From: Actinopolyspora halophila DSM 43834
GTDB lineage: Bacteria; Actinomycetota; Actinomycetes; Mycobacteriales; Pseudonocardiaceae
Reading direction: 5' to 3'
DNA: 64,000 nucleotides
NCBI RefSeq assembly: GCF_000371785.1
Contig: NZ_AQUI01000002.1
Location: 3,265,276 to 3,329,275 of the forward strand
Part shown: in pieces, positions 1 through 64,000 of the stretch
Position numbering within the stretch: the stretch's first letter is position 1
Layout of the letters: every line of letters starts with the position of its first letter
Notes under the pieces: model-generated
Told to the model about the DNA's origin: nothing
Databases searched by the model: none
Seen by the model: the letters and a program-made list of their open reading frames with translations, nothing else
Program-made: the position numbers and the translations under genes

Positions 1-279
1 GGCGATGCCGAGCAGCAGCTCCGCGTCGTCGGCCTCCCGGTAGCGCTCGAGCATGCCGAATCCGGCATCCCACGACAGGTGGACGTGGGCGTTGACGAGC
101 CCGGGAAGCACGGTGCCGCCCACGGCGGTGTGGCGCCGCGCGTCGTCGGCGTGCGGTTCGACTTCGGCGCGGGGGCCGACGGCGATGATCGTGTCCCCGT
201 CGACGAGCACCGCGCCGTCGGCGATCCGCTGCCCGGCCGGGCCGGGCACTATCTGATCGGCTGTGATGAGCTGTTGCAT
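1..279 (-). CDS. Amidohydrolase family protein, N-terminal part (cut by window edge)
   Basis: The visible 93 residues are the start of a cyclic amidohydrolase (imidazolonepropionase/prolidase-like group). They show the small N-terminal beta domain followed by GTVLPGLVNAHVHL, whose HxH pair (HVH) supplies the first two metal ligands of the TIM-barrel active site. The ATG start is at 279 and the rest of the gene lies beyond position 1. It begins 12 bases after the stop of the membrane-protein gene upstream, so it is probably the last gene of the XRE-ImmA-membrane protein operon. The substrate cannot be told from this fragment. Confidence 0.8.
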   Translation of the reverse strand, partial: MQQLITADQIVPGPAGQRIADGAVLVDGDTIIAVGPRAEVEPHADDARRHTAVGGTVLPGLVNAHVHLSWDAGFGMLERYREADDAELLLGIA

Positions 280-291
280 GAGGATTCGCTT

Positions 292-1473
292 TCAGTCGTG
301 GGCGTCGAGGGCTCGGGCGAGCCGGACCAACTGGCTCACATCGGTGTCCACAGTGGCCGCGGTCGTGGCCGGTGCCGCCACCAGCAGGGGCGCCGAGGAG
401 GAGGGGGTGTGCCCGCCCGCGCGCAACTCGAGTGCGCGGCGCACTGCGGCGGCCTGCTCGGCCGGAGCCGCCTCGGGATCGCAGCCGACGTCCCGCAGCC
501 AGGGGCTGAGCTTGGAGAGGCCGTCGCGGCACTCGATCGCCCGGCGCCAGAACGCGCGGTGCACCTGTGCGGTGGAGAACCGGTCCCGCCAGAGCTGCCC
601 CGGTTCCCGGCGGGTGTGGTCGAGCGCGTCCTCGGGGAAGGCCTGGTGCATCCGCTCCCACAGCGGCCGCAGAGCCCGGTACTGGCGCCGGTGGTGCAGC
701 CAGACCCGCAACGTGGCCCACCGGGCGGCGATCCCGACCGCGAGCAGCCCGCTGATCCACAGCACCGCGCCGACCTCGATGAGCGAGGTGGCGCTGGTGG
801 CCAGCGCGTCCGGGACCGCCAGCCCGCCCCCGGCGGAGGCGACGTACAACCCGCGCCCGGCCGAGGCGATGCCGAAGAGCACCATGCCCGCCGCCGCCAG
901 CCGCAGTCCGAACCGCACGCGGGAGCTGGACTCGCGCCCGTAGCGCACCGCCCAGACCGCGGCAGCGCCGCAGGAGTACGTGAAGTAGACGAGAGCCACC
1001 GCGTAGAAGGTCACGACTTCGGGGCGGTCGAGGGCGGCATCCGGCAATCGGCCGCTGGCCGGGTAGGAAGCGGCCTGGAGCCGCGGCGGGGTGGCCGCCA
1101 TCGACAGGGACAGCACCACGCACACGGCCGCAGCCGCGGCACCGTCCCACCACCCCCGCAGCGGCACTCGCGGTCGTTCCTCCGCGCGGCCGGAGGCATA
1201 TCGCGTCCCGGACGCCGACAACAGGAAGAACAGCAGCACCGCGCAGAACCCGAGCACCAGCGCGCAGTTCTGGATGAGCTTGCCCATTCCCGCCGTGATC
1301 ACGCCGTCGCTCAACGCCCGCAGCGCGGTGATCACGAACGCCTCACCGAGCAGCAACAGCACCAGAGCGACCACGATGACCCACAACCCGCGGTCGCGGG
1401 GGCTGCGGACGAGGCGATAACCGAACCATCCGGTCATCACCAGTTCCAGCATCTCGATCGGCGTCACAGCCAT
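292..1473 (-). CDS. MAB_1171c-like (DUF6545) integral membrane protein
   Basis: This 393-residue protein has about seven hydrophobic segments in its first 250 residues (for example around 10-25, 28-50, 63-85, 108-125, 150-170, 185-205 and 222-245). A soluble, charged C-terminal part follows, with a WERMHQAFPEDAL stretch. The layout fits the actinobacterial MAB_1171c/DUF6545 family, which often sits beside ImmA-type peptidases and XRE regulators. The function is unknown, and 'putative transporter' is only an annotation habit. The start overlaps the stop of the ImmA gene by 10 bases, which implies translational coupling. The C-terminal part may be the cytoplasmic partner of the peptidase (inference). 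Confidence 0.75.
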   Translation of the reverse strand: MAVTPIEMLELVMTGWFGYRLVRSPRDRGLWVIVVALVLLLLGEAFVITALRALSDGVITAGMGKLIQNCALVLGFCAVLLFFLLSASGTRYASGRAEERPRVPLRGWWDGAAAAAVCVVLSLSMAATPPRLQAASYPASGRLPDAALDRPEVVTFYAVALVYFTYSCGAAAVWAVRYGRESSSRVRFGLRLAAAGMVLFGIASAGRGLYVASAGGGLAVPDALATSATSLIEVGAVLWISGLLAVGIAARWATLRVWLHHRRQYRALRPLWERMHQAFPEDALDHTRREPGQLWRDRFSTAQVHRAFWRRAIECRDGLSKLSPWLRDVGCDPEAAPAEQAAAVRRALELRAGGHTPSSSAPLLVAAPATTAATVDTDVSQLVRLARALDAHD

Positions 1474-2003
1474 TCGACCTTGTCTCCGAGCACACGCCGC
1501 AACCGGTGGTCACGGGCATCGTTCGACGGCAGGGTGACACCGTCCTGCGCGGCGGCACGGCCGAGCAGAACGGTCGCGATCGTCTCGGCCTCCCGCTCGA
1601 CGCGGGAGTTGTACGAGGTGCGGCGGAGTGTTCCCGTGCTGCCGTTCGGGTCGATCTCGGACAGATCGTTGACCGGCTCGAGGGGGTGACCGCCGAGAAC
1701 GTGCCCGAGTTCGTGCGCCACCACGTGCTGCTGGTGCAACGGGGTCGCCACCCGCTGGTACAGGATGTAGATCGCCTCGTCCCGCGGCTCCGGCGCGTAC
1801 CGGATGGTGAGCCCGAACGGTCCGTGCGCGGGCAGGTCGAACGGTGCGGCCACGATCGGCACCGGCCAGATCGCGCTGAGGCGCTCGCAGACCTCGAGCA
1901 TGTCGGTGGGCTCCGCGATGCCCGCCCGGCGCAGCGTCGAACGCAGCTGCCGCCGCAGCCGGGCCTCCTCCCGGTTTCGTCTCCAGACCTGCCGTAGTGA
2001 CAC
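1464..2003 (-). CDS. ImmA/IrrE-family metallo-endopeptidase
   Basis: This 179-residue protein carries the zinc-peptidase motif HELGH at residues 97-101 in VVAHELGHVLGGH, and a later E-R-E-A-E segment around residues 136-140 that probably gives the third ligand. ImmA/IrrE peptidases usually cleave or inactivate a partner regulator in response to a signal. Here the obvious candidate partner is the XRE protein encoded just upstream. The gene is 69 bases downstream of the XRE stop and overlaps the membrane-protein gene that follows. The arginine-rich N-terminus (residues 4-26) is unusual and could bind nucleic acid or membrane. Stress, phage or mobile-element signalling are all possible roles. 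Confidence 0.85.
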   Translation of the reverse strand: MSLRQVWRRNREEARLRRQLRSTLRRAGIAEPTDMLEVCERLSAIWPVPIVAAPFDLPAHGPFGLTIRYAPEPRDEAIYILYQRVATPLHQQHVVAHELGHVLGGHPLEPVNDLSEIDPNGSTGTLRRTSYNSRVEREAETIATVLLGRAAAQDGVTLPSNDARDHRLRRVLGDKVEWL

Positions 2004-2072
2004 ATGCCTCCCTCACTTGCCCGAACCACTCCGCCGGCGCGACCGACCGCGGTGCCACCGGTCGCGGGAAAC

Positions 2073-2450
2073 TCACTCGCCCGGGTCGGTCCGCCCGCGC
2101 TTCTGGTGCAGGAACCGGATGAAGTCCGCGACTTCCGCGCGCCCGTTCTCGTCCAGTTCCCCCGCCCTGTTCAGCAGGACGGGCAGTTCGTCGTCCGCGT
2201 CGGCTCGGCGGCCCGTGAACGAGTCCGTCGTCGTGCCGAACAGCTCGGCGAGCGCGCGCACCAGGTCCCAGGTCGGCACGTGCTTCTGGTTGGCCACGCC
2301 GTGCAGGTGCTGCCGGGAGATGGGATGCCCCCGCTCGGTCAGCGCACGCGCCAGCGCCGGAATCGACCACGGACGCCCGTCGTCCTGGACCTGCTCGTCC
2401 ATCAGTTCGTACAGCCGGCTCGCGAACGCCGCGCGCCCCTCGTCTGCCAC
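2073..2450 (-). CDS. XRE-family HTH transcriptional regulator
   Basis: This 125-residue protein has a helix-turn-helix at about residues 28-72 (SIPALARALTERG, QHLHGVANQKHVPTWDLVRALAELFG). A short C-terminal helical part follows that could dimerise or meet the ImmA peptidase. The start is GTG at 2450, with GGAGG placed six bases upstream. It is the first gene of a four-gene minus-strand operon, and a perfect inverted repeat lies 34 bases above its start, so autoregulation is likely (inference). Confidence 0.85.
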   Translation of the reverse strand: MADEGRAAFASRLYELMDEQVQDDGRPWSIPALARALTERGHPISRQHLHGVANQKHVPTWDLVRALAELFGTTTDSFTGRRADADDELPVLLNRAGELDENGRAEVADFIRFLHQKRGRTDPGE

Positions 2451-2483
2451 GCCGGGCCTCCAATCGGTCCCCCAGCCGCACCC

Positions 2484-2525
2484 TTGTCAAATATCCACAA
2501 CATCACTGTCGCTGATATTTGACAA
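2484..2525. promoter_or_regulatory. 12-bp perfect inverted repeat, probable XRE operator
   Basis: TTGTCAAATATC at 2484-2495 is matched exactly by GATATTTGACAA at 2514-2525, with an 18-base spacer. A related half-site, ATATCTGACA, lies at 2564-2573. The spacing puts like faces of two sites about three helical turns apart, as expected for two dimers or a loop. The elements overlap the region where the XRE operon promoter must be. Confidence 0.7.
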
Positions 2526-2547
2526 CTGATGCCGTCGGCCGTATGTT
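2519..2547 (+). promoter_or_regulatory. Divergent plus-strand promoter candidate
   Basis: TTGACA at 2519-2524 and TATGTT at 2542-2547 are separated by 17 bases. The -35 box sits inside the right arm of the inverted repeat, so it would be controlled by the same regulator. No convincing gene lies downstream on the plus strand. An ATG at 2576 opens only 25 codons. The promoter may serve a lost gene or a small RNA. Confidence 0.4.
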
Positions 2548-2873
2548 CCCAACCGCGTCAAGAATATCTGACACGATGAGGTACCCGACAGCCCGCCTCA
2601 GGCGCAGCGAGGAAGGAGGACGTTGGCACCGCGGCCGCGCTGAACGAGATCCTTGACCGCGCGCTCCGACCGAAGCACACGCCGCTGCTCCACCGACCGC
2701 GGACTCACTCGTTCGCCCCGGCACTCCTCCTCCGAGCACGACCCCACGAGGCCTCTTCACTGGGGGTAGAGGCCTCGTCAGCGACTCGCTCCCGCTCGGC
2801 TGCGGTGCCCCGCCTCCCCCTTCGAGGCGCCTTCGAGTCCCAGCGGAGCACGAGCTCCCGGCAACGCTCCGAC
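2548..2873. other. Gene-poor stretch
   Basis: No gene is supported here. A plus-strand reading frame from about 2625 (with GAGGAAGGAGG just before it) gives a short plausible stretch, AALNEILDRALRP. It has no proper start and runs on without domain similarity into the reverse strand of the methyltransferase, so it may be the debris of a lost gene. Confidence 0.4.
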
Positions 2874-3500
2874 TCACGACCGCTCGGCGAGCACGTGGAA
2901 GGCGACACCGGCCTTGGTCCGCGACACGGACGTGATCCGAAACCCCGCCCGCTCCAGCAGCGGAACCGGATCACGCGTGAGGTGGTCGGCCAGGAAACGA
3001 ATGGTCCCGTGCTCGGCCAGGCGCATCCCCGCCCGCACGAGCGCGTTGTCCGACGGCCCGTGCTCGACCAGCACACAACGTCCCCCGGGGCGCAGCACGC
3101 GGTGGGCCTCGCGCAACGCCGCGACCGGATCCGGGATGGTGCAGATCGTGAAGGTCGACACCACGGTGTCCGCACTGGCGTCCGGAAGGTCCAGCTCCTG
3201 AACGTCCCCCTGGAACAGCTCGACCCGATCGGCGAGCGCTTCGGCGGCGACGCGCTCCCGCGCCAGCCGCAACATCCGCTCGGACAGCTCGACCCCGACG
3301 ACGGTGACGTCCTCCGGGTACAGCGGCAGGTTCAACCCGGTGCCCACCGCGATCTCGACGACCCGGCCACGGGCGTGGTCGACGGCCCACCGCCGCCCAC
3401 CGGGAAACAGGAACCGCTCGCACGAGCCGATCTGACGGTCGTAGCGGTCGGCGACCTTGTCGAAGAACCGGCGCACACCGGCGTTGCTGGTAGTGGGCAA
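2874..3500 (-). CDS. Class I SAM-dependent methyltransferase (UbiE/phospholipid N-methyltransferase-like)
   Basis: This 208-residue methyltransferase has the Rossmann motif I as VVEIAVGTGLNLPLYP, an acidic end of strand 2 in VVGVELSERML, motif II FQGDVQELDLPDASADTVVSTFT, and the post-II LREAHRVLRPGG typical of UbiE-like enzymes. Translation is best started at TTG 3500, because GGAAGGGAG lies six bases upstream and the family N-terminus (FFDKVADRYD) follows at once. The open frame continues upstream without family similarity. The acceptor (phospholipid, quinone or small molecule) is not deducible. Confidence 0.85.
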   Translation of the reverse strand: MPTTSNAGVRRFFDKVADRYDRQIGSCERFLFPGGRRWAVDHARGRVVEIAVGTGLNLPLYPEDVTVVGVELSERMLRLARERVAAEALADRVELFQGDVQELDLPDASADTVVSTFTICTIPDPVAALREAHRVLRPGGRCVLVEHGPSDNALVRAGMRLAEHGTIRFLADHLTRDPVPLLERAGFRITSVSRTKAGVAFHVLAERS

Positions 3501-3646
3501 GGCTGCTCCCTTCCCGGACGCGACGCGGCGGGACCGACGCGGACGACGCCCTCCGCTACACGGAACCACCCAGCGACCGGTGAGGCCACCCCGAACACGG
3601 ACGCGGCCGAAAGGACTCGCGGCCGAGCCGGAACCGGCGCTCGGTC

Positions 3647-4384
3647 TCAGGTGCGGTCCGCCTCGGTGCTTTCCAGCACGGCGGTGTAGACGGTGTTGCT
3701 GGACGTGCCACGGGTGTAGGGGTTGTCGAAGGTGACCACATGCGCCCGCACCACGGCGAACACCTCCGCCAGGGCCGCGATGACCTCCTCCTGCGGCGGA
3801 TCGTCCGACCACAGCGCGAACACCCCGCCCGGATGGAGATGCCCGGCGAGCCGCCGCAGGCCCTCGACCTCGTAGAGCCAGGCGTGACTCGGGTCCAGCA
3901 CGTTCGTCGGCGAGTGGTCGATGTCGAGCAGGACGGCGTGGAACCGTCGCCGCGGCACCTCGGTGTCGAAGCCCTCATCGGAACCGGCCATCGCGAAGAA
4001 GTCCCCGTGCACCGGCCGGGTCCGCGGGTCCGCGATCAGCTCCTCCCCCAGCGGCAGCAGACCACTGCGGTGCCACTCGACGACCTCGCCGAGGGACTCC
4101 ACCACGTGCAACGAACGCACCCGCTGGTCCTCGAGAGCGGCGTAGGCGGTGTAGCCGAGCCCGAGCCCGCCGACGACGACGTCGAGCTCGGACGCGGACG
4201 AGGCGGCGAGGCCGAGCCGCGCGAGATCGGTCTCCGCCACGGTGAACAGGCTGGACATGAGGAACTCCTCGTCCAGCTTGATCTCGTACACGTCCTGGTC
4301 CAGCGAGCGGTCCCGACGACGACGCAGGCTGATCACACCGAGTGGCGTCGTCCGCCAATCGAGTTCCTCGAAACGAAGGCTCAC
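3647..4384 (-). CDS. Spermidine-synthase-like SAM/dcSAM-fold enzyme
   Basis: This protein of about 245 residues has the polyamine aminopropyltransferase-type Rossmann core. It contains VVVGGLGLGYTAYAAL as the nucleotide-binding loop, LHVVESLGEVVEWH for the acidic residue at the end of strand 2, and a D-I-D-H-S motif followed by a LRRLAGHLHPGGVFALWSDD strand. Many such actinobacterial proteins are orphans that do not make spermidine. I chose GTG 4384, where GGAAGGG is nine bases upstream. ATG 4393 abuts the same GGAAGGG directly. No polyamine gene is adjacent, so the substrate is open. Confidence 0.75.
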   Translation of the reverse strand: MSLRFEELDWRTTPLGVISLRRRRDRSLDQDVYEIKLDEEFLMSSLFTVAETDLARLGLAASSASELDVVVGGLGLGYTAYAALEDQRVRSLHVVESLGEVVEWHRSGLLPLGEELIADPRTRPVHGDFFAMAGSDEGFDTEVPRRRFHAVLLDIDHSPTNVLDPSHAWLYEVEGLRRLAGHLHPGGVFALWSDDPPQEEVIAALAEVFAVVRAHVVTFDNPYTRGTSSNTVYTAVLESTEADRT

Positions 4385-4887
4385 TGGCCACATCCCTTCC
4401 GCGCTGTCCCGGCACGGTACTGACGACCGTGCCTGCCACACGCGATGTTCGACTGATGATTTCCGGTCGGATTGCTGGTGGAACCGGGGCTTATCTCGGC
4501 GCGGCAGCGCCGAAGCCCGCAGCACGCCCACGCCGACCACCGCTTTCGGCGCACGACGAGGCCGCTGTCCTGTCGGCCGGTGGTTCGGGCGTGCGGGGAG
4601 GCGAAATCACGCGATCACGAGTGTGCGCGGGCAGGCCACACATGCCGCGAAGATCGCCACAGCAGCATACTCGCACCCCCGCACGCTCGCCCGAGCCGGG
4701 AACGGGGACCGCGAAGCCGCGGCGGACTGGCGCTCAGGGATGGTGAGTCGTGCTCGCCGGTGCGACGCACCTGACCTACGAACCGGTCCGACGAGCACTC
4801 CCCTGAAAGTCGCGCGCGGCGCGATTCCCAGCTCCCGTCCAGCTTCCACCCGGCCGACGCACAACCATGCCCTGCACAGTCGGGGAC
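4385..4887. other. Intergenic stretch, no gene seen
   Basis: About 500 bases separate the divergent spermidine-synthase-like and dioxygenase genes. No reading frame shows family similarity, and I saw no strong promoter pair or hairpin. Confidence 0.5.
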
Positions 4888-5787
4888 ATGAGCGAATCCG
4901 ACTCGACGTATCAGGGCCGTGAACTCCCCCGCCCCCGGGACGAAGTCGTCGACCAGGGACTCGACTTCGACCTGGGCACACTGCTCAACCGCAGGAACAC
5001 CCTGCGGCTGCTCGGTTTCGGAGCGGCCGGAACGGTGCTGACCGCCTGCGGTGCCGGATCCGGCGATGCCGCGCGAACGATCATCCCGAGCTCCACGACG
5101 ACGTCGGGCGCCTCGGGCGAGATCCCCGACGAGACGGCCGGGCCGTACCCGGCGGACGGGTCGAACGGGCCGGACGTGCTCGAACGCAGCGGCATCGTGC
5201 GCAGCGACATCAGGTCCAGTTTCGGCGAGGTCGGCGGCACCGCCGACGGCGTACCGATGACCCTCGAGCTGGTCATCTCGGACCTGGCCAACGAGGGCAC
5301 CCCGTTCGCGGGGGTGGCCGTCTACGTCTGGCACTGCGACCGCGCGGGCAGGTACTCGATGTACTCGCAGGACATCGCGAGCGAGAACTACCTGCGGGGC
5401 GTCCAGATCGCCGACGACGACGGGCGCGTGCGCTTCACCAGCATCTTCCCCGCGTGCTACGCGGGACGCTGGCCGCACGTCCACTTTGAGGTCTACCCGG
5501 ATCGCGACAGCATCACCGACGTCGGCAACGCGATCGCCACCTCGCAGGTCGCGCTGCCGAAAGACGTGTGCGAGGAGGTGTACCGGCGAAGCGGGTACGA
5601 GGGGTCCACATCGAACCTCTCCCGGGTGACGTTGAAAGGAGACAACGTGTTCGGCGACGACGGCGGCGCCTCCCAACTGGCCACCGTGAGCGGCGACGCC
5701 GAAAGCGGCTACGAGGTCACCCTCGCGGTCGGTGTGGACACCACGACCGAACCCACCGGCGGCGGCCGGCCCCCGACGTCCCGCTGA
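4888..5787 (+). CDS. Exported intradiol ring-cleavage dioxygenase-like lipoprotein
   Basis: This 299-residue protein starts at ATG 4888 (ATG 4867 is an alternative). Residues 35-54 form an RR-containing signal followed by the lipobox LTAC with Cys54, so it is probably a Tat- or Sec-exported lipoprotein. The catalytic domain keeps the family marks AGPYPADGSN, RSDIRSSFG, VYVWHCDRAGRYSMYS and RWPHVHFEVYP, with Tyr and His iron ligands. Exported intradiol dioxygenases open catechol rings from lignin-like material outside the cell. Its neighbour on the other strand is the ferulate module, a sensible partner for aromatic use. The convergent gene ends 22 bases away. Confidence 0.85.
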   Translation: MSESDSTYQGRELPRPRDEVVDQGLDFDLGTLLNRRNTLRLLGFGAAGTVLTACGAGSGDAARTIIPSSTTTSGASGEIPDETAGPYPADGSNGPDVLERSGIVRSDIRSSFGEVGGTADGVPMTLELVISDLANEGTPFAGVAVYVWHCDRAGRYSMYSQDIASENYLRGVQIADDDGRVRFTSIFPACYAGRWPHVHFEVYPDRDSITDVGNAIATSQVALPKDVCEEVYRRSGYEGSTSNLSRVTLKGDNVFGDDGGASQLATVSGDAESGYEVTLAVGVDTTTEPTGGGRPPTSR

Positions 5788-5809
5788 CCACCCCGCGGAG
5801 AGCCCGTCC

Positions 5810-7327
5810 TCAAGTGTGCTCCCGCCGGAGCGCGGCCTTGTCCACTTTGCCGGTGGCACCGCGCGGCAGCTCGTCGACCAGGGTGATGTTCTTGGGAACC
5901 TTGTACTTGCCGAGCCGCTCCGCGACGAACGCGGCGAGCTCGGCGGTCTCGGCCCGCCCTTCGGAGTGGACGACTACCACGGCCTTGCCCACCTCACCCC
6001 ACGTGGGATCGGGCATGCCGACCACGGCCGCGTCCGCGACCGCGGAATGCTCGTGCAGCACCGCCTCCACCTCGGCCGGGTAGACGTTCTCCCCACCGGA
6101 GACGAACATGTCCTTGATCCGATCCACGATGCGGTGAAACCCGTCTTCGTCGACGGTGGCCACGTCGCCGGAGCGGAACCAGCCGTCCGCGGTGAACGAC
6201 TCGGCGGTCTCCTCAGGCCGCCGCCAGTAGCCGTCCACGACGTTGGGGCCCGCGACGAGGACCTCGCCGGGCTCGCCGACCGCGGGCACCGTTCCGTCCG
6301 TCCTCTCCAGACGGACGTCGCTGAAGAAGGCGGGCTTTCCCGCGCAGCCGACCCTGTCCGGACTGTCGGCGGCGCTCAGCAGCAGCACCCCGGGCGAGGC
6401 CTCGGTCATGCCGTAGCCCTGCATGAAGGTCAGCCCCCGTTCGCTGTAGCGCCGGATGAGTTCCTCGGGAACCGGTGCCCCGCCGCACAGCAGGAAGCGC
6501 AGGCTCGACAGGTCGGCCGCGGACCAGCGTGGACAGCGGCTCAACGCGTCGAACATGGTCGGGACCCCGAAAACCAGCGTGATCCGCCGCTGTTCGATGA
6601 GGTCGAAGGTGGTCTCCACGTCGAACGCCTCCTCCAGCACGACCGTCCCACCCTTGAGCAGGGTGGGCAGACAGGTCATCCCCAGCGTCGCGCTGTGGAA
6701 CAGCGGAGCGTTGAGCAGGGTGACCTCGGTGCTGGTCAGGTCGACGTCCACCACCACGTTGAGCGCGTTCCACACGGCGTTTCCGTGGCTGATCCGGGCT
6801 CCCTTCGGCCGCCCGGTGGTGCCGGACGTGTAGAGGACGAGCGCCGTGTCCTCGGCGGCGACGGGTTCGTCGCGCGGATCGTCCGGAGCGGCCGCGATCA
6901 GCGCCTCGAGACCGTCGGCGAGCGCCGCGTCGTCGGCCACGACGACCAGCTCCAGCCTGGGGAAGCGCTCCCGCAGCGCGCGGGCGGTGTCGGCGTGCCG
7001 CCGGTCGTGGACGAGCACCCCGGCACCGGAGTCGTCCAGCATGAACGCGAGCTCGTCCGTGGCCAGCCTGGTGTTCAGCGGGACGAAGACGGCACCGAGC
7101 ACCCCGGCGGCGAACAGCGTCTCCAGCAGCGCCGGGTGGTTCGGGCCGAGGTATGCGATCCGGTCGCCGCGACCGAGGCCGCGGCCGTGCAGCCCGTTGG
7201 CCAGCGCGTGGACGCGTCCGCACAACTCGCCGTAGGTCCGGGTACGTCCCCGGTGGACGGTGGCGACGCCGTCCGGAGTGCTGCGAGCGCGTCGGGCGGG
7301 CCAGGAGCCCAGTCCCTGGTTGCGCAT
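5810..7327 (-). CDS. fcs: Acyl-CoA synthetase, probable feruloyl/hydroxycinnamoyl-CoA synthetase
   Basis: This 505-residue ANL-superfamily enzyme has the P-loop VLYTSGTTGRPKG, the A5 motif QGYGMTEASPG, the hinge GWFRSGDVATVDEDGF and the catalytic lysine motif PRGATGKVDK near the C-terminus. It activates a carboxylate to acyl-AMP and then acyl-CoA. The gene directly upstream encodes a clear hydroxycinnamoyl-CoA hydratase-lyase, so ferulate or p-coumarate is the likely substrate (inference). Translation starts at ATG 7327 behind GAGAGGTGAG. The pair is separated by 58 bases and is probably co-transcribed. Confidence 0.85.
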   Translation of the reverse strand: MRNQGLGSWPARRARSTPDGVATVHRGRTRTYGELCGRVHALANGLHGRGLGRGDRIAYLGPNHPALLETLFAAGVLGAVFVPLNTRLATDELAFMLDDSGAGVLVHDRRHADTARALRERFPRLELVVVADDAALADGLEALIAAAPDDPRDEPVAAEDTALVLYTSGTTGRPKGARISHGNAVWNALNVVVDVDLTSTEVTLLNAPLFHSATLGMTCLPTLLKGGTVVLEEAFDVETTFDLIEQRRITLVFGVPTMFDALSRCPRWSAADLSSLRFLLCGGAPVPEELIRRYSERGLTFMQGYGMTEASPGVLLLSAADSPDRVGCAGKPAFFSDVRLERTDGTVPAVGEPGEVLVAGPNVVDGYWRRPEETAESFTADGWFRSGDVATVDEDGFHRIVDRIKDMFVSGGENVYPAEVEAVLHEHSAVADAAVVGMPDPTWGEVGKAVVVVHSEGRAETAELAAFVAERLGKYKVPKNITLVDELPRGATGKVDKAALRREHT

Positions 7328-7385
7328 GCCTGTCTCACCTCTCCCGCCGCGGCACGTTCGCGGGGCTGTTCCGCGACGCACGCGG

Positions 7386-8237
7386 CTATGCCTCGTGCTC
7401 GTGGGCACCGAGCCCCGGCCGGTAGCTCTTCTCGTCCAGGAACCGCGTGAGCCCCTGCTGCTTGCCCTGCTCCGGATCGTGACCGGTGGCGGCGTCGAGT
7501 TTGGCGTAGAGGTAGTCCTCGGCCTGGTCCCAGGAGAGCTGCTGCACCTTCTTGAAACCGACCTTCGCGGCGCGCAGCACGTGGGTGTTCATCCCCGCGA
7601 GCCGGGTGGCCACTTCCACGGTGCGCGTGCGCAGCCGCTCGGCGGGCACGGCCTCGTTGACCAGGCGCATCCGCTCCGCGCGACGCCCGTCGAAGGTCTC
7701 GCCGGTCATGATGAACCACAGCGCGTCCCGCGAGGGCACGGTTTCGGCCAGCGCGCGGGAGACGAGCCCTCCGGGCGGGATGCCCCAGTTGACCTCGGAC
7801 AAGCCGAACGTCGCGTCCTCGTCGGCGATGGCCAGGTCACAGCACACCAGCGGTGTGAAGGCGCCGCCGAAGCACCACCCGTTGACCATGGCGATGGTGG
7901 GCTTGGCGAAGTGAATCAGGCGTCGCCACTGCCACTCGGCGCTCTCCCGGCGGGCCCGGTTCTCCACGTGCGGCGGGGCCTGCTCGACCTCGCGGAAGTA
8001 CTCCTTGAGGTCCATACCGGCCGACCAGGCCTGGCCGTTCCCGGTCAGCACCACCACGCGGACCCGGTCGTCGGCTTCGAGCTCTTCCAGCGCCAGGATC
8101 ATCTCGCGGTTGAGCGTCGGGTTCATCGCGTTGCGCTTGGCGGGCCGGTCGAACGAGAGCCAGCCGATCCCGGAGTCGTCGACCTCGATGGCGACGGTCT
8201 CGTACCGGTTCGTGGCGGATTCGCTGGTGATGGGCAC
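7386..8237 (-). CDS. ech: p-Hydroxycinnamoyl-CoA hydratase/lyase (vanillin-forming)
   Basis: This 283-residue crotonase-fold protein closely follows the known HCHL/Ech enzymes of Pseudomonas throughout. Shared segments include SFDRPAKRNAMNPTLNREMI, AWSAGMDLKEYFREV, AKPTIAMVNGWCFGGAF, FGLSEVNWGIPPGGLVS and the C-terminal AEDYLYAKLDAA. The oxyanion-hole glycines and the catalytic Glu in GLSEVNWG are kept. It hydrates feruloyl- or coumaroyl-CoA and cleaves it to acetyl-CoA plus vanillin or 4-hydroxybenzaldehyde. The start is GTG 8237, with AAGGAG seven bases upstream. It is the first gene of the ech-fcs operon, preceded by a MarR-type operator. Confidence 0.92.
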   Translation of the reverse strand: MPITSESATNRYETVAIEVDDSGIGWLSFDRPAKRNAMNPTLNREMILALEELEADDRVRVVVLTGNGQAWSAGMDLKEYFREVEQAPPHVENRARRESAEWQWRRLIHFAKPTIAMVNGWCFGGAFTPLVCCDLAIADEDATFGLSEVNWGIPPGGLVSRALAETVPSRDALWFIMTGETFDGRRAERMRLVNEAVPAERLRTRTVEVATRLAGMNTHVLRAAKVGFKKVQQLSWDQAEDYLYAKLDAATGHDPEQGKQQGLTRFLDEKSYRPGLGAHEHEA

Positions 8238-8317
8238 GGAGTGGCTCCTTGTGCGGGAAGGCGGACGGGGCGAGCCCGCGGGCCGAGCACCACCCCACTG
8301 CGGCAGCAGCAAAATTG

Positions 8318-8332
8318 ATCAGGCTCCCTGAT
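8318..8332. promoter_or_regulatory. MarR operator upstream of ech
   Basis: ATCAGG-CTC-CCTGAT is a 15-base dyad lying 81 bases upstream of the ech start. The same arms recur at 9005-9019 in front of marR. MarR-type regulators of hydroxycinnamate genes usually repress until the CoA thioester binds. Confidence 0.75.
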
Positions 8333-8421
8333 GATGTACAAGAGAAAAGAGTGCCGCAATACTCCGTTCGGGCGGCGTCGCGAGCGGGGCCACGTGGACC
8401 AGTCACGCGGGCCGCGGGATC

Positions 8422-8943
8422 TCAGGAGTCCGCGGCCGCGGACTCCTCCGAGCCGGACCCGCGGTCCACGAGAGGAGCCAGCGCGGCGTGGCCACGGTCG
8501 AGGCACTCCCGGAACACCAGGCGCTCCCCCGGGTTCATCGAGTCGAGCACGCGCCGCTCGAGGACGTCGACCAGGGGAGCGCAGGTGGCCACGAGCTCGT
8601 GGCCACGCCGGGTCAGGCTGATCAGCAGGACGCGGCGGTTGGTCTCGTCGCGCCTGCGTTGCACCAGCTCGTGCCGCTCCAGCCACCGCACCATCTCGTG
8701 CATGGTCTGCGGGGTCACGAACGAGCGCCGCGCGAGCTGCGCCGAGGACAGTTCCCCGCGCCGTTCCAGCACGGTCAGCGCGGTGTACTGCAGCGTGGTC
8801 AGGCCGTGCGGGCGCAGCGCGTCGTCCATGAGCGCCCGCGCGACCATCTCGAGCCGCTTGACCAGGTACAGCGTCAACGGCGCGTCGGCATCGGGCGAGC
8901 CGTGGCCGTCGTCGTCCTCGGCGTGGTCGGTCACGCGGTTCAT
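8422..8943 (-). CDS. MarR-family regulator of the hydroxycinnamate operon
   Basis: This 173-residue protein has a winged HTH: ALRPHGLTTLQYTALTVLER, then the recognition region AQLARRSFVTPQTMHEMVRWLERHELV and the wing RRRDETNRRVLLISLTRRG. It lies upstream of ech-fcs in the same direction. Identical-arm operators in front of ech and in front of itself point to local control of ferulate use plus autoregulation (inference). The start is ATG 8943 after GGTGA. The same reading frame stays open upstream into the neighbouring PPOX gene, so a longer fused product cannot be excluded. Confidence 0.88.
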   Translation of the reverse strand: MNRVTDHAEDDDGHGSPDADAPLTLYLVKRLEMVARALMDDALRPHGLTTLQYTALTVLERRGELSSAQLARRSFVTPQTMHEMVRWLERHELVQRRRDETNRRVLLISLTRRGHELVATCAPLVDVLERRVLDSMNPGERLVFRECLDRGHAALAPLVDRGSGSEESAAADS

Positions 8944-9004
8944 CGTGTCACCCGTCCCGACCGGGCTCCGCTCCGGCCGGGACGACTCGCCCCGACCGGT
9001 TTTA

Positions 9005-9019
9005 ATCAGGACCCCTGAT
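9005..9019. promoter_or_regulatory. MarR operator upstream of marR
   Basis: ATCAGG-ACC-CCTGAT has the same two arms as the site at 8318-8332 and lies 62 bases above the marR start. It sits inside the run-on reading frame that leaves the broken PPOX gene. Confidence 0.75.
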
Positions 9020-9060
9020 GGTTCACTGCGGACAGTCGCACCCGGAGACGGCCTCCGTTC

Positions 9061-9530
9061 CCCGAACCAGGAGTCCACGAGGTGCGGCGGGAACCCGCCG
9101 GTGGCGATCGGCCCCCAGTCCTCGATCTCGACGCGGATCAGGGACTTGCCCTGCCGGGCCATCGCCTCCCGGTACTCGGCCCAGTCCGGGTGCTCGCCGG
9201 AGACGCAGCGGAAGTAGTCGACGAGCCCGTCCAGCGCCTCCGGCATGTCCAGCACCCGGGCACGGCCGTCGACCTGCACGTACGGCCCGTCCCACTCCTC
9301 GGAGAGCACGCAGATCGACCCCCGGGATCGCGGCGGGCGTTGCGGGCCTCGGCCCGCTCCGGATAAGTGGAGACCACGATCCGCCCCGCGGGGTCGACCC
9401 CGCAGGTCACCGGCGACATCTGGGGACGTCCCCCGGAGCGGGTGGTCGTCAGGATTCCGCGATGACGTGGACGCAGGAACTCGAGCAGCGCGTCCCGATC
9501 GACGCGCTCGGCAGTGGCGATGCGTGGCAT
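9061..9530 (-). pseudogene. PPOX-class F420-dependent enzyme, frameshifted and lacking its stop
   Basis: The N-terminal half (from ATG 9530: MPRIATAERVD, LRPRHRGILTTTRSGGRPQMSPV, VVSTYPERAEARNARRDP) and the C-terminal half (VLSEEWDGPYVQVDGRARVLD, ARQGKSLIRVEIEDWGPIATGGFPP) are both typical of actinobacterial pyridoxamine-oxidase-fold proteins that bind F420. They lie in different frames. One extra base in the CCCCCGGG run at 9319-9326 accounts for the shift. After the normal family C-terminus no stop is met, and the frame continues in phase through the operator at 9005 into marR. It is either a decayed gene or a sequencing indel plus a real extension. Confidence 0.75.
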
Positions 9531-9782
9531 GAACTCACTGATGCTTTCTGTGCGAATCGTCGTGCACGGTCTCCGGGACGCGGGCACCACCGCGACCGGG
9601 TATGTCCGATGTGGACGGACAGTGTGGGGCGAACTGTCCGGGCTGAGAGCTCGCGCGGATTGGGCGAGCACCCGCTCGGTCGGGCCGGTTGCCGGACGAG
9701 CGGTGAAGCCGTTTTCCCCCTGCGCACCCGGCCCCGCCTGCCCCTCGCGGAACCACCCGAGCCGGGCCAATCCGCGCACTCG

Positions 9783-10559
9783 CTAAGGCCCGGTCGCGAG
9801 CTCCTCCTCGAGGTCCTGCGCCACGTCTCGCAGCGTGCTGACCAGCTTCGGCAGGCACCGCCGGTCGTAGCGCACGCTCGGCATCGAGACCGACATCCCG
9901 GCCGCGAACGTGCCGTCGTGGTCGCGGACCGGGATGCCGAGGGCCACAACCCCGCGCTCGGAGCGGCCGTGATTGACGGCGAACCGGTCGCGGCGCACGC
10001 GGGCCAACTCCGCCCGCAGCCGTGCCGGATCCGGTCGCTCGTCGGGGTGGTCCGCGCTGCTGTCGGCCGAGCAGACGCGTTCTGCCTCGTCCGGCGGCAG
10101 CGCGGCGAGCAGCAGCATCCCCGCTGTCGTGCGGTGGACGGGAAATACCATGCCCTCGCGGTTGCCCACCCGGAGAGCACGCGGACTCTCGACGCCGGCG
10201 ATGAACCTGATCGTGTCCCCGGTGCGGACGGCGAGGTTCGCCGATTCACCGAGCAGGTCGACCAGCCGGTGCAGGTGGGGCAACCCCGCGGATCGCAGAC
10301 GTGCGGCATGGGACGGGGAATGGGCCGCGAGCTCGACCACGGGTCCGGCGCGGTAGCGGTGCTGGTCGTCCTTCACGGCGAAGTCGCGGTACACGAGCAT
10401 CGCGAGCAGCCTGTGCGCGGTGGACCGCGCGACCCCCAAGCGCCGGGCGATCTCCGAGACGGTCAGCTCGCCTTCCAGCTGCAGCATGGCGGCGATCCGC
10501 AGCGCGTGGTCGACGCTGCGGATCGTGTAGTGCGGAGGATTCTTCTGGATCTGCTCCAC
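9783..10559 (-). CDS. IclR-family transcriptional regulator
   Basis: This 258-residue protein has an N-terminal winged HTH (RSVDHALRIAAMLQLEGELTVSEIARRLGVARSTAHRLLAML) and an IclR effector domain with HPYTAG-region equivalents (VHRTTAGMLLLAALPPDE) and a GVVALGIPVRD segment. The GTG at 10559 is preceded by GGAG seven bases away. It follows the CocE-type hydrolase gene by 106 bases in the same direction, so it may be co-transcribed with it and control it or the nearby aromatic genes. The effector is unknown. Confidence 0.87.
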   Translation of the reverse strand: MEQIQKNPPHYTIRSVDHALRIAAMLQLEGELTVSEIARRLGVARSTAHRLLAMLVYRDFAVKDDQHRYRAGPVVELAAHSPSHAARLRSAGLPHLHRLVDLLGESANLAVRTGDTIRFIAGVESPRALRVGNREGMVFPVHRTTAGMLLLAALPPDEAERVCSADSSADHPDERPDPARLRAELARVRRDRFAVNHGRSERGVVALGIPVRDHDGTFAAGMSVSMPSVRYDRRCLPKLVSTLRDVAQDLEEELATGP

Positions 10560-10665
10560 GTCGATCGCTCCAGTACGTTCCGCTCCACCGAACCGCACCC
10601 TCGCACGCCTGGTGGTGGACACGCCGGACAGGTGACGAGCTGCCGCCGGAGCACCCGCTCCGCAC

Positions 10666-12393
10666 CTACTCCTTCCCCGCACCGCGCATCGTGAACGGCA
10701 GGACCAGCCGGGAGGGGTGGGCCGCGTCGCGGTAGATCTTGTGGGTGACGGGACGGCCCACCGGCAGGTGGAAGGCGTCCGGAGGCAGCAGCGAGTTGTG
10801 CTCGTCGGACAACGGCTCGGCGTTCGACAACTCCACAATCAGACGGTGACCGGGCCGGAACGTCGCCGCGAACGGGTAGAGCCGCAGCACGTACTCCTCG
10901 ATCCTGCCGGGCTCCACCGGCACGGCGCGGGTGTGCGGGTGGTACGGGTTTCCCTCGGTGGTGCGCTCGTCGAGCTCGCGGTGCGAGGCCTTGAGGTATC
11001 CGGTGGTCACCAGCCTGCGCGAACCGTCGGGAGCTGAGTCCCACATGCGCAGGACGAAGTTCGTGTCGTCCTGGTCGATCTCGGCGAAGACGTGCGCGGC
11101 CCCCGGGCCGATCAGTTCGGTGTCCTCCTCGAACGGCGCGGTGGACCAGCTCAGGATCTCGACCTTGTCGGTGACCGTCAGCGGCGCCTGGTAGAAGCCG
11201 TCCGGTACGGCCTGCTCCACCCCCATGGCCTCGGGCTCGAACGAGAGAGCGCGCCGCGGGCGCAGGTACAGCGACCGGTGCTCCACCTCCCGCGGCGGCC
11301 ACTGGCCGCCGGTCACCCGCTCGCGCGATCCCTCGACGAAGACCGTGACCGCGGGCTCGTCCAGCACACCGTTGTCGATGCCCTTGAGCCAGTAGTCGTA
11401 CCACCGGAACATCTTGTCGTGCTCCTCGACGAAGGGGCGCGACTGCATCGGCGGGTAGGAACCGATGTCGAGCTTCTTGGGTCCTTTCAGGGTGTTGAAC
11501 AGCTCGATCGTGCCGTCGAGCGTCCAGCCGCGTCCCTGGTCGATCTGCAGGTGGACGGGGATGTCGATGTTCTTCGCCAGGGTGATGGGATTGCGCTCCT
11601 CGTACCACTCGCCGTCGAGCTCGTTGAGCACGATGTCGAACCAGAGCTCGCGGTTCTTCGGGTACTTCAGCACGTGGACCAGGTTCGGCCACGCGGCCAC
11701 GTCCGGATCCGCCAGCCGCTGCTCGACCAGCCTCTCCAACTCCTCCGGGGAGTGCTCCGCCTGCATGCGGGACTTGACGTTCGTCTGCGCGATGCCGGAG
11801 TCGCCGCCGCGCCCCTCGCGGGCGGCGCGCGGCATGAACCACATGACACCGCCGTGGTAAGTGGTCTCGTAGAAGTCGTAGTGACCACCGCTGACGAAGA
11901 TCGCCTTCAGGTGCGGGGGACTCTCGGCGGCGGCGAGCACCTGCACGGACCCGAAGTAGGAGATGCCGATCATGCCGACGTTGCCGTCGCACCACGGCTG
12001 CTCGGCGACCCACTCGATGAAGTCGTAGGCGTCCCGTCCCGGTGAGACCCCGCCCGCGTTGTAGTTGCCGATCATCTCGCCGCCCGAGTCGCCGGCCCCG
12101 CGCAGGTCGCCGATGACGTGGACGTAGTCCTGCCCGACGACGCGCGCGATGTCGCCCGCCTCGATGCAGCCGTCCCACATCGGACTGGGGCGGCGCTGCG
12201 GCGGCGTGGTCAATGCCAGGGACTGCAGCTCCTTGCCGTACGGGCTCAGGGCCACGAGCGCGGGACGCGGTCCGTCCTCGACTCCGTGGTAGGCGTCGGC
12301 CACCAGCGTGACCCCGTCACGCATCGGCACCCGGAGGTCCTTGCGGACGGCGATCGGCTGCCCACCCGCGTCCAGCGTCCGAAAATCAGCCAT
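10666..12393 (-). CDS. CocE/NonD-family serine hydrolase
   Basis: This 575-residue alpha/beta-hydrolase has the peptidase S15 layout. A catalytic domain carries VPMRDGVTLVADAY, GDLRGAGDSGGE and the nucleophile motif GISYFGS. A helical cap follows (about residues 180-330), then the C-terminal jelly-roll domain (about 390-575, with EIDQDDTNFVLRMWD and FRPGHRLIVELSNAE). Relatives cleave esters such as cocaine or glutaryl-7-ACA, or Xaa-Pro peptides. Here an ester or lactone catabolic role fits the neighbouring hydrolases. ATG 12393 lies behind AGGAG. It is divergent from the MBL-hydrolase gene, with a shared AT-rich control element between them. Confidence 0.85.
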   Translation of the reverse strand: MADFRTLDAGGQPIAVRKDLRVPMRDGVTLVADAYHGVEDGPRPALVALSPYGKELQSLALTTPPQRRPSPMWDGCIEAGDIARVVGQDYVHVIGDLRGAGDSGGEMIGNYNAGGVSPGRDAYDFIEWVAEQPWCDGNVGMIGISYFGSVQVLAAAESPPHLKAIFVSGGHYDFYETTYHGGVMWFMPRAAREGRGGDSGIAQTNVKSRMQAEHSPEELERLVEQRLADPDVAAWPNLVHVLKYPKNRELWFDIVLNELDGEWYEERNPITLAKNIDIPVHLQIDQGRGWTLDGTIELFNTLKGPKKLDIGSYPPMQSRPFVEEHDKMFRWYDYWLKGIDNGVLDEPAVTVFVEGSRERVTGGQWPPREVEHRSLYLRPRRALSFEPEAMGVEQAVPDGFYQAPLTVTDKVEILSWSTAPFEEDTELIGPGAAHVFAEIDQDDTNFVLRMWDSAPDGSRRLVTTGYLKASHRELDERTTEGNPYHPHTRAVPVEPGRIEEYVLRLYPFAATFRPGHRLIVELSNAEPLSDEHNSLLPPDAFHLPVGRPVTHKIYRDAAHPSRLVLPFTMRGAGKE

Positions 12394-12462
12394 GAGCGTG
12401 CGGCTCCTGTTCAGCGTTCGAGTAGCAGGCGTATCCCCGGCGGACACGCCTTCCGATACCCA

Positions 12463-12490
12463 GTTTAAACATATTATTATGTTAAAGTTG
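12463..12490. promoter_or_regulatory. AT-rich promoter/operator element, copy 1
   Basis: A 28-base AT-rich element stands out in very GC-rich DNA. It contains AACATA-TTAT-TATGTT (12468-12483), a perfect 6-base dyad. Aligned without gaps to 18331-18358, 23 of 28 positions match. It lies between the divergent CocE and MBL hydrolase genes, 70 bases above the CocE start. It may be a promoter, an operator of the GntR or IclR protein, or both. Confidence 0.65.
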
Positions 12491-12601
12491 GCGGGCAAGG
12501 CCCGTCGTCGGCGTGGTCCACGCGCGGCACTGGCACGATCGGCGGCGCAGCCGGCGGTCATCGAGCGAAAACCGTCCCCGGCGAGCGGAGGAGCCACAGC
12601 G

Positions 12602-13558
12602 ATGACGCACGACGTCGACATCCACCCCCTGGTGTCGCCGTGGGGACGTTTCGGCCTCCACAGCTTCTTCATCGACGCGCCCGAGCCGGCCATCGTGGAC
12701 ACCGGGATCGCCTCGTCGCCCGCCGACGGGATGGTGCCCGCGCTCGAGGAGCTCGGCCGCGACATCGCGGAGGTGCGCTGGATCCTGCTCACCCACGGCC
12801 ACATCGACCACCTCGGTGGAGCGCACGCCCTGTGGGAGCTCACGGGACGACGCGCCCGGATCGCGCTGCACCGGACCGACGCGCACCTGCTGCGCTCGCG
12901 GCGCGCGCACGTCGACCAGTACGTCCGGGTGCGGCAGCAGTACCTGAACGATCCGGACGGCGTGGCCAAGCAGACGAGGATGGCGGAGGAGGCCATCTCG
13001 GGCGAGCTGGAGCCGACCGTGCCGCTGCGGGGCGGCGAGACCCTCTCCCTCGGCGGGGACGTCTCCGTGTCCGTACACCACCTGCCGGGGCACACGGCCG
13101 GATCCGTGGGCTACGTCGTCAACGGGCGGAACGCGGTCCTCGTCGGCGACGCCGTGCAGATCCACGGTGCCGCCAACGGATTCCCCGGCTACGAGGACCC
13201 GGACTCCTACCGCGCGAGCCTGCGACACCTGCACGACGAGATCCGCCCGCGGGAGCTGTACCTGGGCCACCCCTACCGGAACGCCGACGGGGTGGCCTAC
13301 GACGTCGCGCTGGACGGCGCCGAGGCCCGCCGGGCCCTGCGGGAGAGCCTGGACGTCGAGGCCCGGATCGACGACGCCGTCCGTCGGTACCTGCGCCCAG
13401 CCCCGCCGGAGACGGACTCGGTGTACTCACCCTTCGCCCCGGTGGCCGAAGCGCTCGGCTACACCGGCGACCCCACGCTGGAGCCGTCCCCGTTCTTCAC
13501 CACGCTGCACGGCTACCGCAGCAAGCTCGACGCGGTGAAGACCGACCGCTTCGACTGA
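12602..13558 (+). CDS. Metallo-beta-lactamase-fold hydrolase
   Basis: This 318-residue protein has the MBL signature THGHIDHLGG (HxHxDH), later metal residues in HHLPGHTAGSVGY and VLVGDAVQI, and a C-terminal helical region. Such enzymes act as thioesterases, lactonases or glyoxalase-type hydrolases. The ATG at 12602 follows GGAGGAG at a nine-base distance. The reading frame is open far upstream but without family similarity. It is transcribed away from the CocE hydrolase gene and ends at a hairpin terminator. A lactone or thioester substrate is an inference from context. Confidence 0.85.
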   Translation: MTHDVDIHPLVSPWGRFGLHSFFIDAPEPAIVDTGIASSPADGMVPALEELGRDIAEVRWILLTHGHIDHLGGAHALWELTGRRARIALHRTDAHLLRSRRAHVDQYVRVRQQYLNDPDGVAKQTRMAEEAISGELEPTVPLRGGETLSLGGDVSVSVHHLPGHTAGSVGYVVNGRNAVLVGDAVQIHGAANGFPGYEDPDSYRASLRHLHDEIRPRELYLGHPYRNADGVAYDVALDGAEARRALRESLDVEARIDDAVRRYLRPAPPETDSVYSPFAPVAEALGYTGDPTLEPSPFFTTLHGYRSKLDAVKTDRFD

Positions 13559-13574
13559 AGCACCAGACACACGA

Positions 13575-13613
13575 AGGGGGCCTCCGGAAAACTCCCGGAG
13601 GCGCCCTCTTTTC
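13575..13613. terminator. Hairpin terminator between convergent genes
   Basis: GGGGGCCTCCGG pairs with CCGGAGGCGCCC across a short AAAACT loop, and CTCTTTT follows on the plus strand. It separates the MBL hydrolase from the convergent esterase gene. The remaining bases up to 13864 hold nothing recognisable. Confidence 0.75.
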
Positions 13614-13864
13614 AGCTCCAAGCACTGTCCACCGCAGATACACAGCGACAGGTGTGGGGCACCGGCGTGGTGCTCTCGGCGCGCAGCGTCGAAAAACCCA
13701 CTCGAGCAACTCGCACCGCCGCGGGCTCGCGGGCGAGTCTCCGGTTAGGACAGCCCCGACGTCGTGTGGAACCGCTACCCGATGTCGAGGCTCGGCGCAG
13801 CCGGGCGCCGACCCGGGGTTCCGCCGAGTGAGCGCCTGCGACAGGGGCGAGCAGAAAACCCCGC

Positions 13865-14791
13865 TCACGGCCGCTTCAGGAACTCAGCGGTCTCCCGGAA
13901 AGCCCGGTAGCACTCCTCCAGCCAGGCGAAGTTCACGACGAACCCGTGGTTGGCACCCGCGTAGCGACTGACCCTGGTGTCCACCCCAGCCTCGGCCAGC
14001 CGCCGACCATAGCGCTCCCCCTCGTCGCGCAGCGGGTCGTACTCGGCCGTGATGACCAGGGCGGAAGGCAGCCCGGAAAGGTCCGCGCGCTTGACCGGCG
14101 ACACGAGCGGATCCGACGGGTCCGCCCCGCTGTCGAGGTAGAACGAGTTGAACGGCTTCAGAGCGTCCGTCTCGAGACCGTACCCTCGCGCGTTCTCCCG
14201 CAACGACGCGTAGCGGTCGAGATCGAAGTCCAGGTCCACCGACGGGTAGAACAGAACCTGGTGGGTGACGCGGTCGAACCCGTCGTCGTGGGCCATCGCC
14301 GTCACACCGGCCACGAAGTTGCCGCCGGAACTGTCCCCGGCCACGGCGAGGTTCCCACCGTCCCACTTCAGGTCCGCACCGTGCTCGGCGGCCCACCGCA
14401 GAACCCCGTAGCAGTCCTGCAGACCGGCAGGGTAAGCGGACTCGGGAGCCAGCCGATAACCGACAGAGACGACCTCGTGCCCCGTCTCCTTCGCCAGCGA
14501 CCGCGCCACACCGTCATGCGTGTCCAGGCTGCCCGAGAAGAACGCCCCGCCGTGGAAGTACACCAGCAGGCCGTAGGAGTCCGCCTCGACCGGCGTGTAG
14601 ATCCGGACCGGCACCTCCCCGGCCGACGTCGCCGCCGTGACGTCCTCGACCGCGTGGAGCGGCACACGCTCCTCGAGCGGCGGAACCCGCTCCGCCTCGG
14701 AGGCGCGCATCGTCACCGGATCCGGCGGGGTGCTGTGGTCCGGCGTCGGAAGCGTGGCGAGCACCTTGGCGATCTCGGGATGTACGGTCAT
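13865..14791 (-). CDS. Hormone-sensitive-lipase-type alpha/beta hydrolase
   Basis: This 308-residue esterase of the HSL (family IV) group has the oxyanion motif VYFHGGAFFSGS, the nucleophile elbow AGDSSGGN, the acid in ITAEYDPLRDEG and the histidine in GANHGFVVNF. It probably hydrolyses short-chain or aryl esters in the cytoplasm. The start is ATG 14791, with GTGGAG nine bases upstream; a GTG at 14806 is an alternative. It is the last gene of a minus-strand series that also holds an FAD monooxygenase and two phosphotriesterase-family genes. Confidence 0.87.
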   Translation of the reverse strand: MTVHPEIAKVLATLPTPDHSTPPDPVTMRASEAERVPPLEERVPLHAVEDVTAATSAGEVPVRIYTPVEADSYGLLVYFHGGAFFSGSLDTHDGVARSLAKETGHEVVSVGYRLAPESAYPAGLQDCYGVLRWAAEHGADLKWDGGNLAVAGDSSGGNFVAGVTAMAHDDGFDRVTHQVLFYPSVDLDFDLDRYASLRENARGYGLETDALKPFNSFYLDSGADPSDPLVSPVKRADLSGLPSALVITAEYDPLRDEGERYGRRLAEAGVDTRVSRYAGANHGFVVNFAWLEECYRAFRETAEFLKRP

Positions 14792-14921
14792 GGTTTTCAG
14801 CTCCACTACTCACGGAGTGCGCGGATCGGCCCGTCCGGCTGGTCGGGTGGGGACGAGCGGCCGCACCGGTTGTCCCACGATCACCCCAGCCGAGCGAGCA
14901 CTCCCCGGTCCGCGCGGGCGG

Positions 14922-16040
14922 TTACTTGATCGAGGTCTTCTCGGGAAACGCGGTGTCCACGTCGTTCGCGTCCCAGCCCAGGCGGGAGAGGCGCTGCAGC
15001 TCGTCGGTGATCGGCTTGCGAATGGCCTGGTAACGAGCCAGCGCCTCCTCGACCGAGCCCGCCTCCTGCAGGGCGTCCGCGAGAGCACCCGCGTCCTGGA
15101 TCGCCGAGTTCGCACCGTGCCCCTGGTGGTGTAGCATCGCGTGCGCGGCATCGCCGAGCAGCGCGACGGAATCGGAGTGCCAGACGTCGAGTGAATCGAT
15201 GTCGTACACCGCGCGGCTGGTCATCTCGGACACGTCCAGGTCACGGGTGGTGTTCACGATCCGCTCGTCGAAGCCCTCCACCAGATCCACCAGGTACTCC
15301 GCGGTGATCTCCGGAGCCCAGGAGTCGTCCTCGGACTCGGCGGTGATGTCGAAGGACAGATCGTTGCGGTGCCGCAGCGGCAGGTTGTAGACCATCGTGT
15401 TGTTCTGACCCGCGTACAGCCGCAGGTTGTCGTCGAAGACCATCCCGTGGGCGTCTTCGGCGGAGATCACGATGCGGTAGGCGTGCGCGCCCGAGAACAC
15501 CGGGGGCCTGTCGGAGAAGAGCCGGTCGCGCACCACGGAGCGGATTCCGTCGGCACCGATCACCAGATCGGCGGTGGTCGTCCTGCCGTTGGCGAAGGTC
15601 AGGAGCGAACGCCCACCCCGGTCCTCGATACCGGTCAGCTTGTGGCCGACCCGCAACATGTCCTCGGGCAGCAGACCGACGAGGGCGTCGATGAAGTCCC
15701 CGCGGTGGATCAGGCGGGTGTTGTTCTCCTGGGCGTAGTCGCGCGCCTTGGGCCACTCCTCGCGGGCGATGACCCGCCGCCCGTCGGCGGAGAGGACCTC
15801 CAGGTAGTCGCTCGGCGAACTCACCGCCGCGATCGCGTCGAAACCACCCCACTGGCGGAACAGCTCCACTGTGGGCGGACGCAGGCCGATACCGGCGCCG
15901 ACCTGGTGGATCGCCGAAGCCTGCTCGTAGACGGTGACGTTCGTCGCGCCGATCGTGCTCAGGGCCAGCGCCGCGGCCGCACCGCCGTAGCCACCACCGA
16001 CGATCGCGATGTTCAGGTTCTTCAGATCCGCTGGTTGCAT
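14922..16040 (-). CDS. FAD-dependent aromatic monooxygenase (salicylate hydroxylase-like)
   Basis: This 372-residue class A flavoprotein monooxygenase has the N-terminal FAD motif IAIVGGGYGGAAAALAL, the middle DG motif LVIGADGIRSVVRD and the second FAD/ribityl motif ALLGDAAHAMLHHQGHGAN. It should hydroxylate an aromatic acid or a related ring with NAD(P)H and oxygen. The position between an esterase and two phosphotriesterase-family genes suggests a pathway that frees an aromatic or heterocyclic acid and then hydroxylates it (inference). ATG 16040 follows GAAAGAAG. Confidence 0.87.
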   Translation of the reverse strand: MQPADLKNLNIAIVGGGYGGAAAALALSTIGATNVTVYEQASAIHQVGAGIGLRPPTVELFRQWGGFDAIAAVSSPSDYLEVLSADGRRVIAREEWPKARDYAQENNTRLIHRGDFIDALVGLLPEDMLRVGHKLTGIEDRGGRSLLTFANGRTTTADLVIGADGIRSVVRDRLFSDRPPVFSGAHAYRIVISAEDAHGMVFDDNLRLYAGQNNTMVYNLPLRHRNDLSFDITAESEDDSWAPEITAEYLVDLVEGFDERIVNTTRDLDVSEMTSRAVYDIDSLDVWHSDSVALLGDAAHAMLHHQGHGANSAIQDAGALADALQEAGSVEEALARYQAIRKPITDELQRLSRLGWDANDVDTAFPEKTSIK

Positions 16041-16105
16041 GGTTGCTTCTTTCTGCGCGGGGCGTGTCGGTACGCCTCGAAGGACCGGTCGTGGACGACG
16101 TGCGT

Positions 16106-17059
16106 TCAGTCCTTGATCGTCAGGAAGTCCGCCGGGTTGTCCCGGAGCAGTTTGTTGATCGTGGCCTCGTCGATGCCCGCGTTCCGCAGGTCGGGCACGA
16201 GGTCCTCGAAGAGGTAGTTGACGGTGTGGCCCTTCACGCCCGGCCAGCCCAGCGGGCTGCAGTTCGCGTCGGCCGAGACCAGCAGCCGGTCAAGATATCC
16301 CTTGTGCACCAGGCTGAGGAAGTGATCCAACCGCTCCCGGCGCGGACGGGCCCAGAACGGCGGGTCGTCGAGTTCGGTTTCGTAGCCGAAGGTGTCGAAG
16401 CCGATGCGCCCGCCCTGCTCGAAGATCCACTCGTGCGGAGTGTTCGGCCCGTTCGGACCGTCATCGGCGTGCCCGAACAGCACCCGGTCCAGCGCGAGCC
16501 CCTCCTCGACGAAGATGGCCACGGCGGGCTCGGGGTCGATCGCCAGGTGCGTCAGGATCGGCACCCCCGTGACCACGGAAGCTCGGGCCGCCGCGCGGTA
16601 GATGCGCTTGTCCAGCTCGGTCATGCGCCCACCACGGCTCACGCCCACCTTGATGACCCCGGCGCGGCTACCGGTGTCGCCGATACCCACGGTGATCTCG
16701 TGGACGAACTGCCGGGTCAGGTAGTCGACACTCGCCCGCGCGAAGAACGGCAGGGCGGTGTCACCACCGACGAAGCCTGTGCAGGCAACGATGTGCACCC
16801 CGGTCTTCGCGGACAACGACTTGTAGTAGTCGACGTCGCGGCCGTTGCAGATGCCGGTCACGTCGACGAAGGTCCCGCCGCCGTACTCGCGGAACCGACG
16901 CAGCTTCGGCACGGTCTCCTCGTACCGCTGCTCGGGCGTCTTCCACCACTGCGTGTCCAGCTCCGAACCGGGCATGCCGTAGCCGATGTGCTCGTGAACG
17001 GCCACCATTCCCAGCTCTTCCGGAGGCACCGCCCCCAAAACAGTGTTCACCCTCGACAT
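16106..17059 (-). CDS. Phosphotriesterase-family hydrolase/lactonase (complete metal site)
   Basis: This 317-residue amidohydrolase-superfamily protein has all expected binuclear-site residues: H22 and H24 in VHEH, the bridging lysine K137 in VIKVGVS, H171 in THLA, H197 in FGHADD and D264 in VSADAN. Relatives are lactonases or organophosphate hydrolases. The start is ATG 17059 with AAGGAG upstream. It lies 99 bases downstream of a paralogue of nearly the same length that lacks these ligands, which suggests that the two proteins work together. Confidence 0.88.
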   Translation of the reverse strand: MSRVNTVLGAVPPEELGMVAVHEHIGYGMPGSELDTQWWKTPEQRYEETVPKLRRFREYGGGTFVDVTGICNGRDVDYYKSLSAKTGVHIVACTGFVGGDTALPFFARASVDYLTRQFVHEITVGIGDTGSRAGVIKVGVSRGGRMTELDKRIYRAAARASVVTGVPILTHLAIDPEPAVAIFVEEGLALDRVLFGHADDGPNGPNTPHEWIFEQGGRIGFDTFGYETELDDPPFWARPRRERLDHFLSLVHKGYLDRLLVSADANCSPLGWPGVKGHTVNYLFEDLVPDLRNAGIDEATINKLLRDNPADFLTIKD

Positions 17060-17158
17060 GGTTACAAAACTCCTTGCGGAATGGCCTGCGTTGCGGGTCG
17101 CTTGGCGGAACCTCTCGCGGGCTCTCGCTGCGGGTGCCCCGACCTCGGGTAGCGACGA

Positions 17159-18145
17159 TCAACGCGGGATCAGCAGGTGGCGCGGATTGTCGACGAGAAC
17201 GCGGCGGGCGTCCTCCTCGCCGAGCCCCAGCGACTTCGCCAGGGGAACGAACGTCGCGGAGACGTAGCTGTACGGCAGCTCGTGGCCGGACAGGCCCTTC
17301 GCCACGCCGATCGCGTTGCTCGACAACAGGACCCGGTCCCCGAAACCGGCCTTGACCAGCTCAACCACCAACTCGGCACGCTCCCGGTCGGAGACGTGGA
17401 ACTCGTCGTGCAGCCCCACGTGGTCCAGAGCGACGAAGGCCCCCCGGCGAGCAACCTCGAAAGCAGCCCCCGCGGCGACCGCGTCCTCGCGGTCGAGCCC
17501 ACCGACGACGACCCGATCGACGGGCAGCTTTTCGTCCAGGACCATGTCGAGCTCACCCACCGCGTCGCTGCCGTACCGGACGGAGGCCGCCACCCCCGTG
17601 TTCAGGGCGGTCCGGGCCGTGCCGCGGAAGAGGCTCTCCTCGGTGGCGGTCATACCCTCGCGACCGGCCGCGGTGACCACGAGCCCCGCCGCGGCCCGCC
17701 GCTGCACGCGCGGAACCACCATGCCCTCGGCGACCTCGGCGGTGAACAGCTCGGCGAACCTCTCGGCCGGCCACGGCGTCGGCGGATCGGTCTGCGGCGT
17801 CAGGAAATAGCCACCCAGCATCTCCTCGGGCCCCATGCCCGTGGACGCGACGATGTGCACCCCCGTCGAGCGCGAAAGCGCCTCGTGCAGCTTCACGTCA
17901 CGGCCGTGGAACATGCCCGTGCTGTCCACGATGGTCTTCCCGCCGTGCTCGCGGAAATCGGTCAACTTCCTCGCCAGGACCTCGAAGATCTCGGCGCGAT
18001 CCATGGTGACGTCGAACGCGTGCTCGGCCCCCGGGACCACGGACAACAGGGCCTCGTGGACCGCGACCATTCCCAGATCATCCGCCGGAACGGGGCCGAG
18101 GACCGTGTTGACGGTCCTGCTCCCGGCACTCCGTGCGCCCGTCAT
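17159..18145 (-). CDS. Phosphotriesterase-family protein with degenerate metal site (predicted pseudoenzyme)
   Basis: This 328-residue paralogue of the adjacent gene aligns along its whole length (shared VNTVLG, P-DLGMVAVHE, GRDV, TGVHIVA, NP-LL). Of the six metal-site residues only H30 remains. The second His is A32 (VHEA), the bridging Lys is V157 (GLVVTAAG), the third His is R190, the fourth is G216 (VVGGLD) and the catalytic Asp is N277 (SSNAIG). The fold-defining parts stay intact and there is no frameshift, so it is unlikely to be junk. It may be a structural or regulatory partner of the active paralogue. ATG 18145 is five bases after GGAAG; GTG 18151 is an alternative. Confidence 0.85.
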   Translation of the reverse strand: MTGARSAGSRTVNTVLGPVPADDLGMVAVHEALLSVVPGAEHAFDVTMDRAEIFEVLARKLTDFREHGGKTIVDSTGMFHGRDVKLHEALSRSTGVHIVASTGMGPEEMLGGYFLTPQTDPPTPWPAERFAELFTAEVAEGMVVPRVQRRAAAGLVVTAAGREGMTATEESLFRGTARTALNTGVAASVRYGSDAVGELDMVLDEKLPVDRVVVGGLDREDAVAAGAAFEVARRGAFVALDHVGLHDEFHVSDRERAELVVELVKAGFGDRVLLSSNAIGVAKGLSGHELPYSYVSATFVPLAKSLGLGEEDARRVLVDNPRHLLIPR

Positions 18146-18330
18146 CGGCACTTCCTTTCCTCAACGTCATGCCGGCGCGGCGTGGCACGCGTGGACGACC
18201 GTCCACAACGGCCTGTGCGTTGACTTCTCGCCGAGCTCGGTACAGGGGGCGGCAAAAGAAGGAGGACAGTGCACCGGGGAGCCTGACGTCCGCCTCACGG
18301 GCCGTAGTCCACTGCCTCGTCACTTACGAC

Positions 18331-18358
18331 GTTTTGAAATATTATAATGCTAAAGTTG
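18331..18358. promoter_or_regulatory. AT-rich promoter/operator element, copy 2
   Basis: This element matches the one at 12463-12490 at 23 of 28 ungapped positions, in the same orientation, and ends in the same TAAAGTTG. On the minus strand it contains TATAAT (18346-18341). It lies between gntR and the phosphotriesterase-family genes that it probably controls. Confidence 0.65.
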
Positions 18359-18399
18359 AGGAAGAAAGCCCCCACTCACGTCCGTCTCCCACCGGTGGC

Positions 18400-19143
18400 T
18401 CACCGGCTCGTGACGAAGCGGTACTTGAACTCCTCGGCCCGGTGCACCGCGGAACGCCACCCCACGGGCAGCCCCTCGGTCGTGAAGAAGGTCGTCTCGA
18501 TGACGAGCAGCGGACTCCCCTCGCTCACCCCCAGGGTCGCCGCGTGCTCGGCCGTTGCCGCCGTCGCCCAGGCCTCGTGCTCGGCCCGGTCGAGCGTGAT
18601 GCCGAAGTCCCGCTCCAGCAGCTCGAAGGCGGAACCGTTCTCGTCCAGCTCCCCGGCCGTGGGATTGAAGTCCTCCGGTGCTCGGATGTAGACGCGGGCC
18701 TCGACGAGCGGCTCGCCCTCCACCGAGATCAAACGCGTGAAGCGCAGGAGCCGCTCGTGGGCCGCACCCCCCAGCAGGTCCCGAATCCGGGACGGCGGCT
18801 CCACCCGGTCGACCCCGGAGACCGTCGAAGTCGGATGCAGGCCGCTGTCGAAGAGGTACTGGTACAAGGCCCCCGGCCGCACGTCGACCGGTCGATGTAC
18901 CCGAGCGCCCGGGACCGGGAAGGTCCCCTTGCCCTGTCTCCTGTAGACGTAGCCCTCGTCGGCGAGCTCCTTGAGCGCCTGACGGATGGGCGCCCGGCTC
19001 ACGTCGAACCGGCTGAGCAACTGCGCCTCGGTCACCGGCTGCCGGGGATCCGCGGAACCTCCGGTGATCTCCGCGCGCAGGATGTCCTTGATCTGCCTGT
19101 ACAGGGGAACCCCGGACGAGAGATCGAGTTCGCCGTCCGCCAT
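18400..19143 (-). CDS. GntR-family (HutC/UTRA type) regulator
   Basis: This 247-residue protein has an N-terminal winged HTH (VPLYRQIKDILRAEI, EAQLLSRFDVSRAPIRQALKELADEGYVYRRQGKGTF) and a C-terminal UTRA ligand-binding domain (LLRFTRLISVEGEPLVEARVYI, SPLLVIETTFFTTEGLPVGW). ATG 19143 opens the gene. It is upstream of, and in line with, the phosphotriesterase-monooxygenase-esterase series. It is therefore the best candidate to bind the AT-rich element at 18331 and its copy at 12463 (inference). Confidence 0.87.
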   Translation of the reverse strand: MADGELDLSSGVPLYRQIKDILRAEITGGSADPRQPVTEAQLLSRFDVSRAPIRQALKELADEGYVYRRQGKGTFPVPGARVHRPVDVRPGALYQYLFDSGLHPTSTVSGVDRVEPPSRIRDLLGGAAHERLLRFTRLISVEGEPLVEARVYIRAPEDFNPTAGELDENGSAFELLERDFGITLDRAEHEAWATAATAEHAATLGVSEGSPLLVIETTFFTTEGLPVGWRSAVHRAEEFKYRFVTSR

Positions 19144-19342
19144 GAGTCTTCGGCCTCCACGTCGTCGGTCACCGGAGCACGTCGCCAGGCAGTCAAGCAC
19201 AGCCCACCGGGAACACGAGCGGTGCCCGCCCGTCGGTCCGCGAGACCGGACCGGCGGCGCGGACCGGAGTGACCGGGTGCGACGACCCCGCGTCCTCCGG
19301 CCGCGCACACCCTCCGTTTCCGCGACCGCACGGATGCGGACG

Positions 19343-20698
19343 TCAGCACTCGACGACGTTGACGGCCAGCCCGCCACGAGCCGTCTCCTTGTACTCGTCC
19401 TTCATGTCCTGTCCGGTGGCGCGCATGGTCGCGATGGCTTCGTCCAGGGACACGAAATGGGCTCCGTCACCGCGCAGCGCCATGCGCGCGGCCGTGACCG
19501 CTTTCACGGAAGCGACCGCGTTGCGTTCGATGCACGGAATCTGCACCAGCCCGCCGATGGGATCACACGTGAGTCCGAGGTTGTGCTCGGTGGCGATCTC
19601 GGCGGCGTTCTCGACCTGACGCGGGCCACCACCGAGCACCTCGGTGAGCCCGGCCGCGGCCATGGCACAGGCCGAACCGACCTCGCCCTGACAGCCCACT
19701 TCGGCACCGGAGATCGAGGCGTTCTCCTTGAACAACACCCCGACCGCACCGGCGGCGAGCAGAAACCGCGCGACCCCGTCGAGGTTCGCCCCCGGCACGA
19801 AGTGCCAGTAGTAGTGCAGCACGGCCGGAACGATTCCCGCCGCTCCGTTCGTGGGCGCCGTGACCACCCTGCCCCCGGCGGCGTTCTCCTCGTTGACCGC
19901 GAGCGCGTAGAGCGTGACCCACTCCATCGGATCGTCGGATGCGGACAGTTCGGCTCGCAGCTGCGCCGCCCGGCGCCGCACCTTCAGACCACCGGGCAGG
20001 TCCCCGGTGTTGCGGCACCCGCTGTCCACGCAGTCACGCATGGCGTCCCAGATGCGCAGCAGTCCGGCACGCACCGCCTCGTCGTCACGCCGGGCACGTT
20101 CGTTGGCCAGCATGACACCGCTGATCGACAGGTCGGCAACGCTCGCCCGCCGCAGCAGTTCGGCTCCCGTCGCGAACGGGTGCGGCACCTCGGTGACGTC
20201 CGGTTCGCTCCGCTCGGTCCCCGAATCGTCGCCGTCCACGACGAATCCACCACCGACCGAGTAGTACTCCACCGCCAGCAACTCACCTCCGGATTCGTCG
20301 CAGGCGGTGAAGCGCATCCCGTTGGGATGCATCGGCAGCGTCTCCCGCCGATGCATCACCAGGTCCCGATCGACGACGAAACCGATCTCACGTGCTCCGC
20401 CGAGCCACAACCGACCCGATTCACGGATCTCGTCCGCTCTCCCGGCCAGGCTCCCCGGATCGACCGCCTCCGGCCGATGTCCCTCCAGACCGAGCAGCAC
20501 GGCCTGCGAACTGCCGTGCCCGCGCCCGGTCGCCCCCAGGGAACCGAACAACTCCGCCCTGACGTGGGCGACCTCGAACAACCGCTCCGCGGAGCGCAGC
20601 CGTGCGGTGAACATCGCCGCCGCCCGCATCGGGCCGACCGTGTGGGAGCTCGACGGGCCGATTCCGATCGAGAAGAGATCGAAGACGGTCGCGGTCAT
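19343..20698 (-). CDS. sdaA: L-serine ammonia-lyase (iron-sulfur type)
   Basis: This 451-residue single-chain serine deaminase starts with the beta domain [22 protein letters not shown] and continues with the alpha domain. Its cysteines (in [26 protein letters not shown] and [18 protein letters not shown]) hold the 4Fe-4S cluster. It turns L-serine into pyruvate and ammonia. Its ATG overlaps the soxG stop by four bases. This makes sense as the end of the sarcosine route: sarcosine to glycine, glycine to serine with the released one-carbon unit, and serine to pyruvate. Confidence 0.95.
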
Positions 20699-21291
20699 CC
20701 GCCGCCACCTCCGTACTCGGCCGCGGCGTCGACCAGCCAGTCCGCGAGGTAGCGGGCGAACGACGAGCGCACGATCACCCAGAAGCTCGGCCGCTCCGCA
20801 TCGCGGCACACCAGGACGACCCCGGCGCGGGCCAGCAGGGTCTGCGCGCACCGGTCCGTGGCGAAACCGCGGGGGTGCAGATCGAGCGCGCACCCCTTGC
20901 TCAGCACTTCCCGGGCTCTCGGCCCCGTGACGCCGAGGATCGTCCGGTTCGCGGAGACGTCCACCACGGCCGCGTGGTCCCCGGACAGCGCGGAGTTCAC
21001 CCTGTCCTGGATGCCGTCCTGAGCGCCCTCGGGCCCCAGGACCAGCCACTCGTCCGGTCCCAACCACAACACCGATACGTCCCCGGCACGCCCGACCTCC
21101 CCGGGCTGGTTGGGCAGCATGACCCCGAGCGCGGTACCGATGCGCTCGGCGGCCGGGCTCTTGGGGTCCACGCGCACGTCGACCTGCGCGCGGAACGGCA
21201 CCTCGGCGATGTCCAGGCACCCCGGTACCGAGTGCCGGGACAGCACGTCGCCGTAGGTGGCCAGCGGGGACTCGGCATACATCTCAGCCAT
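20695..21291 (-). CDS. soxG: Sarcosine oxidase gamma subunit
   Basis: This 198-residue small subunit of heterotetrameric sarcosine oxidase resembles a folate-binding T-protein fragment: [48 protein letters not shown] and [20 protein letters not shown]. It overlaps soxA by eight bases and sdaA by four, so its level is tied to both. It has no catalytic site of its own and completes the tetramer. Confidence 0.92.
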
Positions 21292-24127
21292 CGCGGCGCG
21301 CTCCCTCCTTGTCGTAGAAGACGGGTTCGGTGACGGTGACCGGAACCAACCGGTCGCCGACGGGGCTGTAGAGGACCTCCCCGATCCGGTCGCGACCGCT
21401 CTTCACCACTGCCAGCGCGAACCCTCGGCCGAGGGCGGCGCTGCGGTAGCTGGAGGTGACGTGGCCCAGCATCGGCACCGGGGGTTCCGGAAGCTCGGCG
21501 CCTTCCACCAGCTGGGCGCCTTCCGGTAGGACGAGGTCGGTGTCCTCGGGCAGCAGTCCGACGAACTGCTTGCGGTCCGCGCGTGCGGTGTCCGGCCGGC
21601 TGAAGGAGCGCTTGCCGAGGAAGTCGTCCTTCTTCTTCGACACCGCCCAGCTCATGCCGAGGTCGTAGGGGGTGATCGTGCCGTCGGTGTCCTGGCCGAC
21701 GATCGGGAACCCCTTCTCCGCACGCAGGACGTGCATCGTCTCCGTGCCGTACGGGGTGATCCTCTCCGGTGCGCCCGCGTCGACGAGTGCTTCCCAGAGC
21801 TCCCGTCCGTACCACCAGGGCACGTTGATCTCGAAGGCCAACTCGCCGGAGAAGCTGATCCGGCAGACCCGGGCACGGCGGCCGGCCACGAGGCCGTCGC
21901 GCCAGGACATGAACGGAAAGCTGTCGTTGTCCAGCTCGATGCCGGCGGCCACGCGGGACAGCACCCGCCGGGACTCCGGTCCCACCAGGGCGATGGTGGC
22001 CCACTGCTCGGTCACCGAGGTGAGGTGGACCCGCAGGTGGGGCCACTCGTTCTGCAGCCAGTCCTCCAGGTGTGCCAGCACGTTCGCGGCGTTTCCCGAG
22101 GTCGTCGTCGCGAGGAAACGATGCTCGCCCGCGCGCGTGACGGTGCCGTCGTCGAAGACCATGCCGTCGGCGGTGCACATCACGCCGTAGCGGATCCGGC
22201 CGACCTTGAGCGTGCTCATCCTGTTCGTGTAGACGAGGTCGAGGAACTCGGCCGCGTCGGGCCCCTGCACGTCGATCTTGCCGAGCGTGGAGACGTCCTG
22301 GATGGCCACGGACTCGCGGGCCGCGCGGCACTCGCGCAGCACGGCGGTTTCCATGTCCTCACCGGCCCGCGGGTAGTACCAGGGGCGCTTCCACTGCCCC
22401 ACGTTCTCGAACGGAGCGCCCTGCTCGACGTGCCAGTCGTGCATGGCGGTCACCCTGATCGGGTCGTACAGGTCTCCTCGGTCCCGGCCTGCCAGCGCGG
22501 CGAAGGCGACCGGGGTGTACGGGGCGCGGAACGTGGTCGTGCCGAGCTCGGCGACCTCGGATCCCAGCGCTTCGGCGATGACTCCGGTGGCCAACGTCCC
22601 CGACGTCTTGCCCTGGTCGTGCGCGGTGCCGATCGTGGTGTAGCGCTTGACGTGCTCGACATTGCGCATACCCGCTCCCACTGCGCGCCGCACGTCGGCG
22701 ACCGTGGCGTCGCGAGCCTGGTCGACGAACTGCGTCGAGCCGTCGGAATCCCCGGGGGCGGGCACGACCCACAGGTTCCTGCCCTTGAGCACGGGCATGC
22801 TCTCGGTTCTGGGCAATGGTCCCGTCTCGGCCTCGAAACCGGTGGCCCGCGCCGCCTCCGTCCCGGCATCGGCACCGCTGCGCAGGCACTCACCCGTGGT
22901 GAACGAGCCGGCCGCCGCGCCGATCGACCGCACGGCCTGTTCGGAGCCGTCCGGGACGAACGCACCGATGCTCTCGACGAAGCGCACCGCTCCCCGGGCC
23001 TGACTGTGCAGGTGCACGGCCGGATTCCACCCACCGGAGACGAGCAGCAGGTCGCAGGTGACGACTTGGCGAACGTTGGTGCTCTGGTTCCCCTCCCGGC
23101 GCAGGGGGGACAGGTGCGCACTCGTGACCCGGTCGGTACCCGACGTGCTGACCACGGCGGTATCGGCGTGGATCCTGATTCCCCGTTTGGTGCACTGCGA
23201 CGCCCAGTAGGTCGACACGACCTCACGCGCGTCCACGATGCCCGCGATCTCGACCCCGTGGTCGTGCAGATCGATCGCCGCCGCGTAAGCACTGTCATTG
23301 GTGGTGAACACGACCGCGCGACGCCCCGGGCGCACCGCGTAACGGCGCAGGTACGTGTGCGCGGCTCCCGCCAGCATGATCCCCGGGCGATCATTGCCCG
23401 AGAACACCAGCGGACGCTCGTGGGCCCCGGTGGCCAGCACGACCTCGCGCGCCCGGATCCGCCAGACGCGCTGACGACTGCTCGCGTCCTCTCCCCGGTG
23501 CTCGACGGCGACCAGGTAGTTGTCCTCGTAGCAGCCGAACACGGTGGTGCGTGTCAGCAGGCGCACCTCGGGGTGAGCGGCCAGCTCCTCGGTGACTCCG
23601 TCGATCCACTGCTCGGGCGCGGCACCGTCGAGCGTCTCCCCGCGCCCGAGCAGAGTGCCCCCGAATTCGGAATCGGCGTCGGCGAGGATCACCCGAGCGC
23701 CGCTGCGAGCCGCGTTCACCGCCGCGGCCAGTCCGGCGGGACCGGCCCCGACGACCAGCACGTCACAGTGGACGTGCATCGCGTCGTAGTGCTCGGGATC
23801 CTCCTCCGTGGCCAGTCTTCCCTTCCCGAGCAACCCGCTCGCCCGCAGACCGTCGTGGACTTCGACCGTGGTCGCCGGGAGCATGGGTTCCGGAAACGGC
23901 CGCTCGATCTGCACCAGCGCGTTGGGTTCCTCCGACCCGGCCGCCACGATGCCGCGCGGGCGACCGTGCTTGATGCTCGTGGTGACCTGGTGGACGCCGT
24001 GGGCCAGCAGCGCGGAAGCCAGCGTGTCGCCCCGGTAGCCCTCGTAGTCGTGCCCGTCGAAGCGGAACCGCACCGGCCGGTCCCGGTCGATCCGGCCGCC
24101 CTCGGCAAGCCTGAACTCGTTGCTCAC
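21284..24127 (-). CDS. soxA: Sarcosine oxidase alpha subunit
   Basis: This 947-residue subunit has an N-terminal ferredoxin-like part (RFRFDGHDYEGYRGDTLASALLA), a dinucleotide-binding domain (VLVVGAGPAGLAAAVNAARSG) with a second nucleotide motif, and a C-terminal GcvT-like tetrahydrofolate domain (about residues 570-947, with LRAEKGFPIVGQDTDGTITP). It binds NAD and folate and forms 5,10-methylene-THF from the sarcosine methyl group. The GTG start at 24127 overlaps the soxD stop by four bases. The internal tunnel and FMN site are shared with SoxB. Confidence 0.94.
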   Translation of the reverse strand: MSNEFRLAEGGRIDRDRPVRFRFDGHDYEGYRGDTLASALLAHGVHQVTTSIKHGRPRGIVAAGSEEPNALVQIERPFPEPMLPATTVEVHDGLRASGLLGKGRLATEEDPEHYDAMHVHCDVLVVGAGPAGLAAAVNAARSGARVILADADSEFGGTLLGRGETLDGAAPEQWIDGVTEELAAHPEVRLLTRTTVFGCYEDNYLVAVEHRGEDASSRQRVWRIRAREVVLATGAHERPLVFSGNDRPGIMLAGAAHTYLRRYAVRPGRRAVVFTTNDSAYAAAIDLHDHGVEIAGIVDAREVVSTYWASQCTKRGIRIHADTAVVSTSGTDRVTSAHLSPLRREGNQSTNVRQVVTCDLLLVSGGWNPAVHLHSQARGAVRFVESIGAFVPDGSEQAVRSIGAAAGSFTTGECLRSGADAGTEAARATGFEAETGPLPRTESMPVLKGRNLWVVPAPGDSDGSTQFVDQARDATVADVRRAVGAGMRNVEHVKRYTTIGTAHDQGKTSGTLATGVIAEALGSEVAELGTTTFRAPYTPVAFAALAGRDRGDLYDPIRVTAMHDWHVEQGAPFENVGQWKRPWYYPRAGEDMETAVLRECRAARESVAIQDVSTLGKIDVQGPDAAEFLDLVYTNRMSTLKVGRIRYGVMCTADGMVFDDGTVTRAGEHRFLATTTSGNAANVLAHLEDWLQNEWPHLRVHLTSVTEQWATIALVGPESRRVLSRVAAGIELDNDSFPFMSWRDGLVAGRRARVCRISFSGELAFEINVPWWYGRELWEALVDAGAPERITPYGTETMHVLRAEKGFPIVGQDTDGTITPYDLGMSWAVSKKKDDFLGKRSFSRPDTARADRKQFVGLLPEDTDLVLPEGAQLVEGAELPEPPVPMLGHVTSSYRSAALGRGFALAVVKSGRDRIGEVLYSPVGDRLVPVTVTEPVFYDKEGARRDG

Positions 24128-24402
24128 GTCGTCACCGTCCTCGCGTGGTTCGTGCTGTCGGCGGGAAGAACGCGGTTGGTGCGGGTGTCGCGGCGCACGG
24201 TGAACCAGCGGCGACATCCGGACGCGTGTGACCAGCGCTCGGTGAACACGCCCTTCGGGTTGTCCCGGAAGAACAGGAAAGTCGCCCAGTCCGCGTCGGA
24301 CACCGACTGCGGGTCGTCCGGACAGTGCACGTCGGCCTGGCCGCCGTAGTGGAACTCGATCTCGTTGCGCGGACCGCACCACGGGCACGGGATGAGCATC
24401 AT
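24124..24402 (-). CDS. soxD: Sarcosine oxidase delta subunit (zinc-binding)
   Basis: This 92-residue protein begins MMLIPCPWCGPRNEIEF and has the CxxC pair plus the later VHCP cysteine and nearby His that bind zinc in SoxD. The family end WFTVRRDT is also present. ATG 24402 has AGGAGG six bases upstream. It is coupled to soxA by a GTGA overlap and follows soxB by 13 bases. Confidence 0.93.
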   Translation of the reverse strand: MMLIPCPWCGPRNEIEFHYGGQADVHCPDDPQSVSDADWATFLFFRDNPKGVFTERWSHASGCRRWFTVRRDTRTNRVLPADSTNHARTVTT

Positions 24403-24415
24403 CGTTGTCCTCCTT

Positions 24416-25648
24416 TCAGTGAGCGACACCGGCGGCACCGTGCTCGTCGACCAGGGCGCCGGTGGTGAAGCGGTCCAGGGAGAAGGGGGCGTTGAGCGGG
24501 TGCGGCTCGTCGTGGGCGATGGTGTGCGCGTAGCACCAGCCCACTCCGGGAGTGGCCTTGAACCCCCCGGTGCCCCAGCCGCAGTTGACGTACAACCCCT
24601 CCAGGGGCGTCAGGCCCGTGATCGCCGAGGCGTCCGGGGTCACGTCGACGACACCGCCCCAGGTGCGCAGCACGTGGGCACGGGCGAACATCGGGAACAG
24701 CTCGACGGCCGCGGTCATCTCGCGCTCGATGGTGTGGAAGGCCCCGCGCTGGCTGTAGGAGTTGTAGGAGTCGATGCCCGCCCCGAGAACGAGCTCTCCC
24801 TTGTGGGCCTGGCTGACATAGACGTGCACCGAGTTGGACATGACCACGGTCGGGTGCACCGGCTCCAGCAGTTCGGAGACCAGTGCCTGCAACGGGTGGC
24901 TCTGGATCGGCAGCCGCAGGCCGAGCGTGTCGGCCAGCGCCGAGGTGTGCCCGGCGGCGGCCAGCGCCACCTTGCCCGCGCGGATGGGTCCGCGCGTGGT
25001 CTCCACTCCCACCACCCGGTCACCGACGCGTTCGAATCCCGTGACCTCGCACCCCTGGATGAGATCCACCCCCATCCGGTCGAGGGCCCGGGCGAACCCC
25101 CAGGCGACGTGGTCGTGCTTGGCGATGCCGGCCCGCGGCTGCCACGTCGCCCCCAGCACCGGGTACCGCAGGTCCTCGGAGGTGTTCAGGATCGGGCAGA
25201 TCTCGGCGACCTGCTGCGGATCGAGCCATTCGGCGTCCACGCCGTTGAGTCTGTTGGCGTTGACCCGCCGAACGCTGTCGCGGACTTCCTGCAGCGAGTG
25301 CGCCAGGTTCAGCACACCGCGCTGACTGAACAGCAGGGGGTAGTCCAGTTCCTCCTCGAGTCCCTCCCAGAGCTTCAGCGCGTGCTCGTACAGCCCCGCG
25401 CTCTCGTCCCAGAGGTAGTTCGAGCGGATGATCGTGGTGTTGCGGGCCATGTTGCCACCGGCCAGCCAACCGCGCTCCAGCACGGCGACGTTGGTGATGC
25501 CGTGGTTTCTGGCCAGGTAGTAGGCGGTGGCCAACCCGTGACCACCACCACCGACGATCACCACGTCGTAGGAGGATTTCGGTTCCGGCGAGTGCCACAG
25601 CCGGTCGGGGTGTTCGGGCAGCTCTGCTCCCGGGGTACGCGGCGTCAT
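24416..25648 (-). CDS. soxB: Sarcosine oxidase beta subunit (FAD/FMN, catalytic)
   Basis: This 410-residue DAO-fold subunit has the FAD motif [20 protein letters not shown]. It also has [34 protein letters not shown], which includes the histidine region used for the covalent flavin in this family, and the C-terminal [20 protein letters not shown]. It oxidises sarcosine (N-methylglycine) to glycine, with H2O2 and a one-carbon unit passed to folate. ATG 25648 follows GGAGG by six bases and overlaps the stop of a 62-codon gene. Confidence 0.94.
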
Positions 25649-25833
25649 CGGAAGCCTCCGTTCCGGTCGTAGTAGAGGGGGTGTTCGGCGGGCGGCGCTT
25701 CGGTGCGGGCACGTAGCCGGGTGCTGGTGGCTCCGCCGGTGTCGGGGTCCGGCGACACCCACGTCTTCGGTTCCACGACAGTCGCCCGAACGTGCGATGG
25801 GGCGCGGATGACACGGGGCCGCGTGAATGTCAT
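25645..25833 (-). CDS. Small leader protein of the sarcosine oxidase operon (unknown function)
   Basis: This 62-residue reading frame has ATG at 25833 with GGAAGGA eight bases upstream, and its stop overlaps the soxB start as ATGA. The sequence [19 protein letters not shown] ends in [15 protein letters not shown] and has no cysteine, no membrane segment and no recognised domain. The overlap and ribosome site argue that it is translated. It may only serve to couple soxB translation, or be a small accessory protein. Confidence 0.6.
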
Positions 25834-25917
25834 GAAAGTGGTCCTTCCGGGAGACCTGGCAGCGACGAGCCGGCGGGAGAACATCAGAACGACAACGGGC
25901 CGACACTGGGTCGACGA

Positions 25918-25929
25918 CTGATATATCAG
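25918..25929. promoter_or_regulatory. Perfect palindrome CTGATATATCAG, probable GntR operator
   Basis: The 12-base palindrome lies 23 bases before the gntR start and 85 bases above the sox leader gene, in the only short AT-rich patch of this divergent intergenic region. A GntR/FCD dimer bound here could repress both directions. Confidence 0.65.
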
Positions 25930-25951
25930 ATTCTCCATTAGAGTAGGACTC

Positions 25952-26623
25952 GTGGATTCCGAAGTCAACAGCTCCGCCGTCGCCGGCAGTCGAACGGGCC
26001 GCGGACTGTCCGAACACGCCTACACGACACTGCGCGACATGATCGTCACGCTCGAGCTCCCACCGGGGTCACCGATTCACGAGGAGCGGCTCGGACGCAG
26101 CATCCACGTCGGCCGCACCCCCATGCGCGAGGCGATCAAGCGGCTCGAGTCCGAGGATCTCGTGGTGATCTACCCACGACGCGGCACCTTCGTCGCGGAC
26201 ATCAACATCACCGATCACGGGCTCATCGCCGAGGTCCGCAGAAACCTGGAAGGACAGGCGGCGCGCAGCGCGGCCGCCCGGGCCTCCGAGGCGGAGCGGA
26301 CCGAGCTGGCCGAGCTGGCGGACCGGATCGGGCAGCAGCAGGACGATGCGGGCATGATGCGACTGGACACCGAGATTCACCGCGCTCTCTACCACTGCAC
26401 CGGGAATCGGTACCTGGAATCCACGCTGAACCACTACTACAACCTGACGCTGCGGATCTGGTACCTCTTCCTGGCCCGGCTCCCCGGCATGCCCGAGCAC
26501 ATCGCGGAACACGAGCGCCTGCTGCGCGCGATCATCTCCGGCCAGGGCGAACTCGCCGCGCAGATCGCCACTTCCCACGTCGAGCATTTCGAGAACGCCG
26601 TTTTCGCGGCTCTCCGGGAGTAG
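25952..26623 (+). CDS. GntR/FCD regulator divergent from the sarcosine oxidase operon
   Basis: This 223-residue protein has a winged HTH ([54 protein letters not shown]) and a C-terminal FCD domain with metal-binding Asp/His residues ([37 protein letters not shown]). GTG 25952 is preceded by GAGTAGGA. Its divergent position and the palindrome in the shared promoter region suggest that it controls sox genes in response to sarcosine, betaine or glycine metabolites (inference). Confidence 0.88.
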
Positions 26624-27054
26624 CCGCACGGTCGGGCCCAGCCCGTGCCCGTCGCACCGAGCACCAAGCACGGGTCGAACACGCCGCGTCGACCACGATG
26701 GCCGCACCGCGTGTCTCCGCGGACCGCGAACCACCCGCCCCCAGGCCCGGCGGCAGGGCGCCGCAGTCGACGACCCCGCAACCCGGGCGGACACGCAAGA
26801 GGCGTCGCGGGACGGTTCGTCCCGCACCGCGATCACGGTGATCCGCGTACCACCCGATGTCGTTCGCGGCAGTGCTCGCCGAAGAAGGGCGGGGACACGA
26901 CCCACGTCATCTCCCCGCCCATCGAGCACACGACGACGTGACTCGCTCCGGAACCGGGCCCGTCCGCCGCACGTCCGAGCCCGGCACTCATTCGACCGCG
27001 CAGTCCGCACCCGGACTGCCAGCGATCGTCACGCGGTACCGGAGTCCCGCGTCA
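26624..27054. other. Intergenic stretch between convergent genes
   Basis: About 430 bases without a supported gene. Just after the gntR stop, GCACGG..CCGTGC-like pairing around 26627-26650 could form a weak terminator hairpin. Nothing else stands out. Confidence 0.4.
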
Positions 27055-29511
27055 TCACGACCGGTTCTGGTGGTTGTGCATGATGTGTTTGGTGCGGGAG
27101 TAGTCGTCGAGGGCGTAGAGGGACAGGTCGCGGCCGTAGCCGGATCCCTTGAAGCCGCCCCAGGGGAGTTCGCTGGCCAGCACGAGGTGCGAGTTGACCC
27201 AGACGGTGCCTGCGTCGAGGCGGGCGGCCAGGGTGTGGGAGCGGCGTGCGTCGTCGGTCCACACGGAGGCGGCCAGGCCGTAGGGCACGGCGTTGGCGCG
27301 ACGGATGGCCTCGTCCTCGTCGGTGAAGGTCTCGACGGTGACCACGGGGCCGAAGACCTCCTCGCGGGTGATCTCGGCGTCGGCGGGCACGTCGACCAGC
27401 ACGGTGGGGGCGATGAAGTAGCCGGGTCCGTCGAGCGCGTCGCCGCCGATGGCGGCGCGGGCGCCGTCCTGTTGTGCGCGGTGGAGGTAGCCCAGCACGC
27501 GGTCGTAGTGGGCCTTGGAGACCACGGGGCCGAGTTCCACGTCGCTGCCGGCGCGGGGGTCACCCACGGTCAGGGTGCTGACTTCGCCGACCAGGTGCTC
27601 GACCAGCTGGTCGGCGACCGATTCGTGGACCAGCACGCGGCAGCCCGCGCCGCACTCCTGGCCGGAGTTCCAGTAGCCGGCCGTGCGCAGGGCCGAGGCC
27701 GCCGCGGCCAGGTCGGCGTCGGCGCACACCACCACGGGGGCCTTGCCGCCGAGTTCGAGGTGGACGCGCTTGAGGTCCTCGGCGGCGTTGCGGGCCACCG
27801 CCCGGCCGCTGCCCACCGAGCCGGTCAGCGCCACCATCTGTACGTCGGGGTGTCGGGAAAGCCGGTCACCGACCACGTCGCCGTAGCCGGTGACGATGTT
27901 GACCACCCCGGCGGGCAGCAGGTCGGCGACCAGCTCGGCGAACTTCAGCGTGGTGATCGGGGTGTGCTCGGAGGGTTTGAGCACGAGGGTGTTGCCTGCG
28001 GCCAGGATCGGGGCGATCTTCCAGGCGGCCATCATCAGCGGGTAGTTCCACGGGGTGACCACCCCGATCACCCCGAGCGGTTCACGCTGGATGACCGACA
28101 GGTGCTCGTCGACGTAGTCGCCCGCGGCCATGGAGGTGCTCGCCCGGACGGCCCCGGCCATGAACCGGAACGAGTCGACCGTGCCGGCGACGTCGTCGCG
28201 GGCGACCTCGAACGGTTTGCCCGTGTTGGCCGCCTCGAGCGTGGCGAGCAGCTCGGCGTGCTCGGCCACGCGGTCGGCGATCGCGTGCAACACGTCCGAA
28301 CGGTCCTTGGGCACCCTGCGTGCCCACGCGGACTGGGCCGCGCTCGCGGCCGAGACCGCACGATCCACATCAGCCGCCGTCCCGTTGGGAGCCTGGAACA
28401 GCACCTCTTCCGAGCACGGATCGACCACGTCGATGCCCCGCCCCGAGGCAGGCGCCACGAGCGCACCGTCCACGAAGTGCCGCCCCGGCGGGAAACTCGC
28501 CGTCACACCCCACGACGGCGCCCCCCTGGCGCGGTGAACCGCGGCCGTTCCAAGGCCCACAGCCGTTCCGGCCCCGGCCGTTCCGAGAGCCGCGGTCTTT
28601 CCGGAGCCGACCGAGCCGGACGGGGAATCCGGTTTCACCGTGGCCAGGTGCGCCGAAATGTTCTCGGCCGCGGCGACATCGGTGTCCAACAACGGCTTGC
28701 GGGTACTCCCGCCCGGCAAGCCCAACGCGTTCAGGGCCGTTTTGATCGCCGGGATGAACGGCACGGACATCATCGCGTCCATCAACGGATAGATCCTCGA
28801 CCACTCGGCACTCGCGCGCTCGGAGTCACCGGCGCGCAGCGCGCGGTGGACGGAGGCCAGCTCGGCCGGGATCACGTTCGCGGTACCGGCCACGACACCG
28901 GCGGCCCCCTCTGCGAGCGCGGACAGGACCAGCAGGTCCCAACCGACGAACGTGGAAATGACGTCACCGTGGTGGTGAATCAACTGCCCCACCTGCGACA
29001 GGTCGGCGCTGGTGTCCTTGATGTAGCGGATGTTGTCGACCTCGCGGGCCAGCTGCCCGACCATCTCGGGCGAGAGGTTCACCCCCGTGGCCCCCGGCAG
29101 GTTGTACAACATCACCGGAACATCGACGCTGCCCGCCACCGTGCGCAGGTAGTGCAACGTCTCGTCATGGGTGAGCGGCTCGTAGTACGGAGCCACCACC
29201 ATCACCACCGAAGCACCCACCTCCTGCGCGTGCCGCGACAGCTCGATCGCCTCGTTGGTGCTCAACGCACCGGTCTGCGCCACCACCGGCACCCGTCCGG
29301 CAGCCTGATCAACCACCGTCTCCACGACCAGACGGCGTTCCGCGTTGCTCATCGCGGCGAACTCACCCGTCGACCCGCACGCGACGAGACCATCGACCCC
29401 GCCCGCGACACTGTGATCGACCAAGTGACGCAAACCAGGCACATCGATCTGCCCGTCCGTCGTGAACGGGGTGGAAAGAGCGGTGAGAATACCACTCAGC
29501 TGTGACGACAT
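27055..29511 (-). CDS. DapA-family aldolase/dehydratase fused to aldehyde dehydrogenase
   Basis: One 818-codon frame joins two complete enzymes. Residues 1-290 are a DHDPS/NAL-family TIM barrel with CGSTGE (45-50), the catalytic Tyr136 in LYNLPGATGV and Schiff-base Lys165 in RYIKDTS. Residues 345-818 are an aldehyde dehydrogenase with TPWNYP, the NAD motif GSVGSG, general base E586 in LELGGK and nucleophile C620 in NSGQECGAG; its end (LPWGGFKGSGYGRDLSLYALDDYSRTKH, in two parts) is like aminobutyraldehyde dehydrogenases. A Gly/Ala/Thr-rich linker spans about 292-343. The aldolase could release an aldehyde acid that the dehydrogenase oxidises, as in the alpha-ketoglutarate semialdehyde routes. 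A GTG at residue 336 might allow the dehydrogenase alone. Confidence 0.88.
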   Translation of the reverse strand: MSSQLSGILTALSTPFTTDGQIDVPGLRHLVDHSVAGGVDGLVACGSTGEFAAMSNAERRLVVETVVDQAAGRVPVVAQTGALSTNEAIELSRHAQEVGASVVMVVAPYYEPLTHDETLHYLRTVAGSVDVPVMLYNLPGATGVNLSPEMVGQLAREVDNIRYIKDTSADLSQVGQLIHHHGDVISTFVGWDLLVLSALAEGAAGVVAGTANVIPAELASVHRALRAGDSERASAEWSRIYPLMDAMMSVPFIPAIKTALNALGLPGGSTRKPLLDTDVAAAENISAHLATVKPDSPSGSVGSGKTAALGTAGAGTAVGLGTAAVHRARGAPSWGVTASFPPGRHFVDGALVAPASGRGIDVVDPCSEEVLFQAPNGTAADVDRAVSAASAAQSAWARRVPKDRSDVLHAIADRVAEHAELLATLEAANTGKPFEVARDDVAGTVDSFRFMAGAVRASTSMAAGDYVDEHLSVIQREPLGVIGVVTPWNYPLMMAAWKIAPILAAGNTLVLKPSEHTPITTLKFAELVADLLPAGVVNIVTGYGDVVGDRLSRHPDVQMVALTGSVGSGRAVARNAAEDLKRVHLELGGKAPVVVCADADLAAAASALRTAGYWNSGQECGAGCRVLVHESVADQLVEHLVGEVSTLTVGDPRAGSDVELGPVVSKAHYDRVLGYLHRAQQDGARAAIGGDALDGPGYFIAPTVLVDVPADAEITREEVFGPVVTVETFTDEDEAIRRANAVPYGLAASVWTDDARRSHTLAARLDAGTVWVNSHLVLASELPWGGFKGSGYGRDLSLYALDDYSRTKHIMHNHQNRS

Positions 29512-29616
29512 CGAGAATCTCCCTGATTGGTGGTGTAGTACGAGCGGCCCCTCCGCACCAGACGCTGGGCCGCTGTGCCGCCCCGGAACTTTCGGGTTCC
29601 GTCTTCGCCGGTTCCG

Positions 29617-31002
29617 CTATTCGGCGACTGCGCTCCCGGAAGAGGCCTTGGAGGCCTGCCGTTCGGTGGCCAGGAGGCTCTGGGCCTCCTGCGCGGCCGA
29701 GAAACCGGTTTGGATCGCCGTCTCGCTGTAGAGCGTGCCGAGGTAGTCGCCTGCCAGGAACACCCGGCCGCCACGACGGGTCAGCGTCTGTTGCAACTTC
29801 CCGCGGCCCGGGAAGCAGTAGGGCGCACCCGTGGGCCAACGTTGCACCTGCGTCTCGACGACCTTGTCGGCGAAACCGGGCAACGTCTGGTCCAGATCGG
29901 ATAGATAGGTCCGGCGGATCTCCTCGTCGTCGCGCTCGAGCAGATCGCGCGCGAGGCTGCCCGGCGAGAAGGTCATGATGCTGCTACCGGGCTGACGTTC
30001 CGTCTCGAGAGCCCGCGCGATGTTGGACATGTTCAACGCGATGTTGAACGACCGTTTCGGCGTCGCGATGCCGTAAGCGTCGTCCCAGACCTGACGCTCG
30101 GTCTCGTCGGTGAGGAACGCCGCACTCACGTAGGGGCCGTAGACCACCTTCGACAGCGCCTCGCGCACATCGGGATCGAGGTCGACCGCGACTCGGTGGC
30201 TGACGGTCGCAGGCGTGGCCAGCACCACGCAGCGCGCCTCGACCTCCTTCTCGACCCCGTCCTGGCGGTACCGGACCACGGCCGACCCGTTCTTCTGAAC
30301 GATCTCCTCGACCGTCGAGTTCAACTCGACCCGGTCGGACAGGGCAGCGGATATGCTTTCGGTGAGCGTGGCGGGGCCACCGAAAACGCTCCGCGAGAGG
30401 CCGCTGCCGATGTTCCACACGAGACTGAAGTAGCCGACGCCGGCACCGGCCGAGATCTCGTCGATGTCCGCGGAGGAACGGGTCACGGTGGGTTTGAACA
30501 GCGCTTCGGCGTCCTCGGGCAGGTCACCGAGGAAATCGGAGAAGCTGCGGTCGTTCATGAAGTTGTAGACCCGTTGCTGCCGCGCGCTCTCGTCCTCCCC
30601 GGGGCGCAGTCGGACGGTTCTGGCGTACTTGGCCACGGCCAAGCCGACCTTGGCCCCGGCCTTGAGCACTCCGAGACGAGCGGACCACGACATGGGGATC
30701 CGGAACGGATAGCTCTCCACGCGCCCCTTCAGCAGGAGCTTGCCGTTCATGGCCAGCCCGGCCAACGAACCCGGTACCTCCATCGAATCGATACCGGTGT
30801 CCTCGAGCAACCGAGACGTTGCCGAGTTTCCGCCCGCGAAGACGTGCGCTCCCCAGTTGAGCCAGTACGGTCCACGGCGTTCCGAGCGAATACGCCCGCC
30901 GACCCGCTCCTCCGTCTCGAGCAGGATCGAGTCCCAGTGCCTCAACCGCCACGCGGCCGCCAGACCTGCAATGCCGCCTCCAACGATGACGACGTCTTTC
31001 AT
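29617..31002 (-). CDS. Flavin amine-oxidase/protoporphyrinogen-oxidase-like FAD protein
   Basis: This 461-residue FAD protein starts [19 protein letters not shown] and continues ETEERVGGRIRSE, then ends with the flavin motif GGRVFLAGDYLGTLYSETAIQTGFSAA. The overall length and order fit the NAD(P)-binding amine-oxidase superfamily. The normal haem-pathway PPOX neighbours are missing, so an amine or cyclic substrate is more likely. It sits 105 bases upstream of the aldolase-aldehyde dehydrogenase fusion in the same direction, which suggests it supplies an aldehyde to that protein (inference). ATG 31002 follows GGAAGG. Confidence 0.8.
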   Translation of the reverse strand: MKDVVIVGGGIAGLAAAWRLRHWDSILLETEERVGGRIRSERRGPYWLNWGAHVFAGGNSATSRLLEDTGIDSMEVPGSLAGLAMNGKLLLKGRVESYPFRIPMSWSARLGVLKAGAKVGLAVAKYARTVRLRPGEDESARQQRVYNFMNDRSFSDFLGDLPEDAEALFKPTVTRSSADIDEISAGAGVGYFSLVWNIGSGLSRSVFGGPATLTESISAALSDRVELNSTVEEIVQKNGSAVVRYRQDGVEKEVEARCVVLATPATVSHRVAVDLDPDVREALSKVVYGPYVSAAFLTDETERQVWDDAYGIATPKRSFNIALNMSNIARALETERQPGSSIMTFSPGSLARDLLERDDEEIRRTYLSDLDQTLPGFADKVVETQVQRWPTGAPYCFPGRGKLQQTLTRRGGRVFLAGDYLGTLYSETAIQTGFSAAQEAQSLLATERQASKASSGSAVAE

Positions 31003-31670
31003 CGGTACAGCCTTCCTGAGAGTGGTTGCAACTGTGCTGCCGGACTTCACGAAGAGAGCGGTCGCGAGGTCACCCGCTGCACAGCAGAGCGACGCGAGAT
31101 TGCGGACAACCCCGCTGAAGGTTGTCTCGCGATAGCCGGGCGTGGTCCCGCTCAGACGAGGGAAACTGTGGACAGCGCCCCAACCGGGCCGGATCGCACC
31201 GCTCACGGCGTCCACACCCTGTCGGCACGCCGTGAGCGCACCGCCCTCGGTCGGGCTCGGACTCTCCCGTCCACATGACCTTTCCCCGAACATGCCGGGA
31301 CCGGATCCGCACTACACCGAGTGGACGGTCAATGGCGAGACGGCGTCGACGATTGCCTGTCGCCGGTCGGATCGTTCACAACAACTCCTGCGAATGCCTG
31401 CCCCCGCGGAGACTCAGCCGCCACACCGTCCGTCGATCGCGGAGCGGGCCCCGCCGGGCCGGAGGTGCGCTGTTACCGAGTCGTCCAGCCGGAGGGCTGT
31501 TACTACGTCTACTACGTCGAAACGAACTCGCGGTTTTCATGGGTGCCGACGGCGCAGCCGACGGTTCGTCGAGGAAGTATGAGCACGTACCGGTTCGTCA
31601 ACAATATCCCTGCAGTCTCACCGGGCACGGTGCTTTTGGTGAGGCAAAAATTCATCCACACTGGGATCCC
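31003..31670. other. Divergent control region with a possible small ORF
   Basis: 668 bases separate the FAD protein from the fused regulator. A plus-strand frame from 31321 to 31674 could encode 117 residues (ending NNIPAVSPGTVLLVRQKF plus five more), and its stop overlaps the next ATG as ATGA. It has no recognised domain and no clear ribosome site, so it is only a candidate. The stretch 31500-31670 is noticeably richer in A and T than its surroundings and probably holds promoters for both directions. Confidence 0.35.
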
Positions 31671-33554
31671 ATGACCGGACAATCCCGCAACGCGGTGATA
31701 CTCACCGACAGCGAACGTGCCACGCTGGTGAGCTGGACACGGAGCCGCAACCGCTCGCGAGCGGCGGTCCTGCGAGCGCAGATCGTGCTGGCCTGCGAAC
31801 AGGAGGCCACCAACACGGCGGTGGCGGGCGAACTCGGGGTGTCCGTGGACACGGTGCGCAAGTGGCGTCGCCGGTTCATCGCCGAGCGTCTCGACGGTCT
31901 CACCGAACGACATCGCTCGGGGCGCCCTCCGAGCACGGGCGAGGACACGATCACCCAGGTACTCGTGCGTCTCCTGGGACCGGCTCCCACCGGACGCCGT
32001 TGGTCGACTCGCGCCATGGCCTCGGCAGTCGGCACGAGCCAGAAAGCGGTGAGCCGCATCTGGCGCAAGTACCGGATCCAGCCGACACAGCGAACCCCGG
32101 TCCCGGAGCACGCGGGTCGGGCTCGGCTGCCGCTCCGGATCCACGACGTGGCCGGGTTGTTCCTCGACCCTCCCACACGTGTACTGGCCGTTACCGCGGA
32201 CGCGGACGCTCCTTCCCCGCAACAACAACCCACCACGGCGACCATGCATCGGCGCACCGCGGAGGCCCGGGAACTGTTCGCGGTGGCGAACGCGTTCTCC
32301 GAGGTCAACAACGGCACGCAGCAGCACGATCGAGCCGCCGATGACACAAGGCTGCGGGCCTTCCTGGACAGCCTCGACCGCAGCGTGCCCGCGAGGATGA
32401 CGATCCATCTCCTCGTCGACGGCCCGAGCTCCACCGAGCACGGCACGACGGGGCAACGGCCGGGAGAGCACTCGCGGCTCCGCTGGCACACCGTTCCCCC
32501 GCAGGGGTCGTGGCTCGACGAAGTCGACGTGCTCCTGGCGCACAACCCGTTGCCCAGCAATGAATACGTGCTCGGCTTCGGAGCCTCACTGGCCGGGCTT
32601 CGCGAGGAACTCCGCACCTGGTGTGACACGTGGAATCCGCCAGGTCCCCCTTTTTCCTGGACGAAGAGCCCGCGGTCGCTCTGGAGAGGCGACCACGATT
32701 ACCGCGGACTTACTAATGACTCAAATTCCGGCAATGCACCCCGTGTTCGGACGCCGGAGACCGACGGTCAACGGCCGCACGGCGACACGCAGGCCTCCAC
32801 CTCGGGGACGACTCGGGTCGCCGACCACGTCGCCCAGCTCGTTCGAGAAGCGCTTGCCGGCGGCCGGTTCAAGCCCGGCGAACGAATCAAGGAAGCCCCG
32901 CTGGCGAACAGGCTCGGTGTCTCCCGGGGGCCGGTACGTGAGGCCCTGCGCGTACTCGGCGAAGAAGGAATGCTCGAGCTGCTGCCCAACCGCGGGGCCG
33001 CCGTTCCGCACATGAGCACGACCAGCATCCTCGACCTGTACGCGTCGCGCGCCTCCTTGGGCGGCTTGCTGATGCGACGCATGGCCATGCACCCTCGCTC
33101 GTCCCTGGGCGCAGTGAGCTCGGCGCTGGCCGAGGTCCAGCACGTGGCCAGGAACAACGATCACGCACGTATCGGCGAAGCCGATCTCCACTTCCAGGAC
33201 ACGATAGCGCGAACGGCGAACCTGCCCCAGACGGGAGTGATCTTCGAACGCCTGAGCATGCGCCTACGCATGTTCAACGCTGTCCTTCGGCTGGACTGGG
33301 CCGAAGCCATGGACCTCATCGCGCACGAGAACTCGGGCATCCACGACGCGATCCGCAACGGGGACGGCAACGAAGCCGCCCGACGCTGGCGCGTGAAGAT
33401 CGAACGCAGCGTCCGCTACATGGTCGCCCAACTCCCCCAGGACCACTTCGACCTGAATCTCTGGGTCACCATCGCCGGAAAACCGGATCCCCGCCCGGGT
33501 GATCCGCGCAACGCTCACGCCGGCGCCGGTTCGCCCCCGCACACCGACACGTGA
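31671..33554 (+). CDS. IS630-type transposase-derived domain fused to a GntR/FCD regulator
   Basis: One 627-codon frame. Residues 8-135 match the IS630 transposase N-terminus (LTDSERATLVSW, AQIVLACEQEATNTAVAGEL, VSVDTVRKWRRRFIAERLDG, WSTRAMASAVGTSQKAVSRIWRKY). Residues 158-335 follow the IS630 DDE domain but are worn: D177 remains in TADADA (usually VDEKS), D250 in LLVD, and the last Glu is D286 (WLDEVD); the conserved NYxTH is lost. Residues 382-445 are a GntR winged HTH and 450-590 an FCD domain. The GntR part has no in-frame ATG, GTG or TTG close before it, so it depends on the upstream part. This looks like a domesticated transposase now used as a DNA-binding regulator. Confidence 0.85.
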   Translation: MTGQSRNAVILTDSERATLVSWTRSRNRSRAAVLRAQIVLACEQEATNTAVAGELGVSVDTVRKWRRRFIAERLDGLTERHRSGRPPSTGEDTITQVLVRLLGPAPTGRRWSTRAMASAVGTSQKAVSRIWRKYRIQPTQRTPVPEHAGRARLPLRIHDVAGLFLDPPTRVLAVTADADAPSPQQQPTTATMHRRTAEARELFAVANAFSEVNNGTQQHDRAADDTRLRAFLDSLDRSVPARMTIHLLVDGPSSTEHGTTGQRPGEHSRLRWHTVPPQGSWLDEVDVLLAHNPLPSNEYVLGFGASLAGLREELRTWCDTWNPPGPPFSWTKSPRSLWRGDHDYRGLTNDSNSGNAPRVRTPETDGQRPHGDTQASTSGTTRVADHVAQLVREALAGGRFKPGERIKEAPLANRLGVSRGPVREALRVLGEEGMLELLPNRGAAVPHMSTTSILDLYASRASLGGLLMRRMAMHPRSSLGAVSSALAEVQHVARNNDHARIGEADLHFQDTIARTANLPQTGVIFERLSMRLRMFNAVLRLDWAEAMDLIAHENSGIHDAIRNGDGNEAARRWRVKIERSVRYMVAQLPQDHFDLNLWVTIAGKPDPRPGDPRNAHAGAGSPPHTDT

Positions 33555-34086
33555 TCCCCGGACGTTCCGCGGGCGCGGCCCAGGGTGCGTTCGGACGGAA
33601 CGGCGAGGTCCCGGCCAGCGACTCGGCCGCCCCACGACCGTGAGCACGTCGCTCACGCGACGCCCCGAGGAACCCCTCGTCCAGCGACGGACCCTCGGAG
33701 TCGGTCGGAGGAAGCACCTCCCCGGCGGCAGTCCCGCTCGACATCTTCGGCATGGCTCCGTACTCAGGTCTTCCTCGTGCTCCGGCTCCGGACGATCGGG
33801 GCTGTTCCTCGATGGTCCGGTGACGCGGTGAGCACGTCGCCGAAGTGACCGTGCGGCCCTCTCAGGGACGGGTGTCAGGTGTGATGGCTCCGCACGGCGT
33901 TGCGACCATCGCAGCAACGGCGGCATCGTAAGATGTGATCACAGATCACACAAGTCCGTGTTTGGGCTCCACCCTCGAGAGCACACCCGCGACGAGGCCA
34001 CCTCCGTGGTTCTCAGCAGCATCCGAATCCCTCGTCACCGCCCTGCGGGAGGCGCCGCGAAGGTGTACGGAACGGTGCACGAAACA
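33555..34086. other. Intergenic region upstream of the alanine symporter
   Basis: About 530 bases without a supported gene. The region carries a GntR-type dyad at 33934-33950 and ends in the promoter of the symporter gene. Confidence 0.5.
33934..33950. promoter_or_regulatory. GntR-type dyad TGTGATC-ACA-GATCACA
   Basis: Seven-base perfect arms with a 3-base centre fit the GT-(N)x-AC form bound by FadR/FCD-type GntR proteins. It lies 137 bases above the symporter -35 box. Two FCD-type regulators are encoded on either side and could be its binder. Confidence 0.6.
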
Positions 34087-34114
34087 TTGACGCACTACGA
34101 ATTTTGTGTATAGT
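34087..34114 (+). promoter_or_regulatory. Promoter of the alanine symporter gene
   Basis: TTGACG at 34087-34092 and TATAGT at 34109-34114, with a 16-base spacer, 49 bases before the ATG. This AT-rich stretch is clearly different from the flanking DNA. Confidence 0.6.
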
Positions 34115-34163
34115 TCCGCCAAGCTCCAGGGGCGGGTGTCACCGAACCACTGGAGATCCCGAC

Positions 34164-35639
34164 ATGGATGCAGAGACGCTGTCCGCGATCAGCGACTGGC
34201 TCTGGCGACCAATGGCCTACTTCGCCTTGGGGATCGGTGTGCTTTTCACACTGCTCACCAAGGGAGTCCAGTTCCGTCGCTTTCCGGACATGATCAAGCA
34301 ACTCCGGTCGAGCAAGTCCGGGGACGGTGGATTGTCCTCGTTCCAGACCATGGCGCTGACCCTCTCGAGCAGGGCCGGGGTCGGCAGCATCGCGGGTGTT
34401 GCCACGGCTGTGGCCGCCGGTGGTCCCGGCGCCATCATGTGGATGACGATCACAGCTCTGCTCGGGTCCACCTGCGCCTACGCCGAGGCCGTACTCGCCC
34501 AGGTCTACAAACGCCGGATCCGGGGCGAGGACCGCGGCGGCATGCCGTACTACATCAAGTACGGATTGCGCACGCCCTGGCTGGCCATGATCTTGGCCCT
34601 GGTGACGATGATCGGATACGGCTTCGTCTTCCCCGGCATCCAGGCCAACAACATCGCCTCCAGCGTCCAGCTCGCCTTCGGCATCAAGGGGTGGGTGACG
34701 GGAATCGTCATCACCGGGGTACTCGCGATCGTGATCGTGGGCGGCACCCGCCGAATCGTGCACGTGGCCCAGACGATCGTCCCCTTCATGGCCATCGGCT
34801 ACGTCCTCACCGCCATCGTGGTCATCGCCATGAACCTGGAGCAGGTGCCGCAGGCGCTGATGCTCATCGTGTCCAGCGGCATGGGGACCGACCAGGTCTT
34901 CGGCGGCATCATCGGCTACGCCGTGGCCTGGGGTGTGCGTCGGGCGATCTTCGCCTCGGCGACCGGCCTGGGTGAGGGCACCTTCGCCGCGGCCGCCGCG
35001 CGCACCACCCACCCGGGTAAGCAGGGCATCATCCAGGCCTTCAGCATCTACATCGACATCCTGCTGATCTGCATGGCCACCGGCCTGATGATGGTCGTGA
35101 CGGGCACCTACCACGTCAAGGACCCCTCCGGCGGCTTCATCATGAACAACGTCCCCGGAGCGGTCGCCGGTCCGAACTTCGTGCAGGCCGCGATCGACAG
35201 CAGTCTGCCGGGGTGGGGTTCGGTGTTCGTCGCCCTCGCGATACTGCTGTTCGCCTTCACCTCGCAGGTGTTCTTCTTCTACGTGGCGAGCACGAACCTG
35301 GTGTTCCTGCTCGGCGAGCGGCGCAGCCACCTGCTGGAGACCGTGCTGAAGGTCGGCGCGCTGGCGATCTCGTTCATCGGAGCGGTGGTCAACGCCGATG
35401 CCATGTGGGCAGCCGGCGACATCGGCTACGCGCTCATCGGGTGGATGAACATGATCAGCGTGCTGTTGCTGGCCCCGATCGTGCGCAAGGTCATCAAGGA
35501 CTACGAACACCAGCGCCGGATGGGCATCGATCCCGTCTTCGACCCGCACCGGATCGGCATCCGCGGGGCGGAGTTCTGGGAGAGCAAGGACTCCGAAGAA
35601 CGTGCGAACGCACACGGAGCGGAAAGGCCCGGGACCTGA
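34164..35639 (+). CDS. Sodium:alanine/glycine symporter (AGCS family)
   Basis: This 491-residue transporter has about eleven membrane segments and the AGCS marks GGLSSFQTMALTLSSRAGVGSIAGVATA, TCAYAEAVLAQVYK and WGVRRAIFASATGLGEGTFAAAA. It moves alanine or glycine with Na+ across the membrane. ATG 34164 has GGAG eight bases upstream. A GntR/FCD gene follows 43 bases later. The D-alanine genes further downstream give a loose functional link (inference). Confidence 0.92.
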   Translation: MDAETLSAISDWLWRPMAYFALGIGVLFTLLTKGVQFRRFPDMIKQLRSSKSGDGGLSSFQTMALTLSSRAGVGSIAGVATAVAAGGPGAIMWMTITALLGSTCAYAEAVLAQVYKRRIRGEDRGGMPYYIKYGLRTPWLAMILALVTMIGYGFVFPGIQANNIASSVQLAFGIKGWVTGIVITGVLAIVIVGGTRRIVHVAQTIVPFMAIGYVLTAIVVIAMNLEQVPQALMLIVSSGMGTDQVFGGIIGYAVAWGVRRAIFASATGLGEGTFAAAAARTTHPGKQGIIQAFSIYIDILLICMATGLMMVVTGTYHVKDPSGGFIMNNVPGAVAGPNFVQAAIDSSLPGWGSVFVALAILLFAFTSQVFFFYVASTNLVFLLGERRSHLLETVLKVGALAISFIGAVVNADAMWAAGDIGYALIGWMNMISVLLLAPIVRKVIKDYEHQRRMGIDPVFDPHRIGIRGAEFWESKDSEERANAHGAERPGT

Positions 35640-35682
35640 TTCCGGTGCGGGTGGGCACATCTCCCCCGTGCGGGATCCTACG

Positions 35683-36375
35683 ATGACATCCATGGCGTTG
35701 CGCAGGCTTGAGCCGAGTTCCCGGATGGGAGACCAGGTCTTCGAGGCGATCCACTCCGCGATTCTCAGTGGTGAGCTGTCCGCGGGCCACCGTCTGCGCA
35801 TCCGGGAACTCGCCGACGAGCTCGGCACGAGCGTCATGCCGGTCCGGGAAGCCATCCGGCGGCTCGAGAACATCGGACTGGTCGATGCCGTCCCGCGCAA
35901 GGGTGCCGTGGTCAAGAGCTTCACCTCCGAGGAGCTGCTGCACATATACGCGGTTCGACGGCTGCTCGAGGTGGAAGCCGCCACGTGGGGCGCGAGCAAG
36001 GTCTCGTCACACGGGCTGGCCCGGCTGGAAGCCGAGTACCACGGGATGGAGCAGGCCGTTTCGGATCGACGAGTGATCGACTACCTCGACCACGACGAGG
36101 AATTCCTCGGCGTCGTCTACGAGGCAGCGGACAACCCGGTCCTGCTGGAGACGATCCGCACCCTGTGGCACCGGTGCCGCTCGTACAAGATCGTCGGTGC
36201 GCAGCGGGCACTCGACTCCGGACAGCCCGAGCACCTGCTCACCTACCAGAAGGGACTGCTCGACGCCCTGACAGCCGGCGACCCGCAGGCGGCCGCCACC
36301 ATCACCGGGGAGTCCCTCGACGTGGCCACCCACCGCATCCGGGAAGCTCTTCCGGACAGCTCCACCGAACACTGA
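35683..36375 (+). CDS. GntR/FCD transcriptional regulator
   Basis: This 230-residue protein has a winged HTH (MGDQVFEAIHSAILSGELSAG, GTSVMPVREAIRRLENIGLVDAVPRKGAVVKSF) and an FCD domain (YLDHDEEFLGVVYEAADNPVL, HLLTYQKGLLDALTAGD). The ATG at 35683 lies in MTSMALRR and has only a weak ribosome site. It follows the symporter gene by 43 bases and is probably co-transcribed. It is a natural candidate to bind the dyad at 33934. Confidence 0.85.
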   Translation: MTSMALRRLEPSSRMGDQVFEAIHSAILSGELSAGHRLRIRELADELGTSVMPVREAIRRLENIGLVDAVPRKGAVVKSFTSEELLHIYAVRRLLEVEAATWGASKVSSHGLARLEAEYHGMEQAVSDRRVIDYLDHDEEFLGVVYEAADNPVLLETIRTLWHRCRSYKIVGAQRALDSGQPEHLLTYQKGLLDALTAGDPQAAATITGESLDVATHRIREALPDSSTEH

Positions 36376-36764
36376 GCCGGGGATCCGGTTCCACAAGGGA
36401 GCGGGTGCGACCGGCGCCCGTCCGCCGGTCGAGGCAGTGCGAGCCGTCGGGCGGACGGCCCGCCGACGGCAGCGACATGTCCTGCGGGTCGTCGCCGCCC
36501 AAGGCGACGACCCGGTCCGTCTCGGCCGGCCCCCGCCCTCCGGCGGAACACGGCGCGTGCTCGGCAATCGACGTGCTCCGGACATGCGCCTTGCCGGATC
36601 CCCCCTCCTTCGGAACAGGCGGACGATGCCGCCGTCCGATTCATCCGTTCGGCCGTGAACGGCAGCGTCACGGACCACGGGGGTTCCCGCCTGGTCACCC
36701 CTCGTACGTGCTGTCCGCGACGGTGGCCGGGGACCGGTGTTCGAGAGGTGGTCCGACACGGCGA
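36376..36764. other. Intergenic stretch, no gene seen
   Basis: No frame here shows family similarity. It precedes the D-Ala-D-Ala dipeptidase operon, whose promoter probably lies in the less GC-rich part around 36780-36870. Confidence 0.45.
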
Positions 36765-36872
36765 ATGACCGATCGGACTATCCACACGGGCGACAAAACC
36801 GGCTGTTCGGCCGTATCCAGAGTACTTCTGGCCGATGTGGCAACATTCGGATCCCCCATAACGTCCGGTTAT

Positions 36873-37484
36873 ATGACAATCTTGTTAGCGGATCCGCGCG
36901 TCCGCGCGGTCCGTGTACACGACAACGGTGATCCGCTGATACCTCTGGACTTCGCCTCGGGCGTTCTGGTAAGAGCAGGCCTCGCCAACCGGTTGGACGA
37001 CGCGAGGAGCACACTTCCGTCCGGTGTGGAACTGCGGGTCGTGGAGGGCCACCGAAGCGTGACCGACCAGCAAACCATCATCGACGAGTACACCAACGAG
37101 CTGCGCCTGCTGCACCCCGACGCCAACGAGGCCGAGCTGGACCGGCTCTCCAGCCGGTTCGTCGCCCCGATCGCGGTCGCTCCACACGTGGCCGGAGCGG
37201 CGGTCGATCTGACGCTGGTCGACGAGGCGGGCGAGGAACTGTGGATGGGAACGCCGATCGACGCCACCCCCGAGAGCAGCGACGGCGCGTGCTGGTTCGG
37301 CGCCGAGGTGGACCGGACGGCGCGGCGCAACCGGAGGATGCTGGCGCGTGCCCTCGGTGACGCCGGGCTGGTCAACTACCCCACCGAGTGGTGGCACTGG
37401 TCCTACGGCGACCGGTACTGGGCGTTGCTGACCGGAACCGAACACGCCATCTACGGACCGGTCGAAGCGGAGATGGCCGCATGA
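36873..37484 (+). CDS. VanX-like D-alanyl-D-alanine dipeptidase (M15D)
   Basis: This 203-residue protein, close to the 202 of VanX, shows the zinc ligands H105 and D112 in PHVAGAAVDLTL, and E172 and H175 in TEWWHW, with the same spacing as VanX (H116, D123, E181, H184). The R61 in EGHRSV matches the VanX R71 region. It should split D-Ala-D-Ala or a related D,D-dipeptide. ATG 36873 gives the family length, while ATG 36765 would add 36 residues without similarity. Its stop overlaps the racemase start (ATGA), and racemase and ligase follow, so the three are one operon. Confidence 0.82.
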   Translation: MTILLADPRVRAVRVHDNGDPLIPLDFASGVLVRAGLANRLDDARSTLPSGVELRVVEGHRSVTDQQTIIDEYTNELRLLHPDANEAELDRLSSRFVAPIAVAPHVAGAAVDLTLVDEAGEELWMGTPIDATPESSDGACWFGAEVDRTARRNRRMLARALGDAGLVNYPTEWWHWSYGDRYWALLTGTEHAIYGPVEAEMAA

Positions 37485-38629
37485 GCGCACCGGCGACCTG
37501 CCCCCGGCAGCCGCCGCGGAACACCACCGGAACCCACGATCCCGTTCTGGAGATCGACCTGTCCGCCGTGGCCGCCAATACCCGCCACTTCGCCCACACG
37601 GCGGGTGGGGAGGTGCTGGCCGTGGTGAAGGCCGACGGGTTCGGGCACGGATTGGACGGAATGGCCAGGACCGCACTCGCGAACGGCGCGACGTGGCTCG
37701 GCGCCACGTCGATCGCGGAGGCCGTCGAGGCGCGCGCGGCCGACGCGGACGCACCGGTGCTGAGCTGGCTGAATCCGGTGGATGCCGACGTGACGACCGC
37801 CTGCGGGCACCGGATCGATCTGGCCGTGCCCAGTGGCCGCCACCTCGCGGCCGTGGTCGAGGCCTGCACCCGGTCCGGATACCGGGCCCGGGTACACCTC
37901 CAGCTCGACACGGGGATGGCCCGCGATGGCGCTGCCCCGGACGAGTGGCCCGAACTGACGGCCGCCGCCCGACGAGCCGAAAACGCCGGACACATCACGG
38001 TCGTGGGGGTGATGGGACACCTGCCCAGGGCCGGCGAACCGGGGCTCCCACCGAACACGACCGGGCCGCAGGAGTTGCTTCACGGGGTCGAGATGGCCAG
38101 GCAGGCCGGGTTGCGCCCCTCGGTACGCCACTTGGCCGCCACCGCCGCCACGTTGACCGACCCCGACACACACCTGGACATGGTCCGGATCGGCGCCGGG
38201 CTGGTGGGCATCGACCCCTCCGGCAGCACACGCCTCGGCTCCGCGCTGCGACTCACCGCTCCCGTCGTCCAGGTGCGGCGGGTGCCCGCAGGAACCGGGA
38301 TCGGCTACGGGCACACCCACGTGACCGACCGTGCGACCACCCTGGCGCTGCTGCCGATCGGTTACGCCGACGGTCTGCCCCGTGCCGCGTCGAACAGGGC
38401 CCAGGTCATGGTGGCGAGCCGGTGGTGCCCGGTCCTCGGCATGATCTCGATGGACCAGCTCGTGGTGGACCTGGGGGATCAACCGGTCGATCCGGACACC
38501 GAGGCGGTGGTGTTCGGCCCGGGCGACGACGGCGAACCGACCGTCGACGACTGGGCGCACTGGGCGGGCACCATCCCGCACGAGATCGTGACCGGCATCG
38601 GTCACCGAGTGAGGAGGAGTATTCGATGA
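37481..38629 (+). CDS. alr: Alanine racemase (PLP, possibly alanine/serine racemase)
   Basis: This 382-residue PLP enzyme has its Schiff-base lysine K50 in VLAVVKADGFGHG, the conserved MGHLPRA segment, VRIGAGLVGIDP, and the catalytic tyrosine region GIGYGHTHVTDRATTLALLPIGYADGLPR together with MISMDQLVVDLG. The usual KADAYGHG is KADGFGHG here, a small departure. It is coupled at both ends (ATGA with the dipeptidase and with the ligase). It is probably a second racemase dedicated to this operon, supplying D-Ala or D-Ser. Confidence 0.88.
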   Translation: MSAPATCPRQPPRNTTGTHDPVLEIDLSAVAANTRHFAHTAGGEVLAVVKADGFGHGLDGMARTALANGATWLGATSIAEAVEARAADADAPVLSWLNPVDADVTTACGHRIDLAVPSGRHLAAVVEACTRSGYRARVHLQLDTGMARDGAAPDEWPELTAAARRAENAGHITVVGVMGHLPRAGEPGLPPNTTGPQELLHGVEMARQAGLRPSVRHLAATAATLTDPDTHLDMVRIGAGLVGIDPSGSTRLGSALRLTAPVVQVRRVPAGTGIGYGHTHVTDRATTLALLPIGYADGLPRAASNRAQVMVASRWCPVLGMISMDQLVVDLGDQPVDPDTEAVVFGPGDDGEPTVDDWAHWAGTIPHEIVTGIGHRVRRSIR

Positions 38630-39621
38630 GTGGACGACTGCGGGTGGCCGTGATCGGAGGCGGGCAGAACAGCGAGCACGACGTCTCCCTCGCATCCGCG
38701 GCCTCGGTGCGTGCGGCGCTCGACCCGGGCAGATACGAAGCGGTGGCGTTAACCATCCTCCGCGACGGCAGATGGCTGGGCCCGGACGACCAGTCGCTCG
38801 GCACGTCGGAGGCCGAGGGCCTCGCCGCCGCGCTCAGGGTGCTGGCCGGCTGCGACGTGGTGATGCCACTGCTGCACGGTCCGCGTGGTGAGGACGGAAG
38901 CCTCGCCGCGCTGTGCGAATTGGCAGGTGTGCCCTACGTCGGGGCGCCGGTGCGGGCCGGTGCCCTCGCGATGGACAAGTGGGCGACCAAGCTGGTGGCC
39001 GAGGCCGTCGGTGTGCGGACCGTTCCGGGCGAGCTGGTCACCGAGACCGACCTGCCGACCGTGGTCTTCGAGCGGCCCGTGGTGGTCAAGCCGATCGCCG
39101 CGGGATCGAGTTTCGGGGTGCGCCTGGTCGAGACCGCCGACGAACTCGAACCGGCTCTGCGGACCGCGCTGGAACTGGACGAACGGGTGTTGATCGAGCA
39201 CACGGCAGCCGGCCGGGAGATCGACGTCGCGGTGCTCGACGATCCGGAGCACGGGCGCCGGGTGGGGCCGCCGCTGGAGATCCTGATCGACGACGGCTTG
39301 TTCGACAACACCACCAAGTACGACGGCAACGCCGCGTTCGCGATCCCGGCTCAGCTGACCGAAGCAGAGAGCAAGGCGTTGACCGATTCGGCCCTGCGGG
39401 TGTACGAGGCGCTCGGCTGCCGCGGAATCGCCCGGGTCGACTTCTTCCTGACCCCCGACGGCCCCGTGCTCAACGAGGTGAACACGATGCCCGGGATGAC
39501 CGCCGAGTCCCAGGTGCCCAAGATGTTCGCCGCCGAAGGGCTGACCTACCCGCACCTGCTGGACCGCCTCATCCGGTCGGCCCTGCTCGCCGGAGACGTG
39601 CAGGCGCAGGGCGTCCGGTGA
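38626..39621 (+). CDS. ddl: D-alanine--D-alanine-type ligase
   Basis: This 331-residue ATP-grasp enzyme has GGGQNSEHDVSLASA at the N-terminus, LLHGPRGEDGSLAALCELAGVPYVGA, AGSSFGV in the ATP loop, the omega-loop TTKYDGNAAFAIPA and the C-terminal metal site NEVNTMPGMTAESQVPKM. The K-Y in the omega loop is as in D-Ala-D-Ala (or D-Ala-D-Ser) ligases and unlike VanA-type D-lactate ligases. It is slightly short. Coupled to alr, and next to a D,D-dipeptidase, it may make a modified precursor or give resistance to a cell-wall drug. Confidence 0.87.
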   Translation: MSGRLRVAVIGGGQNSEHDVSLASAASVRAALDPGRYEAVALTILRDGRWLGPDDQSLGTSEAEGLAAALRVLAGCDVVMPLLHGPRGEDGSLAALCELAGVPYVGAPVRAGALAMDKWATKLVAEAVGVRTVPGELVTETDLPTVVFERPVVVKPIAAGSSFGVRLVETADELEPALRTALELDERVLIEHTAAGREIDVAVLDDPEHGRRVGPPLEILIDDGLFDNTTKYDGNAAFAIPAQLTEAESKALTDSALRVYEALGCRGIARVDFFLTPDGPVLNEVNTMPGMTAESQVPKMFAAEGLTYPHLLDRLIRSALLAGDVQAQGVR

Positions 39622-40643
39622 ACCGCGGGGGCAGATCGTCGGCCTCAACGTGCTGCGAGGGCTCGCGGTCCTGCTCGTCATGCTGCGTCACGCGTTCCCC
39701 GACTTTTCCCCGGTGCCGGCGTGGTCGGCATCGTCATGTTCTTCACGCTCAGTGGGTACCTGATCACCGGGGTGCTGACCAAGGAACTGGCCGCCAAGGG
39801 ACGAATCGACTACCGGCGGTTCTACCTGCGCCGAGCCCGCAGACTGCTGCCCGCGCTGCTCGCGTTGGTCGTCGTGTTCGTCGTGGTGACAGCGACCGTC
39901 GCCCCACTGGACGACGGCGACAGTCGGCTGCCGGTCACCGTCGTGACGCTGCTGACGTTCACCGGCAACCTGCCGATCATCCACTTGAGTGGTGCCGCGT
40001 TCCACTGCTGGACACTGGCCACCGAGGAACAGTTCTACCTGGTCTGGCCCGCGCTGCTGGCACTGGCCTGGCCCCGCCGGAAGGTCACGGCCGCGCTCGT
40101 GGCCACCGCGGTGGTCGTGCTGGCCTGCTGTGTGGCAACGCTCGTCTGGCTGTGGCCCTACCCCGACAACGCTTACGGGCTGCCCACGTCGTGGTTCGTG
40201 TGCTTCGTGATCGGCGCCGCGGCCCGACTGCGCGGCAACGCAGGATGGATCTCGCCCAAACTGGTGCCGATCACCCTGACGGGCCTGGCAGTGCTGTCGA
40301 TCGTCCCCCTGCGCGGTCACGCACTGACCTACCTGCTCGCAGGGCCGGCCATCGCCGTCCTCACAACCGCACTGGTGCTGGCCTGGTCACGCTGGGCGGA
40401 GTTGCCCGACAGGGCGCTGCTGTCCCGCGGGCAGGCGGCGCTCGGCCTCGTGTCCTACGGGCCTACCTGTGGCACTATCCGCTGACCATGTGGCTGCGGC
40501 CCGGTCCCGGGGACGTGGCCGGACCGCTCGCCCTGGTGCTGACCATCGTGGCGGCGGCGCTGAGCTGGCGGTTCATCGAACGACCCGTCATGCGGCGCAG
40601 TCGGAGACCACACCGGCAGCCCACCGGCACCACGACCGGATGA
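39618..40643 (+). pseudogene. Acyltransferase-3 (OafA/YrhL-like) membrane protein, broken by frameshifts
   Basis: The parts of a normal acyltransferase-3 protein are present but in different frames: LNVLRGLAVLLVMLRHAFPD, then VVGIVMFFTLSGYLITGVL with FYLRRARRLLPALLAL and HCWTLATEEQFYLVWP, and finally YLWHYPLTMWLRPGPGDVAG with FIERPV. One base appears missing near 39700 (a TTTTCCCC run) and one near 40456 (GGGCCTACC). The GTG start, which overlaps the ligase stop as GTGA, also needs a shift near 39625. Three indels point to a pseudogene or to poor local sequence. The intact form would be the fourth gene of the operon, like the membrane domain of VanT. Confidence 0.8.
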
Positions 40644-40758
40644 GCACCGCGCGCGGCAACGCTCGGCAGCGACGAACGAGCTCCCCGGCGCGGCAACCAC
40701 CACGCCGGGGAGAGTCCGCACCACCATCCACATCGGAAAACACCGCCGCGTGGCGGTC

Positions 40759-43542
40759 TCACCCTCCCCGCGGGCACCCCGTCGCCGTGTCGGGGTGCCG
40801 CCCGCCGTAGACCGTCCCGATGAGATACGCGCAGGACGGCGTTCCCTCCGGATCAACGAGCTCGTTGATGTTGCGGATCCGCAGAACGGCGAGGCTGCGC
40901 TCGTCGGCGATCCGGGACCGGCCGAAGTCGATCGTCCCCGTTGCCCCCTCGAACGTGAGGTCGCGGAGCTGCTGAGCCACCTCGGCCCGGTGCGGCGCGG
41001 CACCGTCGCCCGTGGAATCTCGCTGACGGATGGTGAAGACCGCGTCGACGAACAGTCCCGCGGCGTCGTACAGCCCACCGACCCGCTCTCCCGGCCAGGG
41101 CATGTCCGGGGCCTCCTTCGGCAGCTTTTTGCGGAGCTCCTGGCGCAGCCCGTGATAGCCGGCGCAGAACGCGCTGAGTTGCGGCCCCGCTCCCGGCAAC
41201 GAGTCCGAGCTGCCTGCCACGCAGTCCCGCCCCGCCAGGACCACCGGGCTGCCCAGGCCGACGTAGGAAACCGTCACACCGTTGAAATCGGCGTGCTCCC
41301 GGCTACGAGCGTCCGCGACGAACCGGGACGCGGAGTCCGAGGCCACGATCATGGGAAGTTCGGCGGAATCCGTGCAGTTGCGGCGCACGGTCCTGAGGAA
41401 GTCCCCGAAGGCGTTCTCCCGGCCCGCGTAGAACGCGATCTCCCGGTGGCGGTCGGTGCGGTCGGTGCACAGCGGCTCCAACTCGCTTACCGAACGCTTC
41501 CAACCACGCTTGTCCAGCGCGATGCCCGTGTCCCGGAGCCGCTGGGTGAGCGCTCGCAGAAGCGTCGCCGCATAGGTGTTCCGCCCGGTCGTCGGCGGGT
41601 GGTAGACCGTGATCCTCGAGGCGTCGACGTGTGCCGCGTAGGAACCGAGCAGCTCGGCCTGCCGTTCGTTGCCCGGAACGAGCTGGAAGTAGAGGGGCGT
41701 CAGGTCGGCCAGACCGGTACTGGTCAGAGTGGACCCCAGCACGGGGACCCCGTGTTCGCCGAGGATGCGGATGGCCTGTTCGGTCTCGGTCACGCTGCGG
41801 TCCATCCCGACGACGCCGAGGATCGTGGGATCGGACTCGACGAGCGGCACGAGAAGCTCCCGGGCCACCTCGGGCGCGCCCCGCATCCCCGTGCCACCGT
41901 TCGCGATGACGATCCGAAGCAGCGGCTCCGAATCGGACCGCGTGTTCTGCTCCCGCTGGCGCAGCAGCAGCCCTTCCAGCTCCTCCGCCACGGCGTGGTC
42001 GGTCCTGGGACCGGACCGGCTGTTCGTCAACCCCGCGAAGTAGACCAGCGTGACGTAGGGCCGGTCCGGGTTCCCGGCGTGCAACCGCTTCGCCTCGTCG
42101 TTCTGCGCGTGTACCGCCGACTGCGCGTAACGCAGCCGCTCGTTGTCGCCGAACACCTGTGTGGCGCTGTCGCTGTACCCGAGACACTGGTCACCGGCAG
42201 GTCCGAGGTCGCTGACCCGGGTGGAGACCGTTTCCGACGACCACGTCTCGAACACCGCGCAGTTCGCGCCCCAGGACTCGCTGAACGTGAGGGTGGGCTG
42301 AACCAGCCCCGCGGCCAGCAGGGCGAGGACGAGCACCTCGCAGAGGTACCGCCGTGCCAGCACCGGAGCACGCCTGGGATACCAACCAGCCTGATCCTGC
42401 CAGGCCTTGTGGTCGTCATGGGAGACCTCCGCCTCGGACGCGCCGGTCGGCAGTTCGATGTGCAGGTAGCGCGCGTCGGGGGCGAGCTTCTGCCGCCGAG
42501 TGGGCAACCGTCGCCGCCACTCGGACAGCGCCTCGTTCGCGCGCACCGCGGAGGTGAGCGAGAGAGCGGGCTCCTCCGGAGCTTGCGGTGGATCGTCCGT
42601 GGCCGCCACGAGCAGGAGCGGATCGAGCCTGCCCGTCTCGTTGCGCACCTCGTTGATCAACCGCAGCAGTTCCCAGCCGCCGTTGGCCTCGCGGACGTTG
42701 TCCAGCAGCACGGTGACGTAGGTGGTACGGCGCCATCCCTGCCTGCGCGGGAAGATCCGCCACCGCCTGCGCCGGTAGGCGATGCGGAGGTCCTCCAGGA
42801 ACGCGTGCAGCAGCAGCTTCTTGATCTGCTCCTCGCTCTCGGCGGACCGCCGGTCGAGGGTCAGGCGCTCCGCGAACCCCTGGAAGCTGGTGGAGTGCCG
42901 CGGCACCATGAACCGCTGACTCATGATCCAACGGGCCTCGGAACCCAGTCCCGGCACCCGCCCCGCCAGCCACCGCATCCCCAGCAGCTGGCCGATCCAG
43001 AGCAGCACGCTCAGCACGAACCTGGTCAAGGCGTGCGGAACCTCGGCCACGACCGAGCGCAGCCCTCCGGATCCGGGCCGACCACCGGTCCACTCCCGGA
43101 GCAGGTTGACCACCGGCTTGTCCCGTTTGCCCTGCTCCGGTGGCAGGTGTTGCCGGGTCAGCCACTCGACGAGCTTGTAGTTGTCGAACTCGCCGATACC
43201 GCCCGAGGTGAACTCGTCCTTACCGAGCTCCTGCTGGAGCGCGTGCACGAGCGGAAGGAGGTGTTCCGCGGCATCGCCCGTGGCCGTGTCGGCGATCTCG
43301 TCCGCGTCGATGAGGGTGTGCGGAACCTGCGGCAACGTGCTGTCCAGGGATTCCTTCAACGCGGGAAGAAAGGTCGTGGACGAGCGGTCACGGTGCAGGC
43401 AGACGAGCGGAAGCGGCTGGTCGCCCCGCCGGTCGTGCGACGACGGTGCGCTGAAGAACCGCGGTCGGTGGTACAGGCTCTGGATCAGAGTCAGCAGGGC
43501 GTGCAACCCGGCAAAATGCGGGCGGGATCGATCCGACTCCAC
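40759..43542 (-). CDS. Large membrane receptor: degenerate AAA/STAND-like cytoplasmic part plus periplasmic-binding-protein domain
   Basis: This 927-residue protein starts at GTG 43542 behind GGAGGAG. Residues 1-390 look cytoplasmic and keep AAA-like strands (YVTVLLDNV at about 275-283 and LLLVAATDDP at about 310-318) but no Walker A loop, with a hydrophobic stretch near 173-192. A clear membrane segment at about 398-418 (CEVLVLALLAAGLVQ) leads to an outer type 1 periplasmic-binding domain (about 470-920) with YVTLVYFAG, GVVGMDRSVTETEQAIRILGEHGVPVLG and RVGGLYDAAGLFVDAVF. It may sense an extracellular small molecule and signal inward. No partner gene is adjacent. Confidence 0.75.
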   Translation of the reverse strand: MESDRSRPHFAGLHALLTLIQSLYHRPRFFSAPSSHDRRGDQPLPLVCLHRDRSSTTFLPALKESLDSTLPQVPHTLIDADEIADTATGDAAEHLLPLVHALQQELGKDEFTSGGIGEFDNYKLVEWLTRQHLPPEQGKRDKPVVNLLREWTGGRPGSGGLRSVVAEVPHALTRFVLSVLLWIGQLLGMRWLAGRVPGLGSEARWIMSQRFMVPRHSTSFQGFAERLTLDRRSAESEEQIKKLLLHAFLEDLRIAYRRRRWRIFPRRQGWRRTTYVTVLLDNVREANGGWELLRLINEVRNETGRLDPLLLVAATDDPPQAPEEPALSLTSAVRANEALSEWRRRLPTRRQKLAPDARYLHIELPTGASEAEVSHDDHKAWQDQAGWYPRRAPVLARRYLCEVLVLALLAAGLVQPTLTFSESWGANCAVFETWSSETVSTRVSDLGPAGDQCLGYSDSATQVFGDNERLRYAQSAVHAQNDEAKRLHAGNPDRPYVTLVYFAGLTNSRSGPRTDHAVAEELEGLLLRQREQNTRSDSEPLLRIVIANGGTGMRGAPEVARELLVPLVESDPTILGVVGMDRSVTETEQAIRILGEHGVPVLGSTLTSTGLADLTPLYFQLVPGNERQAELLGSYAAHVDASRITVYHPPTTGRNTYAATLLRALTQRLRDTGIALDKRGWKRSVSELEPLCTDRTDRHREIAFYAGRENAFGDFLRTVRRNCTDSAELPMIVASDSASRFVADARSREHADFNGVTVSYVGLGSPVVLAGRDCVAGSSDSLPGAGPQLSAFCAGYHGLRQELRKKLPKEAPDMPWPGERVGGLYDAAGLFVDAVFTIRQRDSTGDGAAPHRAEVAQQLRDLTFEGATGTIDFGRSRIADERSLAVLRIRNINELVDPEGTPSCAYLIGTVYGGRHPDTATGCPRGG

Positions 43543-43739
43543 CGGGCCTCCTCCGATCCGGCTGCGTGAACGTGTCGGAGGATGTTACTCGCGGGAACCG
43601 ACGAGTGTGCCCGCTTCGCGAAAACGGACGTCCCGGAGTTCCGTCCCCAATGGATGAAGCGGCCGTGTCCAACCCCGGTGCCGCTGGGCGGACTCAGCAG
43701 CATCGGAAGCGGATTCCCGTCCGCTGGCCGGCTCCCGGC

Positions 43740-43958
43740 CCCGACCGCTGCATGTGGGTGGAGCTGACGCGAGCCGGCCACGCACTCGTGGAACGAACGG
43801 TCGACAGGGTGCTCAGCTGTGAGCTCGAGCTGCTCCAGGGACTGGACCACGAGCAACGTCACCAGCTGGGCGATCTGCTGCGCACCCTGCTGCGCGATGT
43901 CCAAACGCGACAGGACGACCACGGCGTGTCCCACGTGGGCGAAACCGGCAGCCCCTAG
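43740..43958 (+). pseudogene. MarR-family regulator relic (C-terminal part)
   Basis: From about 43740 the frame reads PDRCMWVELTRAGHALVERTVDRVLSCE, in two overlapping halves, then LDHEQRHQLGDLLRTLLRDVQ. This is the wing and C-terminal helices of a MarR protein. The DNA-binding helices are missing, and the upstream sequence has no similarity in any frame. It is probably the remains of a regulator of the adjacent mobA gene. Confidence 0.65.
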
Positions 43959-44123
43959 AGCTCCCGGCGAGGTGCTCTCGGAGAGCGGTGCTCGGTGGGC
44001 ACGCGGCACCGGAGGAACCACGACCGCTCCGAACGCGCCGGCGGCACGCCAGGTGCGGCGGCCCGGTCGGCCCGGCCGAGGACGGGCCGGAGCGACCGGG
44101 TACGGCTCGAGGCAGCGCGCGGG

Positions 44124-46088
44124 TCATGCACCGCGGAACGTGGCCACCGCACCGGCACCGTCGCGACCGGACGGAGCAGCGGGCGGGCCGACCTCGACCA
44201 GTGCTCCGCCGAGGAAGTCGACCAGCTCGCGGTGAGCGTCGAGCGGGAGAACGTTCGCGACGTACTGGTCCGGCCGCACGACCACGAGAGCCCCCTCCTG
44301 CCGGTCCAGGCCACGCAGCTCGAAGACATCGGTGGCCGGATCGGGGCAGAAGACCTTCTCGTGGTCGACGAGCCCGAACGGCCCCTTGCGCGGAAGCAGG
44401 ACCGGCGGCAGGTCCGCGACGGTGACGTCGCGATGCCCCTGCTGGAGCACGGCCCGCACGTCGAGCACCGAATCGGGATCGGCACCGGGCGGGGTGAACC
44501 GGGCGATCGGCGAGTCCTCCGCGGCCAGGAACCCGGCCAGCGCCCGCAGCCGGGAACCGGGGTCGTCCGGACGCGGCCGGTCGGCGAACGCGTAGAGCCG
44601 CCAAGCGCCGTCGGCCCGGGCCGCGTGGCCGAGGTGCATCGGCTTGGCATCGGCCAGCCGGACCACCGGCGCGGAGTGGAACCGCATCCCGAGCCGGAGG
44701 CCCTCCGCCAGGTGCTGGTGGGTCGGTTCCGCGGTGAGCACGGAGGGCTCGTAGCGGACCGCGACGCCCGCGGTGAACCGGCCCTGCTCGCGGAAGTAGC
44801 GCTGGAACCGCGTCGGGTCGGCGTCACCGTCGTCCGGTCGCTCGCTGAACAGTGCCGCGAACTCGCGGTCGAAGTCGATGAGCTCCCGGGCAACCTCCTG
44901 CCGTTCCGCGGAGTAGGTGTGCAGCACCTCGGGCCGCGCGGTCCCCCGCAGCACCGTGCCGAGCTTCCAGCCGAGGTTCCAGGCGTCGGCCATCGAGACG
45001 TTCATGCCCTGCCCGGCCTTCGCGCTGTGGGTGTGGCAGGCGTCGCCGGCGAGGAACACCCGGGGCGGACGGGTGTCGGTCTCGGTGTCACCGACGTCGT
45101 CGAAGCGGTCGCACAGGCGCTGGCCGACCTCGTAGACCGACCACCAGCCGACGTGCTTCACGTCGATGCTGTAGGGGTGCAGGATCCGGTTGGCCACGGC
45201 GGTGAGCTTGTCCGGGGTCACACTGCGGTCACGCAGCATCTCGGCGTCGCGGTCGTTGTCGAGCTCGATGTAGAGCCGAACCAGGTAACCGCCTTCGCGC
45301 GGGATGATCAGGATGCTGCCCTGCTCGGAGTTGACGGCGGACTTGAGCCGGATGTCGGGAAAGTCGGTTACGGCGAGCACGTCCAGCACGCCCCAGGACT
45401 GGTTGGTCGCGTCGCCCTCGAGGCGGCGACCGATGGCCTGCCGGGTGGCGCTGCGCGCACCGTCGCAACCGACGACGTACCTGGCGCGGACGGTCGAGGT
45501 CTCGCCGGTCGGCTCGAAGTTCTCCACGTGCCGCATCGTGACCGTGACCGGGTGTTCGACCTCGCCGTCGGCCTCGACCCGCACATCGGTGGTGTGCAGC
45601 CCGTGGAAGGGTTCGGCACGGGTGGCGGAACGACGCATGTGATCTCGCAGGTAGGACAGCATCCGTGCCTGATTGACGATCATGTGCGGCATCTCGGACA
45701 GATCGTCCTCGACGTCGTTGATACGACCGGTGCGCACGATCGAGGAGCTGTCGTCGGGATCCGGCCGCCAGAAGGTCACCTCGTTGACCTGATAGCCCTC
45801 GTGGACGAGCTGGTCGGCCAGACCGAAGGCCTCGAACATCTCCACCGTGCGGCACGCGACGCCATCGGCCTGACCGACCTCGAGCGGCCCGTCCCGCCGG
45901 TCGACGATCACGGTGTGGAGATCGGGGAACTCGGCGAGCTGAGCCGCCAGGAGCAAGCCGGCCGGGCCACAACCGATGATCAGGACATCGGCCTCCTCCG
46001 GCAGGCCGGTCGGACGCTCGGCCAGGGACGGGTGGGGCTCCGCGACGAACGGGTCACCCGGCTTGTAACCGTCGAGGTAGAACTGCAC
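44124..46088 (-). CDS. mobA: 3-Hydroxybenzoate 4-monooxygenase
   Basis: This 654-residue FAD monooxygenase resembles Comamonas MobA throughout: N-terminal MQFYLDGYKPGDP, VLIIGCGPAGLLLAAQLAEFPD, EVGQADGVACRTVEMFEAF, SEMPHMIVNQAR, YVVGCDGARSATRQAIGR, FLAGDACHTHSAKAGQGMN and a C-terminal thioredoxin-like domain with ELRGLDRQEGALVVVRPDQY. It converts 3-hydroxybenzoate to protocatechuate. GTG 46088 has GGAGGAG eight bases upstream. No protocatechuate dioxygenase or transporter is adjacent, and the only neighbouring regulator is a relic. The exported intradiol enzyme near 5 kb is not an obvious partner. Confidence 0.9.
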   Translation of the reverse strand: MQFYLDGYKPGDPFVAEPHPSLAERPTGLPEEADVLIIGCGPAGLLLAAQLAEFPDLHTVIVDRRDGPLEVGQADGVACRTVEMFEAFGLADQLVHEGYQVNEVTFWRPDPDDSSSIVRTGRINDVEDDLSEMPHMIVNQARMLSYLRDHMRRSATRAEPFHGLHTTDVRVEADGEVEHPVTVTMRHVENFEPTGETSTVRARYVVGCDGARSATRQAIGRRLEGDATNQSWGVLDVLAVTDFPDIRLKSAVNSEQGSILIIPREGGYLVRLYIELDNDRDAEMLRDRSVTPDKLTAVANRILHPYSIDVKHVGWWSVYEVGQRLCDRFDDVGDTETDTRPPRVFLAGDACHTHSAKAGQGMNVSMADAWNLGWKLGTVLRGTARPEVLHTYSAERQEVARELIDFDREFAALFSERPDDGDADPTRFQRYFREQGRFTAGVAVRYEPSVLTAEPTHQHLAEGLRLGMRFHSAPVVRLADAKPMHLGHAARADGAWRLYAFADRPRPDDPGSRLRALAGFLAAEDSPIARFTPPGADPDSVLDVRAVLQQGHRDVTVADLPPVLLPRKGPFGLVDHEKVFCPDPATDVFELRGLDRQEGALVVVRPDQYVANVLPLDAHRELVDFLGGALVEVGPPAAPSGRDGAGAVATFRGA

Positions 46089-46364
46089 TGATCTGACTCC
46101 TCCCGGGCGTCGAACTCCCCGGCCGTCGGAGCGAAGGGCCGCAACCGAGCGCCGGGGTGGCACGTTCCGCCCATCGTGCGGCGCTCATACCTCGCGGAAC
46201 AGCTCGTTCTGCTGTGCAGAATCCTCTCCCGGAGAGGGGAGCCAGTCGCACCCGTGCGAAAGGCCCTACGAAAAGCGCGGACTCCCTCACGAGCAGTCGT
46301 GGCAAAGAAGCATGCCACAAGGCCGCCAACAGCAGCCCGACCACAACTGGACGGGATCGTCGCT

Positions 46365-46559
46365 TCAGGTCCGAGTGGCCCGCTGCCGCATCCGTCGACG
46401 CTGCCCCGCTGCGGCGAACAGCATCGCAGCCGCAGCCAGAAGTATGCCCAGGGTTCCGGACGGATCGTTCTGCACCACAGCGGTGATCACGGCACACACC
46501 AACATCACCGCCACCGAGCCCCACATGACGATTTCCCAGGCACTCACTGGTTTGACCAC
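46365..46559 (-). CDS. Small two-helix membrane protein
   Basis: This 64-residue protein starts at GTG 46559, six bases after AAGGAG. It has two hydrophobic segments (about residues 8-28, IVMWGSVAVMLVCAVITAVV, and 33-50, TLGILLAAAAMLFAAAG) and a basic tail RRRMRQRATRT that would stay in the cytoplasm. It has no known domain. It lies alone between mobA and the DUF2278 gene. Confidence 0.65.
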   Translation of the reverse strand: MVKPVSAWEIVMWGSVAVMLVCAVITAVVQNDPSGTLGILLAAAAMLFAAAGQRRRMRQRATRT

Positions 46560-46836
46560 GTTCGGCTCCTTCCCGTGCTGGATTTCCGAACGTAGCAGGG
46601 TTTCCGAGCACCGTGGTGGCCGAAATACGTTCGAACGGCAACGAAAGTTGCAGAGCCAAACCGCCACCGAGCCAGCCGCTGGCACCCCCGAAACCCCTGC
46701 CGGCAACAGTCTGTCGACGACGAATTCCGCCGATATCGCCGAAAACCCGGCCAGCACGATGGGGACGGCGGCGAGGAACCGATCCGATCAGCGGAAGGAT
46801 TCCCCACCCCGCCCGTGGCCTACGCGGCTCCGCGAC

Positions 46837-47532
46837 TCACGCGGTGGCCTTCTGCTCCGGCCGCGACACCTCGCTCTCGGGCGCGTGCCCGGTGTCGTCG
46901 TCGGTGTTCCACGACTGGCTCTGGAACGCCAGGAAGATGGCCACCCAGCGGTCCTCCTCGGCGAAGTGCAGCAGCAATCCACCGTCCTGCCACACGCCGT
47001 CGTCCTCGCGGTACTCCTCGCTGTTGCCCTGGTTCATGTGCACGCTGTGCACACCGTTGCCCGGCTCGAACCCGAACACCTTGTCCGGCTCTTCCTCCGG
47101 ACCCCACGGCTCGCCGAACACGTAGGCGTAGGCCGAAGAATCCTGCTGCGCCCGGTTCACGTAGCGGTCCAGGAAATCGGCCAGATCGTTGTTGGCCCCG
47201 TCGACGTCCGGAGGCACGGGGCGCATCCGCGAACGCTCCACCAGATCGGCACGGACGTAGTCCAGACTCGCCCCGCCCGATTCCGACGAGAGGGCGTTCC
47301 ACCCCGAGCCCGCCGCGGGCAGCTGCTCGATCAACGAATGCCGGAAGTCCTCGGCGGCGAAGTACAACAGCTCCCACGGACGCTGCGCGGACTTGACGTT
47401 GACCGCGGCGCGGTAGTGCGTTCCCCCGTCGTCGACGAGATGAATCTGGTAGTGCGGCGTGTCGTCGGAACTGCCCTCACGACGAGTGTCCACCACGCGA
47501 GCCGTCACAACACCGTACGAACGCAGCGGCAT
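46837..47532 (-). CDS. DUF2278 family protein
   Basis: This 231-residue soluble protein begins MPLRSYGVVTARVVDTRRE and shows the DUF2278 pattern HYQIHLVDDGGTHYRAAVNVKS, LDYVRADLVERSRMRPVPPD and GVHSVHMNQGN, with the latter followed by LLLHFAEEDRWVAIFLAFQSQSW. The C-terminal tail is acidic. The function of the family is not established; some members sit near phage-like or nuclease genes. ATG 47532 is preceded by a G-rich run that could bind ribosomes. Confidence 0.78.
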   Translation of the reverse strand: MPLRSYGVVTARVVDTRREGSSDDTPHYQIHLVDDGGTHYRAAVNVKSAQRPWELLYFAAEDFRHSLIEQLPAAGSGWNALSSESGGASLDYVRADLVERSRMRPVPPDVDGANNDLADFLDRYVNRAQQDSSAYAYVFGEPWGPEEEPDKVFGFEPGNGVHSVHMNQGNSEEYREDDGVWQDGGLLLHFAEEDRWVAIFLAFQSQSWNTDDDTGHAPESEVSRPEQKATA

Positions 47533-47620
47533 GACACCGCCCCCTTTCCCCCGTCGCATACCCACCGTTTCCGGGTATCGCCTCGATCATTCCCACCGAA
47601 CACAGTGGACGCGGTACTCA

Positions 47621-47690
47621 CTCCGCGGCAATGGCACCTGCCCCCATTTGACGACCTCGTCCACCAACGGTCATCCGTTCGCGCGATGAC
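47621..47690. repeat. Dispersed repeat, copy A
   Basis: Roughly 70 bases including ATGGCACCTGCCCCCATTTG and GGTCATCCGTTC recur at 54349-54418 at high identity, in the same orientation, 6.7 kb away. Both copies lie in gene-free DNA. They could be ends or internal debris of the same mobile element. Confidence 0.7.
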
Positions 47691-47703
47691 GTTCACACGG
47701 GAT

Positions 47704-48027
47704 TCAGCACACCTGCCGAACACCCCGCCCAGAGAACCGTCGCCACATCCGCGCGAACCGAGGTGACGAGCACAAGTGCTGCCGGCGATCCGCAACCGAC
47801 CGCCACTCTCGGTCGAGGTCACCGCTCCGCGGCGGAAAGAGCATCGCCCCGGCCGTGACGACCAGTTCGAGCCCACCCAGAACTGCCAGCACAACACCGC
47901 CCCCGTCCGGAGCGACGACGGGCAGCCGCACCCCTTCCGCGGTGAACGCCAGAACCAGAGCGACGGCCAGCAGGACCCCACCGACGAACAGCGATTCCAC
48001 ATTGGCGGGCACGAAACCGGGCCGCAC
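47704..48027 (-). CDS. DUF5708-like small membrane protein
   Basis: This frame of up to 107 residues contains VESLFVGGVLLAVALVLAF, then VRLPVVAPDGGGVVLAVLGG and LELVVTAGAML. This is the two-helix pattern with the 'PVV..GVVL.VLGG.EL' core seen in DUF5708 proteins. The start is uncertain: GTG 48027 or later GTG codons in the same frame. The C-terminal 40 residues are basic and less typical. It lies alone, opposite to the histidine-kinase gene. Confidence 0.5.
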   Translation of the reverse strand: MRPGFVPANVESLFVGGVLLAVALVLAFTAEGVRLPVVAPDGGGVVLAVLGGLELVVTAGAMLFPPRSGDLDREWRSVADRRQHLCSSPRFARMWRRFSGRGVRQVC

Positions 48028-48220
48028 GGTCGCCGGTGCCGGTGCTGTCCACCACGGACACCCCCGGCACCGCGATCACTACTACGATCGCATCCCCGAA
48101 CCGGCGGCCTCCGCAGGCGATCGAACAACGACGCCGGACGCCGAGGCGGTGGGCACGGCGGACCGGGCGAGCGCCGTGACACCGACGTGCCACGGACGAC
48201 CTCGACCCCGGGAGCAGCGC

Positions 48221-49429
48221 ATGACCACCGACGCACGGTCCGCCCGCACGCCGCGTTTCATGGACCACTACTCCAGCACCTGGTGGATCGCCGAGCTGCT
48301 CAGCACCCTGCTGCTGGCCTGGCCCCTCTTCGCCGTACTGCGGCAGGGCCCGCCACTGTGGATCTCGGCCGCGCTCGTCACGAGCATGGGGTGCTGGGTG
48401 GCGTTCCTGGGAGCGGAGCGGTACTCGCCACGCTTCGCCACGACCGCGCTGGCGGTGTGCTCGGTGCTGTCCTCGGCGACCGTCGGCACCGCGCAGGGCG
48501 CGGCGATCATCATCGCCGCGGTCTCCGTCGGGATCCTCGCCTCGCACCCCACCCCCAGCGCCCGACTCATCACCGGCGTTTGCGCACTGGACATAACCCT
48601 GATCAGCACCTCCGTCCTGGCTTCGGAGACGTCTCCGCTCGTGCTGCTCAGCGCGATCCCCGTGATGCTCGTGCTCATCCTGCTCGGGCTCAGCAGGCGG
48701 CAGTACCAGATCCACGCGCAGCGCACGGCGCAGCTACTCGAAGAGCTCCGCCAGGCACAGCAGGCCCAGACACGAGCCGCCGCGCTGGACGAACGCGCCA
48801 GGATCGCCAGGCAGATGCACGACGTGCTCGCGCACTCACTGGGAGGCCTGGGCATGCAGCTGGAGGTCGCCGAAGCGCTACTGAGCGACCAGGAGGACCC
48901 CGCGACCGCGCTGCAGCACGTGCGGCGCTCCCGACGACTGGCCGCCGACGGACTCGCCGAAGCACGCAACGCGGTGGCGGCGCTGCGCCGCGACATCCCC
49001 TCGCTGCCCGAAGCGCTCGCCGAACTGGCCGACAACCACCGACACGATCAGCACACCGACGTATCGGTGCACACCACGGGAACCGGACGCTCCCTACCGT
49101 CGGGTGTGACGGTGTCCCTGCTCGACACCGCCCGGGAGGCGCTGACCAACGCGGCCAAGCACGCTCCGGGAGCCGCGATCGCCATCACCCTCGACTACGA
49201 GGCGGCGTCCTTCATCCGGCTACGGGTGCACAATGCCGGTGTGCCCGATCCAGCGGAATCCCCGACCACGCTCGACAACGGCCGGGAACACCGTGACGAC
49301 GGCTTCGGACTCACGGGGATGCGCGAACGCCTCGCGCTGGTCGACGGAGGCCTAACGGCAGGACCGGACGGGACGGGAGGATGGTTGGTGACCGCCGACG
49401 TCCCGGTGACCGAAGGGAGTTGCCGGTGA
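48221..49429 (+). CDS. NarL-type two-component sensor histidine kinase
   Basis: This 402-residue kinase has five or six N-terminal membrane segments (residues 20-165), a coiled coil, a HisKA_3 dimerisation motif DERARIARQMHDVLAHSLGGLG with the phospho-accepting His, the N-box DTAREALTNAAKHAPGA and the G-box GFGLTGMRERLALVDGG. ATG 48221 is six bases after GGAG. Its stop overlaps the response-regulator start as GTGA. The sensed signal is unknown but likely acts at the membrane. Confidence 0.92.
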   Translation: MTTDARSARTPRFMDHYSSTWWIAELLSTLLLAWPLFAVLRQGPPLWISAALVTSMGCWVAFLGAERYSPRFATTALAVCSVLSSATVGTAQGAAIIIAAVSVGILASHPTPSARLITGVCALDITLISTSVLASETSPLVLLSAIPVMLVLILLGLSRRQYQIHAQRTAQLLEELRQAQQAQTRAAALDERARIARQMHDVLAHSLGGLGMQLEVAEALLSDQEDPATALQHVRRSRRLAADGLAEARNAVAALRRDIPSLPEALAELADNHRHDQHTDVSVHTTGTGRSLPSGVTVSLLDTAREALTNAAKHAPGAAIAITLDYEAASFIRLRVHNAGVPDPAESPTTLDNGREHRDDGFGLTGMRERLALVDGGLTAGPDGTGGWLVTADVPVTEGSCR

Positions 49430-50109
49430 CCGCGAACCCGATCCGGGTGATCGTCGCCGACGATCAGCAGATCACCCGCGAAGGACTCGTCGCGCTGCTG
49501 GGACTGATCGACGGCGTCGAGGTGGTCGGCAGCGCCACCGACGGCCGTCAGGTGCTGGACCTGGTCACCACGGTCACCTGCGATGTCGTGCTGATGGACC
49601 TGCGGATGCCGGTGCTGGACGGCATTCAGGCGACGAAACGACTGCGCGCCGAGCACCCGGAGATCGCGGTCGTGGTGCTCACGACCTACTCGGACGACGA
49701 ATCGATCAGCGCAGCGCTGCGGGCGGGCGCGCTCGGCTACCTGACCAAGGACACCGGGCGCGGGGAGATCGAGGCCGCACTGCGCGCCGCCGCCACCGGC
49801 CAGTCCACGTTCAACGCACCCGTCTCGCGACGACTCGTCGCGGCGCTGGCCGAACCGTCCGGGCCCCGCTCCGCCGAGGCGGAACACGCTCCTCGCGAGC
49901 ACGAACCGCCCGACGGCCTCACGGCCCGGGAAAGCGAGGTGCTCGCGCTCATCGCCGCGGGGTTGAGCAACGCCGAGATCGCGGGCGAGCTGTTCATCGG
50001 CGAAGCCACGGTCAAGTCCCACATCAACAACGCGTTCTCGAAGATCGGGGCACGCCACCGGGCCGAGGCCGTGCGCTACGCCTACGAGCACGGTTTGACG
50101 AGGAATTAG
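49426..50109 (+). CDS. NarL/FixJ-family response regulator
   Basis: This 227-residue protein has a receiver domain (IRVIVADDQQITREGLVALL; phospho-acceptor Asp in CDVVLMDLRMPVLDG; VVVLTTY; GYLTKD) and a C-terminal LuxR-type HTH (LTARESEVLALIAAGLSNAEIA, EATVKSHINNAFSKIGARHRAEAV). GTG 49426 overlaps the kinase stop. The DUF418 gene 77 bases downstream is a possible target. Confidence 0.92.
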   Translation: MTANPIRVIVADDQQITREGLVALLGLIDGVEVVGSATDGRQVLDLVTTVTCDVVLMDLRMPVLDGIQATKRLRAEHPEIAVVVLTTYSDDESISAALRAGALGYLTKDTGRGEIEAALRAAATGQSTFNAPVSRRLVAALAEPSGPRSAEAEHAPREHEPPDGLTARESEVLALIAAGLSNAEIAGELFIGEATVKSHINNAFSKIGARHRAEAVRYAYEHGLTRN

Positions 50110-50186
50110 CTCCCGCCGGATCTCCACCCACGAATCCACCCGCGGGTGCAGGTGTCCGTGCGCACGAATTCCTAAGCTCGGCAAGC

Positions 50187-51401
50187 GTGAAACGGCAGCG
50201 ACCCGCAACCAGCACTCACCCCGCGCACAACCCGGATCAAGCCGCGACGACGAGCACGACACAGCGCATCGAGGCGCTCGACCTGGTACGCGGCACGGCG
50301 ATCCTGGGCACGCTCGGGACCAACATCTGGATCTTCACCGATCCCGCCGGCCCCGCCGGGTGGCTGCGGGCGATGGGAAACCGCGACGGATCACTCGCCG
50401 AGGTGGTCGAATCGCTGCTGCTGTTCCTCGTCAACGGCAAGTCCGTCGCGCTGCTGTCCATCATGTTCGGGGTCGGCCTCGAGCTGCAGTACCGTTCCGC
50501 GCGCCGCCGGGGACGAACTTGGCCCGGCAGGTACCTGTGGCGGTGCGTACTGCTGTTGCTCGAGGGAGCGCTGCACTACCTGCTGATCTTCGAGTTCGAC
50601 GTGCTCATGGGCTACGCGCTGGTGGCGATGTACGTGTCCGTGCTCGTCGGGGCCCGCACGAAGGTGCGGTACTGGTGGATGGCCACGGCGGCGCTGCTGC
50701 ACACCGGCATGATCACGGTGCTCACCCTCGGGATGCACACCGGACACGTCGCTCTGTCACCCCGCGGCTGGACGGGGACCACGCTGTACAGCCACGGCGG
50801 TTGGCTCGAACAGGTCCAGGCCCGCATCGCCGACATCGGGACGTACCGATCCGAGCTGGTCATCGTGATTCCGATGAGCACGGTCCTGTTCCTGGCCGGC
50901 ATCGAACTGATGCGCGCGGGCGCGTTCACCGAAACACCGCACGGGAGCGCGATCCGCGCCCGGCTGATCCGCTGGGGCCTCGGTTTCGGTGTTCCGGTGA
51001 ACCTGGTGACCACCTTCGCCGGGCAGGAATGGTTCTTCGTGGATCGCTACGTCCTGCCGCCCGTGGTCGCGTTCGGCCTGCTCGGGCTGATCGTCGAGCT
51101 CGCGCACCGCACCCGCGGCCGCCCGGGGCCGCTGCGCAGCGGTCTGGTCTCGACCGGGCGGACGGCCATGTCCTGCTACGTGTTCCAGAACCTGCTCAGC
51201 AGCGCGCTGTGCTATGGCTGGGGGCTCGGGCTCGCGACGACCCTCGACCCCGCCCGCCCGTGGTGGGTCATCGTCGCGTGGTGCGCGGTCGTCGGCACGT
51301 TCATGGTGCTGGCGTCGTGGTGGCTGCGCCGCTTCCGGCGAGGCCCGCTCGAATCGGCGATGCACTTGGCCTACGAACCGCGCGGCTCCGGTCTCTCGTA
51401 G
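50187..51401 (+). CDS. DUF418 family integral membrane protein
   Basis: This 404-residue protein with about ten hydrophobic segments begins ALDLVRGTAILGTLGTNIWIF and has the DUF418 C-terminal part GLVSTGRTAMSCYVFQNLLSSALCYGWGLGL. Such proteins are related to acyltransferase-like membrane enzymes but have no established role. GTG 50187 has a weak ribosome site. Its position right after a two-component system suggests control by it, perhaps for membrane or antibiotic stress (inference). Confidence 0.85.
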   Translation: MKRQRPATSTHPAHNPDQAATTSTTQRIEALDLVRGTAILGTLGTNIWIFTDPAGPAGWLRAMGNRDGSLAEVVESLLLFLVNGKSVALLSIMFGVGLELQYRSARRRGRTWPGRYLWRCVLLLLEGALHYLLIFEFDVLMGYALVAMYVSVLVGARTKVRYWWMATAALLHTGMITVLTLGMHTGHVALSPRGWTGTTLYSHGGWLEQVQARIADIGTYRSELVIVIPMSTVLFLAGIELMRAGAFTETPHGSAIRARLIRWGLGFGVPVNLVTTFAGQEWFFVDRYVLPPVVAFGLLGLIVELAHRTRGRPGPLRSGLVSTGRTAMSCYVFQNLLSSALCYGWGLGLATTLDPARPWWVIVAWCAVVGTFMVLASWWLRRFRRGPLESAMHLAYEPRGSGLS

Positions 51402-51426
51402 CCGTTCGGCCCCTCGGATGGTGGTA

Positions 51427-51464
51427 GGGGGCTGGGAAGAACCGGAAGGAATCGAACGCTAACC
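51427..51464 (+). mobile_element. Tn3-family terminal inverted repeat (38 bp)
   Basis: The 38 bases begin GGGGGCTGGGAAGAACCGG and end CGAACGCTAACC. They have the GGGG start and the ACGCTAA end typical of Tn3-family ends, and they sit just before a transposase remnant in the expected orientation. No matching right end was found in the window. Confidence 0.6.
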
Positions 51465-51504
51465 CCTTGATCGCAGGTCAGCGTGCGGTGTGGGATGCGG
51501 GGCC

Positions 51505-51660
51505 GTGTCGCTGGAGTTTCTGAGTGCTGAGCGGGTAGCGGGCTTCGGTCGTTTCACGGTTGCGTCATCGCAGTCGGAGTTGGACCGGTTTGCGTGCTCA
51601 GCGATACCGACGTGGCCCCTCTGTCTCCGCTGGGGTGGCGAGACGTGAACATGCAAGACC
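51505..51660 (+). pseudogene. Tn3-family transposase N-terminal remnant
   Basis: From GTG 51505 the frame reads SLEFLSAERVAGFGRFTVAS and then SQSELDRF, like the N-terminus of Tn3-type transposases (VEFLSDEQAARYGRF..RAQLERYF). The next similarity (LSDTDVAPLSPLGWRDVN) is in another frame, so a frameshift lies near 51595. Nothing further downstream matches. It is a fragment left after deletion. Confidence 0.6.
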
Positions 51661-51801
51661 ACCACGCCTTCACCGGCAGTCCGCCCGAGCAGCTCCGCTC
51701 ATTGCGTTCCCCACCAACAACCCCGGTGACGAGCTCTGAACTCCTGCACGGAGGAGAGCCCCAGGAAGGACCCCTGACGGTGCGAGGACGGGGCTCTGCG
51801 G

Positions 51802-52653
51802 TCAGTTGTGTGCTCGCGAGCTGCGGGAGGAAGGGCTGCCGCGAAGTCCCAGGGTGCGGCGTGCCTTGCGCCGGACCTCGTCGAGCATGATGCGAACGGG
51901 CTGGAAGGCCACGACGAGCACGACGGCGTCGCGCGGACCGAGGATCGTCGCGAACCAGTCGTCGATGTCCGTGCGGTCGGAGGTGGGGCGCTGTGTCCAC
52001 AGCCCGGTTTCGGTGTCGTCGTAGGCATCGGTGATGACCAAGGTGCTGGGGTCCAGTCGTTCGGCCTGGTCGAGATCGGCGGCGGCGTCCGCCGCGATGC
52101 GCCGGACGTGCTCCGGAACCACGCCGTCCGGGGAGGGCCAGGTGCTGTCGGTTCTGCCCGTGGCGGCCGACCACGCACCGTAGACCAGCGGGTTGCCCGT
52201 GCGCATGACGGCGTACAGGCTGCGCGGAGCGGCCTTGACGATCGCTGAGCGCAGCAGCGCCCGCCAGATCGTGCTGGAAATCCCGGTGCCCTGGTGGTCC
52301 GGATGCACGCCTGCGGAGTTGGCGTAGAAGCACCTGCGTCCGCCGAAGCGGCGGTCGTTGCTGGCCACCCACGCCACCGGTAGACCGGTGGAGTCGAGGA
52401 CGACGACGAGGCCGGACAACCGGTCCAGATTGTCGTCGGAGAGCCAGTTCCGCCAGTACTGCTCGGTGGTCGCGGTGAACGCCTGCACCGCCACGGCCGG
52501 GAACGTGCCGCGCAGGTACTGCCGAGCCGGCCCAGAAAGCTGCGTTCTCACTCCGGTCCACAACAGCCCGGTGACCCCGGAGCCGACGGAGACCTTCTTC
52601 GCCCCGTGGAGCAGCTCGGGCGGGCAGTGCGGTGTCGAGTCTGTGGTGGTCAT
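51802..52653 (-). CDS. GNAT-family N-acetyltransferase-like protein
   Basis: This 283-residue protein has the GNAT acetyl-CoA site ANSAGVHPDHQGTGISSTIWRALL (in two parts: VHPDHQGTGI is the pyrophosphate loop), preceded by strands LVVVLDSTGLPVAWVASND, as the centre of the fold. The N-terminal 40 residues and the basic C-terminus are not typical. Its substrate is unknown. ATG 52653 has a weak ribosome site. It is downstream of an enoyl-CoA hydratase gene in the same direction and next to a Tn3 remnant. Confidence 0.75.
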   Translation of the reverse strand: MTTTDSTPHCPPELLHGAKKVSVGSGVTGLLWTGVRTQLSGPARQYLRGTFPAVAVQAFTATTEQYWRNWLSDDNLDRLSGLVVVLDSTGLPVAWVASNDRRFGGRRCFYANSAGVHPDHQGTGISSTIWRALLRSAIVKAAPRSLYAVMRTGNPLVYGAWSAATGRTDSTWPSPDGVVPEHVRRIAADAAADLDQAERLDPSTLVITDAYDDTETGLWTQRPTSDRTDIDDWFATILGPRDAVVLVVAFQPVRIMLDEVRRKARRTLGLRGSPSSRSSRAHN

Positions 52654-52736
52654 CTGACGTCTTTCGGATCGGTGCGAACCATCCGGGTGGCACCGGTGTG
52701 GTTCTCGTTCGTGTTCCTGCTGTGCTGTGCCGGTGG

Positions 52737-53411
52737 TCAGGTGTGCGCGGCCGGTTCGGGTGTGCGGAGCGCGGTGACCGCCGAGGCGAACATGGTCGAC
52801 TTGATCGTCCCGAGCGTGTCGCGGTTCTTGCCCGCGAGCGGGCGCACGAGCTCTGCCGCGGTGGGCACCACATCGCCTTCGTCGGCAACCTGGTCGACCA
52901 GATCGCGGTCGCGGGCCTGCACCCCGCCGAAACGCCGTCCCGTCGTCATCGCCTCGACGGCAGCGGCGGGCGTGAGCTTGTCCTGGATCAACGCGGCCAT
53001 CCCCGGGGTGAACGGGACGTCGATGTCGACTTCGGGAAAGCAGAAGAAACCCCGGTCGGCACGCATGACCCGGTAGTCGTGCGCCAGGGCAAGCATCGCC
53101 CCGGCACCGAACGCGTGCCCCTGCACCGCCGCGACGGCGGGCACCGGCAGCGTCAGCACCCGGGCCAACAGCTCCTGCACCTCGGCACGGTACGCGGCCA
53201 GCTGATCGGCGTGCTCGGTGATCCACTCCAGGTCGAGGCCGTTGGAGTAGAACTTGCCCCGTCCCGTGGTGACGAGCGCACCGGCAGCGGAACGGGCGAC
53301 GACGGCGTCCAGCGACGCGTTCACCCCTTCGAGCCAGTCCGGTGAGAACCGGTTCTCGTCCTCGCCGAGATCCAGGACGAAAACGCCGTCGTCCTCGTGC
53401 AACGTGGGCAT
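52737..53411 (-). CDS. Enoyl-CoA hydratase/isomerase family protein
   Basis: This 224-residue short crotonase-fold protein has the oxyanion segments GKFYSNGLDLEWI and AVQGHAFGAGAMLALAHDYRVM and the later FCFPEVDIDVPFTPGM. It lacks the C-terminal helix pair of full-length enzymes and is closer to the delta3-delta2 enoyl-CoA isomerase group. ATG 53411 follows GAAGGAA by five bases. It is 37 bases downstream of a TetR gene, with which it forms an operon that the TetR probably represses. Confidence 0.82.
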   Translation of the reverse strand: MPTLHEDDGVFVLDLGEDENRFSPDWLEGVNASLDAVVARSAAGALVTTGRGKFYSNGLDLEWITEHADQLAAYRAEVQELLARVLTLPVPAVAAVQGHAFGAGAMLALAHDYRVMRADRGFFCFPEVDIDVPFTPGMAALIQDKLTPAAAVEAMTTGRRFGGVQARDRDLVDQVADEGDVVPTAAELVRPLAGKNRDTLGTIKSTMFASAVTALRTPEPAAHT

Positions 53412-53448
53412 CGCAGTTCCTTCCTCGCAAGAAGTGCGCGTGAGCGGT

Positions 53449-54102
53449 TCACCCGTGCCTCGGTGGCTCACGGTCGAGGACCGCGCGCACCGCCGTCGCC
53501 AGCCGCGCCCGCACGTCGGCGGTGATCCGCACCGCGCTGTCCGCGGTCACCTGGCTGAGAGCTCGGCGCAGCAGGGCGGTCGGCAGATCCACCACGCAGG
53601 TGGTGATCACCTCGACGCTCGATCCGTCCCGTCTACCCCACAACGCCGACGCCAGGCGGCACAGCACCTCGGAGACCAACCTGCGGTCCAACCCGAGCAG
53701 CGAGTCGGCGAGCTCCTCGGGAAGGCCTGGGCCCAGCAGCTGCTGCCGGCGCACCGTCATCAACATCCGAGCCGCCGCCGGACGTCGCTCCGCCAGCACC
53801 GCCGGCGCATCGGCGGCAGCAACCACCGCCTCCACCGCATCTCCGGACGTCGGTGCCGCGCCCAGCGCTTCATCGATGAGCCGCGTCTGCAGGTCCAAGA
53901 ACTCGAGCGCGGCCCGCAGCCACATCCGCCCGCGCAGCGCCGCCAGCGAGCCGAATGCGTGGTAGATCGCCCCGTTGGACACCCCGCTGTCCGCCGAGAG
54001 CCTGCGCACGGTGAGCCGTTCCGACCCCACGTCGACGACGAGCCGCTCGGCGACGTCCAGCACCTGATCGAGATCGTGTACACGCGGCCGAGGCACGACC
54101 AC
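53449..54102 (-). CDS. TetR-family repressor of the adjacent enoyl-CoA hydratase gene
   Basis: This TetR protein has about 217 residues, with the N-terminal HTH LDVAERLVVDVGSERLTVRR, then LSADSGVSNGAIYHAFGSLAALRGRMW, and an all-helical C-terminal domain. The GTG at 54102 is chosen because a perfect palindrome lies immediately before it. GTG 54126 would place the operator inside the gene. It may be leaderless. It probably senses a fatty acyl-CoA. Confidence 0.82.
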   Translation of the reverse strand: MVVPRPRVHDLDQVLDVAERLVVDVGSERLTVRRLSADSGVSNGAIYHAFGSLAALRGRMWLRAALEFLDLQTRLIDEALGAAPTSGDAVEAVVAAADAPAVLAERRPAAARMLMTVRRQQLLGPGLPEELADSLLGLDRRLVSEVLCRLASALWGRRDGSSVEVITTCVVDLPTALLRRALSQVTADSAVRITADVRARLATAVRAVLDREPPRHG

Positions 54103-54109
54103 AGCATAA

Positions 54110-54125
54110 TGGAGCACATGCTCCA
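54110..54125. promoter_or_regulatory. Perfect 16-bp palindrome TGGAGCA-CA-TGCTCCA
   Basis: It directly precedes the tetR start and is the expected autoregulatory operator of the tetR-enoyl-CoA hydratase operon. Confidence 0.7.
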
Positions 54126-54126
54126 C

Positions 54127-54705
54127 AACAAAGCCGGGGCACTAGCTCAACCGGCTGGCCCGCTCGCTGCCCGACGCCCGCGCGATCGGTGACGATCAAT
54201 TTCTCCCAGTTCTTCCCCAGACCCCTGGTATGACCTGGCCGGACGTGTGGCCTGCCTGATCATGATGTGCTCGCGTGACCGGCCGGCCGCGCCGTTCCGC
54301 TCGTCCCACCGCCCCATGCCGGGACCGCGGACCCGGCCCCGCTGATCGCTCCGCAGCGATGGCACCTGCCCCCATTTGCCAACTTCGTCCACTGACGGTC
54401 ATCCGTTCACGCGACGACGGAAGCTGCCCCGAAGCGTGAGCAGCCACGAGCACGACCCGTCCGTGGCGTCGCGACGCATCCCGGTGAACCGCACCGAAGC
54501 GTTCACGAGAACCGATCGGCAACGAAACAATGCCGCCCCTGCAGGGTCTTCCCGCCACAGCACGATGCCGGTCCGCACCGAACCAGCTTCCTGCTTTCGT
54601 GATTTCCCCGCGCGTACTCGTCGACGTCCTCTAAGCTCTGCTGCGTCGATCGACGAAGAATCGTCGACAGCAGAACAGATCTCATCGAGAACACCGGGAG
54701 CTCTC
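54127..54705. other. Gene-poor stretch with dispersed repeat copy B and a stem-loop
   Basis: Positions 54349-54418 repeat the sequence at 47621-47690. An imperfect stem-loop lies at 54638-54673 (CTGCTGCGTCGAT against ATCGTCGACAGCAG) just before the secreted-protein gene. No gene is supported in the stretch. Confidence 0.6.
54349..54418. repeat. Dispersed repeat, copy B
   Basis: Same orientation as copy A at 47621-47690. The shared core includes GATGGCACCTGCCCCCATTT and CGGTCATCCGTTC. It is not inside any gene. Confidence 0.7.
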
Positions 54706-55077
54706 GTGAAAACACTCGGGAAAACCGTCCTGGCCACCGTCGGAGCCGCACTGCTCGCCCTCGCACCGGCGACACCCGCTTGGGCCGCCCCCTCCGGAGG
54801 GGCCACGGCGAACGAGAATCACGTAGCTGAGCAGCAAGTCCCCACGATGAAGTGCGGCGACTTCGTCGGCACCAACATCCGGGTACGTCGTGCGCCCTTC
54901 CTCGACTCCGCGATCAACGGGTACGCCAGCCAGGGACAGTACTGCGTGCTGTACGGCGATGAGGCCACCGGCGACTGGGCCTCGTGCGGCGACTACTCCT
55001 CCGACCAGTGGCGTTTCGTGGAGATGACCAACGACCCCTTGCGCGGCTGGGTGCTCGACTGCTGGCTGAGCCACTGA
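54706..55077 (+). CDS. Secreted small SH3-like, four-cysteine protein
   Basis: This 123-residue protein starts at GTG 54706, five bases after GGGAG. It has a Sec signal peptide (MKTLGKTVLATVGAALLALA) with a likely cut after AWA at residue 27. The mature part contains four cysteines (50, 80, 94, 119) and an SH3b-like stretch NIRVRRAPFLDSAINGYASQ with Trp-rich later strands. Such proteins in actinobacteria are small exported domains that may bind cell wall. The repeat and stem-loop upstream could be part of its control region. Confidence 0.75.
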   Translation: MKTLGKTVLATVGAALLALAPATPAWAAPSGGATANENHVAEQQVPTMKCGDFVGTNIRVRRAPFLDSAINGYASQGQYCVLYGDEATGDWASCGDYSSDQWRFVEMTNDPLRGWVLDCWLSH

Positions 55078-55265
55078 CAGCGCGCTGTCCCTCGACGTTG
55101 AATCGGAACGACGAACGGCTGCTCGCCCGTCCCGGAGCGGACGAGCTCGCCGCAGCCACCTCGTGCTCCTCGGATCTCGTGCACCGAACTCCGTGATCAC
55201 GAGGTGGCCGCACCGTCTTTTCACCCCCCACGCTCAGCGCATGCCACGAAGTGACACCGAAATCG

Positions 55266-55652
55266 TCAGTTCGGGATGATGTCGTGGTAGTCGGCGCCGT
55301 TCCAGTACCACAGCTGGTTCATGGCCGAGAAGTTCCCGACCAGAACGGCCTCGTCGTAGGAGTGGTGCCCGAAGTCGTCCCGGAGCCCCAGCCCGGCACC
55401 CCGGTTCAGGTGCGGAGCGATGTTGATCGCACCGGTGTCCGATCCGTCCCCGCGGAAGCACCACTTCTGCCGGTCCGAACCGTCGGACTCGAAGATCCTC
55501 ACCAGGCTGGCCGGGCTGACCTCGGGCTCGTCGCTGCCCGCATCGAGACAGCAGGTCTCGTCCCCGTCGGAGATCTCGATGCGGACGGCCACCGGGAACC
55601 CTGCCGACGGCGAATCCGTCGACGACCGGATACCGGGCCCCTCTCCGATCAC
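55266..55652 (-). CDS. Ricin-B-lectin-like small protein coupled to DUF4389 gene
   Basis: This 128-residue protein has GTG start 55652, which overlaps the DUF4389 stop as GTGA, so it is almost certainly translated. It has a CC pair in DGDETCCLDAG, a lectin-like block LVRIFESDGSDRQKWCFRGDG, and WYWNGADYHDII at the end. The beta-trefoil assignment is tentative and based on the Q-K-W and repeat pattern. No signal peptide is clear. Confidence 0.6.
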   Translation of the reverse strand: MIGEGPGIRSSTDSPSAGFPVAVRIEISDGDETCCLDAGSDEPEVSPASLVRIFESDGSDRQKWCFRGDGSDTGAINIAPHLNRGAGLGLRDDFGHHSYDEAVLVGNFSAMNQLWYWNGADYHDIIPN

Positions 55653-56302
55653 GATGCCAGCCGAAACGGCGGATACCGGTCGGTGACGAGGATCCAGGCG
55701 TAGGCGATGACACGGTTGTGCCAGCGGCCCACCCCCACCAGGAAGTCGAACGACCCCCGTGGATGGCGACCGGTGAACACGATCGCGAACCATGCGACCA
55801 CCACGACCACCACCGCCGCGATGTCCAGGAAGAACAACACCACGTAGTGCGGAACGACCAGCAGCCACTTCACCAGCGGAAGCCACCGGTTGAGCGTGCG
55901 GTCCTCGGGGGCGTCGAAATCGAGGTGCACCGCCTGGTGCTCGTCGGTGGAGGGATACCGGTCGTCCAGCAGAGCGAGGTAGACGATCACCCGGTTGACG
56001 AAGCGCAGCAGTTCGCGGTTCCAGTCGAACCACCAGCGCGGGTACTTGCGCCGGAAGAGGAGCATCAGCAGCGGCGGAACGAAGAGCAGCCCACCGGCGC
56101 TGGACACGACCACCTCCGTCGAGCCCTCGTCGAGGTGCATCGCCCGGCCGCCGACGCTGCTCAGCACGACGAGGATCGGCACGGCCAGAATCAACCGGAA
56201 TGCCGTGCCCACGCGGTTGAGCTCCCGGTCCGGGTACTCGACGTCGAAGCGAACCGGGTGCGGCCGCCGGGCCGAACCGGCTTCCGAAGAGTCCCCACTC
56301 AC
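55649..56302 (-). CDS. DUF4389 family membrane protein
   Basis: This 217-residue protein has three or four hydrophobic segments (about 31-47, 66-80, 135-160) and the DUF4389 marks RRKYPRWWFDWNRELLRFVNRV, YLALLDDRYPSTDE and a C-terminal repeat RWHNRVIAYAWILVTDRYPPF. GTG 56302 follows GGAGG by six bases. It is coupled through GTGA to the lectin-like gene. The function of the family is unknown. Confidence 0.83.
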   Translation of the reverse strand: MSGDSSEAGSARRPHPVRFDVEYPDRELNRVGTAFRLILAVPILVVLSSVGGRAMHLDEGSTEVVVSSAGGLLFVPPLLMLLFRRKYPRWWFDWNRELLRFVNRVIVYLALLDDRYPSTDEHQAVHLDFDAPEDRTLNRWLPLVKWLLVVPHYVVLFFLDIAAVVVVVVAWFAIVFTGRHPRGSFDFLVGVGRWHNRVIAYAWILVTDRYPPFRLAS

Positions 56303-56546
56303 CCCGCACCTCCACGGATCGGAGTTCTGCCCCACCGGAGCGGCCCCGGAAGTTCCGCACCCCTGTTGCCGGGAGGATCGCCGCGTGTCCCGCACGGTCC
56401 TGCCCACCACCGGCGAAGCCCGGTCCGGTCACGGCGGTCGCGTGACCGCAACGGTACTTCCCCGCCCGCATCTCCGCAGAATTCCGCCGCCGCGCAGCAC
56501 ACCCCACCGAAGACGCGGCCGAGCGCCGCGACCGGTGACCGGCGGG

Positions 56547-57818
56547 TCAGCCGAAGCGGACGGGAAGGGAGCGGTAGCGGACCAGCATCGGCACGGGGTC
56601 GAGGGTCAGCTGCTCCCGGTCGACGGCGAGGGTGAGACCGGGGTTGCGCCGCAGCAGCGCGTCCAGCGCCACCCGAGCCTCCATCCGGGCGAGGTTGGCT
56701 CCGAGGCAGAAGTGCTCCCCGTGGCCGAACCCGAGGTGGTGGTTCGGCTCGCGGGTGATGTCGAACGTCTCGGGCGCGGCGAACACCTCGGGATCGTGGT
56801 TGGCCGCGGCCAGCAGCGGCAGCACCAGGGAACCGGCGGGGACGGTCCGACCGTGCCAGGTGACGTCCTCGGCCGCGGTGAGCGCTTCGCTGCTCTGCAC
56901 GGGCCCGGCGTAGCGAACGATTTCCTCGACCGCCGAGCTCATCAGCGAGAGGTCCGCCCGCAGCAGCGCGAGCTGGTCGGGGTGATCCAGCAGCGTGACG
57001 ACCGCGTTGGTGATCAGGTTGTACGTGGTCTCGTAGCCCGCGGTGATCAGCGTGAACACCATCGCCGCCAGCTCGTCGTCGGCGAGTCGCTCGCCCTGCT
57101 CCTCGGCTTGGATCAGGCCGGTGAGCAGGTCATCGCCGGGGGCGCTCCTGCGCCGCTCGATCAGCTCGCGCACGAATTCCGCCAGCGCGGCTCCCTCGTC
57201 GTGGTCCGCTTCCTGCTCGGGCCCGGCCGCCATACCGTCGAAGAGCCCCTGCACACCACGATGGAACCGCTCGCGGTCGGCTTCGTCGACACCGACCATC
57301 TCGCTGATGACGGTCATCGGGACGGGCAACGCGAACTCGGTGCGCAGATCTACCACGTCACGGGCCTCGAGGTCGTCGAGCAGTCCGTTGGCCAGCTCGC
57401 TCACCCGCTGCCCCAGCCGTTCGATGGCGCGCGGGGTGAACGGCTTGGCCACCAACCTGCGCAGCCGTCGATGCTCGTGGGAATCCTTGTAGATCATCGA
57501 TTCGGTCAGCAACCGAAGGTGATCGGGCATCCCGGAGGCGATGGCCGGACCTCCGGCAGGTGAGCGCGGGAACCGGTCGTCGGTGAGCAGGCCCTTGCAG
57601 TCTGCGTACCGGGACACGATCCAGACGTCCTGATCGACCAGGGAAGAATCCACCCGGCCCCGATACACCGGGGCGTGGGTCCGTAGCCAGGTGAAGTGCG
57701 CCTGCGGATCGGCCACGAACTCCGGGCTGCCAAGCGTGATCGGATGGCTGACCGACGAAACGGACGTCCCGGGCGCGGAGACCGCCGGACCGTCTCCTGC
57801 TGTGGGGCTGGTCGTCAT
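56547..57818 (-). CDS. Bacterial cytochrome P450
   Basis: This 423-residue P450 has the I-helix AGYETT, the K-helix ExxR motif in VEEIVRY and the haem-binding loop LGFGHGEHFCLGANLAR with the cysteine ligand. It oxidises a small organic molecule with partner ferredoxin and reductase, which are not encoded nearby. ATG 57818 lies nine bases after GAGGAG, and ATG 57827 abuts the same site. It is divergent from a TetR gene with a dyad between them, so it is probably TetR-controlled. Confidence 0.92.
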   Translation of the reverse strand: MTTSPTAGDGPAVSAPGTSVSSVSHPITLGSPEFVADPQAHFTWLRTHAPVYRGRVDSSLVDQDVWIVSRYADCKGLLTDDRFPRSPAGGPAIASGMPDHLRLLTESMIYKDSHEHRRLRRLVAKPFTPRAIERLGQRVSELANGLLDDLEARDVVDLRTEFALPVPMTVISEMVGVDEADRERFHRGVQGLFDGMAAGPEQEADHDEGAALAEFVRELIERRRSAPGDDLLTGLIQAEEQGERLADDELAAMVFTLITAGYETTYNLITNAVVTLLDHPDQLALLRADLSLMSSAVEEIVRYAGPVQSSEALTAAEDVTWHGRTVPAGSLVLPLLAAANHDPEVFAAPETFDITREPNHHLGFGHGEHFCLGANLARMEARVALDALLRRNPGLTLAVDREQLTLDPVPMLVRYRSLPVRFG

Positions 57819-57843
57819 GCTTCTCATCTCCTCGAAGAAGCTA

Positions 57844-57858
57844 CTTACCTTTGGTAAG
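57844..57858. promoter_or_regulatory. TetR operator dyad CTTACC-TTT-GGTAAG
   Basis: The perfect 6-base dyad lies in the short divergent region between the P450 and tetR genes. GAAGGTACG and AGGTAAA nearby repeat the half-site. Confidence 0.72.
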
Positions 57859-57898
57859 CGAAGGTACGCCTCGTACTGACCGGAGGTAAAGTGACGGC

Positions 57899-58627
57899 AT
57901 GGTGGATCGACAGTCGGACACGCGGGAGCGGATCCTGGCCACGGCGGAGCGGCTGTTCGTCGAGCACGGCTACCACCCGACGACCCTGCAGGAGGTCGCC
58001 GTCCGGGTCGGCATCACCAAACCCGCGCTGTATCACCACTTCACCTCGAAAGCGGAGATCCTCGCCCACCTGCTCGATCCGATGACCACCGAACTCGAGC
58101 AGGTACTCGCCGACGCGGCGCAGCAGGAGGACATCGGCACGGTGCGGACGGAGCTGATGACCGGATGGGTGGAGATCTTCCTGCGCTACCGCGGGACCCT
58201 GCTCGCGCTGCTGCGCGAGCTGGCCTCCGTCCCGTCGGAGGCGTTCACCCGCATGCTGGCGGTGATGGAACACGCCGTCGACATCGCGGCCGGCACGGAG
58301 GCGGGCCCCGCCGAGCGGGTCGCGCTCGCGCAGGCGATCTCGGCCGCCACCGACCCGATCGCGCTGCTGCCGGACCTGTCGGACGAGGTGCTGCGCGAGC
58401 ACGTCCTCGCCGGCGTGTGGCGCCTGCTCGGGCAGCAATCCACGAGGACACGAGACACCCGGCGCACTCGTGGTGGTCGACCGAGGAGGATCTCCCCTGG
58501 TGACGCCGAACTCGCCCGCGAACTGCACGCCTCCGGAGAGCACTCCGCCGAGGAGATCGCGTCCCGACTGGGCGTCTCCCGGGCCACGGTCTACCGCCAT
58601 CTCAAAACCAAACGGAACAATATTTGA
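57899..58627 (+). CDS. TetR regulator with an extra C-terminal resolvase-type HTH
   Basis: Residues 5-60 are a normal TetR HTH (TRERILATAERLFVEHGYHP, VAVRVGITKPALYHHFTSKAEIL). The TetR ligand domain follows to about 185. Residues 193-242 are a second HTH of the Hin/resolvase type (GRPRRISPGDAELARELHAS and AEEIASRLGVSRATVYRHLK). So the 242-residue protein has two DNA-binding domains. ATG 57899 is preceded by GGAGG twelve bases away. It most likely represses the divergent P450 gene. Confidence 0.88.
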   Translation: MVDRQSDTRERILATAERLFVEHGYHPTTLQEVAVRVGITKPALYHHFTSKAEILAHLLDPMTTELEQVLADAAQQEDIGTVRTELMTGWVEIFLRYRGTLLALLRELASVPSEAFTRMLAVMEHAVDIAAGTEAGPAERVALAQAISAATDPIALLPDLSDEVLREHVLAGVWRLLGQQSTRTRDTRRTRGGRPRRISPGDAELARELHASGEHSAEEIASRLGVSRATVYRHLKTKRNNI

Positions 58628-58845
58628 GACCAGTTGTGAGACACTTGGAACCTCGCCGGGCCGACGACCGGTCCTCCGCGGCCACCTACCGGTAGGTCAG
58701 CGAGCCCCGGGGTCCCACCACCCAGGACTGGATGCTCCGTCCCGCAGCACCACAAGGGCACCACCACAGCGACCACGATCGCTGCGGTGCACGACCACGA
58801 TCGCCGGTACGGTGTCGGCACCGCATCCGATCACGAGGAGCGTGC

Positions 58846-59547
58846 ATGCCGGACATCGGCGAGGGACTCACCGTCCTGACGGAGCTTCCGTGGCCGCTGG
58901 TGATCGCACTGGCCGGGGTGCTGGCCCTGAGCGAATGCACTCTCGGGCTGGGGTTTCTCATCCCCGGTGAAACCGCTCTGTTCATCGCCGGTGCGAGCGT
59001 GACCGAACCCGACCAGTTCCTGGGCATGGTCGCCGTCGTCGCAGGTTGCGCGTGCGCCGGTGACTGCTTCGGATACTGGCTGGGGTGCCGCTTCGGCACC
59101 CGCATGCGGGAAACACGCATCGTAACCAGGCTGGGACGTGGTCACTGGGACCGTGCCGCTGCGATGCTGCGCCGCCACGGCAGCGGAGCGGTGTTCACCG
59201 CCCGGTTCCTGCCCGTCGTACGCACCCTGACCCCGGTGGCGGCCGGGGCGAGCGGCGTGGCGTTCCGCCGTTTTCTGCCCGCCGCACTGCTCGGAGCGAG
59301 TGGCTGGGCGTTGCTGCACATCGGTCTCGGCACGGCAGCAGGGACCTCGGCCACCTATCTCGAAGACGTCCTCGGACGTGCGAGCTGGATCCTGTTCGCC
59401 GCCCTCGCCCTGGTTCTCGCGAGCGCGATGGTCCGGCGTCGCTACCGCCGTGGCTCGGACACCGCCCCGACGAACGAACTCGACCACGAAACCGAGCAGT
59501 CCTCGGCGCCACGAAGCGGCTTCACGCAGAACCCGTCGGAGCACTGA
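58846..59547 (+). CDS. DedA/SNARE-associated (VTT domain) membrane protein
   Basis: This 233-residue protein has the VTT-domain features ECTLGLGFLIPGETALFIAGA, YWLGCRFG and the re-entrant region GSGAVFTARFLPVVRTLTPVAAG, plus a C-terminal membrane helix. DedA proteins move phospholipids or their carriers across the membrane. ATG 58846 has GAGGAG five bases upstream. It stands alone. Confidence 0.87.
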   Translation: MPDIGEGLTVLTELPWPLVIALAGVLALSECTLGLGFLIPGETALFIAGASVTEPDQFLGMVAVVAGCACAGDCFGYWLGCRFGTRMRETRIVTRLGRGHWDRAAAMLRRHGSGAVFTARFLPVVRTLTPVAAGASGVAFRRFLPAALLGASGWALLHIGLGTAAGTSATYLEDVLGRASWILFAALALVLASAMVRRRYRRGSDTAPTNELDHETEQSSAPRSGFTQNPSEH

Positions 59548-59827
59548 GCCACCTCGACTCGACGGCCGGCACTCGGAAGCGGTCGGCGAGAATCACGAGC
59601 CGCGCACACCGGCTCGACGATGCGGGGCCACGAGCACCTCGGGCCCCGGCAGGACACGAGGCGAGCCGACGAAACCGTCGTCCTTCGTCCCGTTCGGACT
59701 TCAGTCTCCGGGCCGCACACCCCGATGGACGGCCACTCTCACCGTCGGGAGGTGCAACGAGTCACACTCGTTCCCCGCACCGGGCCACCGCGCCCGCCCA
59801 GAATCGGGCATTCGGCACAATGGTCGC

Positions 59828-61255
59828 GTGATATTGGCTCTGTCTCTGCTGGGCGGTCTGCTGCTGATCGCCGTGATCATCGCGGCCAACGGGTACTTCG
59901 TCGCCCAGGAGTTCGCCTTCATCACCGTCGACCGAGCACGGCTGGAGGCCCAGGCCGAACAGGGTGATCGGGTTGCCGGGCGGATGCTGCGGGTGACCCG
60001 TCGGACGTCGTTCATGCTGTCCGGCGCTCAGCTGGGCATCACCGTGACCGGTTTGCTGGTCGGCTACGTGGCCGAACCGCTGGTCGGCAACGCCGTGGGG
60101 GCCCTTCTCGGGACCACGGGGGTGTCCCCGGCCGCGGGCATCGCGATCGGCACCGTCGGAGTGCTGGTGGTGTCCACCTTCGTGCAGATGCTCTTCGGCG
60201 AGCTGTTCCCCAAGAACCTCGCCATCGCCCGGCCCTATCAGCTCGCACGGTGGTTGTCGGCCTCGACGGTGCTGTACCTGCGCCTGGCCGGCTGGTTGAT
60301 CTGGTTCTTCGATCGGGCCTCGGCCGGACTGCTGCGGTTGCTGCGGATCGAGCCGGTGCACGACGTCGAGCACGCGGCCAGCCCACGGGACCTGCAGCGG
60401 ATCGTGGCCGCCTCCCGCCAGGCCGGAGAACTCCCCGCCGAACTCTCCCTGCTGCTGGATCGGGTACTGGACTTTCCGGACCGGGACGTCGAGCACGCCC
60501 TCGTGCCTCGTTCCCGTGTGGACGTGCTCGGCGACGACGCCACGCTCGCCGAGGTGCGCGAGACCATGAGCCGGGGACATTCCCGGTATCCGGTGCTCAA
60601 CGACGACGGGGAGATCGAGGGGGTCGTGTACCTGGTCGACGTCCTGGACGCGATCGCCGAGGGCTCGACGGCCGACGAGCGCCCGGTCACCGAGGTCGCC
60701 CGGCCCGCCACTGTCATCCCCACGTTGATGTCCCTGCCCGAGGCGGTCACCGCGATGGCGGAGTCCCGGGGCAAGTTGGCCTGTGCCGTCGACGAGTACG
60801 GCGGTTTCGCCGGCATCGTCACGGTCGAGGACCTGGCCGAGGAACTGGTCGGCGAGCTCACCGACGAGCACGACGTCGACGAACAGCCCCACCTGCTCGT
60901 CGGCGACGACGGCGAGCAGTGGTGGGTCCGGGGTGACGCCCCGCTCGACGAGGTCGAACGCGAGCTCGCCCACGTCCTTCCCCACGGGGACTACGAGACC
61001 GTCTCCGGCCTCGTCATCGCCAACCACGGAACGCTGCCCGACGAGAACACGGTGGTCGACATCGAGCTTCCCGGCGATCCGGTCGAACTCGCTCACCAGG
61101 CACACCCACCGAATCGGGTGCTGCGCGCCACCGTTGCCGAGATCGAGCAGCACGTGCCCGCGCTCCTGACGCTGGAGCTGCTCGAGAACACCCCGAACGA
61201 GAACTCGGCAACGGCTGACAGCCAGCCGACCGACCCCGGCCACGAGGAGTCCTGA
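59828..61255 (+). CDS. CNNM/CorC-type membrane protein with CBS and CorC_HlyC domains
   Basis: This 475-residue protein has an N-terminal DUF21/CNNM membrane domain (FVAQEFAFITVDRARLEAQA, SGAQLGITVTGLLVGYVAEP, LFGELFPKNLAIARP), then a CBS pair (residues 230-350: VEHALVPRSRVDVLG, SRYPVLNDDGEIEGVVYLVD, VDEYGGFAGIVTVEDLAEELVGEL) and a CorC_HlyC domain. Members handle Mg2+ or are called hemolysin-like. GTG 59828 has no clear ribosome site and may be leaderless. The next gene starts within its stop codon. Confidence 0.88.
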   Translation: MILALSLLGGLLLIAVIIAANGYFVAQEFAFITVDRARLEAQAEQGDRVAGRMLRVTRRTSFMLSGAQLGITVTGLLVGYVAEPLVGNAVGALLGTTGVSPAAGIAIGTVGVLVVSTFVQMLFGELFPKNLAIARPYQLARWLSASTVLYLRLAGWLIWFFDRASAGLLRLLRIEPVHDVEHAASPRDLQRIVAASRQAGELPAELSLLLDRVLDFPDRDVEHALVPRSRVDVLGDDATLAEVRETMSRGHSRYPVLNDDGEIEGVVYLVDVLDAIAEGSTADERPVTEVARPATVIPTLMSLPEAVTAMAESRGKLACAVDEYGGFAGIVTVEDLAEELVGELTDEHDVDEQPHLLVGDDGEQWWVRGDAPLDEVERELAHVLPHGDYETVSGLVIANHGTLPDENTVVDIELPGDPVELAHQAHPPNRVLRATVAEIEQHVPALLTLELLENTPNENSATADSQPTDPGHEES

Positions 61256-62277
61256 TGCCCGGCCCCTGGACGGCCATCCTGACCACCATCGCGATCATCG
61301 CGGCCAGCGCGATCTTCGTCTCGATCGAGTTCGCCACCATCGGCGCGCGCCGGACCCGCCTGGAGGAACAGGCGACCACGAGCCGCGCGGCCCGGGCGGC
61401 CCTGCGCAGCTCCTCGGAGGTCTCGGTCCTGCTCGCCGGGTGCCAGCTCGGCATCACCGCCTGCACCCTGGCACTGGGCGCGATCACCGAACCGGCCGTG
61501 GAACACGCCCTGGCTCCCGTGCTCACCGCACTCGGCCTGCCCCACTGGCTCGGCAGCACGATGGCATTCGTCCTCGCGCTGCTGCTGGTGACCTTCCTGC
61601 ACCTGGTGGTGGGCGAGATGGCGCCCAAGTCGTGGGCGATCGCGCACCCCGAGCGCTCGGCCGTCCTGCTCGCTTTCCCCATGCGCGGCTTCATGTGGCT
61701 GTTCCGCCCCGTGCTGATGCTGCTCAACAACGCCGCGAACAAACTCGTCGAGGCGGTCGGGGTGCGGCCGGTCGACGAAGTCGCGATCGAGCAGAACCCC
61801 GACGAGCTGCGCCAACTCGTGCGGCACTCCGCCGAGAGCGGCGACCTCGACTCCTGGTCCTCCGACCAGCTCTCCGGAGCACTCGAACTGACCCGGCTGC
61901 GGATCGGTGACCTCACCAGCGAGGAACCGGTCGCCTCCGTACCGAGCACGGCCACCGTGGCCGACGTGCAGGCCACCAGCCGACGATCCGGACACCTGCG
62001 GGTCCTCGTGGGCGCTCCCGAGGCACCGAGCGGTCTGGTGCACGTCCGCGACACCCTCACCACCACCCCCGAGCAGCCCCTCGACGGACTCGTCCGGGAC
62101 TGCTCCGAGCTGGACCCGGACACCACCGTCCTCGACGCCCTGTCCCGAATGCGCCGAACCAGCACCCAGCTGGCCCTCGTCCGCACCCCCGAACGAACGG
62201 TCGGAGTGGTCACCATCTCGGACATGCTGACCGGACTCTTCCCCCCACGGACGACCACCCAACCCGACCAGACGTGA
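61255..62277 (+). CDS. Second CNNM-type membrane protein (short CBS part)
   Basis: This 340-residue paralogue of the upstream protein has the DUF21 domain (SIEFATIGARRTRLEEQA, LAGCQLGITACTLALGAITEP, VVGEMAPKSWAIAHPERS) and a reduced CBS part, but no CorC_HlyC domain. ATG 61255 shares a base with the stop of the first gene, so the two are made together and probably form a complex. Confidence 0.87.
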   Translation: MPGPWTAILTTIAIIAASAIFVSIEFATIGARRTRLEEQATTSRAARAALRSSSEVSVLLAGCQLGITACTLALGAITEPAVEHALAPVLTALGLPHWLGSTMAFVLALLLVTFLHLVVGEMAPKSWAIAHPERSAVLLAFPMRGFMWLFRPVLMLLNNAANKLVEAVGVRPVDEVAIEQNPDELRQLVRHSAESGDLDSWSSDQLSGALELTRLRIGDLTSEEPVASVPSTATVADVQATSRRSGHLRVLVGAPEAPSGLVHVRDTLTTTPEQPLDGLVRDCSELDPDTTVLDALSRMRRTSTQLALVRTPERTVGVVTISDMLTGLFPPRTTTQPDQT

Positions 62278-62282
62278 CTCCG

Positions 62283-62317
62283 GCGGGATCCGGGTCCACC
62301 CGCAACCCGGATCCCGC
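62283..62317. terminator. Strong hairpin between convergent genes
   Basis: GCGGGATCCGGGT at 62283-62295 pairs perfectly over 13 bases with 62305-62317 around a 9-base loop. It separates the CNNM genes from the convergent enolase-family gene. There is no long T-run. Confidence 0.65.
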
Positions 62318-62327
62318 GAAAGGCCGG

Positions 62328-63506
62328 TCAGGCAGCACCACGATCGATCGTGGCCCGTTCGACGGTCCAGGAACGACACTGCTCGCTGAGCGACAATCCG
62401 AGACCGGGTCGGTCGGGCACGAGCATCCGGCCTTCACGACACTCCAGGCGTTCGACGAAAAGCGGTTCGAGCCAGTCGAAGTGCTCGACCCACGTGGTGT
62501 TGGGGTAGGCCGCCGCCAGGTGCAGGTGAATCTCCATGGCGAAGTGCGGTGCCATGGCCGAGTGGTACTCGTCGGCGAGCGCCGCGATGCGCGAGAACGG
62601 TGTGATACCCCCGACACGGGGTGCGTCCGGCTGGATGAAGTCGCAGGCACCGTTTCGGAGCAGCTCCCGGTGCTCACCGACGCTGGTGAGCATCTCACCG
62701 GTCGCCACCGGCGTGTCCAGCTTGCCCGCGAGAGCGGCGTGCCCCGCCGTGTCGTAGGCGTCGACGGGCTCCTCGATCCAGGTGAGATCGAAACGTTCCA
62801 GCGTCCTGCCGATCCGCCGGGCGGTGGCGCGGTCCCACTGCTGGTTGGCATCGACCATGAGCGGCACGGCATCCCCGAGGTGCTCGCGGACGGTCTCCAC
62901 GCGCCTGATGTCCGTCGCGGTCTCGGGATGGCCCACTTTGATCTTGATGCCGCCGATGCCCCGGTTCAACGCCTCGGTGCTGTTGTCCAGGATCTGCTCG
63001 ACGGGCGCGGACAGAAAGCCACCCGAGGTGTTGTAGCAGGCCACGGAATCGCGGTGCGCGCCGAGCAGTTTGGCCAGGGGCAGCTCGGCGCGCCGCGCCT
63101 TCAGATCCCACAGCGCGATGTCGAAGGCGGCCACGGCCTGGGTGGCCAGCCCGCTGCGTCCCACCGAGGCGCCCGCCCAGACGAGCTTGCGCCAGAGGCG
63201 ATCGATGTCGTTGGGGTCCTCGCCGAGCAGTTCCGGCGCGATCTCGCGGGCGTGGGCGTAGAGCCCGTCCCCTCCGGCGCGTTTGGAATAGGCGAACCCG
63301 AGTCCTTCCCGACCGCCTTCGGTGCTGATCTCGACGAAGAGGAAGGCCACCTCGGTCAGTGGTTTCTGCCTGCCGGTGAGGACCTTGGCGTCACTGATCG
63401 GTGACTGCAGCGGCAAGCGGACGAGGGACAGCTCGACCCGGCTGATGCGGTCGACGGCCGCGGAGGCCGCCTCGGTGGCGTGACCGCGAGGAATGGTGGT
63501 GGTCAT
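62328..63506 (-). CDS. Mandelate racemase/enolase-superfamily sugar-acid dehydratase
   Basis: This 392-residue enolase-superfamily protein has the capping domain (LSLVRLPLQSPISDAKVLTG), the K-x-K motif in GIKIKVGHPE, metal ligands in PLMVDANQQWD and WIEEPVDAYD, and the C-terminal HFAMEIHLHLAAAYP. It should dehydrate a sugar acid or racemise a hydroxy acid. It lies 115 bases after a glucarate-dehydratase-like gene in the same direction. The pairing suggests galactarate, talarate or a related substrate. ATG 63506 starts it. Confidence 0.83.
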   Translation of the reverse strand: MTTTIPRGHATEAASAAVDRISRVELSLVRLPLQSPISDAKVLTGRQKPLTEVAFLFVEISTEGGREGLGFAYSKRAGGDGLYAHAREIAPELLGEDPNDIDRLWRKLVWAGASVGRSGLATQAVAAFDIALWDLKARRAELPLAKLLGAHRDSVACYNTSGGFLSAPVEQILDNSTEALNRGIGGIKIKVGHPETATDIRRVETVREHLGDAVPLMVDANQQWDRATARRIGRTLERFDLTWIEEPVDAYDTAGHAALAGKLDTPVATGEMLTSVGEHRELLRNGACDFIQPDAPRVGGITPFSRIAALADEYHSAMAPHFAMEIHLHLAAAYPNTTWVEHFDWLEPLFVERLECREGRMLVPDRPGLGLSLSEQCRSWTVERATIDRGAA

Positions 63507-63621
63507 GTGCTCTTCTTTCTCGAACGAGCGGAACCGGTGCGGGGTAGGCGAACGAGGCGGCCACTCGGCCGGGGACGGTCGAGCGGCAGCCGGGATACTT
63601 GGACGGGTCTCGGTGTCGGGA

Positions 63622-64000
63622 TCACCACCGCGGAGCGGGGGGCATGGTCCACTCCGGATCCGCGGCCCGCATCGCCGCGACGTCATCACGGCCACGGACG
63701 TCGCTGTTGACCCAGCGCTCGTGCAGGCGGGCCAGCGCCTCGCGGTCGAGCTCCACTCCCAGGCCGGGCTCGTCCGGCACCGCAACGGCCCCCTCCGCGA
63801 AGCGGTGCGGCCGAGTGATGACGTCCTCGCCCTGCCACGGCCGGTGGGTGTCGCAGGCGTGCAATCGCCCCCGGACACACGCGGCGGCATGCGTCATCGC
63901 CGCCAGGCTGATGCCCAGGTGCGTGTTGGAGTGCATCGACAGGCCGATCCCGTGGGTCCTGCAGACCGCGGCCAACTGCTGGGTCGCCAACAGCCCGCCC
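63622..64000 (-). CDS. gudD: Glucarate dehydratase-like protein, C-terminal part (cut by window edge)
   Basis: The visible C-terminal part reads GGLLATQQLAAVCRTHGIGLS, then MHSNTHLGISLAAMTHAAACV and ACDTHRPWQGEDV. This matches the catalytic-His region (SMHSN-HLGISL) and end of glucarate dehydratases (the gene symbol is tentative). The gene enters from beyond position 64000. Its product, 5-keto-4-deoxyglucarate, is used by DapA-family enzymes such as the N-terminal domain at 27-29 kb, although that gene is far away. Confidence 0.78.
   Translation of the reverse strand, partial: GGLLATQQLAAVCRTHGIGLSMHSNTHLGISLAAMTHAAACVRGRLHACDTHRPWQGEDVITRPHRFAEGAVAVPDEPGLGVELDREALARLHERWVNSDVRGRDDVAAMRAADPEWTMPPAPRW

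Follow-up and report, generated by a model that had tools for sequence, protein, structure and literature searches.

In eukaryotes, the DNA-binding domain of a transposase has been captured in the PAX, SETMAR and KRAB cases, and in bacteria, TldR descends from TnpB. Transposon-derived transcription factors are known from animals (PMC10027918), and an F-box-transposase fusion joins a Tc1/mariner-type domain in frame to a host domain (PMC12062965). TldR proteins are RNA-guided bacterial regulators (PMC13418256). For the IS630 family, the N-terminal domain of the ISY100 transposase, which contains two helix-turn-helix (HTH) units, binds the terminal repeat (PMC2170065). In animals, transposase capture is well established as an origin of transcription factors. 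Here we describe a bacterial case in which much of the evidence is still present and the element also supplies a candidate operator. The gene was found in a window of 64,000 nucleotides, the whole stretch of DNA analysed, from Actinopolyspora halophila DSM 43834, and we read it as a domesticated IS630 (Tc1/mariner-type) element. Among the titles and abstract starts listed in searches of open-access papers, we found no earlier description of this fusion or its kind.

The fusion resembles each of these systems in part. With the IS630 and Tc1/mariner transposases (e.g. ISY100, PMC2170065) it shares a bipartite N-terminal HTH, DDE remnants, the core of the inverted repeat and a left repeat near the start codon. 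Unlike them, it has lost at least one catalytic acid in 17 of 19 family members, the outer repeat is absent, the stop is lost, and GntR and FCD domains are added. Like the FadR/FCD regulators of the GntR family (2hs5, PmiR 7xp0, McbR 4p9f), it combines a GntR winged HTH with an FCD domain, has a TTGTnnACAA-like box near a divergent gene and is linked to a catabolic cassette, but it has in addition a transposase-derived N-terminal arm of about 380 residues with two more HTHs. As in the eukaryotic capture proteins (PAX, SETMAR, KRAB and F-box), a Tc1/mariner-type DNA-binding domain stands in frame with a host domain; here, in contrast, the host is bacterial, the partner is GntR/FCD, and both ends of the element can be traced, one of them within the coding frame. 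TldR is likewise a bacterial transposon protein turned transcription regulator, but it is an RNA-guided TnpB relative rather than a DDE transposase with HTHs on a host regulator.

The coordinates of the locus are listed in Table 1. The fusion frame is open over its whole length, as the initial annotation had said. Its start is the ATG conserved in the family, and the mechanical ORF extends to 31275. The HTH pair of IS630 type was recovered by three Pfam families, all above cut-off (HTH_28 at residues 35-85, HTH_29 at 35-88 and HTH_32 at 61-131), and the GntR and FCD matches exceeded their cut-offs of 27 and 24.3 bits in the same frame, in agreement with the domain order proposed at the outset. 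No DDE family of Pfam matched the fusion protein at E 0.1, and the NCBIfam IS630 model NF033545 scored 93.3 bits on residues 35-283, below its cut-off of 100. The N-halves of the fusions can be aligned with 46 intact IS630 frames, and the three aspartates in which a worn DDE domain had been recognized fall on the catalytic columns of the intact transposases, D286 standing where these have E. There is no in-frame ATG, GTG or TTG in codons 331-390, and codon 300 is the last ATG or GTG ahead of the GntR helix. Therefore, the GntR part has no nearby start of its own, as had also been noted.

Table 1. Features of the fusion locus (positions are those of the window)
Feature	Position	Strand	Description
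Fusion gene	31671..33554	+	IS630-type HTH1-HTH2, degenerate DDE domain, linker, GntR HTH, FCD domain; 627 aa
IS630-type bipartite HTH region	31671..32090	+	codons 1-140; Pfam
Degenerate DDE (RNase H-like) domain	32118..32690	+	codons 150-340; D177, D250, D286 at catalytic columns
Linker, transposase-derived part to GntR	32691..32813	+	about codons 341-381
GntR winged HTH	32820..33005	+	codons 384-445; PF00392, 58.2 bits
FCD ligand-binding domain	33033..33392	+	codons 455-574; PF07729, 33.4 bits
Box A, conserved GAAGTATG	31564..31585	.	about 97 nt before start codon
Box B, degenerate TTGTnnACAA palindrome, here TCGTCAACAA	31595..31604	.	GntR-operator-like
Box C, fossil left terminal inverted repeat TGAGGCAAAAATTC	31640..31653	+	31 nt before start codon; 15.4 bits, shuffle P 0.004
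Fossil right terminal inverted repeat TTACTAATGACTCA	32710..32723	-	read T-N-D-S in linker; 19.1 bits, best of whole gene, shuffle P 0.002
Divergent FAD oxidase gene, presumed target	29617..31293	-	profile matches, surroundings search
DHDPS-family aldolase + aldehyde dehydrogenase, presumed target	27055..29511	-	one 818-aa frame

Residues 381-589 of the structure model aligned with 2hs5 (Z 21.3, 207 residues aligned, rmsd 2.8), and the best 50 matches listed per search for the full model were GntR-type proteins. The N-half model (pLDDT 76.4, pTM 0.64) has seven helices between residues 13 and 133, the HTH region, followed by a reduced DDE part with strands at 157-166, 169-176, 244-250 and 270-274 plus helices. 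In the linker of the fusion protein, pLDDT is mostly below 50. With the N-half model, Foldseek gave no match at E 0.001 and VIA-align a Z of at most 6.2 among the matches listed, and these searches do not demonstrate the DDE fold. The HTH region gave weak matches to PAX6 (Z 5.6, rmsd 12.7), SETMAR-TIR (Z 5.3, rmsd 12.2) and Mos1 (Z 5.3, rmsd 12.8); PAX6, SETMAR, Mos1 and Tc3 lie among tied rows at Z 5.1-5.6 with rmsd above 12, level with unrelated proteins. When the PDB was searched by sequence with the N-half, SETMAR was matched at E 0.0019 and ranked below an eIF2 chain at 7.1e-5.

The genome of A. halophila holds one full-length fusion copy: of the 24 matches that a search of it returned, 19 are to the GntR half, four are IS630-like with 31-36% identity, and one is the fusion itself. 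The fusion was not found in the nine other genomes of the genus that were searched. Using two peptide patterns, we scanned contigs for relatives of the GntR half, a scan that could miss unfused relatives without those patterns, and kept 80 of the 132 that it found. Eight of these have at least 50% identity to the GntR half across almost the full query: Saccharopolyspora subtropica, S. hirsuta, S. spinosa, S. oryzae, Streptomyces sp. LHD-70 (two contigs), S. fulvoviolaceus and Streptomyces sp. CB02414. Fusion status was checked in these eight close loci of the 80, and all eight are fusions; among the remaining 72, any match of more than about 115 residues has at most 34% identity. Nine of 390 genomes of the family matched at E 1e-35, all nine with the fusion frame; S. 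subtropica belongs by taxonomy to Pseudonocardiaceae, the same family as the genome of the window. Nine of 295 genomes of one genus, which we took as Streptomyces, matched at E 1e-30, with five intact fusions, two genes whose N-terminus is lost or replaced, and two fragments. The initial annotation had called for homologues with the same domain order and had allowed that these might always be two separate genes. They are not: the order is kept in one frame in all eight close loci, all nine family genomes and five of the nine in the 295-genome set. In total we obtained 19 fusion members including the window, the 18 further genes coming from other assemblies (Saccharopolyspora, Streptomyces and other genomes), and none of the 19 has a stop between the transposase and GntR parts. 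The second LHD-70 fusion gene on the same contig is counted among them. Left out were a broken second S. subtropica copy (L067/L225), G1158 (L209/L218), G1092 (L211/L220), G1073 (L214/L223) and G1198 (L215/L224). In Streptomyces sp. LHD-70, two of the fusion genes lie tail to tail on L117, at 8855-10717 (+) and 11408-13252 (-), each with a divergent MFS gene of its own, and a third lies on another contig (L121). Plasmid NC_013856.1 of Azospirillum sp. B510 carries an IS630 transposase near a gntR gene (445051-447946) as two annotated, unfused genes.

Quick trees of the two halves point to a single origin. In the N-half tree, the transposase halves of the fusions are separated by one branch from 22 of the 46 intact IS630 frames, used as outgroup (96*), and in the GntR-half tree, the GntR halves are separated by one branch from 33 other GntR proteins (99*). 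In the N-half tree, G1284 and G960 sit on very long branches, and the rows of G119 and G112 are odd in composition. Seven of eight subgroups are common to both trees: window/S. subtropica/S. hirsuta, S. spinosa/G1048, G1161/LHD70a, G1061/LHD70b/G1231/G1260, LHD70c/S. fulvoviolaceus, G119/G112 and G1284/G960. The remaining subgroup, S. oryzae/CB02414, carries a star in the N-half tree and is unresolved in the GntR tree. Since both halves are monophyletic and seven of the eight subgroups recur, these trees indicate that all 19 members descend from one old fusion event. A captured transposase should have its DNA-binding domain joined in frame to a host domain and conserved in that state; the 19 members and their matching trees display this.

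Both ends of the ancestral element could be traced as fossils. Intact IS630 copies typically start with CTAGTGTCCTGAGTCGTTAATTCG and end with GAATTAACGACTCAGGACACTAG, and a repeat matrix was built from 40 inner 14-mers of IS630 ends. In the 200 nt upstream of the start codon, the best match fell at -29 to -32 in 18 of the 19 members (at -14 in StrG1284); when 400 nt were scanned, it fell at -26 to -34 in 18 of 19. Single-sequence shuffles gave P ≤0.05 for the left scans in 16 members, 15 of them among the 18. At the right end, a reverse-oriented match in the linker stands in one codon phase in 17 of 19 members; it is the gene-wide best match in 14, which share one codon phase, and reached P ≤0.05 on shuffling in 10 of the 19. 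With 500 column-permuted matrices, the left count was at most 10 (true matrix, 18) and the right count at most 13 (true matrix, 14), these counts being not independent as the members are related. The matrix scan found no right fossil in StrG1284 and AmyG960 and no significant left fossil in AmyG960. Only the inner parts of the two repeats were seen, rather than complete terminal inverted repeats with a TA duplication, and inspection by eye showed no outer left-repeat part (CTAGTGTCC) upstream of box C. For comparison, the left end of the IS630 copies in the same genome reads TGAGTCAGTAGTTTG, and box C in StrG1061 reads TGAGTCAGAAGTTCG. The initial annotation had suggested looking for terminal repeats, and neither fossil had figured in its own reading.

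The single codon phase of the right fossil can be explained from intact IS630 frames, 41 of 46 of which extend across the right repeat of their element. Their stop TAG lies in CTAG, and they mostly end in I-N-D-S-G-H-TAG or a variant within the repeat. The N-D-S of many fusion linkers is the former C-terminus of the transposase. The serine of the right repeat, present in 16 of 19 members, is encoded by the rare codon TCA in nine; TCA accounts for 34 of all 686 serine codons of the 19 genes, those nine included. This excess fits selection on the DNA itself, and shared descent may also explain it. A separate observation comes from genome G030 (L082 886-2769; G030:C1:5968770-5970026), where an IS630 frame with VDEKS passes its right repeat into a downstream ORF, which we take to be kinase-like. 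A sister copy (L093) has a stop at that point. G030 shows the same fusion route at an early stage.

The catalytic site decayed. In the 46 intact frames, the catalytic columns hold D in 46, D in 45 and E in 45, the first by construction, since the frames were picked by a VDEK/VDET motif, and several places occur twice among them. The corresponding counts in the fusions are seven, four and five of 19, and the D,D,E triad is absent from every one of them. The window and S. subtropica alone keep three acidic residues (D,D,D), and in the window the D-D spacing of 35 is kept as well; loss of catalysis is less certain in these two. Selection on the remaining parts was quantified by pairwise Nei-Gojobori omega in 11 chosen pairs, the linker being defined in 10. 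The median was lowest for GntR (0.17, range 0.09-0.24), followed by FCD (0.19, 0.09-0.33), HTH2 (0.22, 0.11-0.43), HTH1 (0.35, 0.10-0.74), the DDE part (0.50, 0.40-0.61) and the linker (0.65, 0.22-1.13). High GC may depress synonymous rates, so the relative values are more telling than the absolute ones. HTH1 is under less constraint than GntR and lies near the DDE part in some pairs. The motif W-S-T-R..A...G.S-Q is invariant across 10 aligned members, and the most divergent two of the 19 deviate in it. These ratios indicate purifying selection on GntR, FCD and both HTHs, with HTH1 the least constrained. The dN/dS comparison over the transposase part that the initial annotation had asked for fits the extra DNA-binding arm that it envisaged: HTH2 is constrained about as FCD, HTH1 less, and DDE is relaxed. 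As would be expected of a captured transposase, the DNA-binding part is under purifying selection and the triad is absent.

The region upstream of the fusion gene is conserved too. Boxes A, B and C recur in 15 aligned upstream regions, with box B degenerate in several and box C composed of the fossil left end and a TAC--T stretch. The alignment left out StrG1161, LHD70c, StrG1284 and AmyG960. A model of the 15, which matches these by construction, found StrG1161 and LHD70c in part (E 2.4e-6 and 0.002), and did not find StrG1284 or AmyG960 at E 0.5. Box A is perhaps the divergent promoter. We take TTGTnnACAA to be the GntR-operator consensus, and the promoter readings of the boxes likewise rest on consensus sequences. 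We also considered whether box A repeats box C in inverted form; by eye, the two have only a short TTCGC-TAC resemblance, and we do not claim it.

We searched 10-12 kb on either side of each fusion with nine query families. The nearest upstream catabolic match is divergent in 18 of 19 loci: MFS in 10, OYE in five, and FAD oxidase, DHDPS and proline racemase in one each. In LHD70c there is no divergent cassette gene, and another transposase gene stands upstream. Counted over the loci of the 19 members, LHD70a and LHD70b sharing one contig, the surroundings contain MFS in 13, OYE in 12, ALDH in nine, DHDPS in eight, FAD oxidase in seven, proline racemase in six and SoxB in five. The DHDPS, ALDH, FAD oxidase, OYE, proline racemase and Sox genes may point to N-methylated or hydroxylated proline-type compounds. 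In the window, the homology of the FAD oxidase to its L217 relative ends 668 nt before the fusion start; therefore, its true start is probably inside the ORF given in Table 1. DHDPS and ALDH, which stand in one frame in the window, are separate, adjacent genes in L217, L219, L221, L117 and L115, so that the window frame is a second fusion in the cassette.

These observations suggest a simple route. An IS630 copy would have landed immediately 5' of a gntR/FCD gene or within its start. The normal IS630 frame would then have run through its own right repeat and stopped at the TAG formed by the target TA and the next G, that is, at a stop supplied by the CTAG of the insertion site. Loss of this one stop would have joined the transposase frame to GntR; the fossil of that junction is observed, and the order of events is our reconstruction. 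The left repeat and the start region would have been carried along and now lie just 5' of the fusion start codon, while the catalytic triad decayed and GntR, FCD and the HTHs were retained by purifying selection. As for function, we consider it probable, judging from sequence and gene order, that the fusion protein acts locally as a ligand-gated transcription regulator, with its own gene and the divergent catabolic genes as targets. In such a regulator, the FCD domain would sense a pathway metabolite, the GntR HTH would bind the central palindrome of box B, the IS630 HTH pair would bind the fossil left end in box C, and the protein would control both the divergent genes and itself. Regulator and operator would then have been born together from one transposon, which is testable. 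A bolder variant, which we regard as rather improbable, is a frozen, ligand-gated transpososome. The HTHs would hold the left fossil at the promoter and the right one within the coding sequence, about 1.07 kb apart, as the transposase once paired the ends. Box B, lying between the divergent promoters, would be occupied by GntR, and a ligand of FCD would open the complex. In this variant, the HTHs might also bind the ends of resident IS630 copies in trans.

The main alternative is that the GntR/FCD part works alone, with the transposase part as a tolerated leftover, spacer or dimerisation module and box C as promoter only. We judge this unlikely. The relaxed DDE part and linker and the intermediate HTH1 agree with it, as does PsG112 (L205, fusion gene 9398-10960, -), which is without the HTH1 core in an otherwise open frame. 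Box C adjoins a -10-like stretch just 5' of the start codon, and, as it is placed where a promoter is expected, it may be conserved for the promoter alone. Moreover, G1158 and G1092 keep GntR after loss or replacement of the N-terminus; however, their remaining frame is without the family start and may be decayed. Against a leftover speak the omega of HTH2, which stands near that of FCD, and the motif that is invariant in the 10 aligned members.

The two remaining explanations concern the origin and mobility of the gene. A still mobile element, with transposase activity or targeting under GntR/FCD control, would be consistent with the three acids and D-D spacing of the window, with D,D,D in two of 19 members and with relics of further copies. 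We nevertheless hold this to be very improbable in view of the loss of at least one acidic residue in 17 of 19 members, the outer left repeat missing by eye upstream of box C and the one full-length copy in the genome. Still less credible is a recent, functionless read-through, or an assembly error, of IS630 beside gntR. A fresh read-through of such kind does exist in G030, yet the 19 members have matching trees, purifying selection and a conserved start with upstream boxes. The fusion is not a chance event or an assembly slip, because 18 further genes in other assemblies carry it, which rules out a recent chance fusion or misassembly.

Candidates for an extra operator in trans were matched by the upstream model at L225 13098-13222 and L216 19553-19436, and we rejected them, as both look like relics of deleted fusion genes. 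In S. subtropica L225, at about 13090-13450, the apparent relic consists of the upstream boxes, the left repeat and the gene start, then remnants of the right repeat and GntR, the middle of the fusion gene being gone. On L216 (19436-19553, -), the upstream boxes occur with no fusion gene; next to them are a GntR gene and a seemingly decayed cassette.
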